In this document: positions 1 to 64,000 of the stretch, one piece after another
Position numbering within the stretch: the first letter of the stretch is position 1
Layout of the letters: the number at the start of each line of letters is the position of its first letter
Origin: Thermodesulfatator indicus DSM 15286
GTDB taxonomy: Bacteria; Desulfobacterota; Thermodesulfobacteria; Thermodesulfobacteriales; Thermodesulfatatoraceae
Assembly (NCBI RefSeq): GCF_000217795.1
Contig: NC_015681.1
Coordinates: forward strand, 983,244 to 1,047,243
Direction of reading: 5' to 3'
DNA: 64,000 nucleotides
Translations under genes and position numbers: made by a program
Notes under the pieces: generated by a model
What the model was told of the DNA's origin: nothing
Database searches by the model: none
The model's input: the letters and a program-made list of their open reading frames with translations, nothing else

Positions 1-307
1 GCAATCCCTGTCGCGAGGCGACGCAGTCGCCGTGGCGATCTCTAAGACTCCTGTGCCCACGTTAGGGACCGAGATTACTTCGTCGGCACTTCGTGCCTCC
101 TCGTAATGACCCGGCTGGGCCACTTCGTCGGTCCTAGCGGACCTCCTCGTAAGTGTAAGTGAGAAGTGAAAAGAGAGAATTATTTACCATCGGCCATCTG
201 CCATCAGCCATCGGCCATCCCGTCACTGCGAGCCCGTATGGGCGAAGCAGTCTCTTAAATAAAACGAAGCAGTCTCTTAAATAAAATATTTTGCAAAGGT
301 CTCTTAA
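1..307. repeat. Gene-free tract of dispersed MITE-like repeat modules
   Basis: No gene is visible here. The tract is built from short modules seen again near 45.3, 45.6, 56.95 and 61.8-62.1 kb: 'gcaatccctgtcgcga', repeated 'GCCATCnGCCAT' units at about 187-219, and a palindromic GCCCGTATGGGC core inside 'cactgcgag...gaagcagtctctt'. It ends with TTTTGCAAAGGTCTC (289-303) followed by TTAA (304-307), the same end as the element at 61.8-62.1 kb. A perfect 22-base tandem duplication occupies 243-264 and 265-286. The left end lies outside the window. Confidence 0.7.
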
Positions 308-317
308 ACATATACTA

Positions 318-977
318 CTAGTCAGTATCAGGTAAAAGTTTCTCTAAATATTCTTTTTTACCTAGAACAAAAAGTTCTTCGTCTTTTTCGATAACATGTT
401 CAGCAGGCGGAAGAATTATAATTTTAGAGGTATGTTTTTTCCGTATAGCCAAAATATAAACGTGGTAGCGACGGCGCAAATCAAGTTCCTTAAGGCTATG
501 ACCAACAAATTCGTCTGGCGGATCAATTCTCGCTATAAGAAATTCTGGCAATAAGGGTAGAAAATCTACCATGTTGGGTGTAATTAAGGCTTGAGCTTCT
601 TTAAGAGCAGCGTCCTGTTCAGGAATTACGACACGGTCTGCCCCAAGGAGTCTCAAGATACGAGCATGGTCTTCATCATTGGCCTTGGCGAGGATAAATT
701 TGGCTTTAAGCTCCCGTAAGTAAAGCACAATTAAAACACTGGCCGACAGATTACTCATGGCTACTACTACATAATCTGCTTCCTCGACACCAATACTTTT
801 TAGAACTTCCTTGCGTGTAGCATCAGCTACAATGGCCTCAGAAATATCTTGACTTATGTCTTCTACCAACTTTTCATTTCTATCTATTCCTAACACCTCT
901 ACCTTTTCCATGGCTAATGTCTTAGCCAGATTAGAACCAAATTTCCCAAGACCTATGACTATAACTTTTTTGTTCAT
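318..977 (-). CDS. trkA: Trk/Ktr potassium uptake regulatory subunit (TrkA/KtrA-type)
   Basis: 219 residues. The N-terminus is an NAD-binding RCK (TrkA-N) domain: glycine motif IGLGKFG at 8-14 and the acidic residue of the second strand in GIDRN (D32). The last ~75 residues fit a TrkA-C domain. In this family a cytosolic ring of these subunits gates the TrkH/KtrB membrane subunit in response to nucleotides. It is the last gene of a minus-strand operon, two bases after the trkH stop, which supports the pairing. At 219 residues it is the single-RCK KtrA/CglK-like form, half the length of E. coli TrkA. Confidence 0.9.
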   Translation of the reverse strand: MNKKVIVIGLGKFGSNLAKTLAMEKVEVLGIDRNEKLVEDISQDISEAIVADATRKEVLKSIGVEEADYVVVAMSNLSASVLIVLYLRELKAKFILAKANDEDHARILRLLGADRVVIPEQDAALKEAQALITPNMVDFLPLLPEFLIARIDPPDEFVGHSLKELDLRRRYHVYILAIRKKHTSKIIILPPAEHVIEKDEELFVLGKKEYLEKLLPDTD

Positions 978-979
978 AT

Positions 980-2344
980 CTAACCCACCATAACTCTTTC
1001 TTTGGGATAGCGGTACGGTCGAGGTTCATGGCCCACTTCCGAAAGAAAAGAAATCAACGAAAGAAGCCCAACCCTTCCTACAAACATGGTAAGAATAATA
1101 CAAATTTTCCCCCATAAATTTAAGTTAGAAGTAACGCCTGTACTTAAGCCTACTGTTCCTAGGGCAGAAACCACTTCAAATAAAGCTCCTAAAAATTCGT
1201 GCTGGGACTTATAAAAAGGTATGTTGGGCTCCGTAAAAGTAAGAAAAAAATGAAAAAGCATAATGGCCAGCAGGTAGATAAAAACCAGGGTTACGGCTTT
1301 ACCTACTTGATCTACAGGTATTGACCTTTTAAAGGCCACGGCTTGAGGGAACCCCCTTAATCTGCTCCATACCGTACAACTCAAAACAGCAAACGTAGTA
1401 GTCTTTATTCCACCACCTGTTGAGCCTGGACAGGCCCCTATAACCATCAGAATCAAAAATACATAAATGCTGTGTTCTGAAAAATGAGCAATATCTATAG
1501 AATTAAAACCTGCCGTACGGGCACTAACACTATGAAAAACAGCTGTAACAACTTTAAGAGGCCAGGACAACCCAGCCATAGCACCAGCGGAATCGAACCA
1601 TAAAAACGCCACGGTTCCAAAAATTATTAAAGCCACATGGGTATAAACAGTTAACTTAAAATGCAATGATAATTTATGGCGTTTTTCTTTAAAAAAGCTT
1701 AGTAGTTCGTAAACAATAGGAAAGCCTGTATTCCCTAAAAGAATTGCCAAAGCTATTAAGGCGAGAACGGCATAACTTTTCTGAAAATCAATCATGCCAT
1801 CATTGAAAGTAGAAAACCCTGCATTACAAAAGGCGGAAACCGCATGAAATATGGCCTGAGCCAAGGACACTTTGATCCCTAAACCGTGTCCTAAAAAGCA
1901 CAAAAAAAGCCCCAAAGCTATTAAAGCTTCAGATATGAAAGTATAAGCAAAAATGGTAAAAAGTAACTTTCTGGGTTCAGGCGTAAAGTGGGGCAAAAAG
2001 CTTTCCTGTAAAGAAAGCCTGCTAGAAAAACTCAAAGAATCTTTGAATCCCAAAGCAATAAAGACCGAAAAGGTCATTACCCCCAGACCACCAAGTTGCA
2101 TAAGGACAAGGATTATAAACTGCCCCAGATGAGTAAAATCTTGGGCAGTATTCACTACTGTAAGTCCAGTAACACATATAGCTGACGTAGAAGTAAAAAG
2201 GGCATCTATAAAAGAAAGAGTTTTAACGTGAGAAAAAGGGCACCAGAGAAGAATCGCCCCTATAATATCAGCCAGGGCAAAAGAATAGATTACAGCCCTG
2301 GCTGGATGCCGTTCAAGTTTACGATTTATTCTTTTCCATTCCAT
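980..2344 (-). CDS. trkH: Trk/Ktr potassium uptake membrane subunit (TrkH/KtrB-type)
   Basis: 454 residues, very hydrophobic. Four pore-loop motifs typical of the superfamily are visible: TSAICVTGLT, AVSAFCNAGFST, SVSARTAGFNS and VSALGTVGLST, each with the conserved selectivity-filter glycine. The protein should form the K+-conducting pore in the inner membrane, gated by the RCK subunit encoded immediately downstream. Its start overlaps the last 26 bases of the upstream APC permease gene, so the three genes are probably co-transcribed and translationally coupled. Confidence 0.92.
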   Translation of the reverse strand: MEWKRINRKLERHPARAVIYSFALADIIGAILLWCPFSHVKTLSFIDALFTSTSAICVTGLTVVNTAQDFTHLGQFIILVLMQLGGLGVMTFSVFIALGFKDSLSFSSRLSLQESFLPHFTPEPRKLLFTIFAYTFISEALIALGLFLCFLGHGLGIKVSLAQAIFHAVSAFCNAGFSTFNDGMIDFQKSYAVLALIALAILLGNTGFPIVYELLSFFKEKRHKLSLHFKLTVYTHVALIIFGTVAFLWFDSAGAMAGLSWPLKVVTAVFHSVSARTAGFNSIDIAHFSEHSIYVFLILMVIGACPGSTGGGIKTTTFAVLSCTVWSRLRGFPQAVAFKRSIPVDQVGKAVTLVFIYLLAIMLFHFFLTFTEPNIPFYKSQHEFLGALFEVVSALGTVGLSTGVTSNLNLWGKICIILTMFVGRVGLLSLISFLSEVGHEPRPYRYPKERVMVG

Positions 2345-3953
2345 CGGTTAAAAGTTTATGTGATTTTTCTCGAAGGTACTCCCGTAATTCGTGAGAAGCA
2401 ACTGTTGAAATTTTTAAAGGATGGTGAGGAGAAAGCCCGGCGGTAACCCTTATAAGTTCTTCAATTTTTGGTTCTTCCTCTTTGGGTAGAGGCTCAGGCA
2501 GAGCCAAAAGGAGATGCAGTTTATTAGCACTTTCTCGATAGCCTTCAGCTATTTCATCAAGTAAGTAAACTTCGGCCTCTTTAAAATGTTTTTTCACAGC
2601 CGCTAAAATCAAGTTCATGTATCTATCTACACCTTCTAAAAATTCTTCTCTTTCTCTTAGTCGCCAGTCAATAAAGTCTTTAAGGCGCCTTTTGCTAATA
2701 AGGCGATAACAAAGCTCAAAGATAAGAGCCCCTCCAAGAACCCAAGCCGAAGAATAAAGGGCATGAGGCGAAGTTTTAAAATTGTGAACTACAAGCACCA
2801 CAGCGGAAATAAGACAACCAATGCCTCCCAGAGCAGCCAGAAAACGGTTAGCTTTGGTTTGGCGATAAAGGCGAAAGTTGGCAAAATTTACGGCACTAAA
2901 AACCAACAAAAACCCCAAACTGCCGGCTACAGAAATATTTTTTAGATCAAAAGAAAGAGCGGCTACAACTGTCAAAGCAGAGATAATAATAGCTCCTTCG
3001 TAAGCGCCTTTCCAAATGCGCCTGGCAAAAAATTGGGGAAGCTCGCCGTATTTCGCCACCAGATAACTCACCCTCGCCGTTCCATAAAGGGTAGCGTTAA
3101 TAGCCGAGGCCGTGGAGGCCAGAGCAGCTATGCTGATGAGGACAAAACCAAGCTTTCCCAAAAAAGGTTTAGCTGCTTCTGCTAATACGTAATCTTTGGC
3201 CTTTACTACTTCTGCAGGATCTAAATTTCCTACCGCCACTATAGCTACCAAAACGTAAATGCATATTACAGAAGCGACCGCAGCGTAAAAGGCTTTTGGT
3301 AATACTTTTTCAGGGTCACTAACATCTTGGGCAGTGTTAGCAATAAGCTCAAAACCTTCATAGGCCAAAAAGATAATAAGACCACCAGTCAAAATATTTA
3401 AAACATGGGGATAAGTTTCAGGTGAAAGCCTTGAAGGCTCTATAGTAAAAAATCCCAAAATAGAGAAAAAAAGGAGTATTAATACCTTGAAGGCCACCAT
3501 CAAATCTTCGGCCTTCCCGACAATATAAGCCCCAAGTAAATTAAGAATAGTAAAAAATATGATTACTCCAGCGGTAAGTAATTTTTTAAGCCATAAAGTC
3601 TCCACTCCGGCAATAAGCACGGCACCGTAACTTCCAAATGCATACGAATAAAGGGAAAGCATGATAATGTAACTGGCAAGAAGGAGAGTATTAAGCCAAG
3701 CAGCAAATAACCCTGAACCAAAACCTCGAACCACAAATTCTATTGTTCCTCCCTCACTGGGAAACCTTACCGAGAGTTTGGCATAGGAATAAGCCGTTAT
3801 CAGAGCCAGAAGGCCTGCAAAAAGAAAGGCTAAAGGAGCGGCTCCTTTAGCTAAAAGCACTGTAAGCCCAAGGACAGCAAAAATGCCGCCCCCTATCATG
3901 CCCCCCACTCCTATGGAGTAGGCTTCCCAAAAACCTATATTTTTACTTTGCAT
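2319..3953 (-). CDS. APC-family permease with a soluble C-terminal tail
   Basis: 544 residues. The first ~420 form about 12 membrane segments and begin with the APC signature GGMIGGGIFAVLG (17-29). An amino acid is the default substrate. The co-operonic TrkH/TrkA genes leave open a potassium-related role such as that of KimA-type APC proteins. Residues ~425-544 are soluble, charged and unusual for an amino acid permease. The pattern 'ILAAVKKHFKEAEVYLL ... HLLLALPEP ... HHPLKISTVASHELREYL' loosely resembles a minimal nucleotidyltransferase fold that has lost its catalytic residues; this is inference. It is the first gene of the operon with trkH and trkA. Confidence 0.8.
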   Translation of the reverse strand: MQSKNIGFWEAYSIGVGGMIGGGIFAVLGLTVLLAKGAAPLAFLFAGLLALITAYSYAKLSVRFPSEGGTIEFVVRGFGSGLFAAWLNTLLLASYIIMLSLYSYAFGSYGAVLIAGVETLWLKKLLTAGVIIFFTILNLLGAYIVGKAEDLMVAFKVLILLFFSILGFFTIEPSRLSPETYPHVLNILTGGLIIFLAYEGFELIANTAQDVSDPEKVLPKAFYAAVASVICIYVLVAIVAVGNLDPAEVVKAKDYVLAEAAKPFLGKLGFVLISIAALASTASAINATLYGTARVSYLVAKYGELPQFFARRIWKGAYEGAIIISALTVVAALSFDLKNISVAGSLGFLLVFSAVNFANFRLYRQTKANRFLAALGGIGCLISAVVLVVHNFKTSPHALYSSAWVLGGALIFELCYRLISKRRLKDFIDWRLREREEFLEGVDRYMNLILAAVKKHFKEAEVYLLDEIAEGYRESANKLHLLLALPEPLPKEEEPKIEELIRVTAGLSPHHPLKISTVASHELREYLREKSHKLLTDGMEKNKS

Positions 3954-3981
3954 AAAAGCCTCCTGTTAGAGTCTATCTTGA

Positions 3982-4010
3982 GAATTAAGAATCGCATTAA
4001 GGTGGGTCAA
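3982..4010 (-). promoter_or_regulatory. Probable sigma-70-type promoter of the permease-trkH-trkA operon
   Basis: Read on the minus strand: TTGACC (4005-4010), a 17-base spacer, then TAATTC (3982-3987), ending 29 bases before the permease ATG. Spacing is ideal and the -35 box differs from consensus at one position. This is a sequence match only. Confidence 0.45.
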
Positions 4011-4064
4011 GTAAAATCAAACAATTTTTATATTTCTGAAACTTTTAGGCTCTATAAAAATTGT

Positions 4065-4076
4065 TTTGCCTGTCCC
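4065..4076 (-). repeat. Dispersed GGGACAGGCAAA motif
   Basis: On the minus strand this reads GGGACAGGCAAA, in the gap between the permease and miaB. It is the outermost left copy of a motif clustered around the RAYT gene at 10.2-11.1 kb. Confidence 0.6.
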
Positions 4077-4161
4077 TTTTTATTGTTGGACTTTTAATTT
4101 GCCCGTCTTAAGTTTAGATTTGATGCGAAAAATTTAAGTTATTGCTAAACTTATAATAGCT

Positions 4162-5493
4162 ATGAAAAGGGTTTTTATTAGGACTTTTGGCTGCCAGATG
4201 AACGAATATGACTCTGAGCGCATGTATGCGCTCATAAAGGATGAATATACCCTCTGCCAGGAGCCCAAAGAGGCTGACCTCATTTTGGTAAACACGTGCT
4301 CTGTGCGCAAAAAGGCTGAAGAAAAAGTTTACGGCCTGGTAGGCCGCTTAAAACATCTTAAAAAGCAACGTCCTGATTTGATAATTGGCGTTTGCGGCTG
4401 TGTAGCCCAGCAGGAGGGTGAAAAAATTTTAAAGCGTCTGCCTCACGTAGATATGGTTTTAGGGCCTCAGGCAGTTTATCGTTTGCCAGAAGCCCTTGAA
4501 AAGGTAAAAAAAGGCCAGGGGCCGGTAATTGATACAGAATTTAAGCCCGACTTCCACCAGCCGTTAATATTTCCTCATTTAAACGGCACAAGGCCGGTTA
4601 AAGCCTTTGTCACTATTATGCAGGGTTGCGATAACTTTTGTGCTTATTGTGTAGTGCCTTACACTCGCGGCCGTGAAATAAGCCGTCCTCCTGAAGAAAT
4701 TCTGGCTGAAATTGAATGCCTGGTAAAACAAGGCGTTCGCGAAGTTATGTTACTCGGCCAAAACGTAAACTCTTATGGTCGCAAGGAAAAGGGGTTCCCT
4801 TCGTTTGCTAAACTTCTGCGAGAAGTGGCCCAAATAAAAGGCCTTTGGCGGATTAGGTTTACCACCAGCCATCCCAAAGACCTTGACCACGAACTTATGG
4901 AAGCCATAGCCGATATCCCTCAGGTTTGTGAGCACTTGCATCTTCCGGTTCAGGCTGGTTCTAACCGGGTGCTAAAACGTATGAACCGCAAGTACACCCG
5001 GGAGGAATATCTCGCCAAAGTAGAGCAGCTACGCAAATTATGCCTGGAGATCTGTTTGACCACCGATATAATCGTAGGTTTTCCAGGAGAAAGCCCGGAA
5101 GACTTTGAAGAGACTCTGAGCCTTCTTAAAGAAGTGCGCTATGCCGAAATTTTTTCGTTTAAATATTCAGACAGGCCTTTGGCCAGGGCTACCCAGTTTG
5201 AAGACAAAGTTCCTGAAGAGGAAAAGGCCCGCCGTTTAGCCAAGGTGCATAAATTACAGGAAAAAATTACCCGCGAAATAAACGAATCTTTTATCGGCCG
5301 GGAAGTAGAGGTTCTGGTAGAAGGCAAAAGCCATAGCAACGAGACGCTCTGGACGGGAAGGACGCGCTCTAATCATGTGGTAAATTTTGAAGGCGAAGGG
5401 GATTTGAAAGGAAAGCTAGTTCATGTTTTGATAGAGAGTTGTGGCCAGCATTCATTGCGTGGCCAATTGGTTAATATCCTTCGGGGGGAATAG
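4162..5493 (+). CDS. miaB: tRNA-2-methylthio-N6-dimethylallyladenosine synthase
   Basis: 443 residues, normal length for MiaB. The N-terminal UPF0004 domain carries three cluster cysteines (C11 in FGCQMN, C46 in NTCSVR, C80 in GVCGCV). The radical-SAM domain has the CxxxCxxC motif at C156, C160 and C163. A TRAM domain occupies the last ~65 residues. Members methylthiolate i6A37 of tRNAs reading UNN codons, using two 4Fe-4S clusters and SAM. NTCSVR and the GCQMN start separate it from the MtaB paralogue at 19.7 kb. It opens a tight plus-strand run with the next gene starting one base after its stop. Confidence 0.95.
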   Translation: MKRVFIRTFGCQMNEYDSERMYALIKDEYTLCQEPKEADLILVNTCSVRKKAEEKVYGLVGRLKHLKKQRPDLIIGVCGCVAQQEGEKILKRLPHVDMVLGPQAVYRLPEALEKVKKGQGPVIDTEFKPDFHQPLIFPHLNGTRPVKAFVTIMQGCDNFCAYCVVPYTRGREISRPPEEILAEIECLVKQGVREVMLLGQNVNSYGRKEKGFPSFAKLLREVAQIKGLWRIRFTTSHPKDLDHELMEAIADIPQVCEHLHLPVQAGSNRVLKRMNRKYTREEYLAKVEQLRKLCLEICLTTDIIVGFPGESPEDFEETLSLLKEVRYAEIFSFKYSDRPLARATQFEDKVPEEEKARRLAKVHKLQEKITREINESFIGREVEVLVEGKSHSNETLWTGRTRSNHVVNFEGEGDLKGKLVHVLIESCGQHSLRGQLVNILRGE

Positions 5494-6012
5494 ATGAAAG
5501 TAAAAATGAAGGTCCAGGCCATTGCCCTGGATCCGGTATCAAACAGTCCGGTAATGTTACTCAAAGAAGAAGAAGGTGAGCGTACTTTGCCCATCTGGAT
5601 AGGGCTCCTTGAAGCCACCGCTATCGCTACTCGCCTTGAAAATATCCAATTTTCGCGCCCCATGACCCATGATTTACTCATTAACATTTTAGATCAACTG
5701 GGAATAAAAATCCCTCGCATTGAAGTGTGTGACTTGCGGGACAATACTTACTACGCTTTGATTACTCTTGATATAGACGGCCGAGAAGTAAAAATTGACG
5801 CCCGCCCGAGTGACGCGGTGGCTATTGCCTTGCGCACCGGAGCTGAAATCTGGGTTCACGAAGAGGTTTTAGAAAAGAGCAAACTTCTAGAAGAGGAAGA
5901 AAAGAAGGGTGAAATCCACACAGAATCAGCTGAACAAGACCAGGACAAGGAAAAACTCAAAGAACTGCTTGAAAAACTGGACCCAAGCGCTATCAGCAAA
6001 TACAAGATGTAG
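5494..6012 (+). CDS. Bifunctional nuclease family protein (DUF151)
   Basis: 172 residues. The region from ~1 to 125 (LPIWIGLLEATAIA, then RPMTHDLL, then IDARPSDAVAIALR) is the DUF151/bifunctional nuclease domain, whose characterised members degrade DNA and RNA. The acidic C-terminus from ~130 is a predicted charged helix. It begins directly after the miaB stop, and the PHP gene starts two bases after its own stop, so it sits inside an operon of RNA modification and DNA repair genes. The physiological role is not established. Confidence 0.85.
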   Translation: MKVKMKVQAIALDPVSNSPVMLLKEEEGERTLPIWIGLLEATAIATRLENIQFSRPMTHDLLINILDQLGIKIPRIEVCDLRDNTYYALITLDIDGREVKIDARPSDAVAIALRTGAEIWVHEEVLEKSKLLEEEEKKGEIHTESAEQDQDKEKLKELLEKLDPSAISKYKM

Positions 6013-6014
6013 CC

Positions 6015-6659
6015 ATGTTTGATTTTCACTGTCATTCCATATTTAGCGACGGAGAGCTGATACCGGCTGAACTTTTACGCCGGGTGACAGTGTTAGGTTA
6101 TGAGGCCGTGGCTATTACCGACCATGCTGACCAGTCTAACATTGATTTTATCTTGCCTAGAATTATTTCTGCGGCTAAAGCTCTAAATCAAGTTTCCAAA
6201 ACCAGGTTAATACCAGGCATAGAGATAACTCACGTGCCTCCAAGTCAAATACCAGAGTTAGTGGGAAGGGCGAGAATTCTCGGAGCAGAAATAGTAGTGG
6301 TACATGGTGAGACTTTGGTAGAACCAGTTGAGCCAGGGACTAATCTTGCCGCCATAAAGGCTCGAGCCGATATTTTAGCGCACCCGGGCCTTATTTCAGA
6401 AGAAGAAGTCCGCCTGGCCGCGGAAAAAGGGGTTTTTCTTGAACTTTCTGGCCGCAAAGGCCATTCTCTCGCCAATGGCCATGTGGCTGCTTTGGCGAGA
6501 AGATTCAAAGCCCATTTGGTGGTTAATTCTGATGCTCACGCCCCAGGCGATTTCATGACCAAAGAGTTTGCCGAAAAAGTAGCCCAAGGTGCAGGACTTA
6601 GCCTCGAAGAAGTGGCTGACATTTTTCTCACCGTACGCGAACGTTTCCTCGGCATTTAG
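6015..6659 (+). CDS. PHP-domain phosphoesterase (histidinol-phosphatase-like)
   Basis: 214 residues spanning one PHP domain. Metal-ligand motifs are present in order: DFHCHSIFSDGEL near the N-terminus, ITDHADQSN (~35), VVHGETL (~95), ADILAHPGL (~115) and VVNSDAHAPGDF (~170). PHP proteins are tri-metal phosphoesterases (histidinol phosphatase, nucleotide phosphatases, polymerase proofreading). The substrate cannot be read from sequence. Its position between a nuclease and a helicase argues slightly for nucleic-acid metabolism, but this is weak. Confidence 0.82.
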   Translation: MFDFHCHSIFSDGELIPAELLRRVTVLGYEAVAITDHADQSNIDFILPRIISAAKALNQVSKTRLIPGIEITHVPPSQIPELVGRARILGAEIVVVHGETLVEPVEPGTNLAAIKARADILAHPGLISEEEVRLAAEKGVFLELSGRKGHSLANGHVAALARRFKAHLVVNSDAHAPGDFMTKEFAEKVAQGAGLSLEEVADIFLTVRERFLGI

Positions 6660-6686
6660 CCATGTCGTATAAGGAGTTTTTCGTCT

Positions 6687-8795
6687 ATGAAGTACCGCAT
6701 TGATTATGCTAATGAATTGAACCCTGCTCAGCTTGAGGCCGTAAGAAACTTATTCGGTCCGGTTCTGGTAATTGCTGGAGCAGGTTCAGGTAAGACTCGT
6801 ACTCTCGTTTATCGGGTGGCCAGGCTGGTTGAAGAAGGTGTTCCGCCAGAGCGTATCCTTCTTTTAACTTTTACCCGCAAAGCTGCGCGGGAGATGCTTC
6901 GTCGAGCAGCCATTCTTCTTGACGAAAAGTGCGAAAATGTCTCAGGGGGTACGTTTCATTCTCTGGCTCATTTGATGCTCAGGCAATACGGCTATCTCAT
7001 TGGTTATTCGCGTAACTTTACCATCCTTGACCGCGGCGACGCCGAAGACGCTATCAATCTTTTACGCACAGCTCTGGGCCTGGCCGACCGCAAGCGTCGT
7101 TTCCCTCGTAAAGAAACCATCGCTTCAATCTTCAGCATGGCGGTAAATAAAAGAATATCGCTTGAAGAAGTAGTTACTGAGGAGTATCCCCATTTTCTTG
7201 ATGATCTGGAAGACTTAGCCAGGCTTTTTGAACATTACGTTCGCTATAAACAGGAACATCAGCTCATGGACTATGATGACCTCCTGGTCAACTGGTATCG
7301 TGTGTTAAAAGGCTTTCCAGAGGTCAGGCGTGAGATAGGAAGACGCTTTGAATTTATCATGGTTGACGAATACCAGGACACTAATGCCCTTCAGGCAGAA
7401 ATAGTCCGCTTTATGGCCGAAGAGCACGGAAACGTGATGGTGGTAGGTGATGATTCTCAGTCTATCTATGCCTTTCGGGGGGCTAACTTTAAAAACATAA
7501 TTAAATTTCCAAAGTTGTTTCCGGGCACGAAAATAATAAAACTTGAAGAGAATTACCGTTCTCGCCAGCCTATTCTTGACTTGGCCAACACGGTAATTGA
7601 GTACGCCAAAGAAAAATACACCAAGTGCCTTTTTACCAGACTTGAGGGAGGAAATATTCCTGTTTTATATAAGGCCCGTGACGAGGCTGATCAGAGCCGT
7701 TTTATCGCTGACCGCATACTTGAGTTACGCGAAGAGGGCGTGCCTCTTTCGGAAATAGCCGTGCTCTTCCGTTCGGCTTATCATTCTTTTGATTTAGAGC
7801 TAGAGCTAGCTAAAAGGAATATCCCCTTTGTAAAACAGGGCGGCATGAAGCTTATTGAAACCGCTCACATCAAAGACGTAGTGGCTCATTTACGCCTCCT
7901 GGTGAATCCTTATGACATGCTTGCCTGGAACCGTGTCTTGCTTTTGATTGAAGGGATAGGCCCCAAAACTTCCAAACGCCTTATGGAATATCTCAAAGTT
8001 GAAGATGACCCCTTTGAAGCCCTTTCCCGATATTCGGCCAAGCCTTCTTTTGCTAAAGGCTTAAACAAACTTGCTGAACTTTTCGGGAAGCTTAGACAAA
8101 AGCTATCTCCAGAAGAAAAATTGGCCCTACTTTATGAATACTATGAGCCCATTTTTGAGAGAGTCTATTATGATGACCATCCCAAGCGGGCCAAAGACCT
8201 TGACCAGCTTTTGGCTATAGCCCATAAGTATGAAACTGTAGAAGATTTTCTGGCTGATCTCGCCCTTGAGCCCCCAGAAGCCAGTGTAGCTGAAGTGGAA
8301 GCCCTGGAAAACGAAGATGAAAAACTGGTTCTTTCAACGGTTCATTCGGCTAAAGGGCTTGAGTGGCATAGCGTATTTGTAATCTCTCTGGCGGAAGGCC
8401 GTTTCCCTTCAAGTTATGCCCTTGGCAAAGAAGAATCCATTGAAGAAGAAAGAAGGTTATTTTACGTGGCGGTGACCAGGGCCAAGGAAAATTTATTCCT
8501 TACCTACCCGGCAACTTATTATTCTCCTGGAGAGGGGCGCATATTCAGTAAGCCTTCTCGCTTTTTGGAGGAAGTTAAAGATAAGTTAAAACCGTGGTAC
8601 GAAGAAGAGACTTCTTTTATAGAAGAGGAAGAAGAGGTGTCCTCGTCATTTAAACCGGGAGAAATTGTATGGCACCCGATTTTTGGTGAGGGCAAAGTCA
8701 AACGCATGGCCGACATTGATAAAGTGGTAGTCCAATTTACCTCAGCCGGAGAAAGGACTCTTCATCTAAAGTTTGCCCGTCTAGAAAGGCTTTAA
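6687..8795 (+). CDS. UvrD/PcrA-type superfamily 1 DNA helicase
   Basis: 702 residues. SF1A motifs: Q-motif region LNPAQLEAV (11-19), Walker A AGAGSGKT (30-37), Walker B VDEYQDTN, motif III GDDSQSIYAFRGA, motif IV ENYRSRQ, motif V VLSTVHSAKGLEW and motif VI ERRLFYVAVTRAK. The C-terminal ~60 residues (GEIVWHPIFGEGKVKRM) match the Tudor-like end of UvrD/PcrA proteins. It should be a 3'-5' ATP-dependent helicase in repair or replication restart. It is preceded by an AAGGAG ribosome-binding site and ends the plus-strand run that starts at miaB. Confidence 0.92.
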   Translation: MKYRIDYANELNPAQLEAVRNLFGPVLVIAGAGSGKTRTLVYRVARLVEEGVPPERILLLTFTRKAAREMLRRAAILLDEKCENVSGGTFHSLAHLMLRQYGYLIGYSRNFTILDRGDAEDAINLLRTALGLADRKRRFPRKETIASIFSMAVNKRISLEEVVTEEYPHFLDDLEDLARLFEHYVRYKQEHQLMDYDDLLVNWYRVLKGFPEVRREIGRRFEFIMVDEYQDTNALQAEIVRFMAEEHGNVMVVGDDSQSIYAFRGANFKNIIKFPKLFPGTKIIKLEENYRSRQPILDLANTVIEYAKEKYTKCLFTRLEGGNIPVLYKARDEADQSRFIADRILELREEGVPLSEIAVLFRSAYHSFDLELELAKRNIPFVKQGGMKLIETAHIKDVVAHLRLLVNPYDMLAWNRVLLLIEGIGPKTSKRLMEYLKVEDDPFEALSRYSAKPSFAKGLNKLAELFGKLRQKLSPEEKLALLYEYYEPIFERVYYDDHPKRAKDLDQLLAIAHKYETVEDFLADLALEPPEASVAEVEALENEDEKLVLSTVHSAKGLEWHSVFVISLAEGRFPSSYALGKEESIEEERRLFYVAVTRAKENLFLTYPATYYSPGEGRIFSKPSRFLEEVKDKLKPWYEEETSFIEEEEEVSSSFKPGEIVWHPIFGEGKVKRMADIDKVVVQFTSAGERTLHLKFARLERL

Positions 8796-8912
8796 TTTAA
8801 AACTTCTTTATTTAGCGCCAGCTTGATACTCATCGCTAGGCATCGCTAGCGACAAAGTCGCTGCGCAATTTTTGTTTCTTTCAGTGAGACTCTACTACTT
8901 TGTTCAGATATT

Positions 8913-8947
8913 TTTGCCTGTCCCCGTTTTTTGATTTTGCCTGTCCC
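8913..8947 (-). repeat. Two direct copies of the GGGACAGGCAAA motif
   Basis: TTTGCCTGTCCCC (8913-8925) and TTTGCCTGTCCC (8936-8947) lie head to tail in the 253-base gap between the helicase gene and tyrA. Nothing else was recognised in the gap apart from a degraded 'cgctagcgacaaagtcgct' stretch at ~8842-8862. Confidence 0.65.
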
Positions 8948-9048
8948 TTAGTTCTTTGCGAAGATTTAAAGCAGAAAGAAATTACAAGTGACTAATGACT
9001 AAGACTAAGATAAGAGCGAAAAGTAGTTTTTTTTAAAAAAGTAGGTTT

Positions 9049-9849
9049 TTAAAGGTCAAGTTTTAAATTACGGCTTAATTTTTGGACATCTTTAAATAGA
9101 GAGACGAATTTTTCGAAGTCTTTCCTAGCGGCGATTTGGACTAAATCTTCAAGGATGGAAAGATATTTTTCTCTCATGGCCTGGCCTTCAGGGTTGTCAA
9201 ACTGGATAAGGGCGTAAAGATAAGGATCCTGGTCAGCGAAGCGAGCGACAATTTCAAGCTGACGTTCAAAGCTGGGAGTGGCGAGATCTTTAATGAGTTT
9301 TAGGTCAAGGCCAGAAGTATCCATTAGTTTCCCTAAGGCCAGAAGCATAAGATGGTTTATGATCTGTACAACGGCCATGGTGCGATCGTGTTCTTCTGGT
9401 GAAACTACAACAGTTTTGGCTCCCTTTTGTTCTAAAAAATTTTTAAACCAGTTAAACCAAGTTTGGCCGCGGGAAGGCCAAAGGGCTATCTTTTGTCCTT
9501 CAAGAGATTTTTCTCCTGGACCAAAAAGTGGATGGGCGGCTACTACTTCAGCTTTAGTATTGGCCAGCATTATTTCGTTTTGCTCTTTTTTCAAGGAACA
9601 AAAATCAATAAGACCTTGATCTTCATTAAGAAAAGGCCCGATATCTTTTACTACATCCTTAAAAACTGACATAGGCACGGAAACAAATATTACCTGGCAA
9701 GCTTTGGCCAGCTCTCTATTGGAAAGTAAGGTGTTACGATCAGACACCAAAACTTCGTAGCCTTCGGCTTCAAACTGGCGTTTAAACCAACGGCCCATGC
9801 GGCCAGCACCGCCGATTATGCCCAGGCGTATTTTAGAGGCAGGAGTCAT
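9049..9849 (-). CDS. tyrA: Prephenate dehydrogenase (TyrA-type)
   Basis: 266 residues. An N-terminal Rossmann motif IIGGAGRMGRWF (13-24) resembles the NAD site of T-protein-type prephenate dehydrogenases. It is followed by VFVSVPMSVFKDV, the conserved HPLFGPGE and EEHDRTMAVVQIINH, and a helical dimerisation domain. It oxidatively decarboxylates prephenate for tyrosine synthesis. No fused chorismate mutase is present. Its start overlaps the stop of the upstream 99-residue ORF by 17 bases. Confidence 0.88.
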   Translation of the reverse strand: MTPASKIRLGIIGGAGRMGRWFKRQFEAEGYEVLVSDRNTLLSNRELAKACQVIFVSVPMSVFKDVVKDIGPFLNEDQGLIDFCSLKKEQNEIMLANTKAEVVAAHPLFGPGEKSLEGQKIALWPSRGQTWFNWFKNFLEQKGAKTVVVSPEEHDRTMAVVQIINHLMLLALGKLMDTSGLDLKLIKDLATPSFERQLEIVARFADQDPYLYALIQFDNPEGQAMREKYLSILEDLVQIAARKDFEKFVSLFKDVQKLSRNLKLDL

Positions 9850-10132
9850 TTGGACGATGAAAACTTTGGGCTAAAAAACGACATGCTTCGTGTGTTTCCA
9901 TAGGCAGCCAACGTCCTCGACGGTCTAAAAAATACCACTTACCATTCATTTTGCGAGCAACAAGTGTCCCGTGATATCGCATGAGAAGTAAAACTTTTTT
10001 CTGATCTAAAGATGGAACAGACTCTGCTATTTGGGCTTCACTAACTTGAATTAACGTTTTCCACCCAGTAAAAAGACTAATAGCTAAAGCTAAAATAAGA
10101 ATAAATCTGACAAAATACCTTTTGATTTTCAT
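9833..10132 (-). CDS. Small membrane-anchored hypothetical protein
   Basis: 99 residues. A basic N-terminus (MKIKRYFVR) and one hydrophobic segment at ~9-24 suggest a signal anchor. The remainder is soluble with a WYFLDRRGRWLPM stretch. I do not recognise the family. The 17-base overlap with tyrA on the same strand suggests translational coupling. Confidence 0.5.
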   Translation of the reverse strand: MKIKRYFVRFILILALAISLFTGWKTLIQVSEAQIAESVPSLDQKKVLLLMRYHGTLVARKMNGKWYFLDRRGRWLPMETHEACRFLAQSFHRPNDSCL

Positions 10133-10248
10133 GCTTTAAATCTAAAAACTTTTTCACTCAAAATCAACCTGTTTAGCTACTATCTTTTCTGGAAAACCTT
10201 TTCTTTTTGGTGCTTGTGTCTCGATACTAAACAGAAATTTTGTTTAGA

Positions 10249-11106
10249 TCAGATAATAGCCATATCGGCTAATTTTTCTATTATTTTGATTTTTTTCTCT
10301 CGTTTTAGTCCAAGAAATTTTTTCAACTCAGCTGCTGTTTCTTTAACAAAACCCTTGCTCCCTATGGCCAAGCTTTCGGTAAAATACCTGGTCCTCTGCC
10401 TAAAAGTTTCGCCTGTCCCTCTATCTGGCTCACCAAGCCCGCCCTTACCATAAACAAACTCTCGTAAAAGTTCTAATTTCTCTTTCTCGCTTTTGCCTTC
10501 ATACCGCTGAAGGCCGAGGTCAAGCGACAGAAAAGTCTTGCCTGTCCCTCTTCTTGCTCTGTATCCCAGCGAACACCAGCGGTAGTCCTCCGGCTTTTCT
10601 ACAATTCCTGCCCGCACCGGGTTAAGTTCAATGTAAGCCAAGCAGTTGAGTAGAGCCTCCCCGGTTTCAATGATTACGGACTTAAACCTGTCAGCCCAGA
10701 AGTACCCTTTGCGGTCAACGCGTTTGTTATACCAGCGTGAAAAGCGCTGCTTGATGTCCTGGACGTATCGGGAAAGATTTCCAAGCCTTTTTCGCCATTT
10801 TTTGAGCATATCTTCGTAGAAGAAAATTTTGCGTTTCTCGCCGTAGTAGAGCTTGATGCGGCGTTTCAATTCTTCGTCAGAGAATTGCTCTTCAGGGAGC
10901 ATGCGGCAGAGGAAATGGAAGTGGTTGCCCATAATGGCAAAGCCATAAACTTCGACGAAATAGACCTGCGAGAGCCAGCTTATAAGATGGAGTAAGTGTT
11001 CTTTTTCTTCGTCGCCGAGGACATCGTGGCCGGGCAAGGCCGTGCGGGAGATTACATGATAAGCGGCTTGTGGATCATTCATAAAAAAACGAGGGATACG
11101 TGGCAT
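10249..11106 (-). CDS. REP-associated tyrosine transposase (RAYT, Y1/IS200-like)
   Basis: 285 residues. HUH motif HFHFL at 62-66 after AIMGN, a candidate catalytic tyrosine in FSRWYNKRV (Y126), and the RAYT-typical block AYIELNPVRAGIVEKPEDYRWCSLGY (written in parts: AYIELNPVRAG, EDYRWCSLGY). These enzymes nick single-stranded DNA at REP palindromes and are usually single-copy domesticated transposases. Oddly, RGTGKTF (186-192) and DRGTGETF (228-235) are in-frame translations of the dispersed GGGACAGGCAAA motif at 10540-10548 and 10411-10419. They resemble a P-loop but are not in a P-loop context. A further copy sits in the 5' leader (11129-11140). A 7-bp hairpin CTAAACA/TGTTTAG (10227-10247) abuts the stop codon. 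Confidence 0.88.
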   Translation of the reverse strand: MPRIPRFFMNDPQAAYHVISRTALPGHDVLGDEEKEHLLHLISWLSQVYFVEVYGFAIMGNHFHFLCRMLPEEQFSDEELKRRIKLYYGEKRKIFFYEDMLKKWRKRLGNLSRYVQDIKQRFSRWYNKRVDRKGYFWADRFKSVIIETGEALLNCLAYIELNPVRAGIVEKPEDYRWCSLGYRARRGTGKTFLSLDLGLQRYEGKSEKEKLELLREFVYGKGGLGEPDRGTGETFRQRTRYFTESLAIGSKGFVKETAAELKKFLGLKREKKIKIIEKLADMAII

Positions 11107-11128
11107 AAGAGACCTCCTTAAAATTTTC

Positions 11129-11140
11129 TTTGCCTGTCCC
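11129..11140 (-). repeat. GGGACAGGCAAA motif in the RAYT leader
   Basis: TTTGCCTGTCCC on the plus strand, 23 bases upstream of the RAYT start codon and oriented the same way as the gene. It may be a substrate or regulatory site for the transposase; this is inference from position. Confidence 0.6.
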
Positions 11141-11314
11141 TTTTATCGGCATACCCCGGTCGGTACTGAAATTTTTGTTTATACTTTTGGGATTAGAAAA
11201 TATAGCGGGCCTTATCTAGGCCAATATCCTGAAACCTGTTAAAGTTTTTTGCCTCCATTGGTCTCGCAATTTTGAAAGTAGCGGTTAAAATTTTACAAAA
11301 TTGTTTAGAAAAAA

Positions 11315-12862
11315 ATGGAAATTATGAACAGTAGAGAAGTAGAAGAGCTAAGCTGCCTTTACGAAATTGCTAAAACGCTTTCAAGTTCGCTAAACGTCCG
11401 CGAAGCTTTGCAGGATATTCTCGCCATTTTGGCGGAAAAACTAGACATGCGCCGTGGAACTATCACCATATTTAACCCTCGCACACGAGAAATCCAGATA
11501 GAGGTAGCCCATGGTTTATCAGAAGAAGCGCGTAAAAGAGGCCGCTACCGTCTAGGAGAAGGTATAACTGGCCAGGTAGTAGCTACGGGCCAGCCCATTG
11601 TAGTGCCAGCCATCTCTGAAGACCCGCGCTTTTTAAACCGTACACGCAGCCGTAAAGAGGCTGAAAAAGACAAAATTTCTTTCATCTGTGTCCCCATAAA
11701 AACGGGCACCAAAGTTTTGGGAACTCTTTCTGTAGATCGGGTTTTTACCAACGATATTTCTCTCGAAGAAGACGTCCGCTTTTTAACCATCATTGCCGGC
11801 CTTATTGCTCAGACTGTGGCTAATATCCAGGCAATTCAAGAAGAAAAAGAGAGATTACTTGAAGAAAACTTGAAGCTTAAGCAGGAGCTGAAGGGTAAGT
11901 ATCGGCTTGAAAATTTTGTTTGTTCAAGCTCTCGCATGCAGGAAGTACTCCAGATGATGGAGCGAGTAGCCCCTAGTTCGGCCACAGTTCTTATCCGCGG
12001 AGAATCGGGGACAGGCAAATCCCTCATCGCCAAGATGATTCACTTTAACAGCCCTCGGGCTAGTGGGCCTTTTGTGACTATATCCTGCACCGCCCTTCCT
12101 GAAAACCTTATTGAATCTGAGCTTTTTGGCTACGAAAAAGGCGCCTTTACCGGAGCCCTTGGCCGCAAAACCGGGCTTTTTGAAAAGGCAAACGGTGGAA
12201 CTATCTTCCTTGACGAAATCGGCGATCTGCCGCTTCCTCTTCAGGCCAAGCTTCTTCATGTGATTCAGGAAAAGGAATTTTATCGGGTAGGAGGTACTCA
12301 TCCGGTTAAAGTAGATGTGCGTATCATCGCGGCTACCAATCGCAACCTTGAAGAGCTGGTAGAGCAAGGGCTTTTCCGCGAAGACCTGTATTACCGTTTA
12401 AATGTGTTTCCTTTATATTTGCCACCCCTTCGCGAAAGAAAGACGGACATTATCCCTCTAGCTGAATTTTTCCTGGAAAAATATAGCCGTTTATACAATA
12501 AAAAAATTAAGCGTCTTTCCTCGCCAGCTATAGACCTGTTAGTCCAATATCACTGGCCAGGGAATGTGCGCGAACTTGAAAACGTTATTGAGCGCGCCGT
12601 ACTCATTTGCGATGAAGAAGTTATTCGGAGCTATCATCTGCCCCAGAGCTTGCAAACAGCAGAAAGCTCTCACACGCATGCTAAAAAAAGCTTGGCTCAG
12701 GCTGTAAAAGAGGTAGAAGTGGAATTGATAATAGAAGCCTTAAAAGAAACAAAAGGCAATCAGAGTAAAGCGGCCAAACTTCTTGATACCAGCCTTAGAA
12801 TCTTGAATTACAAAATTAAGAAATACGGAATTGATCCAAAGGCCTTCCGTTCCAGAGTATAA
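11315..12862 (+). CDS. Sigma-54-dependent transcriptional activator with GAF sensor domain
   Basis: 515 residues. A GAF domain occupies about 15-175, followed by a coiled-coil linker. The AAA+ domain (~195-430) has Walker A GESGTGKS (~228-235), the sigma-54 contact loop GAFTGA (~276-281), Walker B GGTIFLDEIGDL and the arginine-finger region. A Fis-type helix-turn-helix is at the end (QSKAAKLLDTSLRILNYKIKKYG). NifA/FhlA-like in layout. The ligand of the GAF domain and the target promoters are unknown. The stop lies one base before the likely pcnB start. Confidence 0.93.
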   Translation: MEIMNSREVEELSCLYEIAKTLSSSLNVREALQDILAILAEKLDMRRGTITIFNPRTREIQIEVAHGLSEEARKRGRYRLGEGITGQVVATGQPIVVPAISEDPRFLNRTRSRKEAEKDKISFICVPIKTGTKVLGTLSVDRVFTNDISLEEDVRFLTIIAGLIAQTVANIQAIQEEKERLLEENLKLKQELKGKYRLENFVCSSSRMQEVLQMMERVAPSSATVLIRGESGTGKSLIAKMIHFNSPRASGPFVTISCTALPENLIESELFGYEKGAFTGALGRKTGLFEKANGGTIFLDEIGDLPLPLQAKLLHVIQEKEFYRVGGTHPVKVDVRIIAATNRNLEELVEQGLFREDLYYRLNVFPLYLPPLRERKTDIIPLAEFFLEKYSRLYNKKIKRLSSPAIDLLVQYHWPGNVRELENVIERAVLICDEEVIRSYHLPQSLQTAESSHTHAKKSLAQAVKEVEVELIIEALKETKGNQSKAAKLLDTSLRILNYKIKKYGIDPKAFRSRV

Positions 12863-12863
12863 A

Positions 12864-14084
12864 ATGCTTGCCGAAGAAAAACGACTCAAACAAGGGAAAC
12901 TTTTTGCCGAGACAGTTACCGAGCCTGTCATTATCCCGCGGGGAGAACATAACATCTCTCGCAAAGATATTTCTAAAGAGGCTCTAAAAGTCCTCTATCG
13001 TTTAAAAAAGAAAGGCTTCCTTTCCTATCTCGTAGGAGGAAGCGTAAGAGATCTCCTTTTGGGCATAAAGCCCAAAGACTTTGATGTAGGCACTGATGCT
13101 CGGCCAGAAGAAATAAGAAAACTTTTTCGGTGGAGTCGCATCATAGGCAAACGTTTCCGTCTGGTGCATGTTTACTTTCCTGGAGGCAAATTTATAGAAG
13201 TAGTCACCTTTAGAGGCCCAGAGACCGCCGAGGAAAATGGCCTAGAGGTGTTTGGCACGCCGTATCAGGATGCCTTTAGGCGAGACATCACCATAAATGC
13301 CCTTTTTTACAATATCGCCGACTTTAGCATCATTGACTACGTAGGTGGCATGAAGGACTTGCGAGCCGGCATCATAAGGGTTATCGGCCCGCCTGACATT
13401 CGCTTTATCAGAGATCCTGTGCGCATGATAAGGGCTATTCGCCACGCCGCTCGTACCGGCTTTATCATTGAAGAAAACACCTGGGAGGGCATTCTTCGCC
13501 ATCGGGAAAAAATTATGCTTTGCCCACCCATGCGCATCAGGGACGAATGGTTAAAAGATGTCCTTGGCTTTTGGACCAGCCCCTGGGCCGACTTGATGCT
13601 TAAAAGCAGGCTTTTTCAAGAAATCTTTCCGACTTACGGAAAATATTTACACCGAGCCACACCTCAGGAAAGGCAGTTTTTCTTCAAGCTCCTTGCCTGG
13701 GCCGATAAAGAAGCCCAAAAAGAACGCCTTTCAGAGGCCCAGAAACTAGCGGCCTTTCTTTATCCATTTCTGGTTGGAGAAGGAAGCCTTCCTAGAATTC
13801 CTAAAAAAACAACTCGTCCCGGCGGCTTAATTCGGGAACAGATGAAAAAAGTTTTTTATCCTTTTGATTTTAAAAGAGAGCTTTTTGAAAATACTTTGCA
13901 ACTTTTAACAGGCATCTGGCCGATAAAATATCATTTGCTAAGAAGTAAACATATGCCAAGGCGTCTTTCACGGAAGAGCTATTTTCAAGAAGCTTATTGT
14001 CTGGCCAAAGTTATCCTGCGGCTTGAAAGAGAAATTCTAGGCCTTGATTTTTCCAATGGAAAAAGAAACCGCAAACGGCGCTAG
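12864..14084 (+). CDS. pcnB: PcnB-type poly(A) polymerase / tRNA nucleotidyltransferase
   Basis: About 406 residues from the ATG at 12864; an upstream in-frame start at 12831 would overlap the previous gene by 32 bases and I consider it less likely. Class II nucleotidyltransferase motifs: LVGGSVRDLLLG, KPKDFDVGTDA (catalytic DxD), then RRDITINALFY and the RMIRAIRHAARTGF motif. GKRFRLVHVYF is typical of the PcnB branch, which adds poly(A) to RNA; some members instead add CCA to tRNA, so the choice is open. The C-terminus is basic. It ends convergently with the HAD gene, overlapping by 4 bases. Confidence 0.85.
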   Translation: MLAEEKRLKQGKLFAETVTEPVIIPRGEHNISRKDISKEALKVLYRLKKKGFLSYLVGGSVRDLLLGIKPKDFDVGTDARPEEIRKLFRWSRIIGKRFRLVHVYFPGGKFIEVVTFRGPETAEENGLEVFGTPYQDAFRRDITINALFYNIADFSIIDYVGGMKDLRAGIIRVIGPPDIRFIRDPVRMIRAIRHAARTGFIIEENTWEGILRHREKIMLCPPMRIRDEWLKDVLGFWTSPWADLMLKSRLFQEIFPTYGKYLHRATPQERQFFFKLLAWADKEAQKERLSEAQKLAAFLYPFLVGEGSLPRIPKKTTRPGGLIREQMKKVFYPFDFKRELFENTLQLLTGIWPIKYHLLRSKHMPRRLSRKSYFQEAYCLAKVILRLEREILGLDFSNGKRNRKRR

Positions 14085-14749
14085 CCGATTATTTTTATCA
14101 CTTCTCGCAATTCAGAAATAACAAAATCAGGCCTGGCTTCGGCTGGAGGAGTGGCCCCAAAAGGGTCCCGTGATGGTCTTTTCACCCAGCACGTAGTCCA
14201 TCCCCTTTCTTTAGCCGGGGCTATGTCGTGGAAAAGGCTCTGGGCCACGTGAAAAATGCGCTCAGGCGAAACAGAAAGCCTCGTTTCCGCTAGCTCAAAT
14301 ATGGCCTGCCCCGGTTTATAACAGCGAGCTTCTTCTGCAGTTATAAGGGCGTCAAAAGAAACACCCATTTGAGCCACACTTTTTGCCAAGAGATCATTGT
14401 CAATGTTTGAAATGATGGCGAACTTAAAACCAGCTTTTTTGAGACCTGCCAGGGCTTCTTTTACCTCAGGAAAAGGTGGCCAGCTGGGTAGGCTCTGCCA
14501 GAGGATGTTTTCCTGGCCTGGATCTGGCTTGAGACCGAAATGGTCAAAAAACTTTAGCGCCACTTCTTTCAAGATTTCACGATAAGGCTTCCAGGTTCTT
14601 TCCGCCTCACTCTCAAATCTCGCGTAAAGCTTTAAAATTTCTGCGTCTTCAAGGGCAAAAATAGGCTTTAAGGCCTTCAAAATGCCCGTTTCCCAATCAA
14701 TCAAAGTGCCGTAGCAGTCAAAAGTTACCCACTCAAAATTTGCGGACAT
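14081..14749 (-). CDS. HAD-superfamily hydrolase (haloacid dehalogenase type II-like)
   Basis: 222 residues. HAD motif I FDCYGTLID (nucleophile Asp near residue 9), motif II IISNIDND, motif III Lys in CYKPGQAIF and motif IV HVAQSLFHDIAPAKERG. DCYGT and HVAQSLFHD are characteristic of the type II haloacid dehalogenase branch. The natural substrate may be a haloacid or a small phosphate ester and cannot be assigned. Its start overlaps the upstream 104-residue gene by 17 bases. Confidence 0.82.
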   Translation of the reverse strand: MSANFEWVTFDCYGTLIDWETGILKALKPIFALEDAEILKLYARFESEAERTWKPYREILKEVALKFFDHFGLKPDPGQENILWQSLPSWPPFPEVKEALAGLKKAGFKFAIISNIDNDLLAKSVAQMGVSFDALITAEEARCYKPGQAIFELAETRLSVSPERIFHVAQSLFHDIAPAKERGWTTCWVKRPSRDPFGATPPAEARPDFVISELREVIKIIG

Positions 14750-15044
14750 TGAGTTCCTCCAGATCGTCTTGGTAGCAGAGTATCACTTCTAAACCGAAGT
14801 CTTCAAGCTCTTCTATTAATTGGTCAACCTGAGTAATGCGAATGGGGTTTCCTTCAGAATGCGCTGGAATTTTAACCATCACCCGAGGAGGATTAATAGA
14901 AAGAACCTGGGCCTTAATACGAAAACCTGGGGGAAGCCCTTTTAGAGATTCCTTGAAAAACTTTTGCGTAAGAAGCCTTAAATCTTTTTCTGTACGGGCC
15001 TTTTTAAAACGAGTTCTAAAATTTTCTCCCATAGCTATAAGCAT
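14733..15044 (-). CDS. Conserved-looking hypothetical protein
   Basis: About 104 residues from the ATG at 15044 (MLIAMGENF); an ATG at 15032 and a TTG at 15098 are alternative starts and none has a clear ribosome-binding site. Basic N-terminal half, then a beta-rich segment (RIKAQVLSINPPRVMVKIPAH) and an acidic end. No recognised family. It precedes the HAD gene with a 17-base overlap, so the two are probably co-expressed. Confidence 0.5.
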   Translation of the reverse strand: MLIAMGENFRTRFKKARTEKDLRLLTQKFFKESLKGLPPGFRIKAQVLSINPPRVMVKIPAHSEGNPIRITQVDQLIEELEDFGLEVILCYQDDLEELNVRKF

Positions 15045-15100
15045 GGAACATAGAAACTTTTTCGGCAAGAGATTGTTGCCCAATTTCCAGTTAATCAAAT

Positions 15101-15182
15101 GGGGACAGGCAAAAAATTTCTGATAACGATAACGGGGATAACGGGGACAGGCAAAATCAAAATTAAAAATTTGCCTGTCCCC
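15101..15182. repeat. Three GGGGACAGGCAAA copies in direct and inverted arrangement
   Basis: GGGGACAGGCAAA at 15101-15113 and 15143-15155 on the plus strand, and its exact complement TTTGCCTGTCCCC at 15170-15182. The last two form a perfect 13-base inverted repeat with a 14-base loop. The group fills the gap between two divergently transcribed genes and is the best candidate for a REP-like palindromic unit here. Confidence 0.7.
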
Positions 15183-15223
15183 ATTTTGACTTTTGTTAAA
15201 GAGAGCTTATTTTCCAAATTGCC

Positions 15224-15991
15224 ATGGCCACTATAAAAATTTTAGGCACAGCAGGGGCGCGTTACGTAGTAGCTAAACAGCTTCGTTCCTCAGCAGGTAC
15301 GTATATAGAATACGAGGGCACTCGTTTAGTGCTTGATCCAGGGCCGGGCACGTTGGTGCGTATGGCCACCACTAAGCCTCGCCTAGATGTTATGAAACTT
15401 CACGGCTTGATACTCACCCACGCCCACCTGGATCATTCAAATGACGTTAACATTCTCATAGATGGGCTAACTGAAGGCGGTCTTAAAAAAAGAGGTGTGC
15501 TCTTTGCCCCGCGAGAATGCTTGAGCGGAAATAGTGCGGTAGTTTTGAAATACTTACGCCCTTATTTAAAAGAAATAAAAATTCTTGAGGCCGAAAAACT
15601 TTATACCATTGGAAACATTAAGTTCCGCACTTCCAGGCGACATTACCATACTGCCGAAACCTACGGCATAATCTTTGATTTTTCAGGAAAAAAGGTAGGC
15701 TTTTTAGTAGATACCCTATTTTCCCCTAGGTTAATTGAATCTTATCGGGATTGCCAGATTCTTATTATAAACGTGGTTCGCTTCAAGCCTCATCCTTCGC
15801 CTAATGTGCAACATCTGTGTGTGCGGGACGTAGAAGAAATCCTTGCGGAAATAAGGCCAGAAAAAGCTATTCTTACCCACTTCGGCATGACCATGTTAAA
15901 GGCCCAGCCCCATCAAATAGCGGCTAAGTTGAGCCGCAAGTTAAATTTAGAGGTCATAGCCGCTTATGACGGGTTGACTTTGGAAATTTAA
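15224..15991 (+). CDS. MBL-fold metallo-hydrolase
   Basis: 255 residues. Metal-binding motif LTHAHLDHS (~65-73), further ligands in RRHYHTAETYG, FLVDTLF and ILTHFGMTM. The order resembles RNase Z-like and PhnP-like members of the metallo-beta-lactamase superfamily. There is no flexible-arm signature that would fix it as tRNase Z. Substrate unknown. A GGGACAGGCAAA copy follows its stop. Confidence 0.8.
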   Translation: MATIKILGTAGARYVVAKQLRSSAGTYIEYEGTRLVLDPGPGTLVRMATTKPRLDVMKLHGLILTHAHLDHSNDVNILIDGLTEGGLKKRGVLFAPRECLSGNSAVVLKYLRPYLKEIKILEAEKLYTIGNIKFRTSRRHYHTAETYGIIFDFSGKKVGFLVDTLFSPRLIESYRDCQILIINVVRFKPHPSPNVQHLCVRDVEEILAEIRPEKAILTHFGMTMLKAQPHQIAAKLSRKLNLEVIAAYDGLTLEI

Positions 15992-15995
15992 AATA

Positions 15996-16007
15996 GGGAC
16001 AGGCAAA
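15996..16007 (+). repeat. Dispersed GGGACAGGCAAA motif
   Basis: Exact 12-base copy located 4 bases after the MBL-fold gene stop and 44 bases before pyrR. Confidence 0.6.
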
Positions 16008-16051
16008 CTTAACTGCTTGAAGAAAAAGATCAAAAATAGTACAAGAAAAAC

Positions 16052-16588
16052 ATGGAAGAACGGCTTCTGATGGGAGAAAAAGAAATAGACCGCGCTCTTA
16101 CAAGAATTGCCCACCAGATTCTCGAGCGCAACCAGGGTTGTAAGGACTTAGTCCTGGTCGGCATTCGCACTGGAGGAGTGCCCTTAGCAGAACGCCTGAA
16201 GAAAAAAATTGAACAAATAGAAGGATCAGGGCCTCCGGTAGGTATGCTGGATATTACCCTTTATCGTGACGACTGGAGCAGAGCCGCTTCACAACCAATT
16301 GTACGTAAAACTCAAATACCTTTTCCCATAGATGATAAAGTGGTCATCTTGGTAGATGATGTTATCTATACCGGTCGCACTATTCGCGCCGCCCTTGATG
16401 CTCTAGTAGATTTTGGCCGTCCTCGTAAAGTAGAACTGGCTGTTTTAGTAGATCGAGGCCACCGCGAATTGCCTATTGAGCCTACTTATACCGGCTTTAC
16501 TATCTCCACTTTACCAAATGAACACATTACCGTACATTTAAAAGAAATCTCCGGAAAGGACGAGGTAGTCCTTGAAAGACACCGATAA
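16052..16588 (+). CDS. pyrR: PyrR bifunctional pyrimidine operon regulator / uracil phosphoribosyltransferase
   Basis: 178 residues, normal for PyrR. The PRPP-binding motif VILVDDVIYTGRTIRAA is present (VDDVIYTGRT), preceded by LVGIRTGGVPLA and the family block GMLDITLYRDD, with VLVDRGHRELPI near the end. In well-studied bacteria PyrR binds pyr mRNA leaders in response to UMP and causes attenuation; the pyrB and pyrC genes at the right edge are possible targets, but their leader is outside the window. It overlaps birA by 17 bases. Confidence 0.92.
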   Translation: MEERLLMGEKEIDRALTRIAHQILERNQGCKDLVLVGIRTGGVPLAERLKKKIEQIEGSGPPVGMLDITLYRDDWSRAASQPIVRKTQIPFPIDDKVVILVDDVIYTGRTIRAALDALVDFGRPRKVELAVLVDRGHRELPIEPTYTGFTISTLPNEHITVHLKEISGKDEVVLERHR

Positions 16589-17378
16589 ATACAAAACTCC
16601 TTCCTTTTCCGAAAGATTACCTACCAAATGGCTTGGTAAAAAGATTCTTTTTTTTAAAGAAATACCTTCCACCCAAGACGAAATCAAAAAAAGGGCCTCT
16701 TCTGAAAAATCGGGCCTGGTAGTTTTAGCAGACCGTCAAACTCAAGGCCGAGGAAGACTTGCTCGTGCCTGGTTTTCCCCAAGAGGAGCAGGACTGTATT
16801 TTTCTATTTTACTTAAGGGCCCTTTAGCCCAACCAATTACACTTTATAGCCTAGCAACAGCGGTAGGGGTAGCCCGAGGTCTTGAACAGCTGCTGGATAT
16901 TCCTGTAAAACTAAAGTGGCCCAATGATATTTTAATTAAACAAAAAAAGATTGGCGGCATTTTATTAGAAAAAGTTCCAGAGGGTTTGGTAATAGGAGTT
17001 GGGCTCAACGTAACCTTTAAAAAAGAAAATCTTCCACCTGATATTCGAGAAAAGGCCTCTTCGATCTTTCTAGAAACCGGTATCATTTTTAGTCGGCCGC
17101 AAATACTTAGAGCTGTTCTTGTAGAACTAGAAAAAATATACGAAAAACTACTTGAAGAGGGATTTAATGCCGTTGAAGATGCCTGGCAAAAAAGAGATGT
17201 AACCAAAGGGAGCAAGGTAGTCTTAAAAAGAGGAGAAGAAATCCTTAAAGGCCAGGCTATCGGCCCCACACCTAAAGGAGAACTCCTCATAGAAACAAAC
17301 AAAGGTGTGATAACCGTGTCTTCTGGTGAAATATTAATGTGGGAAATTTCTGGCTGGCATCAACCTAAAGCCGCTTAA
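16572..17378 (+). CDS. birA: Biotin-[acetyl-CoA-carboxylase] ligase, no DNA-binding domain
   Basis: 268 residues. Catalytic motifs: RQTQGRGRLARAWFSP (biotin-AMP loop), LKWPNDILI, KKIGGILLE and VIGVGLNV, followed by the small SH3-like C-terminal domain (VVLKRGEEILKGQAIG). There is no N-terminal helix-turn-helix, so it is a monofunctional ligase and not a repressor. A TTG start inside pyrR is assumed, with GAGGT 6 bases upstream. A likely client is the biotinyl domain of PycB encoded at 38.8-40.8 kb. Confidence 0.92.
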   Translation: MKDTDKYKTPSFSERLPTKWLGKKILFFKEIPSTQDEIKKRASSEKSGLVVLADRQTQGRGRLARAWFSPRGAGLYFSILLKGPLAQPITLYSLATAVGVARGLEQLLDIPVKLKWPNDILIKQKKIGGILLEKVPEGLVIGVGLNVTFKKENLPPDIREKASSIFLETGIIFSRPQILRAVLVELEKIYEKLLEEGFNAVEDAWQKRDVTKGSKVVLKRGEEILKGQAIGPTPKGELLIETNKGVITVSSGEILMWEISGWHQPKAA

Positions 17379-17595
17379 ATAAACTTCTCTAAAAACAAAT
17401 TATCCTTAATTTTACTTAACTTCGCTCGCAAGACCTTATTTTATTATGGCGAAGAAGCGGGGGACGAACGAAGAAAACAAAGTTATCTCTCGAATAAGAC
17501 ATTTGGCTTGTCCTTTGGTTTTAGATGCTTGCGTATTTTTATAAAAGGGGTAAGGATAATAAACAATTTTTATAAAAGTTTTGCAGGTGAAAGCC

Positions 17596-18636
17596 ATGCC
17601 TAAACTCAAGGAAGTTTTACTAAAAGCAATTGAGGCAAAAGATTTGACGCCTGAAGAAATAGAACAGGCCTTCTCTGAAGTAATCGCCGGAGATTTTGAC
17701 GAGAGGCAGCTTGCGGCTCTCTTGACTGCTTTAAAAATCAAAGGAGAAACCTGGAAAGAGATAGCCGCTGTGGCTCGCACTTTGCGAAAAGTAGCAAGGA
17801 GTGTCCCGCACAATATATCCAAAGCCGAACCCCTTGTTGACACCTGTGGCACAGGAGGGGACCGTAAAGGCACTTTTAATGTATCTACGGCAGCAGCCTT
17901 TGTAGTGGCAGCTGCTGGCGTTAAAGTGGCCAAACATGGCAATCGTTCGGTTTCAAGTAAGTGCGGTAGTGCTGATGTGCTTGAGGCTCTAGGTGTAAAA
18001 ATAGACATGCCTCCAGAGATGGCGGCGGCCTGCCTTGATACTTGCGGACTTTGTTTTCTTTTTGCCCCACTTTATCATCCCGCTATGAAACATGTAGCTC
18101 CTGTGCGCAAAGCCCTTGGTTTCAGGACTATATTCAACCTGGTTGGCCCTCTTCTTAACCCAGCTGGGGCTAACACCCAGGTGCTTGGTGTCTCTGACTT
18201 CCGTCTTACGGAAAAAATGGCCTTTGCTCTCGATGCCCTTGGTGCCAGACGAGCCTTAGTTGTATTCGGTGAAGATGGCTATGATGAGTTTGTTGTCACT
18301 GGCTCTACCAAAGTTTCTGAATTAAGAGATGGCCGTATTACCACGTATTATGTTGACCCAGAAGACGTTGGCCTTGAACTATGCGAAGAACCTGAAGAAC
18401 TGTTAGGTGGAGATGCTGAACAAAATGCCGAAATTATAAGGAACATATTAGTTGGCAAAGAAACCGGCCCTAAAAGAGACATGGTGGCCTTAAATGCTGG
18501 TGCCGCTATTTACGCTGCGGAAAAGGCCATTGACCTCAAAGCCGGTGTTAAGAAAGCCCTTGAAATACTTACCTCAGAGAAAGCCATGGACAAGCTCGAA
18601 GAGCTTATCAACTTCAGCCAGCGACATACCCAATGA
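17596..18636 (+). CDS. trpD: Anthranilate phosphoribosyltransferase
   Basis: 346 residues from the ATG at 17596, which has AGGTG six bases upstream; a TTG five codons earlier is the alternative. Motifs: VDTCGTGGDRKGTFNVST (PRPP and Mg binding), AKHGNRSVSSKCGSADVLEALG, then VRKALGFRTIFNLVGPLLNPA (in parts) and the KxxE-type end. It transfers phosphoribose to anthranilate in tryptophan synthesis. No other trp gene is adjacent, so it is separated from the usual trp cluster. The next gene overlaps its stop by 4 bases. Confidence 0.94.
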   Translation: MPKLKEVLLKAIEAKDLTPEEIEQAFSEVIAGDFDERQLAALLTALKIKGETWKEIAAVARTLRKVARSVPHNISKAEPLVDTCGTGGDRKGTFNVSTAAAFVVAAAGVKVAKHGNRSVSSKCGSADVLEALGVKIDMPPEMAAACLDTCGLCFLFAPLYHPAMKHVAPVRKALGFRTIFNLVGPLLNPAGANTQVLGVSDFRLTEKMAFALDALGARRALVVFGEDGYDEFVVTGSTKVSELRDGRITTYYVDPEDVGLELCEEPEELLGGDAEQNAEIIRNILVGKETGPKRDMVALNAGAAIYAAEKAIDLKAGVKKALEILTSEKAMDKLEELINFSQRHTQ

Positions 18637-19667
18637 AAATCGGCATAATCGGTCTACCACAATCAGGAAAGACAACTATTTTTAGAGCAGCGGCGGGAGA
18701 AGCTGCTGGCCAGGTAGAAGAGAAGGGCAGCATTGCCCGCGCGGTAGTCAAAGTGCCTGATGAGCGCCTTGATGTATTGCAACGTATCTTTTCCTCTGCC
18801 AAGAAAACCCCGGCCACTGTACAGTACCTCGACCTTTCCTTTGACCTCAGAGAAAGAGAAGGGCGAGGCAAAGAACTTGAAAAACTTTTACACGAACTGA
18901 AACCCGCTGATGCCTTAATCATGGTAGTACGAAATTTCGAACTGGCAGGAATTCCTCCAGAGCCACAAAAAGAACTTGATACCCTTCACGAAGAACTAAT
19001 CCTTTCCGACTTGGCCATTGTAGAGAGGAAACTTGAACGCCTGGAAAAAGAAGCCAAAAAAGGGGCTTCAATAGTTGAAAAAGAACTAGAAGAACTACGC
19101 GAAGCCAAAAAACTCCTCGATGAAGGGCGCCCCTTAAGAGTTTCTTCGAATTTAAGAAAAAGTCCTTACATGAAGGGCTATGCCTTTTTATCCATAAAAC
19201 CCCTTCTAGTAGTTATAAACTCAGGCGAAGAAGCCGAAGAGGTAAAACTAAACTTACCTCCCTTTGCCGAGGCTATTCACATAAAAGGGCGCCTTGAAGC
19301 CGATCTTGCCGAGCTATCCTCAGAAGAAGCTGAAATTTTTAGAGAAGAATACGGTCTTTTAGAACCAGCCCTTCCCCTGCTTATCAGAAAAAGTTTTGAA
19401 ATCCTTGATTTGATTTGCTTTTTCACTGGTGGAGAAAAAGAAGCCCGAGCCTGGCCTATTCCACGAGGCTCAACAGCTCAAAAAGCTGCAGGAACTATCC
19501 ATTCAGACATGGAGCGAGGTTTTATTCGAGCAGAGGTAGTAGCTTACGATGATCTGGTTGAAGCAGGTTCTTACCAAGCTGCCCAGAAGAAGGGAAAAGT
19601 TCGCTTAGAAGGTAAAGATTATGTAGTAAAAGACGGAGACGTTATAATCTTCCGTTTCAGTGTATAA
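18633..19667 (+). CDS. ychF: YchF/Obg-family GTP-binding protein with TGS domain
   Basis: 344 residues. P-loop GLPQSGKTT (6-14), a helical coiled-coil insertion at ~115-170 (LEKEAKKGASIVEKELEEL), LVVINSGEE in place of the NKxD motif, and a C-terminal TGS/DUF933 domain (FFTGGEKEARAWPIPRGST ... VKDGDVIIFRFS). NxxE in place of NKxD is the YchF hallmark, which favours ATP over GTP. It is slightly divergent from typical YchF. ATG start overlaps trpD by 4 bases. Confidence 0.8.
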   Translation: MKIGIIGLPQSGKTTIFRAAAGEAAGQVEEKGSIARAVVKVPDERLDVLQRIFSSAKKTPATVQYLDLSFDLREREGRGKELEKLLHELKPADALIMVVRNFELAGIPPEPQKELDTLHEELILSDLAIVERKLERLEKEAKKGASIVEKELEELREAKKLLDEGRPLRVSSNLRKSPYMKGYAFLSIKPLLVVINSGEEAEEVKLNLPPFAEAIHIKGRLEADLAELSSEEAEIFREEYGLLEPALPLLIRKSFEILDLICFFTGGEKEARAWPIPRGSTAQKAAGTIHSDMERGFIRAEVVAYDDLVEAGSYQAAQKKGKVRLEGKDYVVKDGDVIIFRFSV

Positions 19668-19675
19668 TCCTTTTG

Positions 19676-20980
19676 ATGAAATACCGTTTAGCTATAACCA
19701 CTTTAGGATGCAAAGTAAATCAGGTAGAAAGTGCCTCCCTTGCCGAACAATTCGAAAAAAAAGGCTATAAATTCGTTGATTTCAAAGAAAAAGCCGATAT
19801 TTACATAGTTAACACCTGTGCGGTAACAGCCAAAGCCAGCTACGAAAGCCGCAAACTATTGCGTCAGGCCCTTAAGAATGAACCTCTTCTTGTTGTAGCT
19901 ACTGGATGTTACGCCCAGGTTGGCGCAGAAGAAATTCTTGGTTATCTCAAGGCCCCTATTTTGATCGTTGGCCAGAGAGAAAAGGCAAAGCTTCCAGAAA
20001 TCATTGAAAGTTTAAGCTTACCGCTTAAAGAGAAACATATTGTTATTAGCGATGTAAAAGATTTAAAATTTTGTGAGCCGTATCCTCTTTCGTACTTCAG
20101 AGAGCACAAACGCGCTTTTTTAAGAGTACAAGACGGCTGTAGTCTATTTTGCACTTATTGTATTGTGCCTCATGCCCGAGGACCTTCGCGAAGCCTCAAT
20201 CTGGAAAAAATAAGAGAACAAGTTTTAAGATTTTTGGCAGCTGGTTATCAAGAAATTGTAGTCACAGGAGTTCATCTTGGACTATGGGGAAGGGATTTAA
20301 GTCCACCTAAAACGCTACTTGACCTGGTTAACCTTCTTGAAGAACTCGGTGTACCACGCTGGCGTTTGAGTTCACTGGAACCCCAGGAGTTAAGTGAAGA
20401 TATTTTGTATTTTGCGCGAAAAGCCAAAGGTTTTTGCCCACATTTCCATCTGTCTCTCCAAAGTGGAAGCAATGAAGTCTTAAGAAAAATGGGGCGGCGT
20501 TACAAGGTAGAAAACTTTGAAAGGCTTGTATTAAAAATAAAAGAGCTTTTTCCTGATGCCGCTATAGGCGCTGATGTAATAGCCGGTTTCCCTGCGGAAA
20601 CAGAAAAAGATTTTGAGGAAACTTACGCCTTAATAGAAAAACTTCCCCTTACTTATTTGCATGTCTTTCCCTACTCACCAAGGCCAGGAACGCCTGCAGC
20701 AAGATGGCGGCAGGTGCCACCACACCTGGTGGCAGAAAGGGCTAGAAAGCTACAGGAGCTTTCTCAGGCCAAACGAAAAGCTTTTTACCGGGCCCAAGTA
20801 GGACAGATTCTTGAAGTCCTAATACTACGTTATCTAGAAGAACAAGGGCTATATGAGGGGCTTTCACGCAACTACGTTAAAGTGCTTTTTGAGGCTCAAG
20901 AAAAAGAACTCGGCCACGAAATTTCCGTTAAAGTAGAAAGAGCGGTTAACTCCTGGCTTTATGGTAGTAAAATTTCCTAA
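19676..20980 (+). CDS. mtaB: tRNA (t6A37)-C2 methylthiotransferase
   Basis: 434 residues from the ATG at 19676 (a TTG codon precedes it). N-terminal cluster cysteines in TLGCKVNQVES and NTCAVTAKA, C in ATGCYAQ, radical-SAM CxxxCxxC in GCSLFCTYCIVPHARG, and a C-terminal TRAM-like segment. The LGCKVNQ start and YCIVPHARGPSRS assign it to the MtaB branch, which makes ms2t6A37, as opposed to MiaB at 4.2 kb. Downstream of and probably co-transcribed with the YchF-like gene. Confidence 0.92.
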   Translation: MKYRLAITTLGCKVNQVESASLAEQFEKKGYKFVDFKEKADIYIVNTCAVTAKASYESRKLLRQALKNEPLLVVATGCYAQVGAEEILGYLKAPILIVGQREKAKLPEIIESLSLPLKEKHIVISDVKDLKFCEPYPLSYFREHKRAFLRVQDGCSLFCTYCIVPHARGPSRSLNLEKIREQVLRFLAAGYQEIVVTGVHLGLWGRDLSPPKTLLDLVNLLEELGVPRWRLSSLEPQELSEDILYFARKAKGFCPHFHLSLQSGSNEVLRKMGRRYKVENFERLVLKIKELFPDAAIGADVIAGFPAETEKDFEETYALIEKLPLTYLHVFPYSPRPGTPAARWRQVPPHLVAERARKLQELSQAKRKAFYRAQVGQILEVLILRYLEEQGLYEGLSRNYVKVLFEAQEKELGHEISVKVERAVNSWLYGSKIS

Positions 20981-21059
20981 AAATTGGTGAGGTCAATACC
21001 CCCGTTAAAACTAAATTCTATCCCTTGGGAAAGAGGCTTCCGTGTGATATTTTTTTAAC

Positions 21060-21734
21060 ATGGCTAACACCTATCTAGCGGCAAGATGGATAGAAGAGGC
21101 CCTTGATCGCTATCATAATCGCCCTCCTCGGGCCACTATAATGGGCAAACGTGTCATCTTTTCTAACTTTCATTATTTAGCCGCCCTTCTCCATATTTAC
21201 ACTGGCACTTTTAAGTTAACGCAAATTGCCGAAATTGCCCGTCTCCCTCGAGAAGAACTTGATTTTCACCGTGAGCAACTGGATTTTATGACCCTGGTAG
21301 ATTATCTCAAGACTAGATTTTCAGAATGGTTTCGGGAAACCATAATGATGCGCGATTTCTCTTTAGAAGAATATGCAGATATTGCCTGGGAATACACCAA
21401 GTTAGATGAAATGGTCCAATCACAGATAAAAATTCCCCTCCTTGAGCGCTTAAAGCACCTCTATCAAGCCTGTGAGACTTGCCAGCGATTAGAAAAACCC
21501 ATGGATACGTATGACCTCAATGTTTTTCGTCGGCTCATGTCTTTTTTTATCTTAACCGAAACCATTAAACCCACCCTCAGTAGTAAATTAATAAAAGATA
21601 AAGCCCTTCCAGTAGCCGAAAAAACCCTTGATATGGCTCCATTTAAAGAATGGCAAAAAGGCAGCTGGCAAGAAGACGAAAGGGTTTTGGCTCTAATTGA
21701 AGAAATAAAAGCACGCACAAACCCTTTTCTATAG
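21060..21734 (+). CDS. Hypothetical helical protein upstream of nth
   Basis: 224 residues, strongly helical, with no recognised motif. The N-terminal half (HYLAALLHIYTGTFKLTQIAEIARLPREELDFHREQLDFM) looks like a helix-turn-helix-type fold, which is weak inference. There are only two cysteines, in QACETC. The nth ribosome-binding site overlaps its last codons, so the two are translationally linked. Confidence 0.6.
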   Translation: MANTYLAARWIEEALDRYHNRPPRATIMGKRVIFSNFHYLAALLHIYTGTFKLTQIAEIARLPREELDFHREQLDFMTLVDYLKTRFSEWFRETIMMRDFSLEEYADIAWEYTKLDEMVQSQIKIPLLERLKHLYQACETCQRLEKPMDTYDLNVFRRLMSFFILTETIKPTLSSKLIKDKALPVAEKTLDMAPFKEWQKGSWQEDERVLALIEEIKARTNPFL

Positions 21735-21742
21735 GAGTGGCT

Positions 21743-22417
21743 ATGGCCCCAAAAAACAAATATCAACCACCTAAACTGAGTGAACAGGAAAAAAAGCGCC
21801 TTAACGAAATATTGCGCCGCCTCAAAGAAGCCTACCCGGAAGTCAAAATCGCTCTCAAGTTTAGCAATCCTTTGGAACTTCTCGTGGCTACCATTCTTTC
21901 GGCCCAGTGTACTGACGAAAGGGTAAACCAGGTCACCGCCGAACTTTTCAAAAAATATCGCTCAGCCAAAGACTACGCTGAGGCCCCATTGGAAGAACTC
22001 GCCGAAGATATAAGATCTACGGGCTTTTATCAACAAAAAGCTAAGTACATTAAAGAATGCGCCCGCTTAATTATTGAAAAGTTTGGCGGTGAAGTCCCTC
22101 GCTCCATGGAAGACATGCTAAAACTACCTGGAGTGGCCCGTAAAACCGCAAATATTGTCCTTTCTAATGCTTACGGAGTGGTGGAAGGAATTCCCGTTGA
22201 CACCCATGTGAGGCGTTTGGCCCAAAGGCTTGGCTTCACTAAGGAAAAAAAACCTGACAAGATAGAACAGGACCTAATGGCCATTATCCCTCGGGAAGAA
22301 TGGGGGCAAATTGCTTACGTCTTCCAGGCCCATGGCCGCAAGATTTGTAAAGCTAGAAAACCCCTCTGTGACCAGTGCGTAGTCAAAGACTTGTGCCCTA
22401 GTAAGAAAGAGAGCTAA
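21743..22417 (+). CDS. nth: Endonuclease III (DNA glycosylase/AP lyase)
   Basis: 224 residues from the ATG at 21743, preceded by AGGAG at 21733-21737; a GTG two codons earlier overlaps that site and is unlikely. Helix-hairpin-helix LPGVARKTANIVL with the catalytic Lys, followed by IPVDTHVRRLAQRLG with the catalytic Asp, and a C-x6-C-x2-C-x5-C iron-sulfur loop (CKARKPLCDQCVVKDLC). Removes oxidised pyrimidines in base excision repair. Confidence 0.95.
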   Translation: MAPKNKYQPPKLSEQEKKRLNEILRRLKEAYPEVKIALKFSNPLELLVATILSAQCTDERVNQVTAELFKKYRSAKDYAEAPLEELAEDIRSTGFYQQKAKYIKECARLIIEKFGGEVPRSMEDMLKLPGVARKTANIVLSNAYGVVEGIPVDTHVRRLAQRLGFTKEKKPDKIEQDLMAIIPREEWGQIAYVFQAHGRKICKARKPLCDQCVVKDLCPSKKES

Positions 22418-22438
22418 ATAATACCACTTAAGGGAAAA

Positions 22439-22515
22439 TGGCGCGCCCGGGAGGACTCGAACCTCCAACCTCTGGATTCGTAGTCCAACGCTCTATCCGG
22501 TTGAGCTACGGGCGC
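22439..22515 (-). tRNA. tRNA-Arg (anticodon ACG)
   Basis: On the minus strand the cloverleaf folds as acceptor GCGCCCG/CGGGCGC, D-stem GCTC/GAGC, anticodon stem TTGGA/TCCAG with loop CTACGAA (anticodon ACG), and T-arm GGAGG-TTCGAGT-CCTCC. Discriminator G and an encoded CCA follow (22439-22441 on the plus strand). Length 77 with CCA. Confidence 0.95.
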
Positions 22516-22583
22516 GCACGCAAAACAAATTAACTCTTTTCCTCTAGTTTGACAAGTACTCCTAAAAGGATTTTACTTCGTAC

Positions 22584-23663
22584 ATGGACCTAAAAAATCG
22601 TTTCAAAGAACTTATTTTTACGTTGGCTTCAATCCCGAGCCCAAGTGGCGAAGAACGGGCCATCCTAGAGTATCTCTGGGGTCGCCTTTCTCAAATGAAT
22701 ATTCCTTTACGCAAACAAGAGGTACCTGACCGTTTCTGGAATATCATTGTAAACGAATCCCCTGAGAACAAGTTGCTCATCACCACCCATGTGGATACGG
22801 TTCCTCCCTGGCTGGGGGTTTTTCCTCCTCGCATGGGAGATGGCCATTTAGAAGGCCTGGGAGTATGTGATGACAAGGCCGGCGTGGCCATTATGCTCAT
22901 GCTCCTTGAAGAAAGGCTTAGGCAAGGAAAGCCTATTCCGGCTACTTTTGCCTTCGTGGTGGATGAAGAAAGAGAAGGCCAGGGCTCGGCCATGCTGGCT
23001 AGGGAGCCTTTGCCTCCTTACGCCGTCGTGCTTGAGCCCACGGACTTGAAAATAGCTATTGCTGAAGGCGGCTCGGTAGAGTTTGAAATTCGGGTCAAAG
23101 GAAAAGCTGTCCACGGAAGCTGCATCCCCCACGGAGAAAATGCCATTGAGCGGGCCATAGAGCTCGTAAGCAAACTCAAAAGGCTTTCTTTCCTATACAC
23201 AGAGCATCCCCTGGTAGGCCCGGGGGGTTTCAATGTAGAAAGATTTACCGGTGGAGACGGTGAACTCAGAGTGCCAGATCAGTGTATAGTGGAGATAGAC
23301 TTTCGCGTCTTGCCCGGCCAGGAAACCCAGGATGTTATCAACGAGATTAAACAAATTTTAGATGAGACTCCCAATGTTCATTACGTAATAAAAGACATAT
23401 CTGAACCCTTTGCCATTTCTACTGAATCACCCATTGTGAAAAAAATGTGTGAGGCCTATCGCCGGGCCTTAAAGGAAGAGCCTGAGCTTTCCGGTATGCC
23501 CAGCTGGACAGATGCGGCTCATCTTTTTGCTGCTGGTGTTGAACCGGTGGTCTTTGGCCCGGGGGATTTATCTCGCTGTCACACCCCGGAAGAAATCATT
23601 GAGCTTGTTGATGTGGTAGAAGCCTTTCTGGTGCTTGACTCCTTGCTTGACATTTGGTCATAA
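22584..23663 (+). CDS. M20-family metallopeptidase / deacylase
   Basis: 359 residues. Zinc-ligand motifs of the ArgE/DapE/CPG2 group: LITTHVDTVP, LGVCDDKAGVA (bridging Asp), VDEEREGQGS (catalytic and metal Glu), VLEPTDL and GPGDLSRCHTPEE (C-terminal His). The lid domain spans ~165-275 (GKAVHGSCIPHGENAIE). Candidates include N-acyl-amino-acid deacylase, succinyl-diaminopimelate desuccinylase or an aminopeptidase; sequence alone does not decide. The 3' end overlaps the convergent GNAT gene by 85 bases. Confidence 0.85.
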   Translation: MDLKNRFKELIFTLASIPSPSGEERAILEYLWGRLSQMNIPLRKQEVPDRFWNIIVNESPENKLLITTHVDTVPPWLGVFPPRMGDGHLEGLGVCDDKAGVAIMLMLLEERLRQGKPIPATFAFVVDEEREGQGSAMLAREPLPPYAVVLEPTDLKIAIAEGGSVEFEIRVKGKAVHGSCIPHGENAIERAIELVSKLKRLSFLYTEHPLVGPGGFNVERFTGGDGELRVPDQCIVEIDFRVLPGQETQDVINEIKQILDETPNVHYVIKDISEPFAISTESPIVKKMCEAYRRALKEEPELSGMPSWTDAAHLFAAGVEPVVFGPGDLSRCHTPEEIIELVDVVEAFLVLDSLLDIWS

Positions 23664-24139
23664 GTCTCAGCCTCTAACTCTTTTTCCATACGCAGCCAGG
23701 CCCCCTGGCGGTCTGTCACCTTAAAGCCAAGTTTTTCGTAAAAGCAACGAGCATCTTCGTTCTTTTCTCCAACCCAGAGGGCCACCTTTTTAAAACCTTT
23801 TTCTTTTAGAAACACCAGGGCTTTTTGCATCAAAAGTTTACCTAAACCTCGCCCTTGATAGGCCGGATCAACCACCAGTTCGTGAATCTCCGGCACAACT
23901 TCTCCGTGAAAGCGACAATCAGGCTGGATAACGATGAAACCTGCTGGCTTTCCGTCAACAAAGGCCACAAAAAAGCCGCCATCAGCATGCTTTATAAGCC
24001 ATTTGAGGTAACGCTTTACCCGCCCTGGATCACGATAAGCGTAAATATAGTCCTCCTGATAAGCGTCAAGATAAATGCGTTTAAGGTCCTCAGCTAAAGG
24101 TTTCAGGTCCTTTATGGGTTTAATTTCTATCTTGTTCAT
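23579..24139 (-). CDS. GNAT-family N-acetyltransferase
   Basis: 186 residues. The acetyl-CoA motif YQGRGLGKLLMQ and the C-terminal ARCFYEKLGFKV motif are clear. Conserved core runs from ~5 to 155. The last ~28 residues (Ser/Thr-rich) are antisense to the M20 gene and look like run-on of the frame past an older stop. Acceptor substrate unknown. Confidence 0.8.
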   Translation of the reverse strand: MNKIEIKPIKDLKPLAEDLKRIYLDAYQEDYIYAYRDPGRVKRYLKWLIKHADGGFFVAFVDGKPAGFIVIQPDCRFHGEVVPEIHELVVDPAYQGRGLGKLLMQKALVFLKEKGFKKVALWVGEKNEDARCFYEKLGFKVTDRQGAWLRMEKELEAETYDQMSSKESSTRKASTTSTSSMISSGV

Positions 24140-24202
24140 TTTTCTTGATTATTATCCTCAAAAAGAAGTATGATTTTCATATGAATCTAATAAGGAGGCT
24201 AG

Positions 24203-25621
24203 ATGTCTTTTATAAAATACATCGTCTTATCTGATTTACACTTAGGTGAAGAAGATAGCCTTTTGACCAACCTTAAACCAGGGGTGGCGGAAGAAGCTCC
24301 CCTTCAGCCTTCGCCTGTGCTGGTCAAACTTGGCCAATGCTTTGAAAACCTATTGGAAAATGATGGCCCCAAACCAGAGCTGGTGATACTTGGTGATGGC
24401 CTTGAGATGGCCCTGGCTGGAGTGCACCAGGCGGCCATGGCCTTTGAAAGGCTAATTGAAGAATTTTTTATAAAACGCCGTTTATTTTCCAGCATAATTT
24501 ATGTTCCCGGAAACCACGATCATCACTTATGGGAAACCGCTCGCGAAATACAATATAGTAACTTTGTTGAAAGAAAAAAGCCTCCGGGAGAAATTTTACC
24601 AGAACCCTGGCACATATCTGAAACCTTTCCCCAGAAAGATTATCACTTTGTGCCTTCACCTTTTCTGCAAAAATTGATTAACCGTTATCCTGAGATCAAA
24701 GACTTAAAAGTAAAAATTCTCTATCCCGTATTTGGCTTGCTCGATAAAGACTATAAAAAGATAGTTTGTCTTCATCACGGCCACTTGATTGAATCCATTT
24801 ATCGGCTCATGAGCAAATTAAAAGTAGCCCTTTTCCCTAGCGAAAAAGAGCCTGACACCTTGAACGAGATAGAAAAAGAAAACTTCGCCTGGATAGATTT
24901 TTTCTGGTCCACCATGGGCCGTTCCGGCCGAGTGGGTGAAAAGATAGAAAACATCTACGAAATGCTTTTGGTGCCCGCTACTTTTAAAGATTTGCTCGGC
25001 AATTTGGCCAAGGCCCTGGCTGATAAATTTGACCTGCCTTTAATTCCTGAAAGATGGGAAGATGACTTCATTAAAAAGTTACTTGAAAATTTTTTAAGGG
25101 AAAGTTTGCGGCCCGAACGCCGTAGAGACGAAAAGACTCTTTCAGAAAGCTCAGAAAAAGAATTACGCTGGTTTGTAGAAAGCCCTATTTTACATGAAAT
25201 CAAAAAAATCCTGCCTGTTGATGATGAAGAACTTTCTACTTATCAATTTCAGTTTGTTTTTGGACATACGCATAAGCCTTTGGCGAGGCTTGATAAATTC
25301 AGGCCCTTTAACCCCTGGGCTAAAGTCTTTAATACCGGCGGCTGGGTGATTGACCGTTTAGAACTTCTGCCCGTTTACGGAGTCAATTTGATATTGATAA
25401 CAGATGACCTGGAAGTGATAGGCCTTGAACTTTTTCGTCAGGGAAGCTTTGAATCGCCCAAGGTTTTATACGTGAAAAGCCCCGATGAACAAACACCTCT
25501 TATAGTTAGTCAACTAAATAAGAAGCTTGGTAACCCTATATGGCAGGAGTTTGTAGAAGTGGTACAAAGCGCCGCTCAAGTAAGGGCAGGGCATTTAAGA
25601 CGTCGCCTTTTGGGTTTTTAA
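24203..25621 (+). CDS. Calcineurin-like metallophosphoesterase
   Basis: 472 residues. Metal-binding motifs: LSDLHLGEED, LGDGLEMAL (where GDxxD is usual), PGNHDHHLW, LHHGHLIE and FGHTHKPLA, in the order of the metallophosphoesterase superfamily. A long helical insertion (about residues 200-330) separates the last two motifs and makes the protein far longer than LpxH. It might act on a phospholipid or a nucleotide; unassigned. AAGGAGG precedes the start. It overlaps aroB convergently by 27 bases. Confidence 0.83.
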   Translation: MSFIKYIVLSDLHLGEEDSLLTNLKPGVAEEAPLQPSPVLVKLGQCFENLLENDGPKPELVILGDGLEMALAGVHQAAMAFERLIEEFFIKRRLFSSIIYVPGNHDHHLWETAREIQYSNFVERKKPPGEILPEPWHISETFPQKDYHFVPSPFLQKLINRYPEIKDLKVKILYPVFGLLDKDYKKIVCLHHGHLIESIYRLMSKLKVALFPSEKEPDTLNEIEKENFAWIDFFWSTMGRSGRVGEKIENIYEMLLVPATFKDLLGNLAKALADKFDLPLIPERWEDDFIKKLLENFLRESLRPERRRDEKTLSESSEKELRWFVESPILHEIKKILPVDDEELSTYQFQFVFGHTHKPLARLDKFRPFNPWAKVFNTGGWVIDRLELLPVYGVNLILITDDLEVIGLELFRQGSFESPKVLYVKSPDEQTPLIVSQLNKKLGNPIWQEFVEVVQSAAQVRAGHLRRRLLGF

Positions 25622-26692
25622 AGCTTCTACGATTTCTTTTAGTATTTGTTGGGGTGGTTCTTCGTAAAATACAGGTTCTCCCAATCTTTTTAGCAAAATA
25701 AAAGTTAGCTTTCCTTTCCATACTTTTTTGTCCGCGCGCAGAAAAGAAAGTATTTCATCTGTATCAAGATCTTGGGGTATGCGGGTTGGAAGCCCTAAGT
25801 CTTCAAGCAGCTTGATTAGCCTTAGGCTTATTTCTTCTTCCGCCACACCTAGTCTTTCTGAAAGTATAGCCGCGGCCACCATGCCTATACTTACGCAAAA
25901 ACCATGGAGTATTTCGTAATTAGCCGCGGCCTCAATGGCATGGCCTAAAGTATGACCAAAATTAAGAATTCGCCTCAAGCCTCCTTCTTTTTCGTCGCGC
26001 GAGACTACTTCGGCCTTAAGGCGGCAGCTTTCATAAATTATGTGTTCAAGGCTTTCGGCGTCGTAATTAAGTAACTTCTGGCTTCTTTCTTCAAGATATT
26101 CAAAAAGATTAGGGCTTGAGATACAGCCGTATTTGACCACTTCGGCGAGACCATTTTTCAAATGTTCAAAGGGGAGAGTGCTAAGCACGCCGTAGTCTAT
26201 GTAAACCCGCCAGGGCTGGTAAAAAGTACCCAAAAGATTTTTGCCTTCAGGAAGGTCCACACCTGTTTTTCCACCCACCGAACTATCTACCTGAGCCAAA
26301 AGAGAAGTAGGTATCTGGACATAGGGCACACCGCGCAAGTAAATAGAAGCGAGGAAGCCTGCTAGGTCTCCGGTGACGCCTCCGCCAAGAGCAATTATCG
26401 CGCACTTGCGGTCAAAGCCTTTTTGAAGCATCTGGCGGGCCAGATTAACTATCGTGTCCATATTTTTAGAGGCCTCTCCGGCCGGGAAGACAAAAAGCTC
26501 GGCCGAAAGCCCCGCTTCTCTGAGAAGGCGGAGCAAATCTTCAGCCAAAAGATCCGCCACTTGGCTATCGGAAATCAGGGCGTAACGATAACCCAGGTTG
26601 AGCCTTTTTAAATCTTCAGGGACTTCGGTTAAGAGGCCACCTTCAATCAGGATTTCGTAAGGCCTGCCGGTTTTTACCTCTAAAATTTTCAT
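25595..26692 (-). CDS. aroB: 3-dehydroquinate synthase
   Basis: 365 residues. NAD-binding and metal motifs: GGGVTGDLAGFLASIYLRG (in part GGGVTGDLAGF), PTSLLAQVDSSVGGKTGVD, EVVKYGCI, RRILNFGHTLGHAIE and the zinc His in ILHGFCVSIGM. Converts DAHP to 3-dehydroquinate, the second step of the shikimate pathway. Transcribed alone on the minus strand, with its stop inside the convergent phosphoesterase gene. Confidence 0.95.
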   Translation of the reverse strand: MKILEVKTGRPYEILIEGGLLTEVPEDLKRLNLGYRYALISDSQVADLLAEDLLRLLREAGLSAELFVFPAGEASKNMDTIVNLARQMLQKGFDRKCAIIALGGGVTGDLAGFLASIYLRGVPYVQIPTSLLAQVDSSVGGKTGVDLPEGKNLLGTFYQPWRVYIDYGVLSTLPFEHLKNGLAEVVKYGCISSPNLFEYLEERSQKLLNYDAESLEHIIYESCRLKAEVVSRDEKEGGLRRILNFGHTLGHAIEAAANYEILHGFCVSIGMVAAAILSERLGVAEEEISLRLIKLLEDLGLPTRIPQDLDTDEILSFLRADKKVWKGKLTFILLKRLGEPVFYEEPPQQILKEIVEALKTQKATS

Positions 26693-26732
26693 GCCTTTTT
26701 CTTAAAACAAAACGAAATAATTTTCAAACTGA

Positions 26733-26744
26733 GGGACAGGCAAA
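26733..26744 (+). repeat. Dispersed GGGACAGGCAAA motif
   Basis: Exact copy in the 136-base gap between divergent aroB and lysE; the rightmost copy I can find in the window. Confidence 0.6.
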
Positions 26745-26828
26745 AATTTGTGCCACCCAAATTGCCCTTACTAAATAATTGGAGTAATTAAGACTAGATA
26801 AAAACAAGTATAGAGGTAAGAGCAAATA

Positions 26829-27455
26829 ATGGAATACTTAATTCTTATTGGAACGGTTGCTTTAGTTCACCTGCTAGCAGTAGTTAGCCCGGGGCCAGAT
26901 TTTTTCATGGTGTGTCGAAACACACTAACCTACTCCAAAAAAACCGGAATCTGGACGGCAGCTGGTATTGGTTTAGGAATAGCCGTCCATGTTTTTTATT
27001 CACTCGCTGGCCTTGCTCTTATTATTTCTAAGTCTATTATGCTGTTTAACATTATAAAATTCTTGGGAGCTGCTTATTTAATCTACATTGGGTTTAAGTC
27101 TCTTTTCGCCAGGTCTTCACCCTTTAACCTGGATTTATTCGAACAAAAGAAAGATATATCTGCATTTAAAGCCGCTAGAATTGGTTTTTTGACAAATATT
27201 CTCAATCCTAAAGCCACGCTTTTCTTTTTGAGTCTTTTTACTATCGTAATTCCCCCAGAAACTCCATTACCTATTTTGTTAATTATTGGTTTCATTTTGA
27301 TGCTTGATACATTTTTATGGTTTGCCTTTGTGGCAATATGCCTCTCTCAAAGGCAGGTTCGTTCTATTCTTGGAAGATTTCAAGGAATTATTGATAAAAC
27401 ATTGGGAGGGATACTTATTGCCTTAGGAATAAAAGTTGCCCTAACCCATCGATAA
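26829..27455 (+). CDS. LysE/RhtB-family amino acid exporter
   Basis: 208 residues, about six membrane segments. The family signature VVSPGPDFFMV lies at ~17-27 and a second conserved block GFLTNILNPKATLFFLS near 115-131. Members export amino acids such as lysine, homoserine or leucine; substrate not inferable. The fumarase alpha gene begins 12 bases after its stop. Confidence 0.88.
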   Translation: MEYLILIGTVALVHLLAVVSPGPDFFMVCRNTLTYSKKTGIWTAAGIGLGIAVHVFYSLAGLALIISKSIMLFNIIKFLGAAYLIYIGFKSLFARSSPFNLDLFEQKKDISAFKAARIGFLTNILNPKATLFFLSLFTIVIPPETPLPILLIIGFILMLDTFLWFAFVAICLSQRQVRSILGRFQGIIDKTLGGILIALGIKVALTHR

Positions 27456-27467
27456 ATTCGTTTGATT

Positions 27468-28301
27468 ATGAGACAGATAGAACAAAAGGACATTATTGAT
27501 AAGCTGGCCGAAGCCGTAGAAAAGGCCTGTAAGGTATTACCTAAAGAAGTTCTAGAAACTTTTAAGACGGCCCGAGAAGAAGAACCTTCATCTCTTGGAA
27601 AAAAGGTTTTTGATATTCTGCTTAAAAATGCCAGCCTGGCCCAAAAAGAAAATTTGCCCATCTGCCAAGATACAGGTATTGCCGTAATTTTTGTGGAACT
27701 CGGCGAAGAAGTAAAAGTAAAAAATCTTTACGAGGCTATAAATCAAGGAGTGGCCAAAGGGTATGAAAAGGGCCTTTTACGTAAGTCTGTAGCGGATCCT
27801 CTTACGCGTAAGAATACCCGCACCAACACTCCGGCCATTATACATCTTGAAATTGTCCCGGGAGACAAGCTTAAAATAACGGTGCTCCCCAAAGGTTGCG
27901 GAAGCGAAAACATGAGTGCTTTAAAAATGCTTCCTCCTTCAGCAGGTATTTCTGGAATAAAAGATTTTGTGATAGATACGGTCAAAAATGCTGGCCCAAA
28001 CCCTTGCCCTCCAATTATTGTTGGTGTCGGTATTGGTGGCACCTTTGAAAAAGCGGCTTTTCTGGCCAAAAAAGCCCTTATAAGGCCCATAGGAAAATCT
28101 CACCATATAGAAAAAATAGCCGAGCTTGAAAAAGAACTTTTAGCAGAAATTAACACCCTGGGCATAGGTCCCCTCGGTTTTGGTGGCAAATATACCGCCC
28201 TTGCCGTACACATCGAGACCTTCCCCACACACATTGCGAGCCTTCCCGTGGCCGTAAATATTCAATGCCACGCTGCCAGGGTCAAAACTTTAGAAATTTA
28301 G
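27468..28301 (+). CDS. Class I fumarate hydratase, alpha subunit
   Basis: 277 residues from the ATG at 27468 (a TTG lies two codons upstream). Three cluster cysteines are in NLPICQDTG, PKGCGSENMSALKML and PNPCPPIIVGVGIGG, the pattern of 4Fe-4S fumarase/tartrate dehydratase alpha (TtdA/FumA N-terminal half). Length fits a split two-subunit enzyme. The beta (swivel) subunit, normally adjacent, is not in the next gene or elsewhere in this window. Such enzymes are oxygen-labile, consistent with an anaerobe. Confidence 0.88.
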   Translation: MRQIEQKDIIDKLAEAVEKACKVLPKEVLETFKTAREEEPSSLGKKVFDILLKNASLAQKENLPICQDTGIAVIFVELGEEVKVKNLYEAINQGVAKGYEKGLLRKSVADPLTRKNTRTNTPAIIHLEIVPGDKLKITVLPKGCGSENMSALKMLPPSAGISGIKDFVIDTVKNAGPNPCPPIIVGVGIGGTFEKAAFLAKKALIRPIGKSHHIEKIAELEKELLAEINTLGIGPLGFGGKYTALAVHIETFPTHIASLPVAVNIQCHAARVKTLEI

Positions 28302-28310
28302 GAGGTAGTC

Positions 28311-28784
28311 ATGTTTAAACTAGAAATTCCGCGGGTAGGTATGCTGGAAATAAAACACTTGGTTTTGGATTTTAATGGTACTCTTTCTGTTGACGGTCAG
28401 GTCAAAACAGGAGTCAAAGAAAAATTACTCGAATTGTCTAAGGATTTAGAAATTCACGTAGTTACGGCAGATACATTCGGCAAAGCTAAAAAAACTTTAA
28501 TAGACGTAGATTGTAAAGTGCATATTTTGCCTCCAGAAGAGGCTCATGATGAGCTTAAACTAAAATACGTAGAAGAGCTTGGAGCTAAAAATGTTTGTGC
28601 CATAGGAAATGGCAGTAATGATGCTTTGATGTTAGCCGAAGCAGGCTTAGGTATAGCCGTACTAATGGAAGAAGGCATGTCAAGAGAAGCTTTTTTAGCA
28701 GCAGACGTCTTAGTAAAAGACATAAACGATGCCTTGGATCTTCTCTTAAAACCTCTTAGGCTTAAAGCCACTTTGCGCCGTTAA
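28311..28784 (+). CDS. Soluble HAD-like protein related to P-type ATPase catalytic domains
   Basis: 157 residues. Motif I is LVLDFNGTLS, where the second Asp of DxD is replaced by Asn, and motif III/IV is AIGNGSNDALMLAEAGLGIAV, very like the P-type ATPase hinge. No membrane segments and no cap domain. Likely a small phosphatase of unknown substrate. AGGAGG precedes the start, nine bases after the fumarase stop. Confidence 0.75.
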   Translation: MFKLEIPRVGMLEIKHLVLDFNGTLSVDGQVKTGVKEKLLELSKDLEIHVVTADTFGKAKKTLIDVDCKVHILPPEEAHDELKLKYVEELGAKNVCAIGNGSNDALMLAEAGLGIAVLMEEGMSREAFLAADVLVKDINDALDLLLKPLRLKATLRR

Positions 28785-28909
28785 TACGCTAATTTCAGGG
28801 TTTCCGCCGCCATACTGATCACCCATATTCATTAAAAATCTCGCCTCCATAAGAACGCGCTAATTTATAAAAATTTTCCATAAAAGCTTAATTATTTATA
28901 GGATTTTTC

Positions 28910-28938
28910 TTGACACGGAATTAAAATAGTTCTAAATA
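28910..28938 (+). promoter_or_regulatory. Promoter of the selenoperoxiredoxin gene
   Basis: TTGACA (28910-28915), 17-base spacer, TAAATA (28933-28938), 34 bases before the ATG. A perfect -35 and good -10. A PerR-like operator overlaps the spacer and -10. GGAGG at 28961-28965 is the ribosome-binding site. Confidence 0.7.
28921..28935 (+). promoter_or_regulatory. PerR-box-like operator
   Basis: TTAAAATAGTTCTAA matches the PerR consensus TTATAATnATTATAA at all but three positions and is a near-palindrome. It covers the spacer and first bases of the -10 box, the expected place for repression. The downstream peroxide reductase is a classic PerR target. No perR gene is in the window. Confidence 0.5.
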
Positions 28939-28972
28939 AATAAAAAAACTAAAACAAAAAGGAGGCCAAGTT

Positions 28973-29572
28973 ATGTGTTTAAGACCTGGCATGAAAGCAC
29001 CAGAGTTTGAGGTACAGGCCTATGTAAAAGGTGAGGTAAAAAACATTAAACTTTCTGATTATCAAGGCCAGTGGGTTGTTCTTTGCTTTTATCCGGCAGA
29101 CTTTACTTTTGTTTGACCTACTGAGATTTCCTCGATAGCGGTCCGCTATCAAGAGCTAAAAGATTTAAATACTGAAGTTCTGGCTGCTAGTGTTGACACC
29201 GTTTTTTCTCACAAGGTTTGGGATGAAACAGAGCTTTCCAAAATGATCGGTATACCCGTGCCCTTCCCCTTGTTATGGGACAAAGGTGGCAAAATGGGCC
29301 AACTTTATGGAGTTTATGATCCTGATCTGGGCCTTAATCTAAGAGGACGTTTTATTATTGACCCGGATGGCGTTATTCAAGCTATTGAAGTTTTAAACGC
29401 TCCGGTAGGCCGTAATGTAGAAGAGCTTATCCGTCAGATCCAGGCCTTTCAGTATGTACGTGAACATGCTGGTGAGGCTTGCCCAGCTGGTTGGACTCCT
29501 GGTAAACCTACTCTCAAACCATCTCCTGCCCTAGCTGGCAAGGTTTGGGAAATTTGGAAACCTGAAAAGTAA
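28973..29572 (+). CDS. Selenocysteine-containing AhpC-type peroxiredoxin
   Basis: 199 residues if the in-frame TGA at 29114-29116 is read as selenocysteine (U48). The frame is open from ATG 28973 to TAA 29572, and the context [13 protein letters not shown] is the peroxidatic-Cys motif of typical 2-Cys peroxiredoxins with Sec replacing Cys. The rest fits the family: [39 protein letters not shown], and the resolving Cys C170 in GEACPAGW. A hairpin 15 bases after the TGA serves as a SECIS candidate. Without recoding the gene would appear as a 47-residue stub plus a 109-residue orphan starting at 29243. It reduces peroxides, and rubredoxin follows. selA, selB and selC are not in this window. Confidence 0.9.
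29131..29155 (+). promoter_or_regulatory. Bacterial SECIS-like hairpin
   Basis: GATAGCG (29134-29140), loop GTC, CGCTATC (29144-29150) is a perfect 7-bp stem. It extends by CTC/GAG across a two-base AA bulge. The apical GUC lies 24 bases after the UGA codon, within the distance known for bacterial SECIS elements read by SelB. The hairpin is also coding (residues ~53-61). Confidence 0.75.
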
Positions 29573-29590
29573 AATCAAATCGTACGCAAT

Positions 29591-29617
29591 AGAAGAGGGG
29601 GGATTATCCCCTCTTCT
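29591..29617 (+). terminator. Hairpin between selenoperoxiredoxin and rubredoxin genes
   Basis: AGAAGAGGGG (29591-29600) and CCCCTCTTCT (29608-29617) pair perfectly over 10 bp with loop GGATTAT. It is followed by A residues, not T, so it may be a processing or stability element or a partial terminator tuning rubredoxin expression. Confidence 0.5.
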
Positions 29618-29648
29618 AAAAAATCAACATAGAAAACTGGAGACTAAA

Positions 29649-29810
29649 ATGAAAAAGTATCAATGTAATGTCTGTGGTTATGTTTACGATCCTGAAACAG
29701 GAGACCCTATGAGGGACGTAGCTCCTGGTACCGCTTTTGAAAATCTTCCTGAGGATTGGACTTGCCCGGTATGCGGAGCTTCTAAATCAGAATTCAGCGC
29801 TATAGAATAA
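29649..29810 (+). CDS. Rubredoxin
   Basis: 53 residues, normal size. Two CxxCG knuckles: [17 protein letters not shown] (C6, C9) and [13 protein letters not shown] (C39, C42), which bind one iron. Cytosolic one-electron carrier. Immediately downstream of the selenoperoxiredoxin on the same strand, so it probably supplies electrons for peroxide detoxification, as rubredoxins do with rubrerythrin or superoxide reductase in anaerobes; the direct link to this peroxiredoxin is inference. Confidence 0.95.
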
Positions 29811-29815
29811 CAGAG

Positions 29816-29844
29816 TGGGCAGGACAAACCCGCCCAAGTTTTTT
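29816..29844 (+). terminator. Rho-independent terminator after rubredoxin
   Basis: TGGGC (29816-29820) pairs with GCCCA (29832-29836), followed by AG and six T (29839-29844). The loop sequence GACAAACCCGCCCA recurs exactly in the hairpin at 38801-38823. Confidence 0.6.
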
Positions 29845-29969
29845 GAGTTAATTCTATTTGAAAAGAAATAGCTTTTAGTCAGCCGACCTTTATACCTTCT
29901 ACTAAAGCTTTTGAGCTAGTTATCAGCTGACACTAGCCGAATCGTAATCTTTATCTATCCGTTTTTGAT

Positions 29970-30768
29970 TCAAAACACTATGCCGAGATAGAATCCCCAG
30001 AGATCTCCTTCTGATTTTGGCTGATAGACATAACCCAGGGCTGTATATTTGAGAGGAGAAGGCCCAAATCGCAGGCCTTCATAAAAGGCGGCTATCTGCC
30101 ACTTCTGGTAGCGTAACCCAGCTTCGGCCTAAAAAGAAACCCTCTGGCTTGGTTCCAGGGTGATATCTTGGCCCAGAATATCGATTTTTTGGTAGTTATA
30201 AATGACGATTTTAAGGGTTCCTTCGCCAAAGAAGGTCACCGTCGATGAAGATTTATAACGTATATACCCGCCTAAAAGCCCATAAAAATTAGCCCAGTAT
30301 TTTGAATAACCAATGGCTCGAGCGGTACTATCTATATCCCTTAGCCATTGTCTTATACCCACACCTAAAAAAAGGCTCAACAGTGACTCTAGGCGTAAGC
30401 CAAAAAGGTAGGCCCAAATTCCCTTCAAACTTATAACCGAAATAAGTGACCTTTGTTTGCACCGGATCCCCTCCCCAGGTCTGACCATCATAATCCACTT
30501 GGCCGCCAAACAGTTCGACTTTTGTGTGCGCCCTAAAGTCCCTAGATAAGGGCTTGGAAAGCTGCAAACCTAGACCATAAAGCGGCCCAGATTCCTGCAA
30601 AAGTTTGTCTCCTTGTTCGTATTCCTCCCATGTAAATCCAGAAACACTCGCATAAATAAGAAAATAGGGCTGCTTCTGAGAAAAATTCTTGTCATCCTGC
30701 GCCCAGGAATTAGAGAAGCCAGCCAGAAGCAAAAGATACACCAACAAAAATTGGATCTTAAACACCAT
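29970..30768 (-). pseudogene. Decayed outer-membrane beta-barrel-type protein
   Basis: The 5' part (30768 to ~30370) encodes a signal peptide (MVFKIQFLLVYLLLLAGFSN, then SWAQ-DD) and alternating strands typical of a barrel. At an A7 run (30367-30373; T7 on the sense strand) the frame shifts by one base; the next frame continues (GVGIRQWLRDIDSTARAIGYSK). An in-frame TAG at 30129-30131 follows, after which the frame runs on as AEAGLRYQKWQIAAFYEG to TGA at 29970, ending in a terminal-aromatic YLGIVF typical of barrels. Intact length would be ~265 residues. The frameshift could be a homopolymer error; the amber codon supports real decay. Confidence 0.75.
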
Positions 30769-30899
30769 AATTCCTCCTAAGATTTTCTTATAAGTTATTG
30801 ATAACCTATTCCTTACTTGTTCCGAGCGCTAGCGAAGAGACCTAAGATCGCCTACAGCTCGGCAAACTGCATCAACTAGCAAGATATTTTTGTCATTAT

Positions 30900-32250
30900 G
30901 AGGGCGGGAAAAATTTTGTGTAAGGGTAAAATTTAAGAAACTCAAGAGGGAGGAGGGAGGCTATGCCTAGACGAAAACTTGAACCCTATCCATTTCCTGA
31001 TGAATGGCTCGAAGAAATCGTCAAAAATCTCTGGGAGGCCAAAACAAAAGGCACCAAACCCATCCTCTCCCAATTGCTTCAGGAGCTCATGAACGCCATT
31101 ATGCTCAAAGAACGCGAAATCTTCCTCAAAAAACACCCTGAAAACGCCGCTAACGGCTTCTATCACCGTAATCTTTTCCTCTCCTTCGGTAATCTCGACC
31201 TCAAAGTCCCTCGCGTCCGTATCGGTAACTCTTTCCGTCCGGCCATCCTCCCCGATGCCTGGAAACGCATCGACAAAGACTACGAAGAACTCCTTATTGC
31301 CATGCTGGCCAATGGCTACTCAAAGGCCCAAATCCAAAGAACCCTCAAAAAATTGGGCCTGCCTTACTCTGAAGATTCCATCCAAGACGTCCTGGATTTC
31401 ATCCAGGAAAAGCTTGAGTTTTTCCGCTCTCAGCCTCTTAAACCCGATTGGTTTGCCATCTTCATCGATGCTTACTGGGGAAAGATCAAAGACCCTGAAT
31501 CCGGAAAAATAAGAGATCTTTCTCTCTTTGTGGCCCTAGGTATTGACCTCAGAGGCTTTAAGCACATCCTTGGCTTCTGGCCCCTTAAAGGCCGAGAATC
31601 TAAGGCCTTCTGGATCGAAGTCCTCCAAGATCTCATCAATCGGGGACTTAAAAGACCTCTTCTTTTCGTCACCGATGATTTCAGAGGTCTTACCGAGGTG
31701 ATTCCTAAACTTTTCCCTTACGCTCAACACCAATTGTGTCTGATCCATCTTCAAAGGAATCTCAGGGCTAAACTTCCCTCAAAACTCTACCGCCGTACAA
31801 AAGAACTCTTAGCTAAACTCAAATATGCCTCTGATCGAGAAGAGGGGGAAAGGCTTTTTGCCGAACTGGTCAAAGTGATTAATGAAAGAAATCCTTCCTG
31901 GAGCCAGCAACTCGAGAAAAAGACTAATAATTATCTTGCTTTTCTGGACTATCCTTCTCAGGTAAGGAAGCACATTTACTCCACTAATCCCGTAGAAAGT
32001 ATCAATTCAGGGCTTGATCGAATGGCCATGGATATGGGGAGTTATTTCCCCTCGGAAAGGTCTCTTGAGGTGAACCTTTTTATTCAGCTGAGCAACTTAC
32101 AGGACAAATGGTGGCGCAAAGCCGTGCCAACTATTCAGGCGGTGAGCTATGAATTACAACAAAAATTCGTCTTGACCTATGAGCTTGAAGCTGTACTCTA
32201 AAATGAACAGGTTATCAGCTAACCTTTACACAAAATTTCTTATAGGCCTC
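30900..32250 (+). mobile_element. IS256-family insertion sequence
   Basis: Inner terminal repeats are AAATTTTGTGTAAGGGT (30911-30927) and, inverted, AAATTTTGTGTAAAGGT (32222-32238), 16 of 17 identical. A weaker outer part (GAGGGC... and GAGGCC... inverted) suggests limits near 30900 and 32250. TTAT flanks both sides, but the 8-9 base duplication expected for this family is not evident. It encodes one intact transposase and directly abuts an IS5-family fragment. Confidence 0.75.
30963..32201 (+). CDS. IS256-family transposase
   Basis: 412 residues, normal length. DDE residues: D in FAIFIDAYWGK, D in FVTDDFRGL and E in STNPVESINSGLDR; LCLIHLQRNLR is the conserved C/H region. Preceded by GGAGGGAGG. 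No frameshift or stop is seen, so it may be active. Confidence 0.93.
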   Translation: MPRRKLEPYPFPDEWLEEIVKNLWEAKTKGTKPILSQLLQELMNAIMLKEREIFLKKHPENAANGFYHRNLFLSFGNLDLKVPRVRIGNSFRPAILPDAWKRIDKDYEELLIAMLANGYSKAQIQRTLKKLGLPYSEDSIQDVLDFIQEKLEFFRSQPLKPDWFAIFIDAYWGKIKDPESGKIRDLSLFVALGIDLRGFKHILGFWPLKGRESKAFWIEVLQDLINRGLKRPLLFVTDDFRGLTEVIPKLFPYAQHQLCLIHLQRNLRAKLPSKLYRRTKELLAKLKYASDREEGERLFAELVKVINERNPSWSQQLEKKTNNYLAFLDYPSQVRKHIYSTNPVESINSGLDRMAMDMGSYFPSERSLEVNLFIQLSNLQDKWWRKAVPTIQAVSYELQQKFVLTYELEAVL

Positions 32251-32960
32251 TTATGCTCAAAGGCAACCTCTTCTACCGTCGCTTCCTTGGCCTCTCTGCT
32301 ATTGACCCCGTTCCTGACCACTCTACTATATCTCGCTTCCGTTCTGATCTCAAATCCTTGAACCTTTATCGTAGGTGCTTTGAAGAACTTAAACGCCAGC
32401 TCGCTCAAAAGGGTTTTGAACTTCGCTCTGGCAAAATCATTGATGCTCGTCTGGTTAAAGCGGCTAGACGTCCTGGCAAGGATGATGATGCCTCTTTTAT
32501 CAAAAAAGGCAAAAAGACTGTCTACGGCTACAAAGACCATATTGCTATTGACGTTAAAAATGAGTTTGTTTCAGAGTTCGTTTGCACACCAGCTAACGTG
32601 CACGATTCCCAAGTTCTTGATGAATTACTTGAAGGAGAAGAGGCAAGTGTTTTTGCAGATAAAGCTTATGATAAGCAAGAGTTAAGGAGGAGGTGTCGTA
32701 AGAAGGGGATATTTTGTGGAGTTTTAGCAAAGGCCAGGAGGAATAGGCCCCTTTCGGCCAGACAGAAGAAGAGGAATCGAATTTTTTCTCGTATAAGGGC
32801 CAAGGTAGAGCGAGTATTTGGCATTTTTTCCTTACATCTTCAGAGGGAGAGGGCGAGATATGTGGGACTATTTGCCAACGAAATTCATTTATTTTTAACC
32901 TGTTTTACGTATAATCTTTTGAATTTAGCGTGGCAGACGAGGAGAAAGGAGGCGATTTAG
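32223..32960 (+). pseudogene. IS5-family transposase, N-terminally truncated
   Basis: The readable part (ATG 32253, 235 residues) begins at LKGNLFYRRFLGL and PDHSTISRFRSDL, which lie ~80-90 residues into a full IS5 transposase. Catalytic residues remain: D in GKIIDARLV, D in VFADKAYD and E in RAKVERVFGIF. The N-terminal domain is missing, and the frame runs back into the IS256 right terminal repeat. Probably broken by the IS256 insertion or an associated deletion. It may be the source family for the TTAA-flanked repeats nearby. Confidence 0.8.
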
Positions 32961-33555
32961 AAGGAAAAATTGAATAGATAAAAGATAATAAGATAATACT
33001 GCGATGAAGGAGGAAATAATAAGGAAAATGTGATTAAAACCTGGAAAAATTAAGAAATTTTGAAGGAGAAGAGATAAGCAAAAGGGATAGAAATCAGAAA
33101 TTTTTGCTTTAATGGCCAAAACGGAGAATAGAAAACAAAATTAAAATTATTTTTTCAAAGGTCTCTTAATATTTTTTAAATTTACTTCGATTTTTATCAA
33201 TTCCTGTTTTTATCGCATTTTTTTCTTCAATCTTCCAGGTAAGTCTTTCAATCAAAATTACATTGTTAACACGCGAGCAGTGACAGCAGGCAATAGCATT
33301 ACAAGACCCGTGAGCAAAACAATTCCTTACATAAGCATTATAGACTGCTTCGAGCTTTAAGCAGGAACCTTCTGGCATCGTCTTGTTTGATTTCAAACCA
33401 GTGAGAATTCATATATTACGGACAACACAAATTAGTCCTTTTATCGAAAATTTTCCGCTCGGATTAATGTAAAGCTTGAGCAGGAATCTTGTATAAATGT
33501 TGCTTTTAAGGTGAAAATAATCATATTAAAAACAAACGCTTTAAGGAGGCCGCTT
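32961..33555. other. Gap after the IS5 fragment with one half terminal repeat
   Basis: Mostly AT-rich. TTTTTCAAAGGTCTC (33151-33165) followed by TTAA (33166-33169) matches the right end of the MITE-like elements at 0.3 and 62.1 kb, and may be the right end of the IS5-family element. A small cysteine-rich ORF is listed separately. AAGGAGG at 33543-33549 serves the next gene. Confidence 0.5.
33166..33378 (-). CDS. Small cysteine-rich ORF, doubtful
   Basis: About 70 residues from the ATG at 33378 (MPEGSCLKLE); a TTG six codons earlier is possible. Six cysteines, four clustered in HGSCNAIACCHC. No recognised family and no ribosome-binding site. The stop codon lies in the TTAA next to the half terminal repeat. 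It may be a remnant disrupted by a mobile element or a chance ORF. Confidence 0.25.
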   Translation of the reverse strand: MPEGSCLKLEAVYNAYVRNCFAHGSCNAIACCHCSRVNNVILIERLTWKIEEKNAIKTGIDKNRSKFKKY

Positions 33556-34611
33556 ATGGGCATTGAATTTCGTAAAGAAAAGTACATTAGGCCTTTTCAT
33601 AATCCTTTAAATAACTTTGCTCCTGAGCCTCAGGAAGTAGAGCTAAGGTTTGATCCTTTGCTAGAGCACTTTGCGGTTTTTAATCCCGCTCTTGAAGATA
33701 AGGCCAAGCTCTTTTTCGGGGCACAGGACTGGGAGCTAGTTAAAAAACTGGCTGAAGCTACGAAAGAACAGTGTTTCATGTGTCCGCCGAAAGTAAGAGA
33801 AATAACTCCTAAATATCCAGAAGACTTTATGGCTGAAGGCCGGCTTACACGTGGGGAGTGTACTCTTTTCCCTAATCTCTTTCCCACGGCTCCGAGGCAT
33901 GCAGTTATTGCCGTGGGTGAGGCCCATTTTCGCAAAATAGATGAGTTTGAGCCAGGAGTTTTGGCTGATGGCCTTTATTTGGGCCTTGAATTTTTGCGTC
34001 TTTGCATGGAAGAAGATCCAGCTATTCGTTTTGGGCTCCTTTGTGCCAACTATCTTTTGCCAGCAGGGGCAAGTTTAGTGCATCCCCATTTTCAGGTAGT
34101 AGCAGCCAAGGTGGCTTTTCCGCGACAAAATGAACTATTAAACGCCAGCCAAACATATTTTTTAAAGTACGGAAAAAATTTCTGGGAAGAATTGTGTGCT
34201 ACCGAAAAAGAAAGTAAAGAACGCTATATAGCTCAGCTTGGCAGAGTTACTTTTATAGCTAGCTTTGCTCCACTTGGCGGCAACGAAATCCTAGCCGTTA
34301 TAGAAGGAGCAAAAGGCCTTTCAGAAATCACTACTGACGATGTGTTAGATCTGGCTAAAGGGCTAAACTTAGCCCTCAAAGGTTATGATAGAATGGGATA
34401 CGGGACTTTTAATTTTACCTTGTTTTTGCCGGCTCTTGATGAAAAGGCTCCTTACTTTACACCACACCTGCGGCTTATTACGCGACAAAACCTTTATGAG
34501 AACTACCGTACAGATGATTATTTCTTGCAGCGTCAGTTGGGGGCTGAGCTGATCATTACTCCCCCAGAAGAAATGACTAAAATTATGCGTCAGGTTTTCG
34601 AAGAAGCCTAA
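33556..34611 (+). CDS. GalT/HIT-like nucleotidyltransferase family protein
   Basis: 351 residues from the ATG at 33556, six bases after AAGGAGG; the frame is open 15 codons further upstream but that start has no signal. The motif LVHPHFQVVA matches the HPHxQ active site of galactose-1-phosphate uridylyltransferase and related HIT enzymes. FMCPPK and LFPNLFP are similarly placed to GalT core elements. There is no other galactose gene nearby, so a role as a sugar-1-phosphate or ADP/ATP-linked nucleotidyltransferase is possible. Confidence 0.7.
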   Translation: MGIEFRKEKYIRPFHNPLNNFAPEPQEVELRFDPLLEHFAVFNPALEDKAKLFFGAQDWELVKKLAEATKEQCFMCPPKVREITPKYPEDFMAEGRLTRGECTLFPNLFPTAPRHAVIAVGEAHFRKIDEFEPGVLADGLYLGLEFLRLCMEEDPAIRFGLLCANYLLPAGASLVHPHFQVVAAKVAFPRQNELLNASQTYFLKYGKNFWEELCATEKESKERYIAQLGRVTFIASFAPLGGNEILAVIEGAKGLSEITTDDVLDLAKGLNLALKGYDRMGYGTFNFTLFLPALDEKAPYFTPHLRLITRQNLYENYRTDDYFLQRQLGAELIITPPEEMTKIMRQVFEEA

Positions 34612-34632
34612 TTTGTTTGTTTTGAACTAAAA

Positions 34633-35178
34633 ATGATGAAAAGTTCAAAAATACTATTGTGGTATTTTTCATTTTCGGTCTTATTAGTTAGCTTTTCTTA
34701 CGCCTCAGATGTCATAGAGCAGACTGGAAACTTTATCAAAGTTATTCTTCCTGTTACAGCTATAGGCCTTTCCTTATATAAAAACGACTATGAAGGTCTT
34801 TTTCAATTTACTGAATCTTTTTTAACTACAATTACCATTACTTATGGCCTGAAATATTCTATTAAAACTACACGTCCTAACGGAGAACCTCACTCTTTTC
34901 CTTCTGGTCATACCTCTATAGCTTTTTCAGGGGCCTCATTTTTACAAAAACGCTACGGCTGGAAATATGGAATCCCTGCTTATGCCGCTGCTGCCTTTAT
35001 AGGCTATAGCCGTCTCGAAGCAAACAAACATTATTTCAGAGATATACTGGCAGGAGCAATTATAGGGACAGCCAGCTCTTATCTTTTTACTGATGTTTAC
35101 TCAAGTAACAAAATGTCTTTTATCCCGGTTGTTGAAAACAAAAGCTTTATTATGTTATTCAATTTGAGATTTTATTAA
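34633..35178 (+). CDS. PAP2-family membrane-associated phosphatase
   Basis: 181 residues. N-terminal hydrophobic segment (signal peptide or anchor). The three phosphatase motifs are present: KYSIKTTRP, SFPSGHTS and SRLEANKHYFRD, including the catalytic histidines. Likely dephosphorylates a lipid phosphate such as undecaprenyl diphosphate or phosphatidate at the membrane. Starts 21 bases after the GalT-like gene. Confidence 0.88.
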   Translation: MMKSSKILLWYFSFSVLLVSFSYASDVIEQTGNFIKVILPVTAIGLSLYKNDYEGLFQFTESFLTTITITYGLKYSIKTTRPNGEPHSFPSGHTSIAFSGASFLQKRYGWKYGIPAYAAAAFIGYSRLEANKHYFRDILAGAIIGTASSYLFTDVYSSNKMSFIPVVENKSFIMLFNLRFY

Positions 35179-35269
35179 TGGAGGGCTCAAAACAGGTGTA
35201 ATTTACTCAATTTTACTTGGTAGTTATGAGTGAGCGCCTTTTATCTTGTTAGTGCAAACCCTGAAGTTT

Positions 35270-36019
35270 ATGAAAATCTTTACAACAAAAGAAAATAAAA
35301 AGCTTACCGAAAAATACTGGCTTCTGACTCTGGAAGGAGAAATTAAAAAGCCCTCTCCAGGTCAATTTGTAATGGTGCGGGCCTGGCCTGGGTTTGATCC
35401 GCTTCTCTCTCGTCCCTTTTCAATACACTATTATGAACCCGGAAGATTAAGCATACTTTATGAAGTTAAAGGCCGAGGAACCAAATTGCTAGCCAAACTC
35501 GGCCCTGGGAAAAAGGTAGAAATTCTTGGCCCTTTAGGGCAAGGATTCCCTGAAGTCTCAAGCCGAGATATAATCCTTGTTGCTGGAGGCATAGGGATAG
35601 CCCCATTTCTATTTACGGCAAAAGAATTTATCCGAAAAGGTCATCAGGTACACCTTTTTTATGGTGCCAGAACACAAAATGACTTCCTGTGTTTAAAAGA
35701 ATTTGAGGCTTTAGGCGTATCTTTAACTTTAACTACCGAAGACGGTAGCTTAGGGACTAAAGGTTTTATCACTCAACCTTTAAAGGCCTATCTGAGTAAG
35801 CATAAAAAAGGTGTTATTTTTGCCTGCGGCCCTATGCCAATGCTTTCGGCTGTGGCCCAGGTAACCAAAGAATCGGGTATAAAAGCTTTCGTTTCTCTTG
35901 AAGCACATATGGCTTGTGGCCTAGGCTTATGTCTTGGCTGTGTAGTTAAGCATAAAGAACAAGGCTATCTGCACGTATGTAGTGAAGGCCCAGTGGTACC
36001 TGCAGAAAACGTTTTCTAA
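35270..36019 (+). CDS. pyrK: Dihydroorotate dehydrogenase electron transfer subunit
   Basis: 249 residues from the ATG at 35270 (MKIFTTKEN); a TTG at 35246 is the alternative. FAD/NAD reductase-type domains: RPFSIHYY (FAD), VAGGIGIAPFLFTAK (nucleotide), FACGPMPMLSA. A C-terminal 2Fe-2S loop has four cysteines (HMACGLGLCLGCVVK, HVCSEGPV). It links PyrD type B to NAD. No pyrD is adjacent in this window. Overlaps hisHF convergently by 4 bases. Confidence 0.9.
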   Translation: MKIFTTKENKKLTEKYWLLTLEGEIKKPSPGQFVMVRAWPGFDPLLSRPFSIHYYEPGRLSILYEVKGRGTKLLAKLGPGKKVEILGPLGQGFPEVSSRDIILVAGGIGIAPFLFTAKEFIRKGHQVHLFYGARTQNDFLCLKEFEALGVSLTLTTEDGSLGTKGFITQPLKAYLSKHKKGVIFACGPMPMLSAVAQVTKESGIKAFVSLEAHMACGLGLCLGCVVKHKEQGYLHVCSEGPVVPAENVF

Positions 36020-37611
36020 AGCAGCTCTTCCTTAAAGATGGGCCTTATTTCTATACCCCGTTCTTTAAGATAACGCTTAACTTCTTCAATAGAGACTTCT
36101 TGCCGATGGAAAATCCCTGCCGCTAAGGCCGCTTCTACCTCCGTCTTGGTAAAAACTTCGTAAAAGTGTTCAGGAGAGCCGGCTCCACTTGAAGCGATTA
36201 CTGGAATAGATACCGCTTCTTTTACTGCTTGAATAAGCTCCAGGTCAAAGCCAAGGTTAGTACCATCGCGGTCTATACTATTCAGGAGAATTTCTCCTGC
36301 TCCAAGCTTTTCACACACTTTGGCTAAAGTCACAGCGTCAATGTCTCGGCCTTCACGACCGCCCTTTATGGTACATTGAAACCAGCAGTACCTCTCGCCA
36401 TTGGGCCCAGGAATCGAAGTTTCAATTACCGGGTGTTTAGTCTTTTCAGGAGAATCTACATAAACCCGACGGGGATCAATAGATATAACTACCGCCTGGG
36501 TTCCATAGACCTTGGAAATAGTTTCAATAGAGCTTTTCCCAGTGGCTTTTCCTGTGTGTAGATATTCCTCTACAATTAAAACAGCATCACTTCCTATAGA
36601 AATTTTATCAGCTCCAGAACGAAAATACTCAGAGGCCACTTCCAGAGCTGAATAAAAATTTCCGTCACGGTCAGTAAAGTCACGGATACCCCCGCCAATG
36701 GTAAGTGGCACAAACACATTTTTTGAGGTAAGCCTAAGAACCTCAAGCATGGGGAGGTCTTTTAAGGGGAAATCACGGAAACCAGTGATATTTAAAAAGG
36801 TTATTTCATCGGCACCTTCAGTATAATAGCGGCGAGCAAGTTCTACTGGCTTACCTAGATTACGAACTTGCCCCTTCTCTCGCACGTCATATTGATCTCC
36901 TTTAGTGACTACTAAATCGCCATCGTCGTTGGTACGTACGTCAAGGCAGGCTACTATTCTTTTAGCAAGTTTAGTTTTAGAGGGAATAAATTTAGGTTTA
37001 ACTGCTGACTTGTTAGCTTCTAAAAAATTTTTAAGAATTTTTAAGCCTACCTGGCCGCTTTTTTCTGGATGAAACTGGGTAGCTATAATGTTCCCTTTCT
37101 CAATGGCGCTTACAAACTCATAACCATAATCGGTAGTGCAAAGAATTATATCAGCTTCTTCCGTTTCCACATGATAAGAGTGGACAAAATAAAACTTTTC
37201 TTCGCCAGTCAGGCCATCAAAAAGTCTTGAAGACTTCTGAGGTTTGATACCATTCCAGCCAATGTGAGGAATAGAAAGAGTTGTGTCAAACCTTTTTATG
37301 TAACCCTTGAATATGCCTAGCCCTTTGATACCTGGAGCTTCTTCAGAATATTCAAAAAGGGCCTGCAGCCCTAAGCATATCCCTAAAAAGGGCCTATCTT
37401 CTAAGAGATAACGTTTCAATGGCTCAAAAAAATTTTTTTCATGAAGGGTACTTATAAGAGAAGAAAAATTGCCCACTCCAGGAAATATTAGTTTTTCAGC
37501 AGAAAGTATGTCTTCAGGAGTTTTTACAAGTTTTACTTTTTCTCCAAGAGCCTCAAGGGCGTTAACTACACTTCTAACATTTCCCGCACCATAATCCAAA
37601 AGGGTAATCAT
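36016..37611 (-). CDS. hisHF: Imidazole glycerol phosphate synthase, fused HisH-HisF
   Basis: 531 residues. Residues 1-~203 are the HisH glutaminase: oxyanion/nucleophile GICLGLQ (C79), H182 and E184 in TQFHPEKSG. Residues ~217-531 are the HisF cyclase barrel: VACLDVRTND (D225), LTIGGGIRDF, SIGSDAV and SIDRDGTNLG. The HisF half has insertions such as TNDDGDLVVTKGDQYDVRE and a TGKSSIETISKVYGTQAVV block that match the yeast HIS7/plant HISN4 pattern and not ordinary bacterial HisF. It makes IGP and AICAR in histidine synthesis. No other his gene is adjacent. Confidence 0.92.
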   Translation of the reverse strand: MITLLDYGAGNVRSVVNALEALGEKVKLVKTPEDILSAEKLIFPGVGNFSSLISTLHEKNFFEPLKRYLLEDRPFLGICLGLQALFEYSEEAPGIKGLGIFKGYIKRFDTTLSIPHIGWNGIKPQKSSRLFDGLTGEEKFYFVHSYHVETEEADIILCTTDYGYEFVSAIEKGNIIATQFHPEKSGQVGLKILKNFLEANKSAVKPKFIPSKTKLAKRIVACLDVRTNDDGDLVVTKGDQYDVREKGQVRNLGKPVELARRYYTEGADEITFLNITGFRDFPLKDLPMLEVLRLTSKNVFVPLTIGGGIRDFTDRDGNFYSALEVASEYFRSGADKISIGSDAVLIVEEYLHTGKATGKSSIETISKVYGTQAVVISIDPRRVYVDSPEKTKHPVIETSIPGPNGERYCWFQCTIKGGREGRDIDAVTLAKVCEKLGAGEILLNSIDRDGTNLGFDLELIQAVKEAVSIPVIASSGAGSPEHFYEVFTKTEVEAALAAGIFHRQEVSIEEVKRYLKERGIEIRPIFKEELL

Positions 37612-37685
37612 TTTTTTACCTCCTGGAGCCTAAGCTTATAAAGTTTTTCTTTTAGTTGCAAATAGCTTCGAAAAAATGGTGGGAA

Positions 37686-38465
37686 CTAGTGAGAGACTAC
37701 TTCGGGATTAAGGGGTTCAAGATATTCTCCACCCATGCGCACGAGCAAAATTTTTCTTTTATTAGCTGCATTTATCATTCCTTCAGGGAACCTAAAGGCC
37801 GCTAAAACAGGAATTATTTTAAGACCGGCCACCGGCGGAAAAAGCTCCGGTAAAAGCTCCAGGGCTTCTTTCATCTGCTCAAAATCTTCGGGCTTAGCCT
37901 GATTTTTTACTTCGGCTACCCAGACAGTTTCTTGGCCATCTTTTTCGGCAAAAATGAGTACATCATACTGTCTTTTTTTACCTTTAGGACCTGTTTCTAG
38001 GTCAAAAAGTACTGATTTTACTTCGTAGCCTAAAGTTTTTAGCAGATAGGGAATACCTGGGCCAAAGATATCCTCAGCCAAAGTACCTAAGCGGTTGGCC
38101 AGATCTCCCCATCGTTTATTCATCTCATCTTTGAAGGCTTTCATTTCGTCTTTAAAGGCTCGCATCTCATCTTTAAAAGCCCGCATTTCGTCTTTGAATT
38201 CTTTCATCTCATCTTTAAAGACTCGCATCTCATCTTTAAATTCTTCCACTCCGCGCATGAAGGCCTTAACCTCATCTTTAAAAGCCCGCATCTCATCTTT
38301 AAATTCTTTAAATTCACGGCTTAGGCCTTCATGATATTTACGCAGTTCAAGGACCGCCATTAAATTGTCCGTAGAAATCTGACGCAATAGCTCTAGCTCT
38401 TTTACAGTGCGGTCCACTTTTTCTTCCTGATTGGTAAGCTTGGCAACGATTTCTTGAAGCTCCAT
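37686..38465 (-). CDS. Coiled-coil protein with a PD-(D/E)XK nuclease-like C-terminus
   Basis: 259 residues. Residues ~45-118 are a near-perfect seven-residue repeat, FKDEMRA/K, forming a long coiled coil encoded by 21-base DNA repeats. The C-terminal ~130 residues (AEDIFGPGIPYLLKTLGYEVK ... YDVLIFAEKD ... VWVAEVKNQAKPEDFEQMKEAL) contain a D-(x)n-ExK pattern typical of the restriction-endonuclease fold (DUF3782-like). Function unknown. The gene lies between hisHF and tRNA-Arg(CCT). Confidence 0.75.
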   Translation of the reverse strand: MELQEIVAKLTNQEEKVDRTVKELELLRQISTDNLMAVLELRKYHEGLSREFKEFKDEMRAFKDEVKAFMRGVEEFKDEMRVFKDEMKEFKDEMRAFKDEMRAFKDEMKAFKDEMNKRWGDLANRLGTLAEDIFGPGIPYLLKTLGYEVKSVLFDLETGPKGKKRQYDVLIFAEKDGQETVWVAEVKNQAKPEDFEQMKEALELLPELFPPVAGLKIIPVLAAFRFPEGMINAANKRKILLVRMGGEYLEPLNPEVVSH

Positions 38466-38490
38466 AGACGCCTCGGTAAGTCTAACTTGA

Positions 38491-38567
38491 TGGTGCCCCC
38501 GGCAGGATTCGAACCTGCGACACCGAGATTAGGAATCTCGTGCTCTATCCTCCTGAGCTACGGGGGC
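38491..38567 (-). tRNA. tRNA-Arg (anticodon CCT)
   Basis: Minus-strand cloverleaf: acceptor GCCCCCG/CGGGGGC, D-stem GCTC/GAGC, anticodon stem CGAGA/TCTCG with loop TTCCTAA (anticodon CCT), T-arm GCAGG-TTCGAAT-CCTGC, discriminator A and encoded CCA. The remaining gap to 38800 holds no recognisable feature. Confidence 0.95.
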
Positions 38568-38800
38568 TTTCATTAAATTTAACAATATACCATTAGCTCT
38601 TCAAGAAATTTCCGAACCCTAATTCCTGGCAAACAAAGAAAAGACACCAACCTAGTGTATATATAGTTTTAAGCAAATAATTTTTTCACCCAAGAGGTGC
38701 CTAGCAACAAAAATCAAAATTGACAGACAGGATAGCGGTCCCTACCCTGAACGTGCTACCCACTAACTACCGCAAAAATTTAGCACTATAACATAATAGA

Positions 38801-38823
38801 ATGGGCGAGACAAACCCGCCCAT
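38801..38823 (-). terminator. Terminator-like hairpin after pycB
   Basis: ATGGGCG (38801-38807) pairs with CGCCCAT (38817-38823) over 7 bp, 7 bases after the pycB stop. The loop and 3' arm share GACAAACCCGCCCA with the terminator after rubredoxin (29.8 kb). The T-tract on the minus strand is weak. Confidence 0.45.
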
Positions 38824-38830
38824 CTTGCTT

Positions 38831-40846
38831 TTACTCCAAAGGTTTTAACTCAAACATAAGCTGACCTTCTTCAACAGTATCATTTACCTTAACGTGAATA
38901 GCCACAATTTGCGCATCAAAAGGTGCTACCACCACATTTTCCATTTTCATGGCCTCTATGTTGGCAATTTCTTCGCCCTTGTGAACAATATCTCCTTCTT
39001 TAATAGTTCCTCTTTCAGGATTACCAATACGCCAGACGTTTCCACTAATGGGAGCCCCTATCTGGTTGGGACCTGAGGCCTTTTTTATTTCTTTCTTTTT
39101 AGCTCGGGGGGTTTCCACCCTATAAACCCTGGTTTTGTTGTTAATTTTCATGACTACGTGAATCAGGCCTTCATGCTCTGCTCCAATTGAAACCAGTTCA
39201 ATAGCGTAGGGTTTCCCATCAAGTTCAAATTCCACTTTATCTCCAGGTTTTTTAAGCCCTTCGCGCCATACATTAGTGGGGAGCACCAGAGGGGCCTGGC
39301 CGTATTCATCGCGAAACTTAATGTACTCAACAGCGTCTTTGGGATGCATAAGATAAAGGATAAATTCTTCTTCGGTAGGCTTTCTTTCTATCTTTTCCTC
39401 TAGTTCCTGGCGAAGTTTTTCCAGGTCATCAGGAGGAAGGGCCTCAAGTGGTGACTTGTCTGAACGCTCTTTAATTTTTTCTTCCCACTCATCGCCAAAG
39501 GCACTCTTATAAACCCAATCTGCCGGCCATCCCTGGGGTAAACGACCATATTTGCCAAGGATTAAGTTCTTAAAGTCTCCAGGAGCGTTTCTAAAAAGTT
39601 GCAAAAGTTCTTCCTGCTCCCAGGGTTCCATCTTGTCAAAATCTTGATCTACTTCTTCTACAAATTTAGTAAGTAGCTTGATAAGATGCTCTACACCTTT
39701 TAATCCACGTTCTTTGGCATATTTATTAACCATACCTGAACAGGTAACCCAGGTAATTTGGGAGCCAGGAGTTACATCAAAGTATTTAACTATACGGTTA
39801 TAAAGGGACATAACCCTTAGTATTTGAGGCATGAGATGCAAGAAGCCGCCTTTTTCGGCCTGTTCAAAAGAGCTGGGAAAGGCTCCTCCTGGCATTTTGT
39901 GTTTGGTAACATTATGGTCAAGCCCTTTAAAAGGACTCTCGGCCCAGGCGTACTGGTTGATCCACTCGCGCACTTTTTGGACAGCTTCTTCCGCAGCCTG
40001 GCGGTTTAAGTGCACTTTTATGCCAGCTTCTTCTAAATATGCGTGGGCGGCCAGAATCGGCGGCTGACCATAAAAACGACAAAGAGAATCTTCTTCAACG
40101 TCTATTATCTTAACACCTGCCTGAACGGCCGCTAAATAGGCCGGTAAAGCCAGTCCATCAGTGGAATGGCGGTGATAATGTATAACCAAGTCGGGATATT
40201 TTTGTTTAATAGTGTCAATTAATTGGGCGATGCGTTTGGGACTACCAACGCCGGCCATATCTTTTATACAAAGGACTATTTCATCGGTGCCACCGCAGAG
40301 GTCAACTATTTCATCTACTACCGAGAGATAGTAATCATCCGTAGTCCATTCAGCCTGGGTAAAAGAAATGGCCGGTTGAAAAAGGCGGCCACGCTTCATG
40401 ACGATTTCAGCCACTGTGCGCATATTGCGAATATCATTTAAGAATGAAAAGCAGCGCCAGACGTCTATATCTACCCGAGCAACAACATATTCGATGACGT
40501 TTTTGGGATAGGGACGATAGCCCCAAAGGTTGGTTTCCCTGATAAGAGTCTGAAGCATCACCGAGGGCATCTTTTCACGAAACATGCGAATTTCTTCAAA
40601 GGGATCTTCACGACGATTCATTATGCCTACATGCCAGCGCGCGCCACCATGACACTCGGCACTAAAAAGCCCCATTTCTTCGTAGTAAGGAGCAAGGGTC
40701 GCCAAATCATAAATACGGTGACGATTTTTGTAATCAGATTGTCCGGCGTCTCTCATACCAGTAGAGGTAAACATTACCCCGTCAAAATCTCGCAAAGTCT
40801 TAACTATTTCTTTGGGCGACATGCCCGGTTTAATAATGTTCCACAT
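38831..40846 (-). CDS. pycB: Pyruvate carboxylase subunit B (carboxyltransferase with biotinyl domain)
   Basis: 671 residues. An HMG-CoA-lyase-like TIM barrel in the first ~300 (FDGVMFTSTGMRDAGQS, LCIKDMAGVG, HYHRHSTDGLAL with metal-binding HxH), a PYC/OADA conserved domain in the middle, and a C-terminal biotinyl domain with EAMKMEN (biotin on K634). Transfers the carboxyl group from biotin to pyruvate to make oxaloacetate. It could instead be an oxaloacetate decarboxylase alpha chain, but the pycA gene 12 bases upstream and the lack of OAD beta/gamma genes favour anaplerotic carboxylation. It starts FDGVMFT where FRDAHQS is usual. Confidence 0.9.
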   Translation of the reverse strand: MWNIIKPGMSPKEIVKTLRDFDGVMFTSTGMRDAGQSDYKNRHRIYDLATLAPYYEEMGLFSAECHGGARWHVGIMNRREDPFEEIRMFREKMPSVMLQTLIRETNLWGYRPYPKNVIEYVVARVDIDVWRCFSFLNDIRNMRTVAEIVMKRGRLFQPAISFTQAEWTTDDYYLSVVDEIVDLCGGTDEIVLCIKDMAGVGSPKRIAQLIDTIKQKYPDLVIHYHRHSTDGLALPAYLAAVQAGVKIIDVEEDSLCRFYGQPPILAAHAYLEEAGIKVHLNRQAAEEAVQKVREWINQYAWAESPFKGLDHNVTKHKMPGGAFPSSFEQAEKGGFLHLMPQILRVMSLYNRIVKYFDVTPGSQITWVTCSGMVNKYAKERGLKGVEHLIKLLTKFVEEVDQDFDKMEPWEQEELLQLFRNAPGDFKNLILGKYGRLPQGWPADWVYKSAFGDEWEEKIKERSDKSPLEALPPDDLEKLRQELEEKIERKPTEEEFILYLMHPKDAVEYIKFRDEYGQAPLVLPTNVWREGLKKPGDKVEFELDGKPYAIELVSIGAEHEGLIHVVMKINNKTRVYRVETPRAKKKEIKKASGPNQIGAPISGNVWRIGNPERGTIKEGDIVHKGEEIANIEAMKMENVVVAPFDAQIVAIHVKVNDTVEEGQLMFELKPLE

Positions 40847-40858
40847 AGGCGTTCTCCT

Positions 40859-42316
40859 TTACATCCAGGGTTGAGGGCCTAAGGCCGAAACGCGAGCCAC
40901 AAACTTAGCGATCTTAAGGACCTCATCTTCGGTGCTTTTTTCTTTAAACATGGAAACCAACTCATTCATGTGTTCTTCAATAAAAGTAGTAGAAAATTTT
41001 CCCGCTCGGAAAGAAGGATGACGAATAATGGCCAAAAGAAGAGGGGCGATGGTTTTTATGCCCTCCACACGAAGATCACGACCTAAAGCCCTATCCATGG
41101 TCATGATAGCGGCCTCACGGGTTTGGCCAGCCGTCATAATAAGCATAATGAGTGAGTCGTAATAAGGAGGAATATCAGCGCCTTCGTAAACTCCCTGCGA
41201 TATCCTTACCGCAGGCCCTTGGGGTAGCTGAAGGCGAGTTATAGTGCCAAAAGATGGATTAAAGTTAAAAGGATCTTCGGCATTTAAACGGGCTTCCAAC
41301 GCCCAGCGGTTAACTTTTACTTCTGATTGTTTAACCGGAAGCTTTTTACCCTCGGCTACATCGAGCATGAGGCCCACGATGTCTAGGCCAGTAATAAGTT
41401 CTGTTATTCCGTGTTCTACCTGAAGGCGGGTATTAACTTCGAGGAAATAAAACTTGTTGGTATTGGTATCGAAGATAAATTCTACCGTGCCAGCAGAAGT
41501 ATAGCCTATTTCACGCATAAGCCTTACCGCGGTAAAGCAAATCTCTTCGCGCAGGTCGTCGTCCAAAGTGGGAGAAGGTGCTTCTTCTATTATTTTTTGG
41601 TTTCGGCGCTGAAGCGTACATTCTCTTTCGTAAAGGTGAATTACTTTGCCGTGGGTATCGGCAATAACCTGGACTTCTATATGACGACTATGACTAATAT
41701 ACTTTTCGGCAAGTAAAGTATCATCACCAAAGGCTTTCATAGCCTCGGATTTGGCTTGATTGAAGGCTATGGGAAGCTCTTCTTCTGACTCTACCTTCAC
41801 CATGCCTTTTCCTCCGCCACCTTTGGCGGCTTTAAGCATAATAGGAAAATCTACTTTTTCTTCCTCGATCCACTTTTTTATGTCTTCGATGCTAGAGACA
41901 TTATCAATACCTGGGATAGAGGGGACATTGGCCCGTCTGGCATACTTTTTAGCTTCTACTTTGTCTCCCATGGCCCTAATCACTTCAGGACTAGGCCCAA
42001 TCCATACAAGGCCAGCATCTTGGACCATTTCCGCAAAATCGGCATTTTCTGCCAAAAAACCCCAACCAGGATGAATGGCATCCGCCCCAACCTGGAGTGC
42101 CGCCTTAATGATGTTTTCCATGTTGAGATAAGACTCAAGGGGTGGTGCTTCGCCTACGCAAACGGCCTGGTCTGCTAAACGAACATGATAGGCAAGGCGG
42201 TCAGCCGTACTGTAAACAGCTGTGGTTTTGATGCGCCGATCACGGCACGTATCCATAATTCGTACCGCAGGTACTCCTCGGTTGGCAATTAGGACATGAG
42301 AAATTTTCCTTTCCAT
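40859..42316 (-). CDS. pycA: Pyruvate carboxylase subunit A (biotin carboxylase)
   Basis: 485 residues. ATP-grasp biotin carboxylase: N-terminal IANRGVPAVRI, HPGWGFLAENA, glycine-rich KAAKGGGGKGMV, EKYISHSRHIEVQV, ERECTLQRRNQK and FLEVNTRLQVEHGITE. Carboxylates biotin on PycB using ATP and bicarbonate. pycA and pycB form an operon on the minus strand. The split architecture resembles the alpha4beta4 pyruvate carboxylase of archaea and some autotrophic bacteria. Confidence 0.92.
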   Translation of the reverse strand: MERKISHVLIANRGVPAVRIMDTCRDRRIKTTAVYSTADRLAYHVRLADQAVCVGEAPPLESYLNMENIIKAALQVGADAIHPGWGFLAENADFAEMVQDAGLVWIGPSPEVIRAMGDKVEAKKYARRANVPSIPGIDNVSSIEDIKKWIEEEKVDFPIMLKAAKGGGGKGMVKVESEEELPIAFNQAKSEAMKAFGDDTLLAEKYISHSRHIEVQVIADTHGKVIHLYERECTLQRRNQKIIEEAPSPTLDDDLREEICFTAVRLMREIGYTSAGTVEFIFDTNTNKFYFLEVNTRLQVEHGITELITGLDIVGLMLDVAEGKKLPVKQSEVKVNRWALEARLNAEDPFNFNPSFGTITRLQLPQGPAVRISQGVYEGADIPPYYDSLIMLIMTAGQTREAAIMTMDRALGRDLRVEGIKTIAPLLLAIIRHPSFRAGKFSTTFIEEHMNELVSMFKEKSTEDEVLKIAKFVARVSALGPQPWM

Positions 42317-42830
42317 AAAACACTCCTTAAATTCATAAAATTCTCTATACCGATATCAAACTTTACATAAATACGGGTCTACCTTTTCTTTTTAGATTTT
42401 GTCAAGAAACTCTCTTTGAAAGTGAGTTAATAAAAAAATTTTATGAAATTTTGAAATTAGATTAGATTACGAATTACCCTAAAAAAAAGATTTTGGCAAA
42501 ATTAATAAAGAAACAACCTTGTCGCTAGGTAACATAGTTGCTAAGGCGATCTAAACGATCCCTTAGCTAACGCTTGGGACGTGGACTAATTCGTCGGCCA
42601 TAACGGACCTCCTCTTAATGACTATGAGGGAGGCAGCTCCTTGCAGTGACAGTTGGGGTATCACTGATTGGCTTAGGCACGAAGCAATCTCTAAAAGTGC
42701 TTCGGCTCTAACGAGACCTCGCCGTGACAGAAAAGAATTACTTCATCTTGTGGTAACTATGTTTTCAGGTATAACACTTTGCCGTCTGAAAAACGCTCGG
42801 ATTAATATGCAGTTCTTACTATTTTATACA
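42317..42830. repeat. Gene-free gap with degraded dispersed repeats
   Basis: The 514-base gap upstream of pycA and downstream of the GGDEF/EAL gene holds no credible ORF. About 42520-42740 contains decayed versions of the 'cactgcgag...gaagcaatctc' and 'tcgtcggccataacggacctcctc' modules seen at 1-307 and 45.3-45.8 kb. The pycA promoter probably lies in 42317-42480; no clear box was identified. Confidence 0.5.
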
Positions 42831-45179
42831 TTACCAAAAGTATTCTTTAGGATCATAGTTTTGAAGAAAATTAAGGGCATTTTGTTCGGGAAGGGGCCTA
42901 GAAAAATAAAAACCCTGGACTTCATCCACCCCTAACCCAGTAATAAAGGCTAATTGTTCCCTACTTTCTATTCCTTCAGCAATAACCCGTAAGTTAAGCC
43001 CTCGAGCCATAGAAACCATGGCCATTACCAGAGAAACCTGGTCTCTATCGTCAGGAACTTTAGCGATAAAAGACCGGTCAATTTTTATGTCTATGCCTTT
43101 TAAATCTTTCAAATAGCGAAAAGAAGAATAACCTGTGCCAAAATCATCTAGGGCCAGCTTAAAACCGTTTTCATAAAAAAGTTTGATATTTTTAACCGCT
43201 TGCGGCTCTAAAAGCAAACTTTCGGTAATCTCAAGTTCAAGAGCCTGCTTAGAAATAACATATTCTTCAAGCCATTGAAAAAGTTTTTGAGGAAACTTTT
43301 CACTTTTAAGCTGTATAGCACTTACATTTACTGAAACCCGTATTTCTGGAAAATTGTCTTCTAATTTTTTCAAAAACGCAAAAGCCATCTGGAAAATAAG
43401 GGGTTCCACCTCCAATATAAGCCCACTTTCTTCAAGCACTGGAATAAATTCAAGTGGTGACACAATCCCTCTCTCAGGATGTTTCCAGCGCAACAAGGCC
43501 TCAAAACCGGAGACTTTTCTATTTTGTAAGTCTATTCTTGGCTGATAAAAAAGAACAAATTCTTTTCGTTCAATGGCTCTTTCCACTTCTCCTAGCAGAT
43601 GAAACTTTTGTAAAATTTGCGGAGAGTGTTCAGGAGAATAAAATGCCAGACCCCCTTTTTCTTGGCGAAAAACTTTCTTTAAAGCTACGGAGGCCTTTTC
43701 GTAAACATCTAAGATATCTTCTCCATGCTCTGGATATAAAGCCACTCCTATACCTATTTCTAAACGCACATGGCTATCTCCCACAAAAAAAGGCTTTCTT
43801 AAAACTTCTCTTAAAGAGGAAACAAAACTTTTCAGGGCGGCAAGATCATTAAAAGTGGTAGCAATGGCGAACTCATCAGGCCCTGTGCGAGCTAAAAAGC
43901 CCCTGCCGTTTAGAAAATTTTTTAGGCGTGAAGCCAATTTTTTTAGAATTTTATCTCCGGTTGCATATCCTACCTGATGGTTAATCTCTGAAAAGTCTAT
44001 GATGTCCAACCGAAATAGAGCTATAGAGCTTTTTTGTTTTCTGGCTTTGCTTGCCAGGCTGGCCAACTCCATAATAAAGGCCTTTTCATTGGGAATCCCG
44101 GTGAGCTCATCTCTAAAAAGGGCCTCTTCAAGACGATCGCGCTGTCTTAAATGGCGTAGCCCCAGGCTTATATCTCTCCCTATTTCTAATAACAGATTAA
44201 TTTCATCAGAACGAAAGTAATTTGCTTCGGTATGATACACGAAAAGTCCGCCAATAACTCCTTCTTTTTCTAAGATAGGAACAATAGCTATAGAATTTAG
44301 GCCAAATGGCCTAATTTTATCAGCCCTTATTTGGTAAGCTTTGTCCTGGCAAACATCATTTATAATTACTGGATGGCCGCTTAAAAATTTTCGGGCATAC
44401 TCCTCAAGATCACTGCCCATAAACTCTTCCATTTGCCTGGGCAAAAGTTTCAAGTAAGGATGATTTTGGGGAAAGGCCCCTTTTAATTCAATCTTTTTGT
44501 TTTCTATCAAGCCTATCCAGGCCAGGCCGTAACCACCATCTCTAACCAAAATGTGACAGGCATTTTCAAATAATTCCTTCTCAGAAAGATTTTCTGGAAA
44601 AATTAGAAAATTTATCTCTCTAATCAGAGTTAAAAAACGATTTTTACGGGTTAGTTGTTCTACAGTTTTAAAGAGATTTTCAAATAAAAGGCTATAGAAT
44701 GCTTGAAAAAAATATGTGGCCAGGAGAGAAAAGAACCTACTAATAAGACAAAGATAGGAATCATTAAACCCTTTTTCTTTAAGCTCTTTAATAATAAAAA
44801 CTTTCAAATTTTCACAGAAACTCATCAATACTACCGGGTAAATTCCGTTTTCGAGATGTTTTGAGGCTACAAGGAAAAGTTTTGGCTGAAATACTGGATC
44901 AAATATTTCTTTGAAAGAAGACTCAAAAAAATTAAAGGCCTTTTCAAGGGTTTCGTTTTTCAATTCAAAGGAAACTAGTTTATTGTTTGAAGATGTTATC
45001 GAATCAAAAACTTCAAACCACCACTTTTTCAAGGGCAAAATATCCGGAATTTTTGCCAAAAATTCCTTTTCTTCCGGGCTAAATGTAAAGGCTTCTCCAG
45101 AAGTACAAGCAAAACATATCTTGCCTAATTTTTTTATATCCTCCAAATCTTTGTTTGTGATTATAGGTGCTTCTTGCAT
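42831..45179 (-). CDS. c-di-GMP signalling protein: globin-like sensor, GAF, degenerate GGDEF, EAL
   Basis: 782 residues. Residues ~1-180 are all helical with a possible proximal haem His (H108 in ASKHLENGIYP), resembling sensor globins; this is inference. A GAF domain is at ~185-345. The GGDEF domain (~355-515) has GPDEF at 433-437, so the cyclase signature is altered. The EAL domain (~525-775) has FEALLRWKHPERG (EAL 560-562), NVSAIQL, EITESLLL, LDDFGTGYSS and KIDRSFI, suggesting an active phosphodiesterase. No membrane segments. Transcribed alone. Confidence 0.85.
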   Translation of the reverse strand: MQEAPIITNKDLEDIKKLGKICFACTSGEAFTFSPEEKEFLAKIPDILPLKKWWFEVFDSITSSNNKLVSFELKNETLEKAFNFFESSFKEIFDPVFQPKLFLVASKHLENGIYPVVLMSFCENLKVFIIKELKEKGFNDSYLCLISRFFSLLATYFFQAFYSLLFENLFKTVEQLTRKNRFLTLIREINFLIFPENLSEKELFENACHILVRDGGYGLAWIGLIENKKIELKGAFPQNHPYLKLLPRQMEEFMGSDLEEYARKFLSGHPVIINDVCQDKAYQIRADKIRPFGLNSIAIVPILEKEGVIGGLFVYHTEANYFRSDEINLLLEIGRDISLGLRHLRQRDRLEEALFRDELTGIPNEKAFIMELASLASKARKQKSSIALFRLDIIDFSEINHQVGYATGDKILKKLASRLKNFLNGRGFLARTGPDEFAIATTFNDLAALKSFVSSLREVLRKPFFVGDSHVRLEIGIGVALYPEHGEDILDVYEKASVALKKVFRQEKGGLAFYSPEHSPQILQKFHLLGEVERAIERKEFVLFYQPRIDLQNRKVSGFEALLRWKHPERGIVSPLEFIPVLEESGLILEVEPLIFQMAFAFLKKLEDNFPEIRVSVNVSAIQLKSEKFPQKLFQWLEEYVISKQALELEITESLLLEPQAVKNIKLFYENGFKLALDDFGTGYSSFRYLKDLKGIDIKIDRSFIAKVPDDRDQVSLVMAMVSMARGLNLRVIAEGIESREQLAFITGLGVDEVQGFYFSRPLPEQNALNFLQNYDPKEYFW

Positions 45180-45866
45180 AAAGATTACCTCTTGATTCTA
45201 TGCTTTATGAAAAACCCTTAGCAAAAATGATTTACTAAGCTTATCCCTCACATATTTAGAGACCTTTGCAAAATATCTTATTCAAGAGACTGCTTCGCCC
45301 ATACGGGCTCGCAGTGACACCGGGAGAGAGTCATTGCGAGGCTGCGTCCCGCAGCCGAAGCAATCCCTGTCGCGAAGCGCTAAGCGCTGTGGCGATATAT
45401 TTTCTTTAATCTTGCAAAGATCTCATTTAAAAATTTAGCTGCTTAACTTTGTAAGAATACTTATCAACCGGATTAACAGTGTCTCTTTTTTTAAGATCGG
45501 CAGAGAAAAGAAAAGATTTAAATATATCTTATTTAAGAGACTGCTTCGCCCGTCCGGGCTCGCAGTGACTACATGGTGGTTGGCCGATGCCAATGGCTCC
45601 TGGTAGATGGCTGGTAGCGCAAGAGACCGCTTCGCTACGCTCGCAGTGACGGAATGGAAGCTGGCTCCTCGCCGTGACACCTTAAAAAGTCATTGCAAGC
45701 CCATCAGCTCCTTTCCCGTCATTGCGAACCACGAAGTGGCGAAGCAATCCCTGTCCAGAGCGCTAGCGAAGGGATCCCTGTCGCAAGGCGTCAGCAACCG
45801 AAACACCGAGACGAAAGTCTCGCCATGGCACTCAATCTATGTTTTCTGAATTTTGCCAAAGTCTAT
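45180..45866. repeat. Gap filled by MITE-like and palindromic repeat modules
   Basis: No gene. The element 45258-45425 is flanked by AGAGACCTTTGCAAAAT (45258-45274) and its inverted partner TTGCAAAGATCTC (45412-45424). Inside are GCCCATACGGGC (45298-45309) and GGCTGCGTCCCGCAGCC (45342-45358) palindromes. A second block (45535-45830) carries GCCCGTCCGGGC, 'ccgatgccaatggctcctgg' and repeated 'cattgcgaacc...gaagcaatccctgtc' units. Short ORFs here are translations of the repeats. Confidence 0.7.
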
Positions 45867-47573
45867 TTATTCTGTTTTTAAGGGCTTTTTTCCTCTAGCC
45901 GCGTCTTCTGAGACATCTCGGCTAAATAGAGCGTAATGTTTTCGGGCAAATTCTTCCAGGTGCTGTTGAATTTCTTCCTCGGGCACCAGATAAAGCCGCA
46001 TAATTCTAGCAAACATACTAAGAGCTACTACCAATTCTTCAGGGATTACTTCGTCTGCTCCTAGCTCAAGAAAATTTTTCATCTCAGCCGCATATCGTGT
46101 TCTAACCAATATGTAGATGTCAGGCTTAATATGTTTGGCAAGCCCTACAATCACCCGTGCTGACTTGCAATCTGGAATAGTGATGGCCAAGACCCTGGCC
46201 TTCTCAAGGCCCGCTTGGCGTAAAATATATTCGTAAGTAGCATCACCAAAAATAATGGGTTCCCCAGCAAGCTTTTCGCGGCGAACTGTTTCCGGGTTAA
46301 CTTCAATGATTACATAAGGAATTCCTACCTTCTTGGCAGCGGTGCGAAGGGCCATACCTGCCACCCCTAATCCAATAATTATCATGTGGTCTTCTAAAAC
46401 CAAGGGAGAGCTTTTTTCTTCCACAGAAGTTGGTAAATGTCGCTTGGCCAAAATTATAACAAACGGCGTTAGTAACATGGTGAGAATAGAAACCGATGAA
46501 AGCAGCTGAAAAGTGTCTAATTCCAAAAGATTGTACTTAAGGGCCTCTTGAGCCAATACAAATGAAAATTCTCCTATCTGGAAAAGGCTTACCCCCACCA
46601 AAAAAGCAATGTGAACTGGATAACGTAAAACATAACGCAATATACCAAAAATTATGCTGCTCTTTATTAGAAAAACAACGGCCGTGGCTCCGAGAATTAA
46701 CGGAAGATATTTCCAGAAAAGTCTAACATCAAAAAACATTCCTACAGAAACGAAGAAAACGCAAATTAACAAATCTTTAAAAGGTAAGATATTGGCCGTT
46801 GCTTGGTGGCTATAAGGGGAGCGCGCTAAAATAAAACCTGCCAGAAAGGCCCCTAGAGAAAGAGAAAGGCCTGCTTTATAAGCAGCCCAGGCTACAATTA
46901 AACAAAAGGTTAGAGTGGCCAATAGAAAAAGTTCTCGACTACGGGTACGAGCCACAAAATCCATAAAAAAACCCAATACCCAGCGACTCAATACGTAAGC
47001 TCCACCAAGAAGAATAAAAGTCTTTACCACTACAGAAAGAAGACTTAAATCGGCTTTAAGCTCTCCAGCCAGAAAAGGCACTAAAAGCATTAAAGGTACT
47101 ATAGCCATATCTTGAAAGAGAAGGATTCCCAAAGAGGCACGTCCATAAGGGGTTTCCATCTCTCCTTCTTCCTGGAGAAGAGATAAAACAATAGCCGTAC
47201 TACTCAAGGCCAGATAAGCTCCGAGAAAAAAAGAAACCGGAGCCGTAAGATCAAAAATAAGATAACCTAATAATCCTGTTATTAAAGCCGTAAGAGCGAT
47301 TTGTAGCCCGCCTCCTATCAGGGCTACTGTTTTTAAACGGGCAAGATGGGCCGGTGAAAACTCAAGACCTATGGTAAAAAGAAGCAAAACTACGCCTAGC
47401 TCAGCTAAAAAATGAACCGCCTCCTCAGCCTGAATCAAGTGAAGACCGTAAGGGCCTATCAGCGCGCCAGCGATAATAAAACTGATTATATTGGGAACCT
47501 TAAAGCGATGTCCAATCAGGCTGGCCACAAAAGCTGAGCCCAGAAGAATAATTACATCATTTAAAAGTACCAT
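45867..47573 (-). CDS. Kef-type cation/proton antiporter with TrkA-N domain
   Basis: 568 residues. About 12 membrane segments of the CPA2 family in the first ~380 residues, with GLEFSP and ALSSTAIV motifs. A cytosolic RCK/TrkA-N domain follows (IIGLGVAGMALRTAAKKVG, VIIEVNPETV, FGDATYEYIL). Likely a nucleotide-gated K+ or Na+ efflux/proton antiporter of the inner membrane. There is no KefC-type ancillary subunit nearby. Together with trkAH it adds to potassium handling. Confidence 0.88.
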   Translation of the reverse strand: MVLLNDVIILLGSAFVASLIGHRFKVPNIISFIIAGALIGPYGLHLIQAEEAVHFLAELGVVLLLFTIGLEFSPAHLARLKTVALIGGGLQIALTALITGLLGYLIFDLTAPVSFFLGAYLALSSTAIVLSLLQEEGEMETPYGRASLGILLFQDMAIVPLMLLVPFLAGELKADLSLLSVVVKTFILLGGAYVLSRWVLGFFMDFVARTRSRELFLLATLTFCLIVAWAAYKAGLSLSLGAFLAGFILARSPYSHQATANILPFKDLLICVFFVSVGMFFDVRLFWKYLPLILGATAVVFLIKSSIIFGILRYVLRYPVHIAFLVGVSLFQIGEFSFVLAQEALKYNLLELDTFQLLSSVSILTMLLTPFVIILAKRHLPTSVEEKSSPLVLEDHMIIIGLGVAGMALRTAAKKVGIPYVIIEVNPETVRREKLAGEPIIFGDATYEYILRQAGLEKARVLAITIPDCKSARVIVGLAKHIKPDIYILVRTRYAAEMKNFLELGADEVIPEELVVALSMFARIMRLYLVPEEEIQQHLEEFARKHYALFSRDVSEDAARGKKPLKTE

Positions 47574-47755
47574 TTTTCTTCACCTAAATTTTTTTGACGT
47601 AATGATTTGTTTGTTGATCAAGATGTTACTTGGGGCTCACCCCTCGCAAGGACTTTCCTTTCCTGTTATCGCATAGTTTACGTTGTTTACATATTATTAG
47701 ATCGCACCGACTTGCTCGCAATGGCACAAAAAACTCTTGGCCTTACCTTTCGCCA
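47574..47755. other. Short gap with degraded repeat
   Basis: Contains 'ggcgcaccccttgcaag'-like decay products of the dispersed modules ('gctcacccctcgcaagga', 'gacttgctcgcaatggca') and nothing else recognised. Confidence 0.35.
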
Positions 47756-48247
47756 TTAAAGTTTAGCCAGCTTGGCTAACCTTTGGCGGGCCTTTTTGGG
47801 TAGCTTCTTTCGATGTATTGGTTCAGGAAAAAGCTTCTCTCCCTTTATTTCCTCATAAAAGGCCGCTTCCATCTTGCCTAAAAAATCCCGCGAAGTTATA
47901 GAAATGGCGCCGTAGGTTTCCACATAGCTTCTTATAGCCCGGTCAGAAGTAACCACCACTATGCGCTCTTTTTCCTTAACCGCTCGTCTCTTTATGTAGT
48001 CGTCAGCGGTTTCTCCCTGGGCCGTAAAAATTACTTTTATGCCTTTTATAGATACCTCACTTCGCGGTTCAGCCCGGTCCCAGGCATCAAAAACTACGGT
48101 TATTCTGTGGCGCCTTATGCGCTGGTATTCTTGAAGCTGTTTGAGAAGAGCTTGGCGGGCTTCTTCTGGATTTTCTTTCATTAAAAAAGCTAGCTCTGGA
48201 ACCTGGTGCAAAAGGTTGTAGCCGTCTATTAAAAGATGTATAGCCAT
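47756..48247 (-). CDS. YacP-like NYN-domain RNase/RNA-binding protein
   Basis: 163 residues. NYN (PIN-like) acidic residues in LLIDGYNLLHQ, VVFDAWD, TADDYIKRRAV and VVTSDRAIRSY. The YacP/Rae1 branch includes a ribosome-dependent mRNA endonuclease. C-terminus is basic (KLPKKARQRLAKLAKL). Last gene of the parA-parB-yacP minus-strand operon; its ATG overlaps the parB stop by one base. Confidence 0.8.
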   Translation of the reverse strand: MAIHLLIDGYNLLHQVPELAFLMKENPEEARQALLKQLQEYQRIRRHRITVVFDAWDRAEPRSEVSIKGIKVIFTAQGETADDYIKRRAVKEKERIVVVTSDRAIRSYVETYGAISITSRDFLGKMEAAFYEEIKGEKLFPEPIHRKKLPKKARQRLAKLAKL

Positions 48248-49101
48248 TATCCCCTAAGTTTTTCTAGAAATGTTTCAAATTGTTCCGCGGAGTGAAACTC
48301 TATCACCAGCTTGCCCTTTTTGGCTCCCCAGGAAATTTTAACTTTAGCTCCGATAACTTCGGCAAGTTCCTGCTCAAGGGCCAAAATATTAGGATCTTTG
48401 GGTTTTTCTTTTTCCTGAGTAGCGGCCCCCTCCTTCAATTTTTTAACCAAGGCTTCGGTCTGGCGAACGGAAAGCCCGCGCTTTATTATCTCGTCTCTCA
48501 AGCGCCTGAGCAAAGTTTCGTTTTCTGCCAAACTTAAAAGCGCCCGGGCATGGCCAGCGGAAAGACGCTCTTCTAGAAGGTCTTCTTGAATGTAGTCTGG
48601 TAGCCTTAGAAGCCTTAAAGTGTTGGCAATAGCGGCTCGGCTCTTTCCCACTTTTTGGGCTACTTCCTCTTGTGTTAAGCCGAACTCTTCCATGAGACGC
48701 TGATATCCCCAGGCTTCTTCTATGGGGTTTAGGTCTTCTCGCTGCAAGTTTTCAATAAGCGCCAGCTCCAGGGCTTCCTGGGGTGTAAGTTCTTTTACAA
48801 TAACAGGAACTCGCTCAAGCCCTGCCAATCGAGCTGCCTGAAAACGCCTCTCTCCAGCTACGATTTCGTAAATTCCCGGAGTCACTTCCCGGGCAAGAAT
48901 AGGCTGAAGAAGCCCTTTCTCCTTAACCGAGGCTATCAGATCATCAAGGCCTTTGTCTTTTTGTATTCTTGGCTGATAAGGTGACGGCCTTAATGCCTCT
49001 ATAGGACACATGAAAATCTCAGCCGGGGTGTCTAATAAATCCTCGTCAGGCAAAAGGGCCTCTAGACCTCGCCCTAAACCTTTTTCTTTAGACTTTGCCA
49101 A
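48247..49101 (-). CDS. parB: Chromosome partitioning protein ParB
   Basis: 284 residues. N-terminal box PSPYQPR with the arginine-rich CTP-binding motif GERRFQAARLAG, then LIENLQREDLNPIEEA, the helix-turn-helix EVAQKVGKSRAAIANTLRLL and a C-terminal dimerisation domain. Binds parS, clamps on DNA using CTP and positions the origin. Overlaps parA by 14 bases. A perfect parS lies ~770 bases upstream. Confidence 0.95.
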   Translation of the reverse strand: MAKSKEKGLGRGLEALLPDEDLLDTPAEIFMCPIEALRPSPYQPRIQKDKGLDDLIASVKEKGLLQPILAREVTPGIYEIVAGERRFQAARLAGLERVPVIVKELTPQEALELALIENLQREDLNPIEEAWGYQRLMEEFGLTQEEVAQKVGKSRAAIANTLRLLRLPDYIQEDLLEERLSAGHARALLSLAENETLLRRLRDEIIKRGLSVRQTEALVKKLKEGAATQEKEKPKDPNILALEQELAEVIGAKVKISWGAKKGKLVIEFHSAEQFETFLEKLRG

Positions 49102-49861
49102 GTTTAGCCTCCCTTTTTAGTATTTCTTGCGCAAGCGTCATATAAGCCTTAGCTCCCCGTGAAGAAGCATCGTAGGCAAAAATAGGCTTTCCGTGGCTTG
49201 GGGCCTCGCTCAAACGTACATTTCGCGGAATAACCGTTTCAAACACTACCTGACCAAAATGCTTTCGCACTTCCTCCTCCACCTGTTTGGTGAGCCGGTT
49301 ACGCCCGTCGTACATGGTGAGGAGGATACCGTAAAGATAGAGCCGCGGGTTGAACCCTTTTTTGACTTTACGAACCGTGTTTATGAGAAGACTCAAACCT
49401 TCAAGGGCATAATATTCACATTGAAGGGGAATAAGCACTCCTTGAGCGGCTACCAGGGCATTTAAGGTAAGAATACCTAACGAAGGAGGGCAGTCTATAA
49501 TGATATATTTGTATTGCTCGGCAACATTGGCAATAATCTGAGCCAGAAGCCTTTCGCGACCTTCCCTGGCCGCCAGTTCCAGTTCACAGCCGATTAAATC
49601 AATGGTTGAGGGAAGGATTTTTAGCTTCGGATACCTCGTTTCATAGATGGCCTTTTCAGGAGCCAAGTCCCTTAAAAGGAGATCATAAAGATTAGGAGTC
49701 GCACCTCTTAAGCCTAGGCCACTTGAGGCGTTGGCCTGAGGGTCAATATCTAAAAGCAGTACTTCCTGGCCAAGAATGGCCAAAGCAGCGGCTAAATTTA
49801 GAGCTGTAGTAGTTTTCCCTACCCCGCCCTTCTGATTGGCTACGGCAATAATCCTAGACAT
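49088..49861 (-). CDS. parA: Chromosome partitioning ATPase ParA/Soj
   Basis: 257 residues. Deviant Walker A KGGVGKTT (10-17), LLLDIDPQANAS and IIDCPPSLGIL. The short N-terminus without a helix-turn-helix is the chromosomal Soj type. Works with ParB. Transcribed just after the cyclo-ligase gene, starting 3 bases after its stop. Confidence 0.95.
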   Translation of the reverse strand: MSRIIAVANQKGGVGKTTTALNLAAALAILGQEVLLLDIDPQANASSGLGLRGATPNLYDLLLRDLAPEKAIYETRYPKLKILPSTIDLIGCELELAAREGRERLLAQIIANVAEQYKYIIIDCPPSLGILTLNALVAAQGVLIPLQCEYYALEGLSLLINTVRKVKKGFNPRLYLYGILLTMYDGRNRLTKQVEEEVRKHFGQVVFETVIPRNVRLSEAPSHGKPIFAYDASSRGAKAYMTLAQEILKREAKLGKV

Positions 49862-49863
49862 TT

Positions 49864-50622
49864 TTACATTGTTTCACGTGAAACATTTTCTTTTTCCCAA
49901 AAACATTTTAACACAGGAATAGCTTTTAGCTTGTCTTCAGGAAGCGCTTCCCAGATAATACTTTGTGTAAAACGCTTAGGGCCTTCCGCCCAAATAACTT
50001 CTTCCGGCGTAACTATTATATCCACAGAAAAATCATGCTCTTCTAAAGGAACTTCATCAACTATTTGCAAAGGATGGACCGTGGTCAAAATAGGCGTTTC
50101 TGGATTAATCTTGCCAAAATGGGCAAGAATAGCTAGCTCAAGATCAGCAAAACCCCCTCCCTTGCCTAACCGCTCCCCACGGCGAGTCACGGCTACACAA
50201 CCGGTTATTACCAGGTCTATTTTTGGCATTTCTTCAGGAGACACCGGCTCCCCATATTTGAAAGCACCTTTTATAGTAGCCCCTTTTAAGGGATGAACTT
50301 TTAATTTTTGGGGATCAAGCCTAAGAAACGGTTTTGGGGCTTTCAACTTAGGAACGGCCATAAAAACAGTTTTTCCTTCAAGAAGGGCTTTGACCCTTAG
50401 GGGAAACTGAGGGCTATCAGGGTTGGCTTTAACGAAGCGAGCTCTTTTAAAGGCCTCTGTCTCGGCCGCTTTTTCGGCCGCTGCTTCCGCTCCCACAAAA
50501 TTGGGGATACGGCCAAAAGCTCCAGGAAAACGAGCTACGCCTCGTTCACTCAAAAGCTCCCATATTTTTTCGCGTAAAATCTTTTTCTCGTGTTTTATTT
50601 TTGCTAGAATTTCAGGTGTCAT
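49864..50622 (-). CDS. 5-formyltetrahydrofolate cyclo-ligase family protein
   Basis: 252 residues from the ATG at 50622 ([21 protein letters not shown]); the frame is open 30 codons further upstream, but that part is antisense to rlpA and not family-like. Motifs FMAVPKLK and [12 protein letters not shown] match the ATP/substrate site. Interconverts 5-formyl-THF and methenyl-THF. It is longer than the ~190-residue norm. The final codons (NVSRETM) encode a parS site, and its start codon overlaps that of rlpA. First gene of the par operon. Confidence 0.85.
49870..49885. promoter_or_regulatory. parS centromere site
   Basis: TGTTTCACGTGAAACA, a perfect 16-base match to the bacterial parS consensus and fully palindromic. 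It lies within the last codons of the cyclo-ligase gene, 9 bases upstream of parA, and suggests the window is within the origin-proximal part of the chromosome. Confidence 0.93.
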
Positions 50623-51328
50623 GCGATATTTGTTAGTAGTCGTCCTTTTTATAAGTTTGTTAGCCAGCTGTGCTCCGCCCCCACAGGTTAGCAAAAAGAT
50701 ATACCCTGGCAAAGTCCCTCCAACCCAAAAACCTTATCGTATCGGAGGAAAAGTTTATTATCCGCTACCTTCAGCCCAAGGCTATGTGGAAGTAGGTATT
50801 GCTTCCTGGTATGGCCCCAACTTTCACGGAAAAACTACCGCCAGTGGCGAGCGCTATAACATGTATGCCTATACGGCGGCCCATAAAGTGTTACCTATGG
50901 GGACCCGAGTCCTGGTTACTAACCTGGAAAACGGACGGCAGGTAATAGTGCGCATTAACGACCGCGGGCCTTTTGTAAAGGGGCGCATTATTGATTTAAG
51001 TTATGCCGCGGCTAAAGCTCTAGGTATACATCGCAAGGGAACAGCTTTGGTAAGAATTCAAGCTTTAGGCGAATCACCCAAAACCCATCTGGTATTCAAA
51101 GGGCGATATTACATCCAAGTAGGAGCCTTTTCTAGTTACGCCAACGCCGTAAGGTTAAAAGAGCGTCTGAGAAAAAATTTTTCAGTGGTCACTATTGTGC
51201 CGTTCACTAAAAACGGGAAAACTTTTTATCGCGTTCAGATATTCGTTGCTCGGGAGCTTCATCACGCCCAAAAAATCCTAGCCCGTCTTGAAAAAGAATT
51301 TCCACAGGCCTTTATTGTAGCCCGCTAG
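50621..51328 (+). CDS. rlpA: RlpA-family septal ring lytic transglycosylase, lipoprotein
   Basis: 235 residues from the ATG at 50621. Lipoprotein signal [10 protein letters not shown] then LLASC (lipidation at C17). Double-psi beta-barrel at ~45-130 with [28 protein letters not shown] and [10 protein letters not shown]-terminal SPOR domain (~160-235, [10 protein letters not shown]) that binds denuded peptidoglycan at the septum. Known RlpA cuts such glycans. It ends one base before the convergent dppF stop, and a 7-bp hairpin (51321-51341) spans both stop codons. Confidence 0.92.
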
Positions 51329-51341
51329 CTAGTGTAGCGGG
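51321..51341. terminator. Hairpin across the convergent rlpA/dppF stops
   Basis: CCCGCTA (51321-51327), loop GCTAGTG, TAGCGGG (51335-51341). Both stop codons are inside it. No T-tract, so terminator function is uncertain. Confidence 0.35.
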
Positions 51342-52306
51342 TAGTGACAGGCTACTTTATGTCCTTTTCCTAAAAGTTCGGGAACAACTTTGCTGCATTT
51401 TTCCCTGGCCAAAGGACAACGCGGATGGAATTTACATCCAGGAGGTGGATACTTAGGATTAGGAATATCTCCTTTGACTTTCAGGTTAAAACGTTTTTCT
51501 TCGAAAGAAGGGATAGCTGATAGTAGGGCCGCAGTATAAGGATGCTTAGGCTTTTTGATTAAATCTTCCATGGGCCCTATCTCTACCATATTCCCCAAAT
51601 ACATAACCCCTAAGGTATTTGCAATTACTTTTGCTACTGAAAAATCATGAGCTATAAAAAGCATGCTCAATTGGAACTCTTTTTTAAACCATAACAATAA
51701 TTCTAATATAGATGCCCTGAGAGATAAGTCTATCATAGAGACGGCTTCGTCAGCTACGACAAACTTGGGCTGTAGAATCATGGCCCTAGCTATGACCACG
51801 CGCTGCCTCTGACCGCCTGATAGCTGATGGGGATATCTGGAAAAAAATACTTCTTCAGGTGTTAACCCCACTTTTTTTAGCATTTTTAAAGCCCTTACTT
51901 CGGCCTGGCCTTTAGTAATATGCCCTTGGTAATGGATAAGAAGGGGTTCCATTAAATGCTCGCCAATGGTCATTCTGGGATTTAAAGAGGCATAAGGGTC
52001 CTGAAAAATCATCTGAACATGTTGTCTAAGGCTTTTGTCTTTGAAGGCTTTTGTATCCTTTATTTCTTTCCCTTCAATGAAAATTCGACCCTCAGTAGGA
52101 GTTTCTAGGCCTACCAAAATTCTTCCCGTAGTCGATTTTCCACAACCACTTTCCCCAACCAAAGCTAACACTTCTCCTTTATCTATAGTAAAGCTTATTC
52201 CATCAACAGCTTTTAAATACTCTTTCTTTTTACGCCAAAAACCACTATGGCCTAACGGAAAATACTTCTTTAAGTTTTCTACCTTTACGACTTCTTTAGT
52301 TTCCAT
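51329..52306 (-). CDS. dppF: Dipeptide/oligopeptide ABC transporter ATPase, DppF/OppF-type
   Basis: 325 residues. Walker A GESGCGKST, signature LSGGQRQRV, Walker B KFVVADEAVS, with a C-terminal oligopeptide extension containing Cys-rich PPGCKFHPRCPLAREKC (4Fe-4S-type loop). ATPase partner to DppD. Walker B followed by ADEAVSMIDLSLR, where DEPTSALD is usual, is a mild departure that often marks the DppF/OppF chain. Last gene of dppABCDF. Confidence 0.9.
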   Translation of the reverse strand: METKEVVKVENLKKYFPLGHSGFWRKKKEYLKAVDGISFTIDKGEVLALVGESGCGKSTTGRILVGLETPTEGRIFIEGKEIKDTKAFKDKSLRQHVQMIFQDPYASLNPRMTIGEHLMEPLLIHYQGHITKGQAEVRALKMLKKVGLTPEEVFFSRYPHQLSGGQRQRVVIARAMILQPKFVVADEAVSMIDLSLRASILELLLWFKKEFQLSMLFIAHDFSVAKVIANTLGVMYLGNMVEIGPMEDLIKKPKHPYTAALLSAIPSFEEKRFNLKVKGDIPNPKYPPPGCKFHPRCPLAREKCSKVVPELLGKGHKVACHYPLH

Positions 52307-53234
52307 AAAGAAAGCACCTTACCATTCTATTATTCACTTCTACATTGGGCGGAATTTTTCTGGAACAAATTTCCATAGCCTTTGGACACCTGGGATGGAA
52401 CCTACATCCCGAAGGGGGATTAGCAAGGTCCGGGGGAAACCCTTTTAATGGTTTTATCTTTCTATCTACCCAAAGGTCGGGAACAGAGTCTATTAATCCC
52501 TGAGTGTAGGGATGTAAAGGCGAAGCGGCTACATCCTTAGCTCGGCCAAATTCCATGAGCCACCCCGCATACATAACAGCAATAAAGTCGCTTCTTTCAA
52601 CAGCTAAAGGTAAATCATGGGTAATCAAAATTATAGAGATATTTCTACTGGTGAGTTCTTTAAAAATTTCTAAGATTTTGTCTTGAACTATAACGTCCAA
52701 GGCGGTAGTTGGTTCGTCTGCAATGAGAAGTTTGGGATTAAGCGATATGGCCATGGCAATGATAATCCTCTGGCGCTGGCCACCAGAAAGTTGATGGGGA
52801 TATGAATTTATCCTGTCTTCCGGTATACCCACTATGTTTAAAAGTTCTTGAACTCTGTTTAAGGCTTCAGTTTTAGAAATTTTTTCATGAGCTAAAATAG
52901 TTTCAACCATTTGAGTGCCTATTTTTTCAAGAGGGTCTAAACTAGTCATGGGATCTTGAAAAACCATGGAAATATCTTTGCCTCTTAGCTGCCTAATCTC
53001 TTTTTTGTTCAAAGATAGTAAATCTTTTCCGTTGAATATAATTTTTCCCTTTTTAACTTTACCTGGAGAAAGCCTAATTATTGAGTAAGCCAACGTAGAC
53101 TTTCCACAACCACTTTCTCCAACAACACTCAATAGATTACCACTATTAACAGACAAAGATACACCATCAACTGCTAATATCTTTCCTCTTTCAGATTGAT
53201 ATTCAACAGTTAAGTCTTCAATTTGTAAAAGCAT
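52296..53234 (-). CDS. dppD: Dipeptide/oligopeptide ABC transporter ATPase, DppD/OppD-type
   Basis: 312 residues. Walker A GESGCGKST, signature LSGGQRQRI, Walker B LLIADEPTTALD, and a C-terminal peptide-transporter extension with PPSGCRFHPRCPKAMEIC. Canonical DEPTTALD indicates a full catalytic site. It overlaps dppF by 11 bases and starts 9 bases after dppC. Confidence 0.92.
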   Translation of the reverse strand: MLLQIEDLTVEYQSERGKILAVDGVSLSVNSGNLLSVVGESGCGKSTLAYSIIRLSPGKVKKGKIIFNGKDLLSLNKKEIRQLRGKDISMVFQDPMTSLDPLEKIGTQMVETILAHEKISKTEALNRVQELLNIVGIPEDRINSYPHQLSGGQRQRIIIAMAISLNPKLLIADEPTTALDVIVQDKILEIFKELTSRNISIILITHDLPLAVERSDFIAVMYAGWLMEFGRAKDVAASPLHPYTQGLIDSVPDLWVDRKIKPLKGFPPDLANPPSGCRFHPRCPKAMEICSRKIPPNVEVNNRMVRCFLYGN

Positions 53235-53243
53235 ATTACCAAC

Positions 53244-54083
53244 CTACTTATCTTCTTTAGAATAAATTTCGTTTAATCCTTCACCTAATAAAGCAAAACC
53301 AAAAGCAAGGAGAACTATCATTAAACCAGGAAAAGTAATGAGCCACCAAAAACCTGCTGGCAAATAATCTCTACCAGAACTAAGATCCCATCCCCAATCA
53401 GGAGTGGGAGCAGTGACAATAAAACCCAAAAAGCTCAAACCAGCAGCAGTAATAATAGCATCAGCTATACATAGAGAAAAAATAACCGCCACCGTAGGAA
53501 TAAGATTCACCAGAATATATTTAGTAAGAATACGAAAATCACTAGCTCCTATAACTTTAGCGGCTTCAACAAATAGTCTAGTTTTCAAAGATAAAGTTTG
53601 ACCTCTTATCATTCTATAAAAAGTAGGAATATAAACAATAGCTATAGCAATAATGGCATTTACTATGCTGGGACCAAGTATAGCAGATATGGCTATAGCT
53701 AAAATCAAACTGGGAAAAGCATAAATACTATCCATTATCATAGCAAAAATGCGATCAAACTTTCCTCCTAAATAGCCAGATATAAGACCAAGCGTTACTC
53801 CAATAAGCATAGAAATAAAGCCTGCAGTAGCAACAATTACAAGAACTATTCTCGAACCATATACAACTCGTGAAAATATATCCCTTCCCAAATTATCAGT
53901 ACCCATAAGATACTTTAAACAAGGAGGTTGCAAAACTGGTCCTATTCCTTTGGTAGGGTTATAAGGTGCAATAAAAGGAGCAAAAATAGCCATCATAACT
54001 ATGACAAAAATTATTAAACCACCTGTAAGAATAAAAATTCTCGCCTGGCCTTTAGGGAGTTTTAAAAAATCTGTCAACAACAT
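53244..54083 (-). CDS. dppC: Dipeptide/oligopeptide ABC transporter permease, DppC-type
   Basis: 279 residues. About six membrane segments; the N-terminal MAIFAPFIAPYNP and LMGTDNLGRDIFSRVVYGSR are typical of DppC/OppC, and the EAA loop is VEAAKVIGASDFRILTKYI. Forms the translocation channel with DppB. Notably AT-rich compared with neighbouring genes, as is dppB. Ten bases after dppB. Confidence 0.92.
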   Translation of the reverse strand: MLLTDFLKLPKGQARIFILTGGLIIFVIVMMAIFAPFIAPYNPTKGIGPVLQPPCLKYLMGTDNLGRDIFSRVVYGSRIVLVIVATAGFISMLIGVTLGLISGYLGGKFDRIFAMIMDSIYAFPSLILAIAISAILGPSIVNAIIAIAIVYIPTFYRMIRGQTLSLKTRLFVEAAKVIGASDFRILTKYILVNLIPTVAVIFSLCIADAIITAAGLSFLGFIVTAPTPDWGWDLSSGRDYLPAGFWWLITFPGLMIVLLAFGFALLGEGLNEIYSKEDK

Positions 54084-54093
54084 ATTCGTCCTC

Positions 54094-55107
54094 TTAGTAT
54101 TTAACTCTAGGATCTAAAAGAGCATAAATTATATCTACTATTAAGCTTATTAAGGCCACAAATAGTGCATAAAAAACGATAACACCCTGAACACAAGGGT
54201 AGTCTCTATATTGAATGCGTTCTAGTAGAAAAGTACCTATGCCGGGCCAAGAAAAGGTAGTTTCAGTAAGAACAGCTCCTGCTAATAAAATAGCAAACTG
54301 CAATCCCATTAAAGTAATGATTGGAATAAAAGCATTTTTGATAGAATGATAAATAATCCTTACTTCAGATATTCCTCTGGCTTTATAAGCCAAAATAAAA
54401 TCTTGATTTAAAATTTCTATAAGGTTATTTCGCACCAGACGCGTATAGGCCCCTGAAAGAACTATACCTAGAGTCACACCTGGTAAAAGCAAGTGTAAAC
54501 AAGCACTTTCTAAAGACTCAAAATTGAAAGTGAGAAGACTATCTAAAATATATAGACCTGTTATATGAACGGGTTCAAGGCCAGGATCTATTCTACCTCC
54601 TATAGGCAACAGTTTTAAATATACTCCAAAAATTATTTGCAAAACCATACCAAACCAGGGAATAAACAAAGTATAGGTAAGAATGCCGTACATTCTTAAG
54701 AAGGTATCTGTCTTTGTACCTTTTTTGAAAGCTGCAAGAGAGCCGGTAAAGATACCTAAAATAACACTAAAAACAAAAGAAAAGATACTTAATTCTAAAG
54801 TGGCTGGGAATTTTTCCATTATTTCCGTTAGAACTGGTCTTTTACCCCATATAAGAGAATGACCGAAGTCTCCCTTTAAAATTCCAGCAAGATAGTGAAC
54901 ATATTGAACATATAAAGGTTTATCTAGTCCTGCTTCGGCTCTAAGTTTTTGAATCACTTCTGGAGGGACTTTCTGTCCTACCATAGCCAGAATGGGATCA
55001 CCAGGTAAAACACGTAAAATAAAAAAGATAAGAGTTAAGAGGATAAAAACAGTGGGAATTACGGTCAAAAAACGAACTAAGAGATATCGTCTAATATTAC
55101 TACTCAT
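54094..55107 (-). CDS. dppB: Dipeptide/oligopeptide ABC transporter permease, DppB-type
   Basis: 337 residues. Family start RYLLVRFLTVIPTVFILLTL, LRVLPGDPI, six membrane segments, EAA-like loop ILAYKARGISEVRIIYHSIKNA (in part ARGISEVRI) and ETTFSWPGIGTFLLERI. Channel subunit paired with DppC. It starts 70 bases after dppA, with a strong hairpin between. Confidence 0.92.
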   Translation of the reverse strand: MSSNIRRYLLVRFLTVIPTVFILLTLIFFILRVLPGDPILAMVGQKVPPEVIQKLRAEAGLDKPLYVQYVHYLAGILKGDFGHSLIWGKRPVLTEIMEKFPATLELSIFSFVFSVILGIFTGSLAAFKKGTKTDTFLRMYGILTYTLFIPWFGMVLQIIFGVYLKLLPIGGRIDPGLEPVHITGLYILDSLLTFNFESLESACLHLLLPGVTLGIVLSGAYTRLVRNNLIEILNQDFILAYKARGISEVRIIYHSIKNAFIPIITLMGLQFAILLAGAVLTETTFSWPGIGTFLLERIQYRDYPCVQGVIVFYALFVALISLIVDIIYALLDPRVKY

Positions 55108-55120
55108 ATAAAAACCCCAT

Positions 55121-55162
55121 AATAAAAGCGAATCAGAGGAGTTCCTCTGATTCGCTTTTATT
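55121..55162 (-). terminator. Intra-operon hairpin between dppA and dppB
   Basis: A perfect 20-bp inverted repeat (55121-55140 with 55143-55162) including AAAAGCGAATCAGAGGA, with a two-base GT centre. On the transcribed strand it ends in TTTTATTAT. It probably stops much of the transcript after the abundant binding protein or protects its mRNA 3' end. Confidence 0.7.
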
Positions 55163-55177
55163 TGTTTTTACCATACT

Positions 55178-56704
55178 TTAATTTTGTATAGAAGAGTAAG
55201 AAAGCAACATAGTGGGACCAAGAATTATACCTTTAATCCCTTTTCGAGCCGCTATAAAAAGCTTTCCTTGGACAAGGGGGATGTAAGGAACATCTTCTGC
55301 CAATATTTCCTGGGCTTTTTTATAAAGTGCCGTTCTTTCTTTTATATCCACAATACTTGAGGCCTTTTCCAAAATATTATCCACTTCTGGATTAGAATAT
55401 TTGTTACCAGTCCATTTATTAGCCCCTGCTTTTAGAAAAGGAGTCAAAAAGTTATCTGGATCCATATAGTCAGGATACCATCCAAGCAGGCTTATCATCA
55501 TAGCACCTTTTCTCAGGTAATCCACATAAGTGGACCACTCAGCACTTTTGAGAGTAACCTTGACTAAGCCAGTATTTTCAAGCTGCTCTTTTATAACCTG
55601 AGCAAGATCCTTTTCAGTACTTCCGTAGTGGGTAGGAGTCCACCATAGTTCTACTTGAAGAGGATTTTTTCTACAGTAACCGGCTTCTTTTAAAAGTTTT
55701 TGAGCCAAAGCCAAGTTGTTATCACCATATTTCTTAAAAACAGGCTCATAGCTCCACATACCTTGAGGCACTAAAGAATAAAGAGGGGCAAAAGTATTCA
55801 TATAAACTCTTCTAACAATATCATTTCTATCGATAATGCAGGCTATAGCCTGTCTTACAAGTTTTTTATCAGTTGGTGAAAGCTTAACGTTCATTACCAT
55901 GTATCTGATAAAAGAACCAGGAGCTTCTATTACTTCATATTTGCCGCTTCTTTTAAGAGATAGAATATCTACTGGAGCTAAAGTCCTCCAAGCAATATCT
56001 ATATCACCTTTTTCAAGGGCAAGTCTTAGGGTTGAAGCATTTTTATAAAAACGGATGACTACTTGTTTATTCTTCGCAGGTTCAAAAAAATAAGGATTCT
56101 TTTCTAAAATGAGTTCCTGATCTCTTACCCATTTTTTAATGACATAAGGGCCTACACCACCTGCAGTTTGGTCTGGTTCGATTTTATCAGGGCTATATTT
56201 AGGGCTTACAGGGAAATAAGGAGGAGTAGCCACAATGGCCACGAAATAAGCTACAGGTTTTTTAAGTATAAATTTTACGGTGTAGTCATCTAAAGCTTGT
56301 ACATCTTTTACAAAATCAGTTACCAGCCAAGAAGGGTCTCCTTTGATGGTCATTACTCTTTTGATAGACCTAACTACATCTTGGGCCTTACAAGGGGTAC
56401 CATCAGCAAATTTGAGGTCTTTCCTTAGGTGGAAAATGTAAACTTTGTTATTCTCTTTTACTTCGTAGGATTCGGCAAGATAAGGCTCAAGCTCCGTGGT
56501 CCCGGGTTTGTATTTCATGAGACCACCCATTACATTGTTCAAGACTTCCCAGGTGTAGAAATCGTAAGCATTAGATGGGTCAAGGTCTGTAAGCTTATCT
56601 GTTACACCAATAACTATTTTTCCTTTTTCCGATGCTTGAACCAAGCTAACGCCTGACACACCAAGAAAAACTACACATAACAAAAGGCCTATCAATTTTT
56701 TCAT
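55178..56704 (-). CDS. dppA: Dipeptide/oligopeptide ABC transporter substrate-binding protein
   Basis: 508 residues. Signal peptide MKKLIGLLLCVVFLGVSGV up to LVQA-SEKG, no lipobox, so a soluble periplasmic protein is likely. SBP family 5 features: TDLDPSNAYDFYTWEVLNNV, YLAESYEV, FHLRKDLKFADGTPCKAQDV and LLGWYPDYMDPDNFLTPFL. Binds peptides, or possibly another ligand (nickel, opines) accepted by this family. First gene of dppABCDF, transcribed from 56704 leftward. Confidence 0.92.
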   Translation of the reverse strand: MKKLIGLLLCVVFLGVSGVSLVQASEKGKIVIGVTDKLTDLDPSNAYDFYTWEVLNNVMGGLMKYKPGTTELEPYLAESYEVKENNKVYIFHLRKDLKFADGTPCKAQDVVRSIKRVMTIKGDPSWLVTDFVKDVQALDDYTVKFILKKPVAYFVAIVATPPYFPVSPKYSPDKIEPDQTAGGVGPYVIKKWVRDQELILEKNPYFFEPAKNKQVVIRFYKNASTLRLALEKGDIDIAWRTLAPVDILSLKRSGKYEVIEAPGSFIRYMVMNVKLSPTDKKLVRQAIACIIDRNDIVRRVYMNTFAPLYSLVPQGMWSYEPVFKKYGDNNLALAQKLLKEAGYCRKNPLQVELWWTPTHYGSTEKDLAQVIKEQLENTGLVKVTLKSAEWSTYVDYLRKGAMMISLLGWYPDYMDPDNFLTPFLKAGANKWTGNKYSNPEVDNILEKASSIVDIKERTALYKKAQEILAEDVPYIPLVQGKLFIAARKGIKGIILGPTMLLSYSSIQN

Positions 56705-57105
56705 AGTAACCTCCTATGAGAATTTTTCCTCGAAGAGGAAGCGTATCCATAAAAGTAAAAAATTCAACAAAAATTTCACTCTGTTCTTTCTGATTATCTT
56801 TAGCATACTTTTTCTAAGAAGAAAAAATTATTTTATTTACTAAAATCCAGCTTCCGCTAACTATAGGGGCTGGGCCCCAGACAAAAATGGATGCCAAGTG
56901 AATTGTAAAGAGAGATTCCTGTTTACTAGCAGCCATAAGCCAATGGCCTCTTACCATCTAGTCACTCCGGACCCATATGTGGGCGAAGCCATCTTTTAAA
57001 ATAAAGTTTTTTACAAAGATCTCCTCAAATACCAAAAATTAATTAGTTAAAGAGGCCTCCCAAAACTCCCTTGAAACTTTCTCCAAGCTGATTATTCCTC
57101 TCTTC
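56705..57105. repeat. Gap between divergent dppA and rnc with a MITE-like end
   Basis: No gene. It should hold the dppA and rnc promoters; I see no clear box. At 56930-57023 there is a repeat copy: 'cagccataagccaatggcctcttaccatctagtcactccgga', an imperfect CCCATATGTGGG palindrome (56973-56984) and the end TTTACAAAGATCTC (57010-57023), which matches the ends near 45.4 and 62.1 kb. Confidence 0.55.
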
Positions 57106-57852
57106 ATGGAAAGAAATGACTTTTTAAAAGACAACTTGAAAAGGCTTGAAGAGCTATCACGAAAGCTCGAGCTTCGCTTTAAAAATGAAGCCCTTTTTTT
57201 GCAGGCCCTAACCCACCGGTCTTTTGTTGGCGACCATCCAGACTGGCCTTACGGAGATAACGAACGACTTGAATTTTTGGGAGATGCGGTTCTTGACGCC
57301 ATTATTAGCCATCTTTTGTATAATCGTTTTGGCCGGGAATATCGCGAGGGAGAACTGTCCAAGATGCGAGCTTGGTTAGTAAATGAAGAGCGTCTGGCAC
57401 GCATTGCTCAAAAGCTTGAACTGGATAAGCTAATTTTGTTGGGGACAGGCGAAGAAAAAGGAAGAGGTCGCCAAAAACCTTCTATTCTGGCGGCAACCTT
57501 TGAGGCTTTGGTAGCAGCGGTGTATCTGGACCATGGTTACGACAAGGTGTTTCAAATAGTTAAAAAGCTTTTCTCCCGCGTTATATCCCAGGCGGAGAAG
57601 GGGCTTTTAGCGGACCATAAAACTTTATTACAGGAATTTACCCAGGCCTTGTTCAAAAAAACCCCAAAATATATCTTGGTAAAAGAAACAGGGCCGGAAC
57701 ACGCCAAAAAATTCTTTGTAGAAGTAAAGATTGGAGATGAAACTTTAGCCAGTGGCAAAGGGTCTTCCAAAAAAGCTGCTGAACAAGCAGCGGCCAAAAA
57801 AGCTTTGAAAATACTGGAGGAAAAATATGGAAAATTCACAGGCAAAAAATGA
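57106..57852 (+). CDS. rnc: Ribonuclease III
   Basis: 248 residues. The catalytic signature NERLEFLGDAVLDAIIS (acidic residues in ERLEFLGDAVLD) and EALVAAVYLDHGY are present, with a C-terminal dsRNA-binding domain (TLLQEFTQALFKKTPKY ... GSSKKAAEQAAAKKAL). Cleaves dsRNA in rRNA and mRNA processing. Overlaps era by 26 bases, a conserved pairing. Confidence 0.96.
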   Translation: MERNDFLKDNLKRLEELSRKLELRFKNEALFLQALTHRSFVGDHPDWPYGDNERLEFLGDAVLDAIISHLLYNRFGREYREGELSKMRAWLVNEERLARIAQKLELDKLILLGTGEEKGRGRQKPSILAATFEALVAAVYLDHGYDKVFQIVKKLFSRVISQAEKGLLADHKTLLQEFTQALFKKTPKYILVKETGPEHAKKFFVEVKIGDETLASGKGSSKKAAEQAAAKKALKILEEKYGKFTGKK

Positions 57853-58747
57853 AAATAAATTTCGTTCGGGATATGTGGCCCTTATAGGGCTTCCTAACGT
57901 AGGAAAATCTACTCTTCTTAATCAACTTTTAGGTTATAAGGTAGCCATAGCTACACCAAAACCCCAAACTACCAGATTCCCTATAAGAGGAGTGCTTACA
58001 GGTGAAAACTTCCAAATAATTTTTGTTGACACCCCGGGTATTCACGATGCCAAAGATCTATTCAATAAAATCATGGTAGAACAAGCCCTTAAAGCTATAG
58101 AAGAAGTAGATAGCATTGTTTTCATAATCGATGTAAGCAACCGTAATCCGAAAGCTGAAGAAAAAATAATAGATATACTACGAAAAGCTAACAAACCAGC
58201 CATATTGGCCTTAAACAAGATAGATCTTGTTAAAAAAGGTGAACTTTTACCTATTATTGACTATTTTTCTCAGATTTATCCCTTTAAAGCTATTGTACCC
58301 ATCTCGGCCCTTGAACGAGATGGGCTAGAAGAGCTGGTAAAAGAAATAGTTGAAACACTACCTGAAGGCCCTATGTATTATGACCCTGACACCTTAACTG
58401 ATCAGCCCCAGCGTCTACTTGCTGCAGAAATTATCCGAGAAAAGGTTTTTATGCTTACCAGGCAAGAGATTCCTTACGCCACTGCGGTAGTAGTAGAGGA
58501 ATTTCAGGAAGATCCCGAGCGTAACTTAATTATAATTCAAGCTACCATTTATGTGGAAAAGGATTCCCAAAAGGGCATTGTTATTGGAAAGGGTGGACAG
58601 ATGCTCAAAAAAATAGGCACTCTCGCCCGTGAAGAACTGGAATTTTTGTTCGGCAAAAGAGTGCATCTGGATCTGTGGGTCAAAGTCCTTAAAGGCTGGC
58701 GCAAAGAAGAAAAACTCCTTCGTCGTTTGGGCTTCCCTGGAGTGTAG
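57827..58747 (+). CDS. era: GTPase Era
   Basis: 306 residues. G1 GLPNVGKST, G3 VDTPGIHD, G4 LNKIDLV and G5 SALE, with a C-terminal KH domain (GIVIGKGGQMLKKIGTLARE). Binds the 16S rRNA 3' end and aids 30S assembly and maturation. Follows rnc with a 26-base overlap. Confidence 0.96.
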   Translation: MENSQAKNENKFRSGYVALIGLPNVGKSTLLNQLLGYKVAIATPKPQTTRFPIRGVLTGENFQIIFVDTPGIHDAKDLFNKIMVEQALKAIEEVDSIVFIIDVSNRNPKAEEKIIDILRKANKPAILALNKIDLVKKGELLPIIDYFSQIYPFKAIVPISALERDGLEELVKEIVETLPEGPMYYDPDTLTDQPQRLLAAEIIREKVFMLTRQEIPYATAVVVEEFQEDPERNLIIIQATIYVEKDSQKGIVIGKGGQMLKKIGTLAREELEFLFGKRVHLDLWVKVLKGWRKEEKLLRRLGFPGV

Positions 58748-58881
58748 CTTTTTAACAACACTGTTTTAAACTAGCCACACTTTTAAAAGCTCTTTTTTGG
58801 CCAAAAGCCTTTATATTTAACGTCTGGTTTTATGGCCTAAAAGTTGCATGTTTTACAAATAAAAAACAGTGAGGTAAAAGC

Positions 58882-59790
58882 GTGGAGCTTTTTCAACATA
58901 CTATAGCTAATTCTATTAAACTTTGTGGCGAAGGAGTTATATCAGGCAAGGAAATCTGCCTGGAGTTTCATCCTGCCCCTCCCAATCATGGAATAATTTT
59001 TGAGCGGGCTGATTTATCTTCTCCGGTAGCTATACCTGTAACTCCAGAAACAGCTTTTGCCATAAACGGAGCCTCTGGAGTAGCTTACGGAAAACATCAT
59101 ATTATTTATGTAGAACATCTTCTTTCAGCTCTGAATGGCCTAGGGATAGACAATCTTTTAATTCGAGTATATGGCGAAGAAATTCCCCTTTTTGACGGTT
59201 CAGCCCAAGTTTTTATTGAGGCCTTTTTATCAATAGGGCGTAAGCCTCAATGGGCTTTAAGGCGTTATATCCAGCTAAAAGAAGAAATCGTCGTTTCTGA
59301 CGAAAAGGGAAAAATTGTCATAAGTCCAGCTCAAGACTTAGAAATATCTTGTGAAATAGATTTTCCGCATCCCCTTATTGGCCAACAAAGTTTTTCTCTA
59401 GAAGTTTGCCAGGAAAAATATCTCTCACAGGTATCTTTTGCTCGCACTTTCGCTTTTCTTGAAGACCTTATTCGGCTTCGCAAGGAAGGCATCTTACGTG
59501 GCGGCAGCCTTGAAAACGCCATCATATTAGACGAATCTCAAGTATTGAATCCTGATGGCTTGCGTTCCCCAGATGAATTTGTTCGTCACAAAGTCCTTGA
59601 TCTTTTAGGCGACCTTTATTTGCTAGGGGCTCCTATTTTAGCTAAAATAGAAGCTAAGCGCTCCTCTCACAAGCTTCATCAAAAAGCCGTGCAAGCCATA
59701 TGGAATAGTGCCTATGCCTGGCATTGGTATCCTTCTCCCAGGCAAGCTCCTGTTAAGCCGGCTACACCTGTGCCAACCTTTGCTGCTTAA
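58882..59790 (+). CDS. lpxC: UDP-3-O-acyl-N-acetylglucosamine deacetylase
   Basis: 302 residues with a GTG start at 58882 after GAGGT. Zinc ligands in VEHLLSALNGLGIDN and HKVLDLLGDLYLLG, and PLFDGSAQVF is present. Commits lipid A synthesis, so the cell makes an outer membrane. A strong terminator follows the gene. Confidence 0.95.
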   Translation: MELFQHTIANSIKLCGEGVISGKEICLEFHPAPPNHGIIFERADLSSPVAIPVTPETAFAINGASGVAYGKHHIIYVEHLLSALNGLGIDNLLIRVYGEEIPLFDGSAQVFIEAFLSIGRKPQWALRRYIQLKEEIVVSDEKGKIVISPAQDLEISCEIDFPHPLIGQQSFSLEVCQEKYLSQVSFARTFAFLEDLIRLRKEGILRGGSLENAIILDESQVLNPDGLRSPDEFVRHKVLDLLGDLYLLGAPILAKIEAKRSSHKLHQKAVQAIWNSAYAWHWYPSPRQAPVKPATPVPTFAA

Positions 59791-59821
59791 CATTACAGGG
59801 GGTATTTAGGGTGAACTTTAT

Positions 59822-59856
59822 AAGAAGCGGGATATATTCCCGCTTCTTCTTTTTTG
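59822..59856 (+). terminator. Rho-independent terminator after lpxC
   Basis: AAGAAGCGGGA (59822-59832) pairs perfectly with TCCCGCTTCTT (59838-59848) over 11 bp with loop TATAT, then CTTTTTTTG. Confidence 0.9.
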
Positions 59857-59953
59857 TTGTGGGATAGATCTCAGGTTTTAAACACCTTTGAATCATCTCT
59901 AATGGCTCAATATAACCTTTGCCTTACATTTTCCTTCATGCTAAAAGACTAGT

Positions 59954-61228
59954 ATGACAGGAGCTATTTTAGCTATAGGTAACGAACTAGTTGAAGGACG
60001 CATTTTAAACCGAACCAGTTTTTGGGCCGCAAGACTACTTTTATTCAAAGGCTACGAAATAAAAGAAATAAACACTATTCCCGACGAGCCATCTATTATT
60101 GAATTTTACGTTAAAGATTTCCTCAAAAGATATGACTTTATTGTGGTAAGTGGTGGCCTTGGTCCCACCACTGATGATCTTACCAATGCTAGTGTAGCCA
60201 AGGCCCTAGGGCGTAAGCTGATAAGATCCAAAGAAATGGAAAAGCGAATCAGAGAAAGAGAGAAGGCCTACGGGCTACCAGAAAACCCATTACGCCTCAA
60301 AATGGCAGACTTACCAGAAGGTGCTGAACTTCTCACTGATGATCACCCTATGGCTGGTTACTTTTTGAAAGTGGATGAAAAACTTATTTTTTGCTTACCC
60401 GGCGTGCCAGAAGAATTTGAATTTCTTTTTAAAGAAAAAGTGCTCCCTTTGCTTGAAAAGTATTTACCCGCAAAAGAAGTGTTTTTGTTTAAGCTTTTCA
60501 AGCTTTTTGGTCTTCATGAAGCTGAAATTAATCTTGCTTTAGAAAAATTTGAAACTGCCTGGAAAGACGTAACCGTTGGTTATTATCCTTCTACTCCAGA
60601 AATACATATAGCCTTACGAATAAAGAGTCATGATAAAATTCTTGCTGAAAAATTTTTAAATAAGGTTTCCACGACGATAAAAGAACTTTTTGGGCCTTAC
60701 ATATTCGGTGAAGACGAAGAACTTCTTGAAGGGGTGGTAGGAAAACTACTTTTGTCCAGAAAAGAAACTTTAGCTCTGGCAGAATCTTGCACCGGGGGGT
60801 TAGTCGCCTCTCGTATCACCCGCATACCAGGAGCTTCTGCCTATTTTGAAAGAGGGGTTGTCTCTTATTCTAATGAAGCAAAAATAGAAATCCTGGGCGT
60901 ACCTAAAGAAGCTGTCGAAACCCATGGTGCCGTTAGTGAACCTGTAGCTAAAGCTATGGCTGAAGGTATTAAAAAGCTTGCCAAAAGCACCTATGGTATT
61001 GGCATAACAGGGATAGCAGGTCCTACTGGCGGCTCACTAGAAAAGCCGGTAGGCACGGTATGGATAGGGTTTTCTTATCCAGAAGGTACTGTAGCCCAAT
61101 GTTTTCGTTTCCCTGGTGACCGCCAAACTGTCCAGGATTATGCAGCCACCACGGCGCTTGATTGGTTAAGGCGATTTTTGAGTTATGGCACGCTTATTCC
61201 TAGCTATCAGTTTACCTGCAAAAATTAA
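59954..61228 (+). CDS. cinA: CinA-family protein (NMN amidohydrolase / pyrophosphatase)
   Basis: 424 residues. An N-terminal MoCF/COG1058 domain (AILAIGNELVEGRI, VVSGGLGPTTDD, LPGVPEEFE) and a C-terminal PncC domain (ALAESCTGGLVASRIT, GVVSYSNEAK, GITGIAGPTGG). Recycles NAD by-products or cleans ADP-ribose. It overlaps thpR by 44 bases. Confidence 0.93.
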   Translation: MTGAILAIGNELVEGRILNRTSFWAARLLLFKGYEIKEINTIPDEPSIIEFYVKDFLKRYDFIVVSGGLGPTTDDLTNASVAKALGRKLIRSKEMEKRIREREKAYGLPENPLRLKMADLPEGAELLTDDHPMAGYFLKVDEKLIFCLPGVPEEFEFLFKEKVLPLLEKYLPAKEVFLFKLFKLFGLHEAEINLALEKFETAWKDVTVGYYPSTPEIHIALRIKSHDKILAEKFLNKVSTTIKELFGPYIFGEDEELLEGVVGKLLLSRKETLALAESCTGGLVASRITRIPGASAYFERGVVSYSNEAKIEILGVPKEAVETHGAVSEPVAKAMAEGIKKLAKSTYGIGITGIAGPTGGSLEKPVGTVWIGFSYPEGTVAQCFRFPGDRQTVQDYAATTALDWLRRFLSYGTLIPSYQFTCKN

Positions 61229-61760
61229 AGAAAAACTTAAATCTCTTCAGGAAGACCTGGCCAAAACCCAGGCACACGTACGCTGGGTGCGACCTGAAGG
61301 AATCCATCTTACCTTAAAATTTTTTGGAGAAGTGCCTGAAGAAAAAACAACCCAACTTATTAAAGCGATAGAAAAAGTTCTAGAACGCGAAAAGCCAGGA
61401 CTTTTGCGTTTTAAAGTCAAAGATCTAGGCGTCTTCCCAAACCCTCGCTCACCACGAGTTATATGGGCTGGTCTTGAAGGAGACTTAGTCAAATTAGCTA
61501 AACTTCAGAGGCATCTTGAGGAAGCCTTTATACCTCTGGGTTTTCCAATGGAAAAACGGGCCTTTGTCCCCCACTTAACCCTTGGACGTATAAAATCACC
61601 CAGAAAACGAAATGTCTTAATGGCCAAGGTAGCAGATTATCAAGAGAAAAATTGGTCAATTCCTGACGATATAGAAATTGAAGAAATAGTTCTTTACGAA
61701 AGTAAACTGCATCCCGAAGGAGCCATTTATACCCCTCGAAAACGTTTCCCTTTAACTTAA
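61185..61760 (+). CDS. thpR: RNA 2',3'-cyclic phosphodiesterase / 2'-5' RNA ligase
   Basis: 191 residues. Two HxT motifs, GIHLTLKFFGE (~41-51) and PHLTLGRI (~128-135), define the 2H phosphoesterase fold. Starts MARLFLAISLP within cinA. The cinA-thpR pair (often with recA) is common in bacteria; no recA follows here. Confidence 0.93.
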   Translation: MARLFLAISLPAKIKEKLKSLQEDLAKTQAHVRWVRPEGIHLTLKFFGEVPEEKTTQLIKAIEKVLEREKPGLLRFKVKDLGVFPNPRSPRVIWAGLEGDLVKLAKLQRHLEEAFIPLGFPMEKRAFVPHLTLGRIKSPRKRNVLMAKVADYQEKNWSIPDDIEIEEIVLYESKLHPEGAIYTPRKRFPLT

Positions 61761-61766
61761 TATCAG

Positions 61767-62118
61767 TTAAGAGACCTTTACAAAATTCAACAAACATAGA
61801 TAGATTGCCACGGCGACTACGTCGCCTCGCGAGAGCGTTGCTTAGGCTGCTGACGTCTGGCGGCAGGAATCCCTTCGCTAGTGCTCGGGACAGGGATTAC
61901 TTCGCCACTTCGTGGCTCGCAATGAGACTTTTTTCCGTGTCACGGCGAGGAGCCAGCTCTCATTCTGTCACTGCGAGCGTAGCGAAGTAGTCTCTTGCGC
62001 TACTAGCCCTCTACCAGCAGCCATCAGCCATTGGCCATCGGCCAACTACCATGTAGTCACTGCGAGCCCGTCCGGGCGAAGTAGTCTCGTAAGTAAAGCG
62101 TTTACAAAAGTCTCTTAA
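61767..62118. mobile_element. Intact MITE-like element with TTAA duplication
   Basis: The 344-base body (61771-62114) is flanked by TTAA on both sides (61767-61770 and 62115-62118). Ends are GAGACCTTTACAAAA (61771-61785) and, inverted, GAGACTTTTGTAAA (62101-62114). No coding capacity. The interior contains the 'gattgccacggcgac...gtcgcc' palindromic module, a 'ccatcagccattggccatcggcca' unit and GCCCGTCCGGGC (62067-62078). The TTAA duplication fits the YTAR target of IS5-family elements. The right TTAA supplies the pyrC stop codon. Confidence 0.7.
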
Positions 62119-63389
62119 AGGCGAGAAAATACTATTTTGCCTGAAACGATAGTTATTACCGTCTGGCCCTGCATCTCCCAGCCTAGGAAAGGTGTGTTCT
62201 TGCTCTTGGAATGCAGAGCCTTTTCGTCAACCACCCAGCGCTTTTCCGGGTCAAAAACCGTGACATCGGCTACCTCGCCGGGTTTCAACGAGCCCCCTGG
62301 CACGCCTAAAATTTTAGCTGGATTACAGGACATAAGTTCTACCAGGCGGGATAAGGAAATAACTTTTTCTCTTACCAGGCGCAAAGCTAGAGGAAGGGCC
62401 GTTTCCAGACCAATTAAACCGCAAGCAGCTTTTTCAAATTCACAAAGCTTTTCAAGGGGGCTATGGGGAGCGTGGTCTGTGGCGATCACGTCCAGAGTCC
62501 CGTCAGCCAAAGCCTTAATAATGGCCTCGCGGTCAGCCTCGCTTCTCAACGGCGGATTCACTTTGGCGTTGGTCTGATAACCAAAAGTGGCCTCTTCGGT
62601 AAGCGAAAAATAATGTGGAGCGGTTTCAGCGGTGACGGGGATTCCCTCTGCTTTAGCGCGCCGAATGATCTCTACCCCTTCTTTGGTTGAGACATGAGCA
62701 ATGTGAATAGGCGTTCCCGTAAGCTTGGCCAGCATTGCCTCCCTAAAAATAGCTATGGCCTCACCCTCAGCCGGAATGCCCTTAAGACCTAACTTAGCTG
62801 AAGCCAGGCCTTCGTTTACGTGCCCACCTTTTGAAAGGGCTAGTTCTTCAGAATGGGAGATAATTGGTAAATCGAAATTTTTAGCGTATTCCAGGGCAAG
62901 GCGCATGAGCCCGGCATCTGAAACGGGATAGCCATCGTCAGATAAAGCCACCGCACCGGCTTCTTTTAGCTCGCCAAATTCAGTTAAGCTCTCTCCCTTT
63001 TGGCCTCTGGTGATACAGGCCACCGGATAAACCCGGGCGAGGCCTGCTTCTTCGGCTTTTTTAAGGATAAAACGCGTAACTTCCGCGTTGTCATTAGGCG
63101 GCTTGGTATTAGGCATACAGGCCACGGCGGTAAAACCACCGGCTACCGCTGCTTTGGTGCCCGTCTCAATGGTTTCTTTCCATTCTTCACCTGGCTCACG
63201 CAAATGGACATGCATGTCTATTAAGCCAGGGCAAACAATTAAACCCCGGCAGTCAATCACGCGGGCGTCTTCCGCGGAAATATTTGGCAAAATGGCTTCA
63301 ATTTTTCCGTCAGAGATCAAAACGTCGGCTATCTGGTCGAGATTTTGAGAAGGGTCTATTACGCGGCCGCCTTTTAATAGAATTTTCAC
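62115..63389 (-). CDS. pyrC: Dihydroorotase
   Basis: 424 residues, type I. Zinc motif DMHVHLREPG, ligands in HSEE and HVS (IAHVSTKEGVE), catalytic Asp in VIATDHAPHSP and EAGAVALSDDGYPV. Closes the pyrimidine ring precursor dihydroorotate. Its ATG overlaps the pyrB stop by 4 bases, so pyrB and pyrC form an operon. The stop codon coincides with the TTAA of the neighbouring MITE-like element. Confidence 0.95.
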   Translation of the reverse strand: MKILLKGGRVIDPSQNLDQIADVLISDGKIEAILPNISAEDARVIDCRGLIVCPGLIDMHVHLREPGEEWKETIETGTKAAVAGGFTAVACMPNTKPPNDNAEVTRFILKKAEEAGLARVYPVACITRGQKGESLTEFGELKEAGAVALSDDGYPVSDAGLMRLALEYAKNFDLPIISHSEELALSKGGHVNEGLASAKLGLKGIPAEGEAIAIFREAMLAKLTGTPIHIAHVSTKEGVEIIRRAKAEGIPVTAETAPHYFSLTEEATFGYQTNAKVNPPLRSEADREAIIKALADGTLDVIATDHAPHSPLEKLCEFEKAACGLIGLETALPLALRLVREKVISLSRLVELMSCNPAKILGVPGGSLKPGEVADVTVFDPEKRWVVDEKALHSKSKNTPFLGWEMQGQTVITIVSGKIVFSRL

Positions 63390-64000
63390 GCTCCACCTCC
63401 AAGAAGGAGCACTAATAGGGCCATGCGTACAGCTACGCCGTTTGTCACCTGTTCAAGGATCACGCTGCGCGGGTCTTTTTCAAGCTCTGGATGAAGTTCA
63501 ACGCCCCAGTTAATGGGCCCTGGATGCATGAGAAGACAATCATCTTTGGCCAGGGCCAGGCGCTCAGCATTTATTCCGAACTGACGGGCGTATTCTCTGA
63601 TGGAAGGAAACAAGGCCCTTCCGTGGCGTTCTTTTTGCACGCGCAGGGCCATAACCACGTCAGCGTCTTTTAAAGCCTCCTCCAGGCGATAACAAACTCT
63701 GGCTCCCAGGGCTTCTCTTTCTGGAGGAAGCATAGTAGCCGGCCCGCTAACATAAACCTCGGCACCCATTTTGCGAAAGGCACAAATCCCCGAATGCGCC
63801 ACCCGGCTGTGGCGAATATCACCGATAATAGCCACTTTAAGGTCTTTTAAAGAGCCTTTCTTTTCGCGCACGGTAAAAAGATCAAGCAAGGCCTGGGTGG
63901 GATGGGCGTTAAAACCATCGCCTGCATTTATAACTTTGGTGTTTACGTTTTCCGCTATGAGATGAGGAGCTCCAGCGTTGGGGTGTCTTATAACGAAAAG
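63386..64000 (-). CDS. pyrB: Aspartate carbamoyltransferase, partial (N-terminus off the right edge)
   Basis: 205 C-terminal residues; the frame is open to the window edge. GDGFNAHPTQALLDLFTV is the conserved carbamoyl-phosphate/aspartate region, followed by IGDIRHSRVAHS, VMALRVQKERHG, LMHPGPINWGVEL and the C-terminal VTNGVAVRMALL. Catalytic chain making carbamoyl-aspartate. Probably regulated by PyrR at a leader outside the window. Confidence 0.95.
   Translation of the reverse strand, partial: LFVIRHPNAGAPHLIAENVNTKVINAGDGFNAHPTQALLDLFTVREKKGSLKDLKVAIIGDIRHSRVAHSGICAFRKMGAEVYVSGPATMLPPEREALGARVCYRLEEALKDADVVMALRVQKERHGRALFPSIREYARQFGINAERLALAKDDCLLMHPGPINWGVELHPELEKDPRSVILEQVTNGVAVRMALLVLLLGGGA

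Follow-up and report, generated by a model that had tools for sequence, protein, structure and literature searches.

A Putative Transposase End Signal Recurs within RAYT Genes and Ordinary Genes of Thermodesulfatator indicus

The TIRYTs (TIRtrons) described by Di Nocera et al. (2013) carry terminal inverted repeats (TIRs) with the consensus GGGGWSAS, and some of these TIRs form repeat families (PMC3733652). Quentin et al. (2018) assigned the TIRYTs mostly to TnpA_Y1 subclass 2.1, which probably equals TIRYTs, and found no REPs for subclasses 2.1 and 2.3 (PMC6006769). Subclass 2.3 was reported without flanking repeats and with the motifs NHYH and YVDLNP, and the tnpA_REP genes of subclass 2.4 contain in-frame insertions of hairpin REPs between HuH and Y (PMC6006769). 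Given this precedent from subclass 2.4, the bare observation of a cognate repeat within a transposase gene is already known in kind. What is new for the locus described here is the mode of origin of the motif (apparently in place) and its genome-wide reach. Two further systems are comparable. Rickettsia palindromic elements (RPEs) are longer palindromes that are inserted into protein genes and read in frame. The USS/DUS uptake sequences are short motifs of coding and intergenic DNA that are formed by point changes and often lie in convergent pairs.

The window (the whole stretch of 64,000 nucleotides that was analyzed) encodes a RAYT/TnpA_REP-like HUH-Y1 transposase of 285 amino acids on the minus strand at 10249-11106, which is matched by Pfam Y1_Tnp with an E value of 1.2e-9. 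The HUH motif is NHFH (residues 61-64) and the catalytic tyrosine is Y158 within YIELNP. Both are present in an alignment of 36 sequences, where the Y, L, and N of YIELNP are invariant. The AlphaFold2 model has a pLDDT of 87, and its best match in the PDB is 4er8, a TnpA_REP bound to a REP hairpin. The protein is thus a member of the RAYT/TnpA_REP (HUH-Y1) family by its HUH motif, Tyr-NP, and Y1 fold; the NCBIfam model REP_Tyr_transpos gives 64.7 bits (E 8e-18), below the cut-off of 80. The genome of T. indicus contains 17 full-length copies of this gene, 73-100% identical, whereas RAYTs are usually single genes, each with its own cognate repeat family. In all 17 copies the reading frame is open from end to end, 16 of them being 73-90% identical to the window copy, which is unusual for a decaying insertion sequence. 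The copies share homology from the outer leader GGGACAGGC to about the stop codon, where it fades. The motif usually occurs near -80, near -34, at +558 (most copies), and at +687 (many copies). Purifying selection at the protein level is likely to act on these genes. GT[AG]G REP hairpins were not found at the RAYT flanks, and a hairpin structure for the motif was rejected since the predicted folding of five sequences from leaders and single sites does not exceed that of most of their shuffles (z -1.5 to 1.2).

Two exact 21-mers of the form AGAGGGACAGGC(A/G)A(G/A)ACTTTT are located on the coding strand of the RAYT gene at 10402-10422 and 10531-10551 (minus strand), both in frame 0, as the first-pass annotation had claimed; the span that it gave begins at 10407, inside the second site. 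With AGAGGGACAGGCRARACTTTT as the search pattern and up to three mismatches, four matches are found in the window, compared with 0.02 expected from shuffles. Site 1 (10531-10551, minus strand; AGAGGGACAGGCAAGACTTTT, core 10540-10548) encodes RGTGKTF at codons 186-192, in a coil after helix 179-186 of the AlphaFold2 model, and its core is exact in 25 of the 26 distinct RAYT copies. Site 2 (10402-10422, minus strand; AGAGGGACAGGCGAAACTTTT, core 10411-10419) encodes RGTGETF at codons 229-235, in a linker that is modeled with low confidence. It is missing from part of the RAYT copies, in which the linker reads, for example, LTKTKEF. The further copy that had been noted in the leader was found at 11132-11140 (minus strand), -34 from the ATG and directly 5' of the ribosome-binding site AAGGAGG. 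The outer leader motif, usual at about -80, is decayed in the window copy.

In the window there are 13 copies of the core GGGACAGGC, where 0.37 would be expected, and the T. indicus genome of 2,322,224 bp has 262, 125 forward and 137 reverse, whereas the reversed pattern used as a control occurs 5 times (1 forward and 4 reverse). One copy at 12008-12016 (plus strand) lies in a gene for a sigma-54 activator, within the codons of its Walker A motif (GESGTGKS), and is exact in T. indicus only, among the species compared. Another at 57442-57450 (plus strand) lies in frame 0 of an ordinary ORF as LLGTGEEKG; the relative in G005, a genome of the same genus, reads LLGEGEKRT with no gap. Between genes, a group of three spans 15102-15181 (15102 and 15144 on the plus strand, 15173 on the minus strand), and T. 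autotrophicus retains the equivalent of 15173 only. A direct pair occupies 8916-8947 (minus strand; 8916 and 8939). Single intergenic motifs lie at 15996-16004 (plus strand), exact in T. autotrophicus as well, and, as matches to the core, at 4068-4076 (minus strand) and 26733-26741 (plus strand).

The motif was then compared with the surroundings of 82 distinct RAYT loci outside the Thermodesulfatator clade (40-58% identity), an incomplete sample gathered by a pattern-based scan and a phylum search. Within 250 nt upstream of these genes GGGACAGGC was found 49 times, always on the gene strand (49/49), at a density of 2.5 per kb versus 0.10 per kb in the far flanks. The extended upstream consensus is GGGACAGGCNNNTTATGCTTGAC. 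Downstream, 10 of the 12 motifs are inverted, and at the family level the gene is enclosed by terminal inverted repeats of the GGGGWSAS type. Within the genes themselves, 72.8 kb at the 82 loci, the motif does not occur. GGGACAGGC is, as judged from these positions, the predicted end signal of this transposase lineage. The motif inside the gene, that of the leader, and those between genes are one element, and since the element within the gene is the predicted end signal of the transposase's own lineage, recognition of the in-gene motif by the RAYT itself is plausible. Both terminal repeats are not preserved at the window RAYT: the inner leader motif is kept, the outer one is decayed, and no exact inverted motif is found within 250 nt of the stop codon. 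In the leaders of distant RAYTs (L144, L149, L168, and others) the motif is followed, at constant spacing, by a TTGAC-like element; it could be a -35 box that is overlapped by the end signal.

The comparison with RAYT relatives that the first-pass annotation had proposed shows that RGTGxTF is neither ancestral nor conserved. None of the 82 more distant relatives has it; their sequence at site 1 is xQTGNxDxF, and at site 2 they have a linker whose length varies. More fully, site 1 of these relatives reads GYHxQTGNxDxFLSxDFG, with likewise nine residues between GY and FL. The sister lineage (G008 and G004) has GYHLGTGN, one residue from QTGN, and T. indicus and T. autotrophicus have GYRARRGTGKT, a shift by two codons with the length unchanged; the length at site 1 agrees with that in more than 60 relatives. 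The site 2 linker varies widely in length among relatives. In the sister lineage the motif is found at +265, +552, and +673, the first and last of these in frame 1, where they encode GDR. Because the motif recurs at shifted positions and in shifted frames, it is the nucleotides that recur and not one peptide. A partial RAYT (L050) has three motif copies. Since none of the 82 distant relatives has the motif in the gene, the in-gene copies are derived within the Thermodesulfatator clade.

The 26 distinct RAYT copies contain 39 GTG tripeptides, every one of them spelled GGGACAGGC. Of 98 conserved degenerate columns, only 3 show no synonymous change, namely the codons GGG, ACA, and GGC of site 1, and the motif is present at the first GTG in 25 copies, compared with about 1 in synonymous shuffles (maximum 6 in 2000 runs). 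The motif-bearing copies are related, and the invariance therefore counts for fewer than 26 independent events. These patterns argue strongly that the core is kept exact at the DNA level in the RAYT genes.

Ordinary genes show the same preference. In the sampled genome of T. indicus (864 kb in stretches, genes called by a crude longest-ORF method), the non-RAYT ORFs (712 kb) contain 37 motifs versus 4.2 expected from within-gene synonymous shuffles, and the ordinary ORFs of T. autotrophicus contain 19 versus 2.1, an excess of about 9 times in both motif-rich species. No excess is found in relatives without this RAYT: 3 versus 4.7 in G005 (same genus) and 5 versus 5.8 in G010 (same order). The peptide GTG[KE] is spelled as the motif in 21/34 cases in T. 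indicus and 7/15 in T. autotrophicus, compared with 0/11 in G005 and 0/7 in G010. The motifs of ordinary genes are found in several frames, antisense included. Sites with a homologous stretch in a relative differ from it by 0 gaps and 0-5 substitutions, some of them non-synonymous; some of these comparisons (AAA+ proteins, 47-56% identity) are with paralogs rather than orthologs. For example, SGGSGKFRG in G005 is SGGTGKFRG in T. indicus, and EKGTAKST of a relative is EKGTGKST. The Walker A site at 12008 of the window belongs to this set. The comparable sites are gap-free, and the motif in ordinary genes therefore arises in place. In one ordinary ORF (L076:13429 and 13465) a lysine-rich linker (KGTGKKKIGKKKKGTGEIA) contains the motif twice in frame, at a spacing of 36 nt, possibly a true in-frame duplication.

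The abundance of the motif follows the presence of the RAYT. T. indicus has 262 copies and 17 RAYT matches, T. autotrophicus 246 and 17, G004 81 and 8 (several partial), and G008 28 and 1. Genomes of the same genus or family without a RAYT match have 8-29 copies, near background; one of these, G006, has 29, as many as G008, and the low end of the relation is therefore weak. When 395 genomes of the phylum are ranked by their number of GGGACAGGCRAA, the top six (207, 193, 45, 24, 16, and 14) are all among the 23 that contain a RAYT of this lineage.

The copies also lie close to RAYT genes. In T. indicus the density of non-RAYT motifs is 2.7 per 10 kb up to a distance of 10 kb from a RAYT, about four times the value beyond (about 0.7), and 1 of 1000 circular shifts reached the observed density; for coding motifs the densities are 1.29 and 0.34 and for intergenic motifs 18.8 and 2.9. 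In T. autotrophicus the density is 2.2 near a RAYT and 0.8 beyond. Within 2 kb of a RAYT, 13 of 16 motifs are on the opposite strand, as expected of right-end repeats. No convincing replication-strand bias of the motif was found. Three inverted motifs lie within 350 nt in two neighboring genes just downstream of a RAYT copy (L078:1386, 1443, and 1730), and T. autotrophicus differs by 1-3 bases at each.

Other repeats were observed beside the motif. Short tandem duplications abut it in the 5' flank: an 8-mer is repeated upstream at 4/55 motifs versus 21/2686 control GGG sites, with instances at L106:1503, L106:1635, L075:5630-5660, window 15125-15152, and site 2 of L039. Small in-frame duplications adjoin in-gene motif copies. 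A second, unrelated REP-like family of the TCACTGCGAG...GAAGCAGTCTC type is abundant in both species (L253:11050-11450, L078:7340-7800, and L106:1580-1640), and a few GGGACAGGC matches are chance parts of it. Five nearly identical longer elements with GGGACAGGCTGTTGAGTCATGG (L071:2157, L077:8589, L082:17424, L083:16144, and L100:12477) are probably an unrelated insertion sequence.

The best reading of these results, held with about even confidence, is the RAYT-associated spread in place of a TIRYT-type terminal repeat. The sequence GGGACAGGC(R)AA would be the core of a terminal repeat recognized by a RAYT/TIRYT-type HUH transposase. In Thermodesulfatator this repeat would have multiplied, and many copies, including those in the RAYT gene, would have formed in place, a near-matching stretch being turned into the exact motif by substitutions at unchanged length. 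Once formed, the core would stay exact at the nucleotide level. We infer that the RAYT recognizes the motif and causes its spread, possibly by nicking it in single-stranded DNA during replication; the nick could then start strand transfer or a short templated conversion onto nearby near-matches. The products may persist in the RAYT gene because both sites fall in flexible linkers that come after the catalytic domain. More tentatively, and at less than an even chance, the HUH transposase itself overwrites near-matching DNA in place, a templated conversion drive that acts mainly near its own copies and edits codons of ordinary proteins as well as its own, with no insertion. Against spread in place, the clustering would also be seen if RAYT genes prefer motif-rich places for insertion. 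Such insertion could contribute: at the place of an inverted motif pair in T. indicus, T. autotrophicus has a RAYT (L114). After control for composition nothing points directly to a pool of near-matches having been consumed: a depletion of one-mismatch near-matches, considered as such a pool, vanishes against permuted motifs of equal composition and was rejected.

For the RAYT gene itself the main rival is a serious one, in our estimate rather unlikely. The in-gene copies would be binding sites made by point mutations, whose nucleotides selection holds exact, and would serve as autorepression operators together with the two leader motifs or as subterminal sites of mobilization. The core nucleotides do not vary among the RAYT copies although the flanks do, which suits such sites. 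In-gene motifs are always on the sense strand, two lineages use the same two linkers, partly in different frames, and the TTGAC-like element adjoins the leader motif in distant relatives. Selected sites leave unexplained why ordinary genes share this excess, in several frames and antisense. Most of the 82 relatives have the same leader motif and none has it in the gene; site 2 is missing from many intact RAYT copies, and one intact copy lacks both sites.

It is improbable that the motif is a host chromosomal or USS/DUS-like DNA-uptake signal that accumulates by biased recombination and is merely used by the RAYT. The origin by substitution in place, the presence on both strands in coding and intergenic DNA, and the convergent pairs do resemble uptake sequences. 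However, abundance follows RAYT presence, and the copies are concentrated around RAYT genes. In distant genomes, where it is not abundant in this way, the RAYT leader and end signal is again this 9-mer.

Still less probable is the insertion of mobile repeats in frame as tolerated linker peptides, in the manner of Rickettsia RPEs or subclass 2.4 REPs, for which precedents exist (PMC6006769, PMC3733652). Small in-frame duplications next to the motif in L039, L059, and L067 would suit it. Site 1, however, has the ancestral length, which contradicts insertion there, the motifs of the sister lineage lie at shifted positions, and no gaps occur in any ordinary-gene comparison, where an RPE would appear as an in-frame insertion absent from orthologs. 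Most RAYT copies that lack site 2 have one additional codon rather than fewer codons. The part of the first-pass annotation that read the repeats as inserted linker peptides is thus not upheld, whereas the identity of the in-gene copies with the leader and intergenic motif, the predicted end signal of the lineage, stands. Coincidence or an ancestral conserved peptide is very improbable: the TG of site 1 overlaps the ancestral QTGN, F follows at both sites in the ancestor, and GTGK is natural in Walker A genes, but codon invariance and the synonymous shuffles contradict it, site 1 is shifted by two codons, and the motif is absent from relatives.

The present system resembles TIRYTs in that its HUH-Y1 transposase has terminal inverted repeats where others have GTAG hairpins, and GGGGWSAS fits GGGGACAG. 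It differs in that the 9-mer is conserved across distant genomes, is present in about 260 copies with 17 copies of the gene, and is written into the transposase gene and ordinary genes. As in subclass 2.4, cognate repeats lie inside their own transposase gene with the reading frame kept; here there is no hairpin, site 1 is length-neutral, and both sites of the window RAYT are C-terminal of Y158 rather than between HuH and Y, where only the sister-lineage site at +265 is found. The length of about 300 residues, the extra HuH-Y segment, the C-terminal extension, and several diverged intragenomic copies recall subclass 2.3 as described; the window RAYT differs by NHFH/YIELNP and by its end signal. 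RPEs are likewise short repeats read in frame, whereas here substitutions create a short non-palindromic motif. Unlike USS/DUS, abundance and position follow a transposase gene with the same motif at its ends. In open full texts the 9-mer gave only unrelated sequence matches, among the matches listed.

These findings bear on the unsolved question of how RAYTs multiply REP- and TIR-type repeats. The signal of this system is a non-palindromic 9-mer, present in about 250 copies in each of two related species and not in near relatives. Sites in conserved genes allow the ancestral state to be inferred, so that insertion can be distinguished from conversion in place. A conserved end signal is supplied for a RAYT lineage that resembles subclasses for which no REP has been found. 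If the RAYT causes the substitutions, it would be a transposable element that alters host proteins codon by codon, with no insertion.
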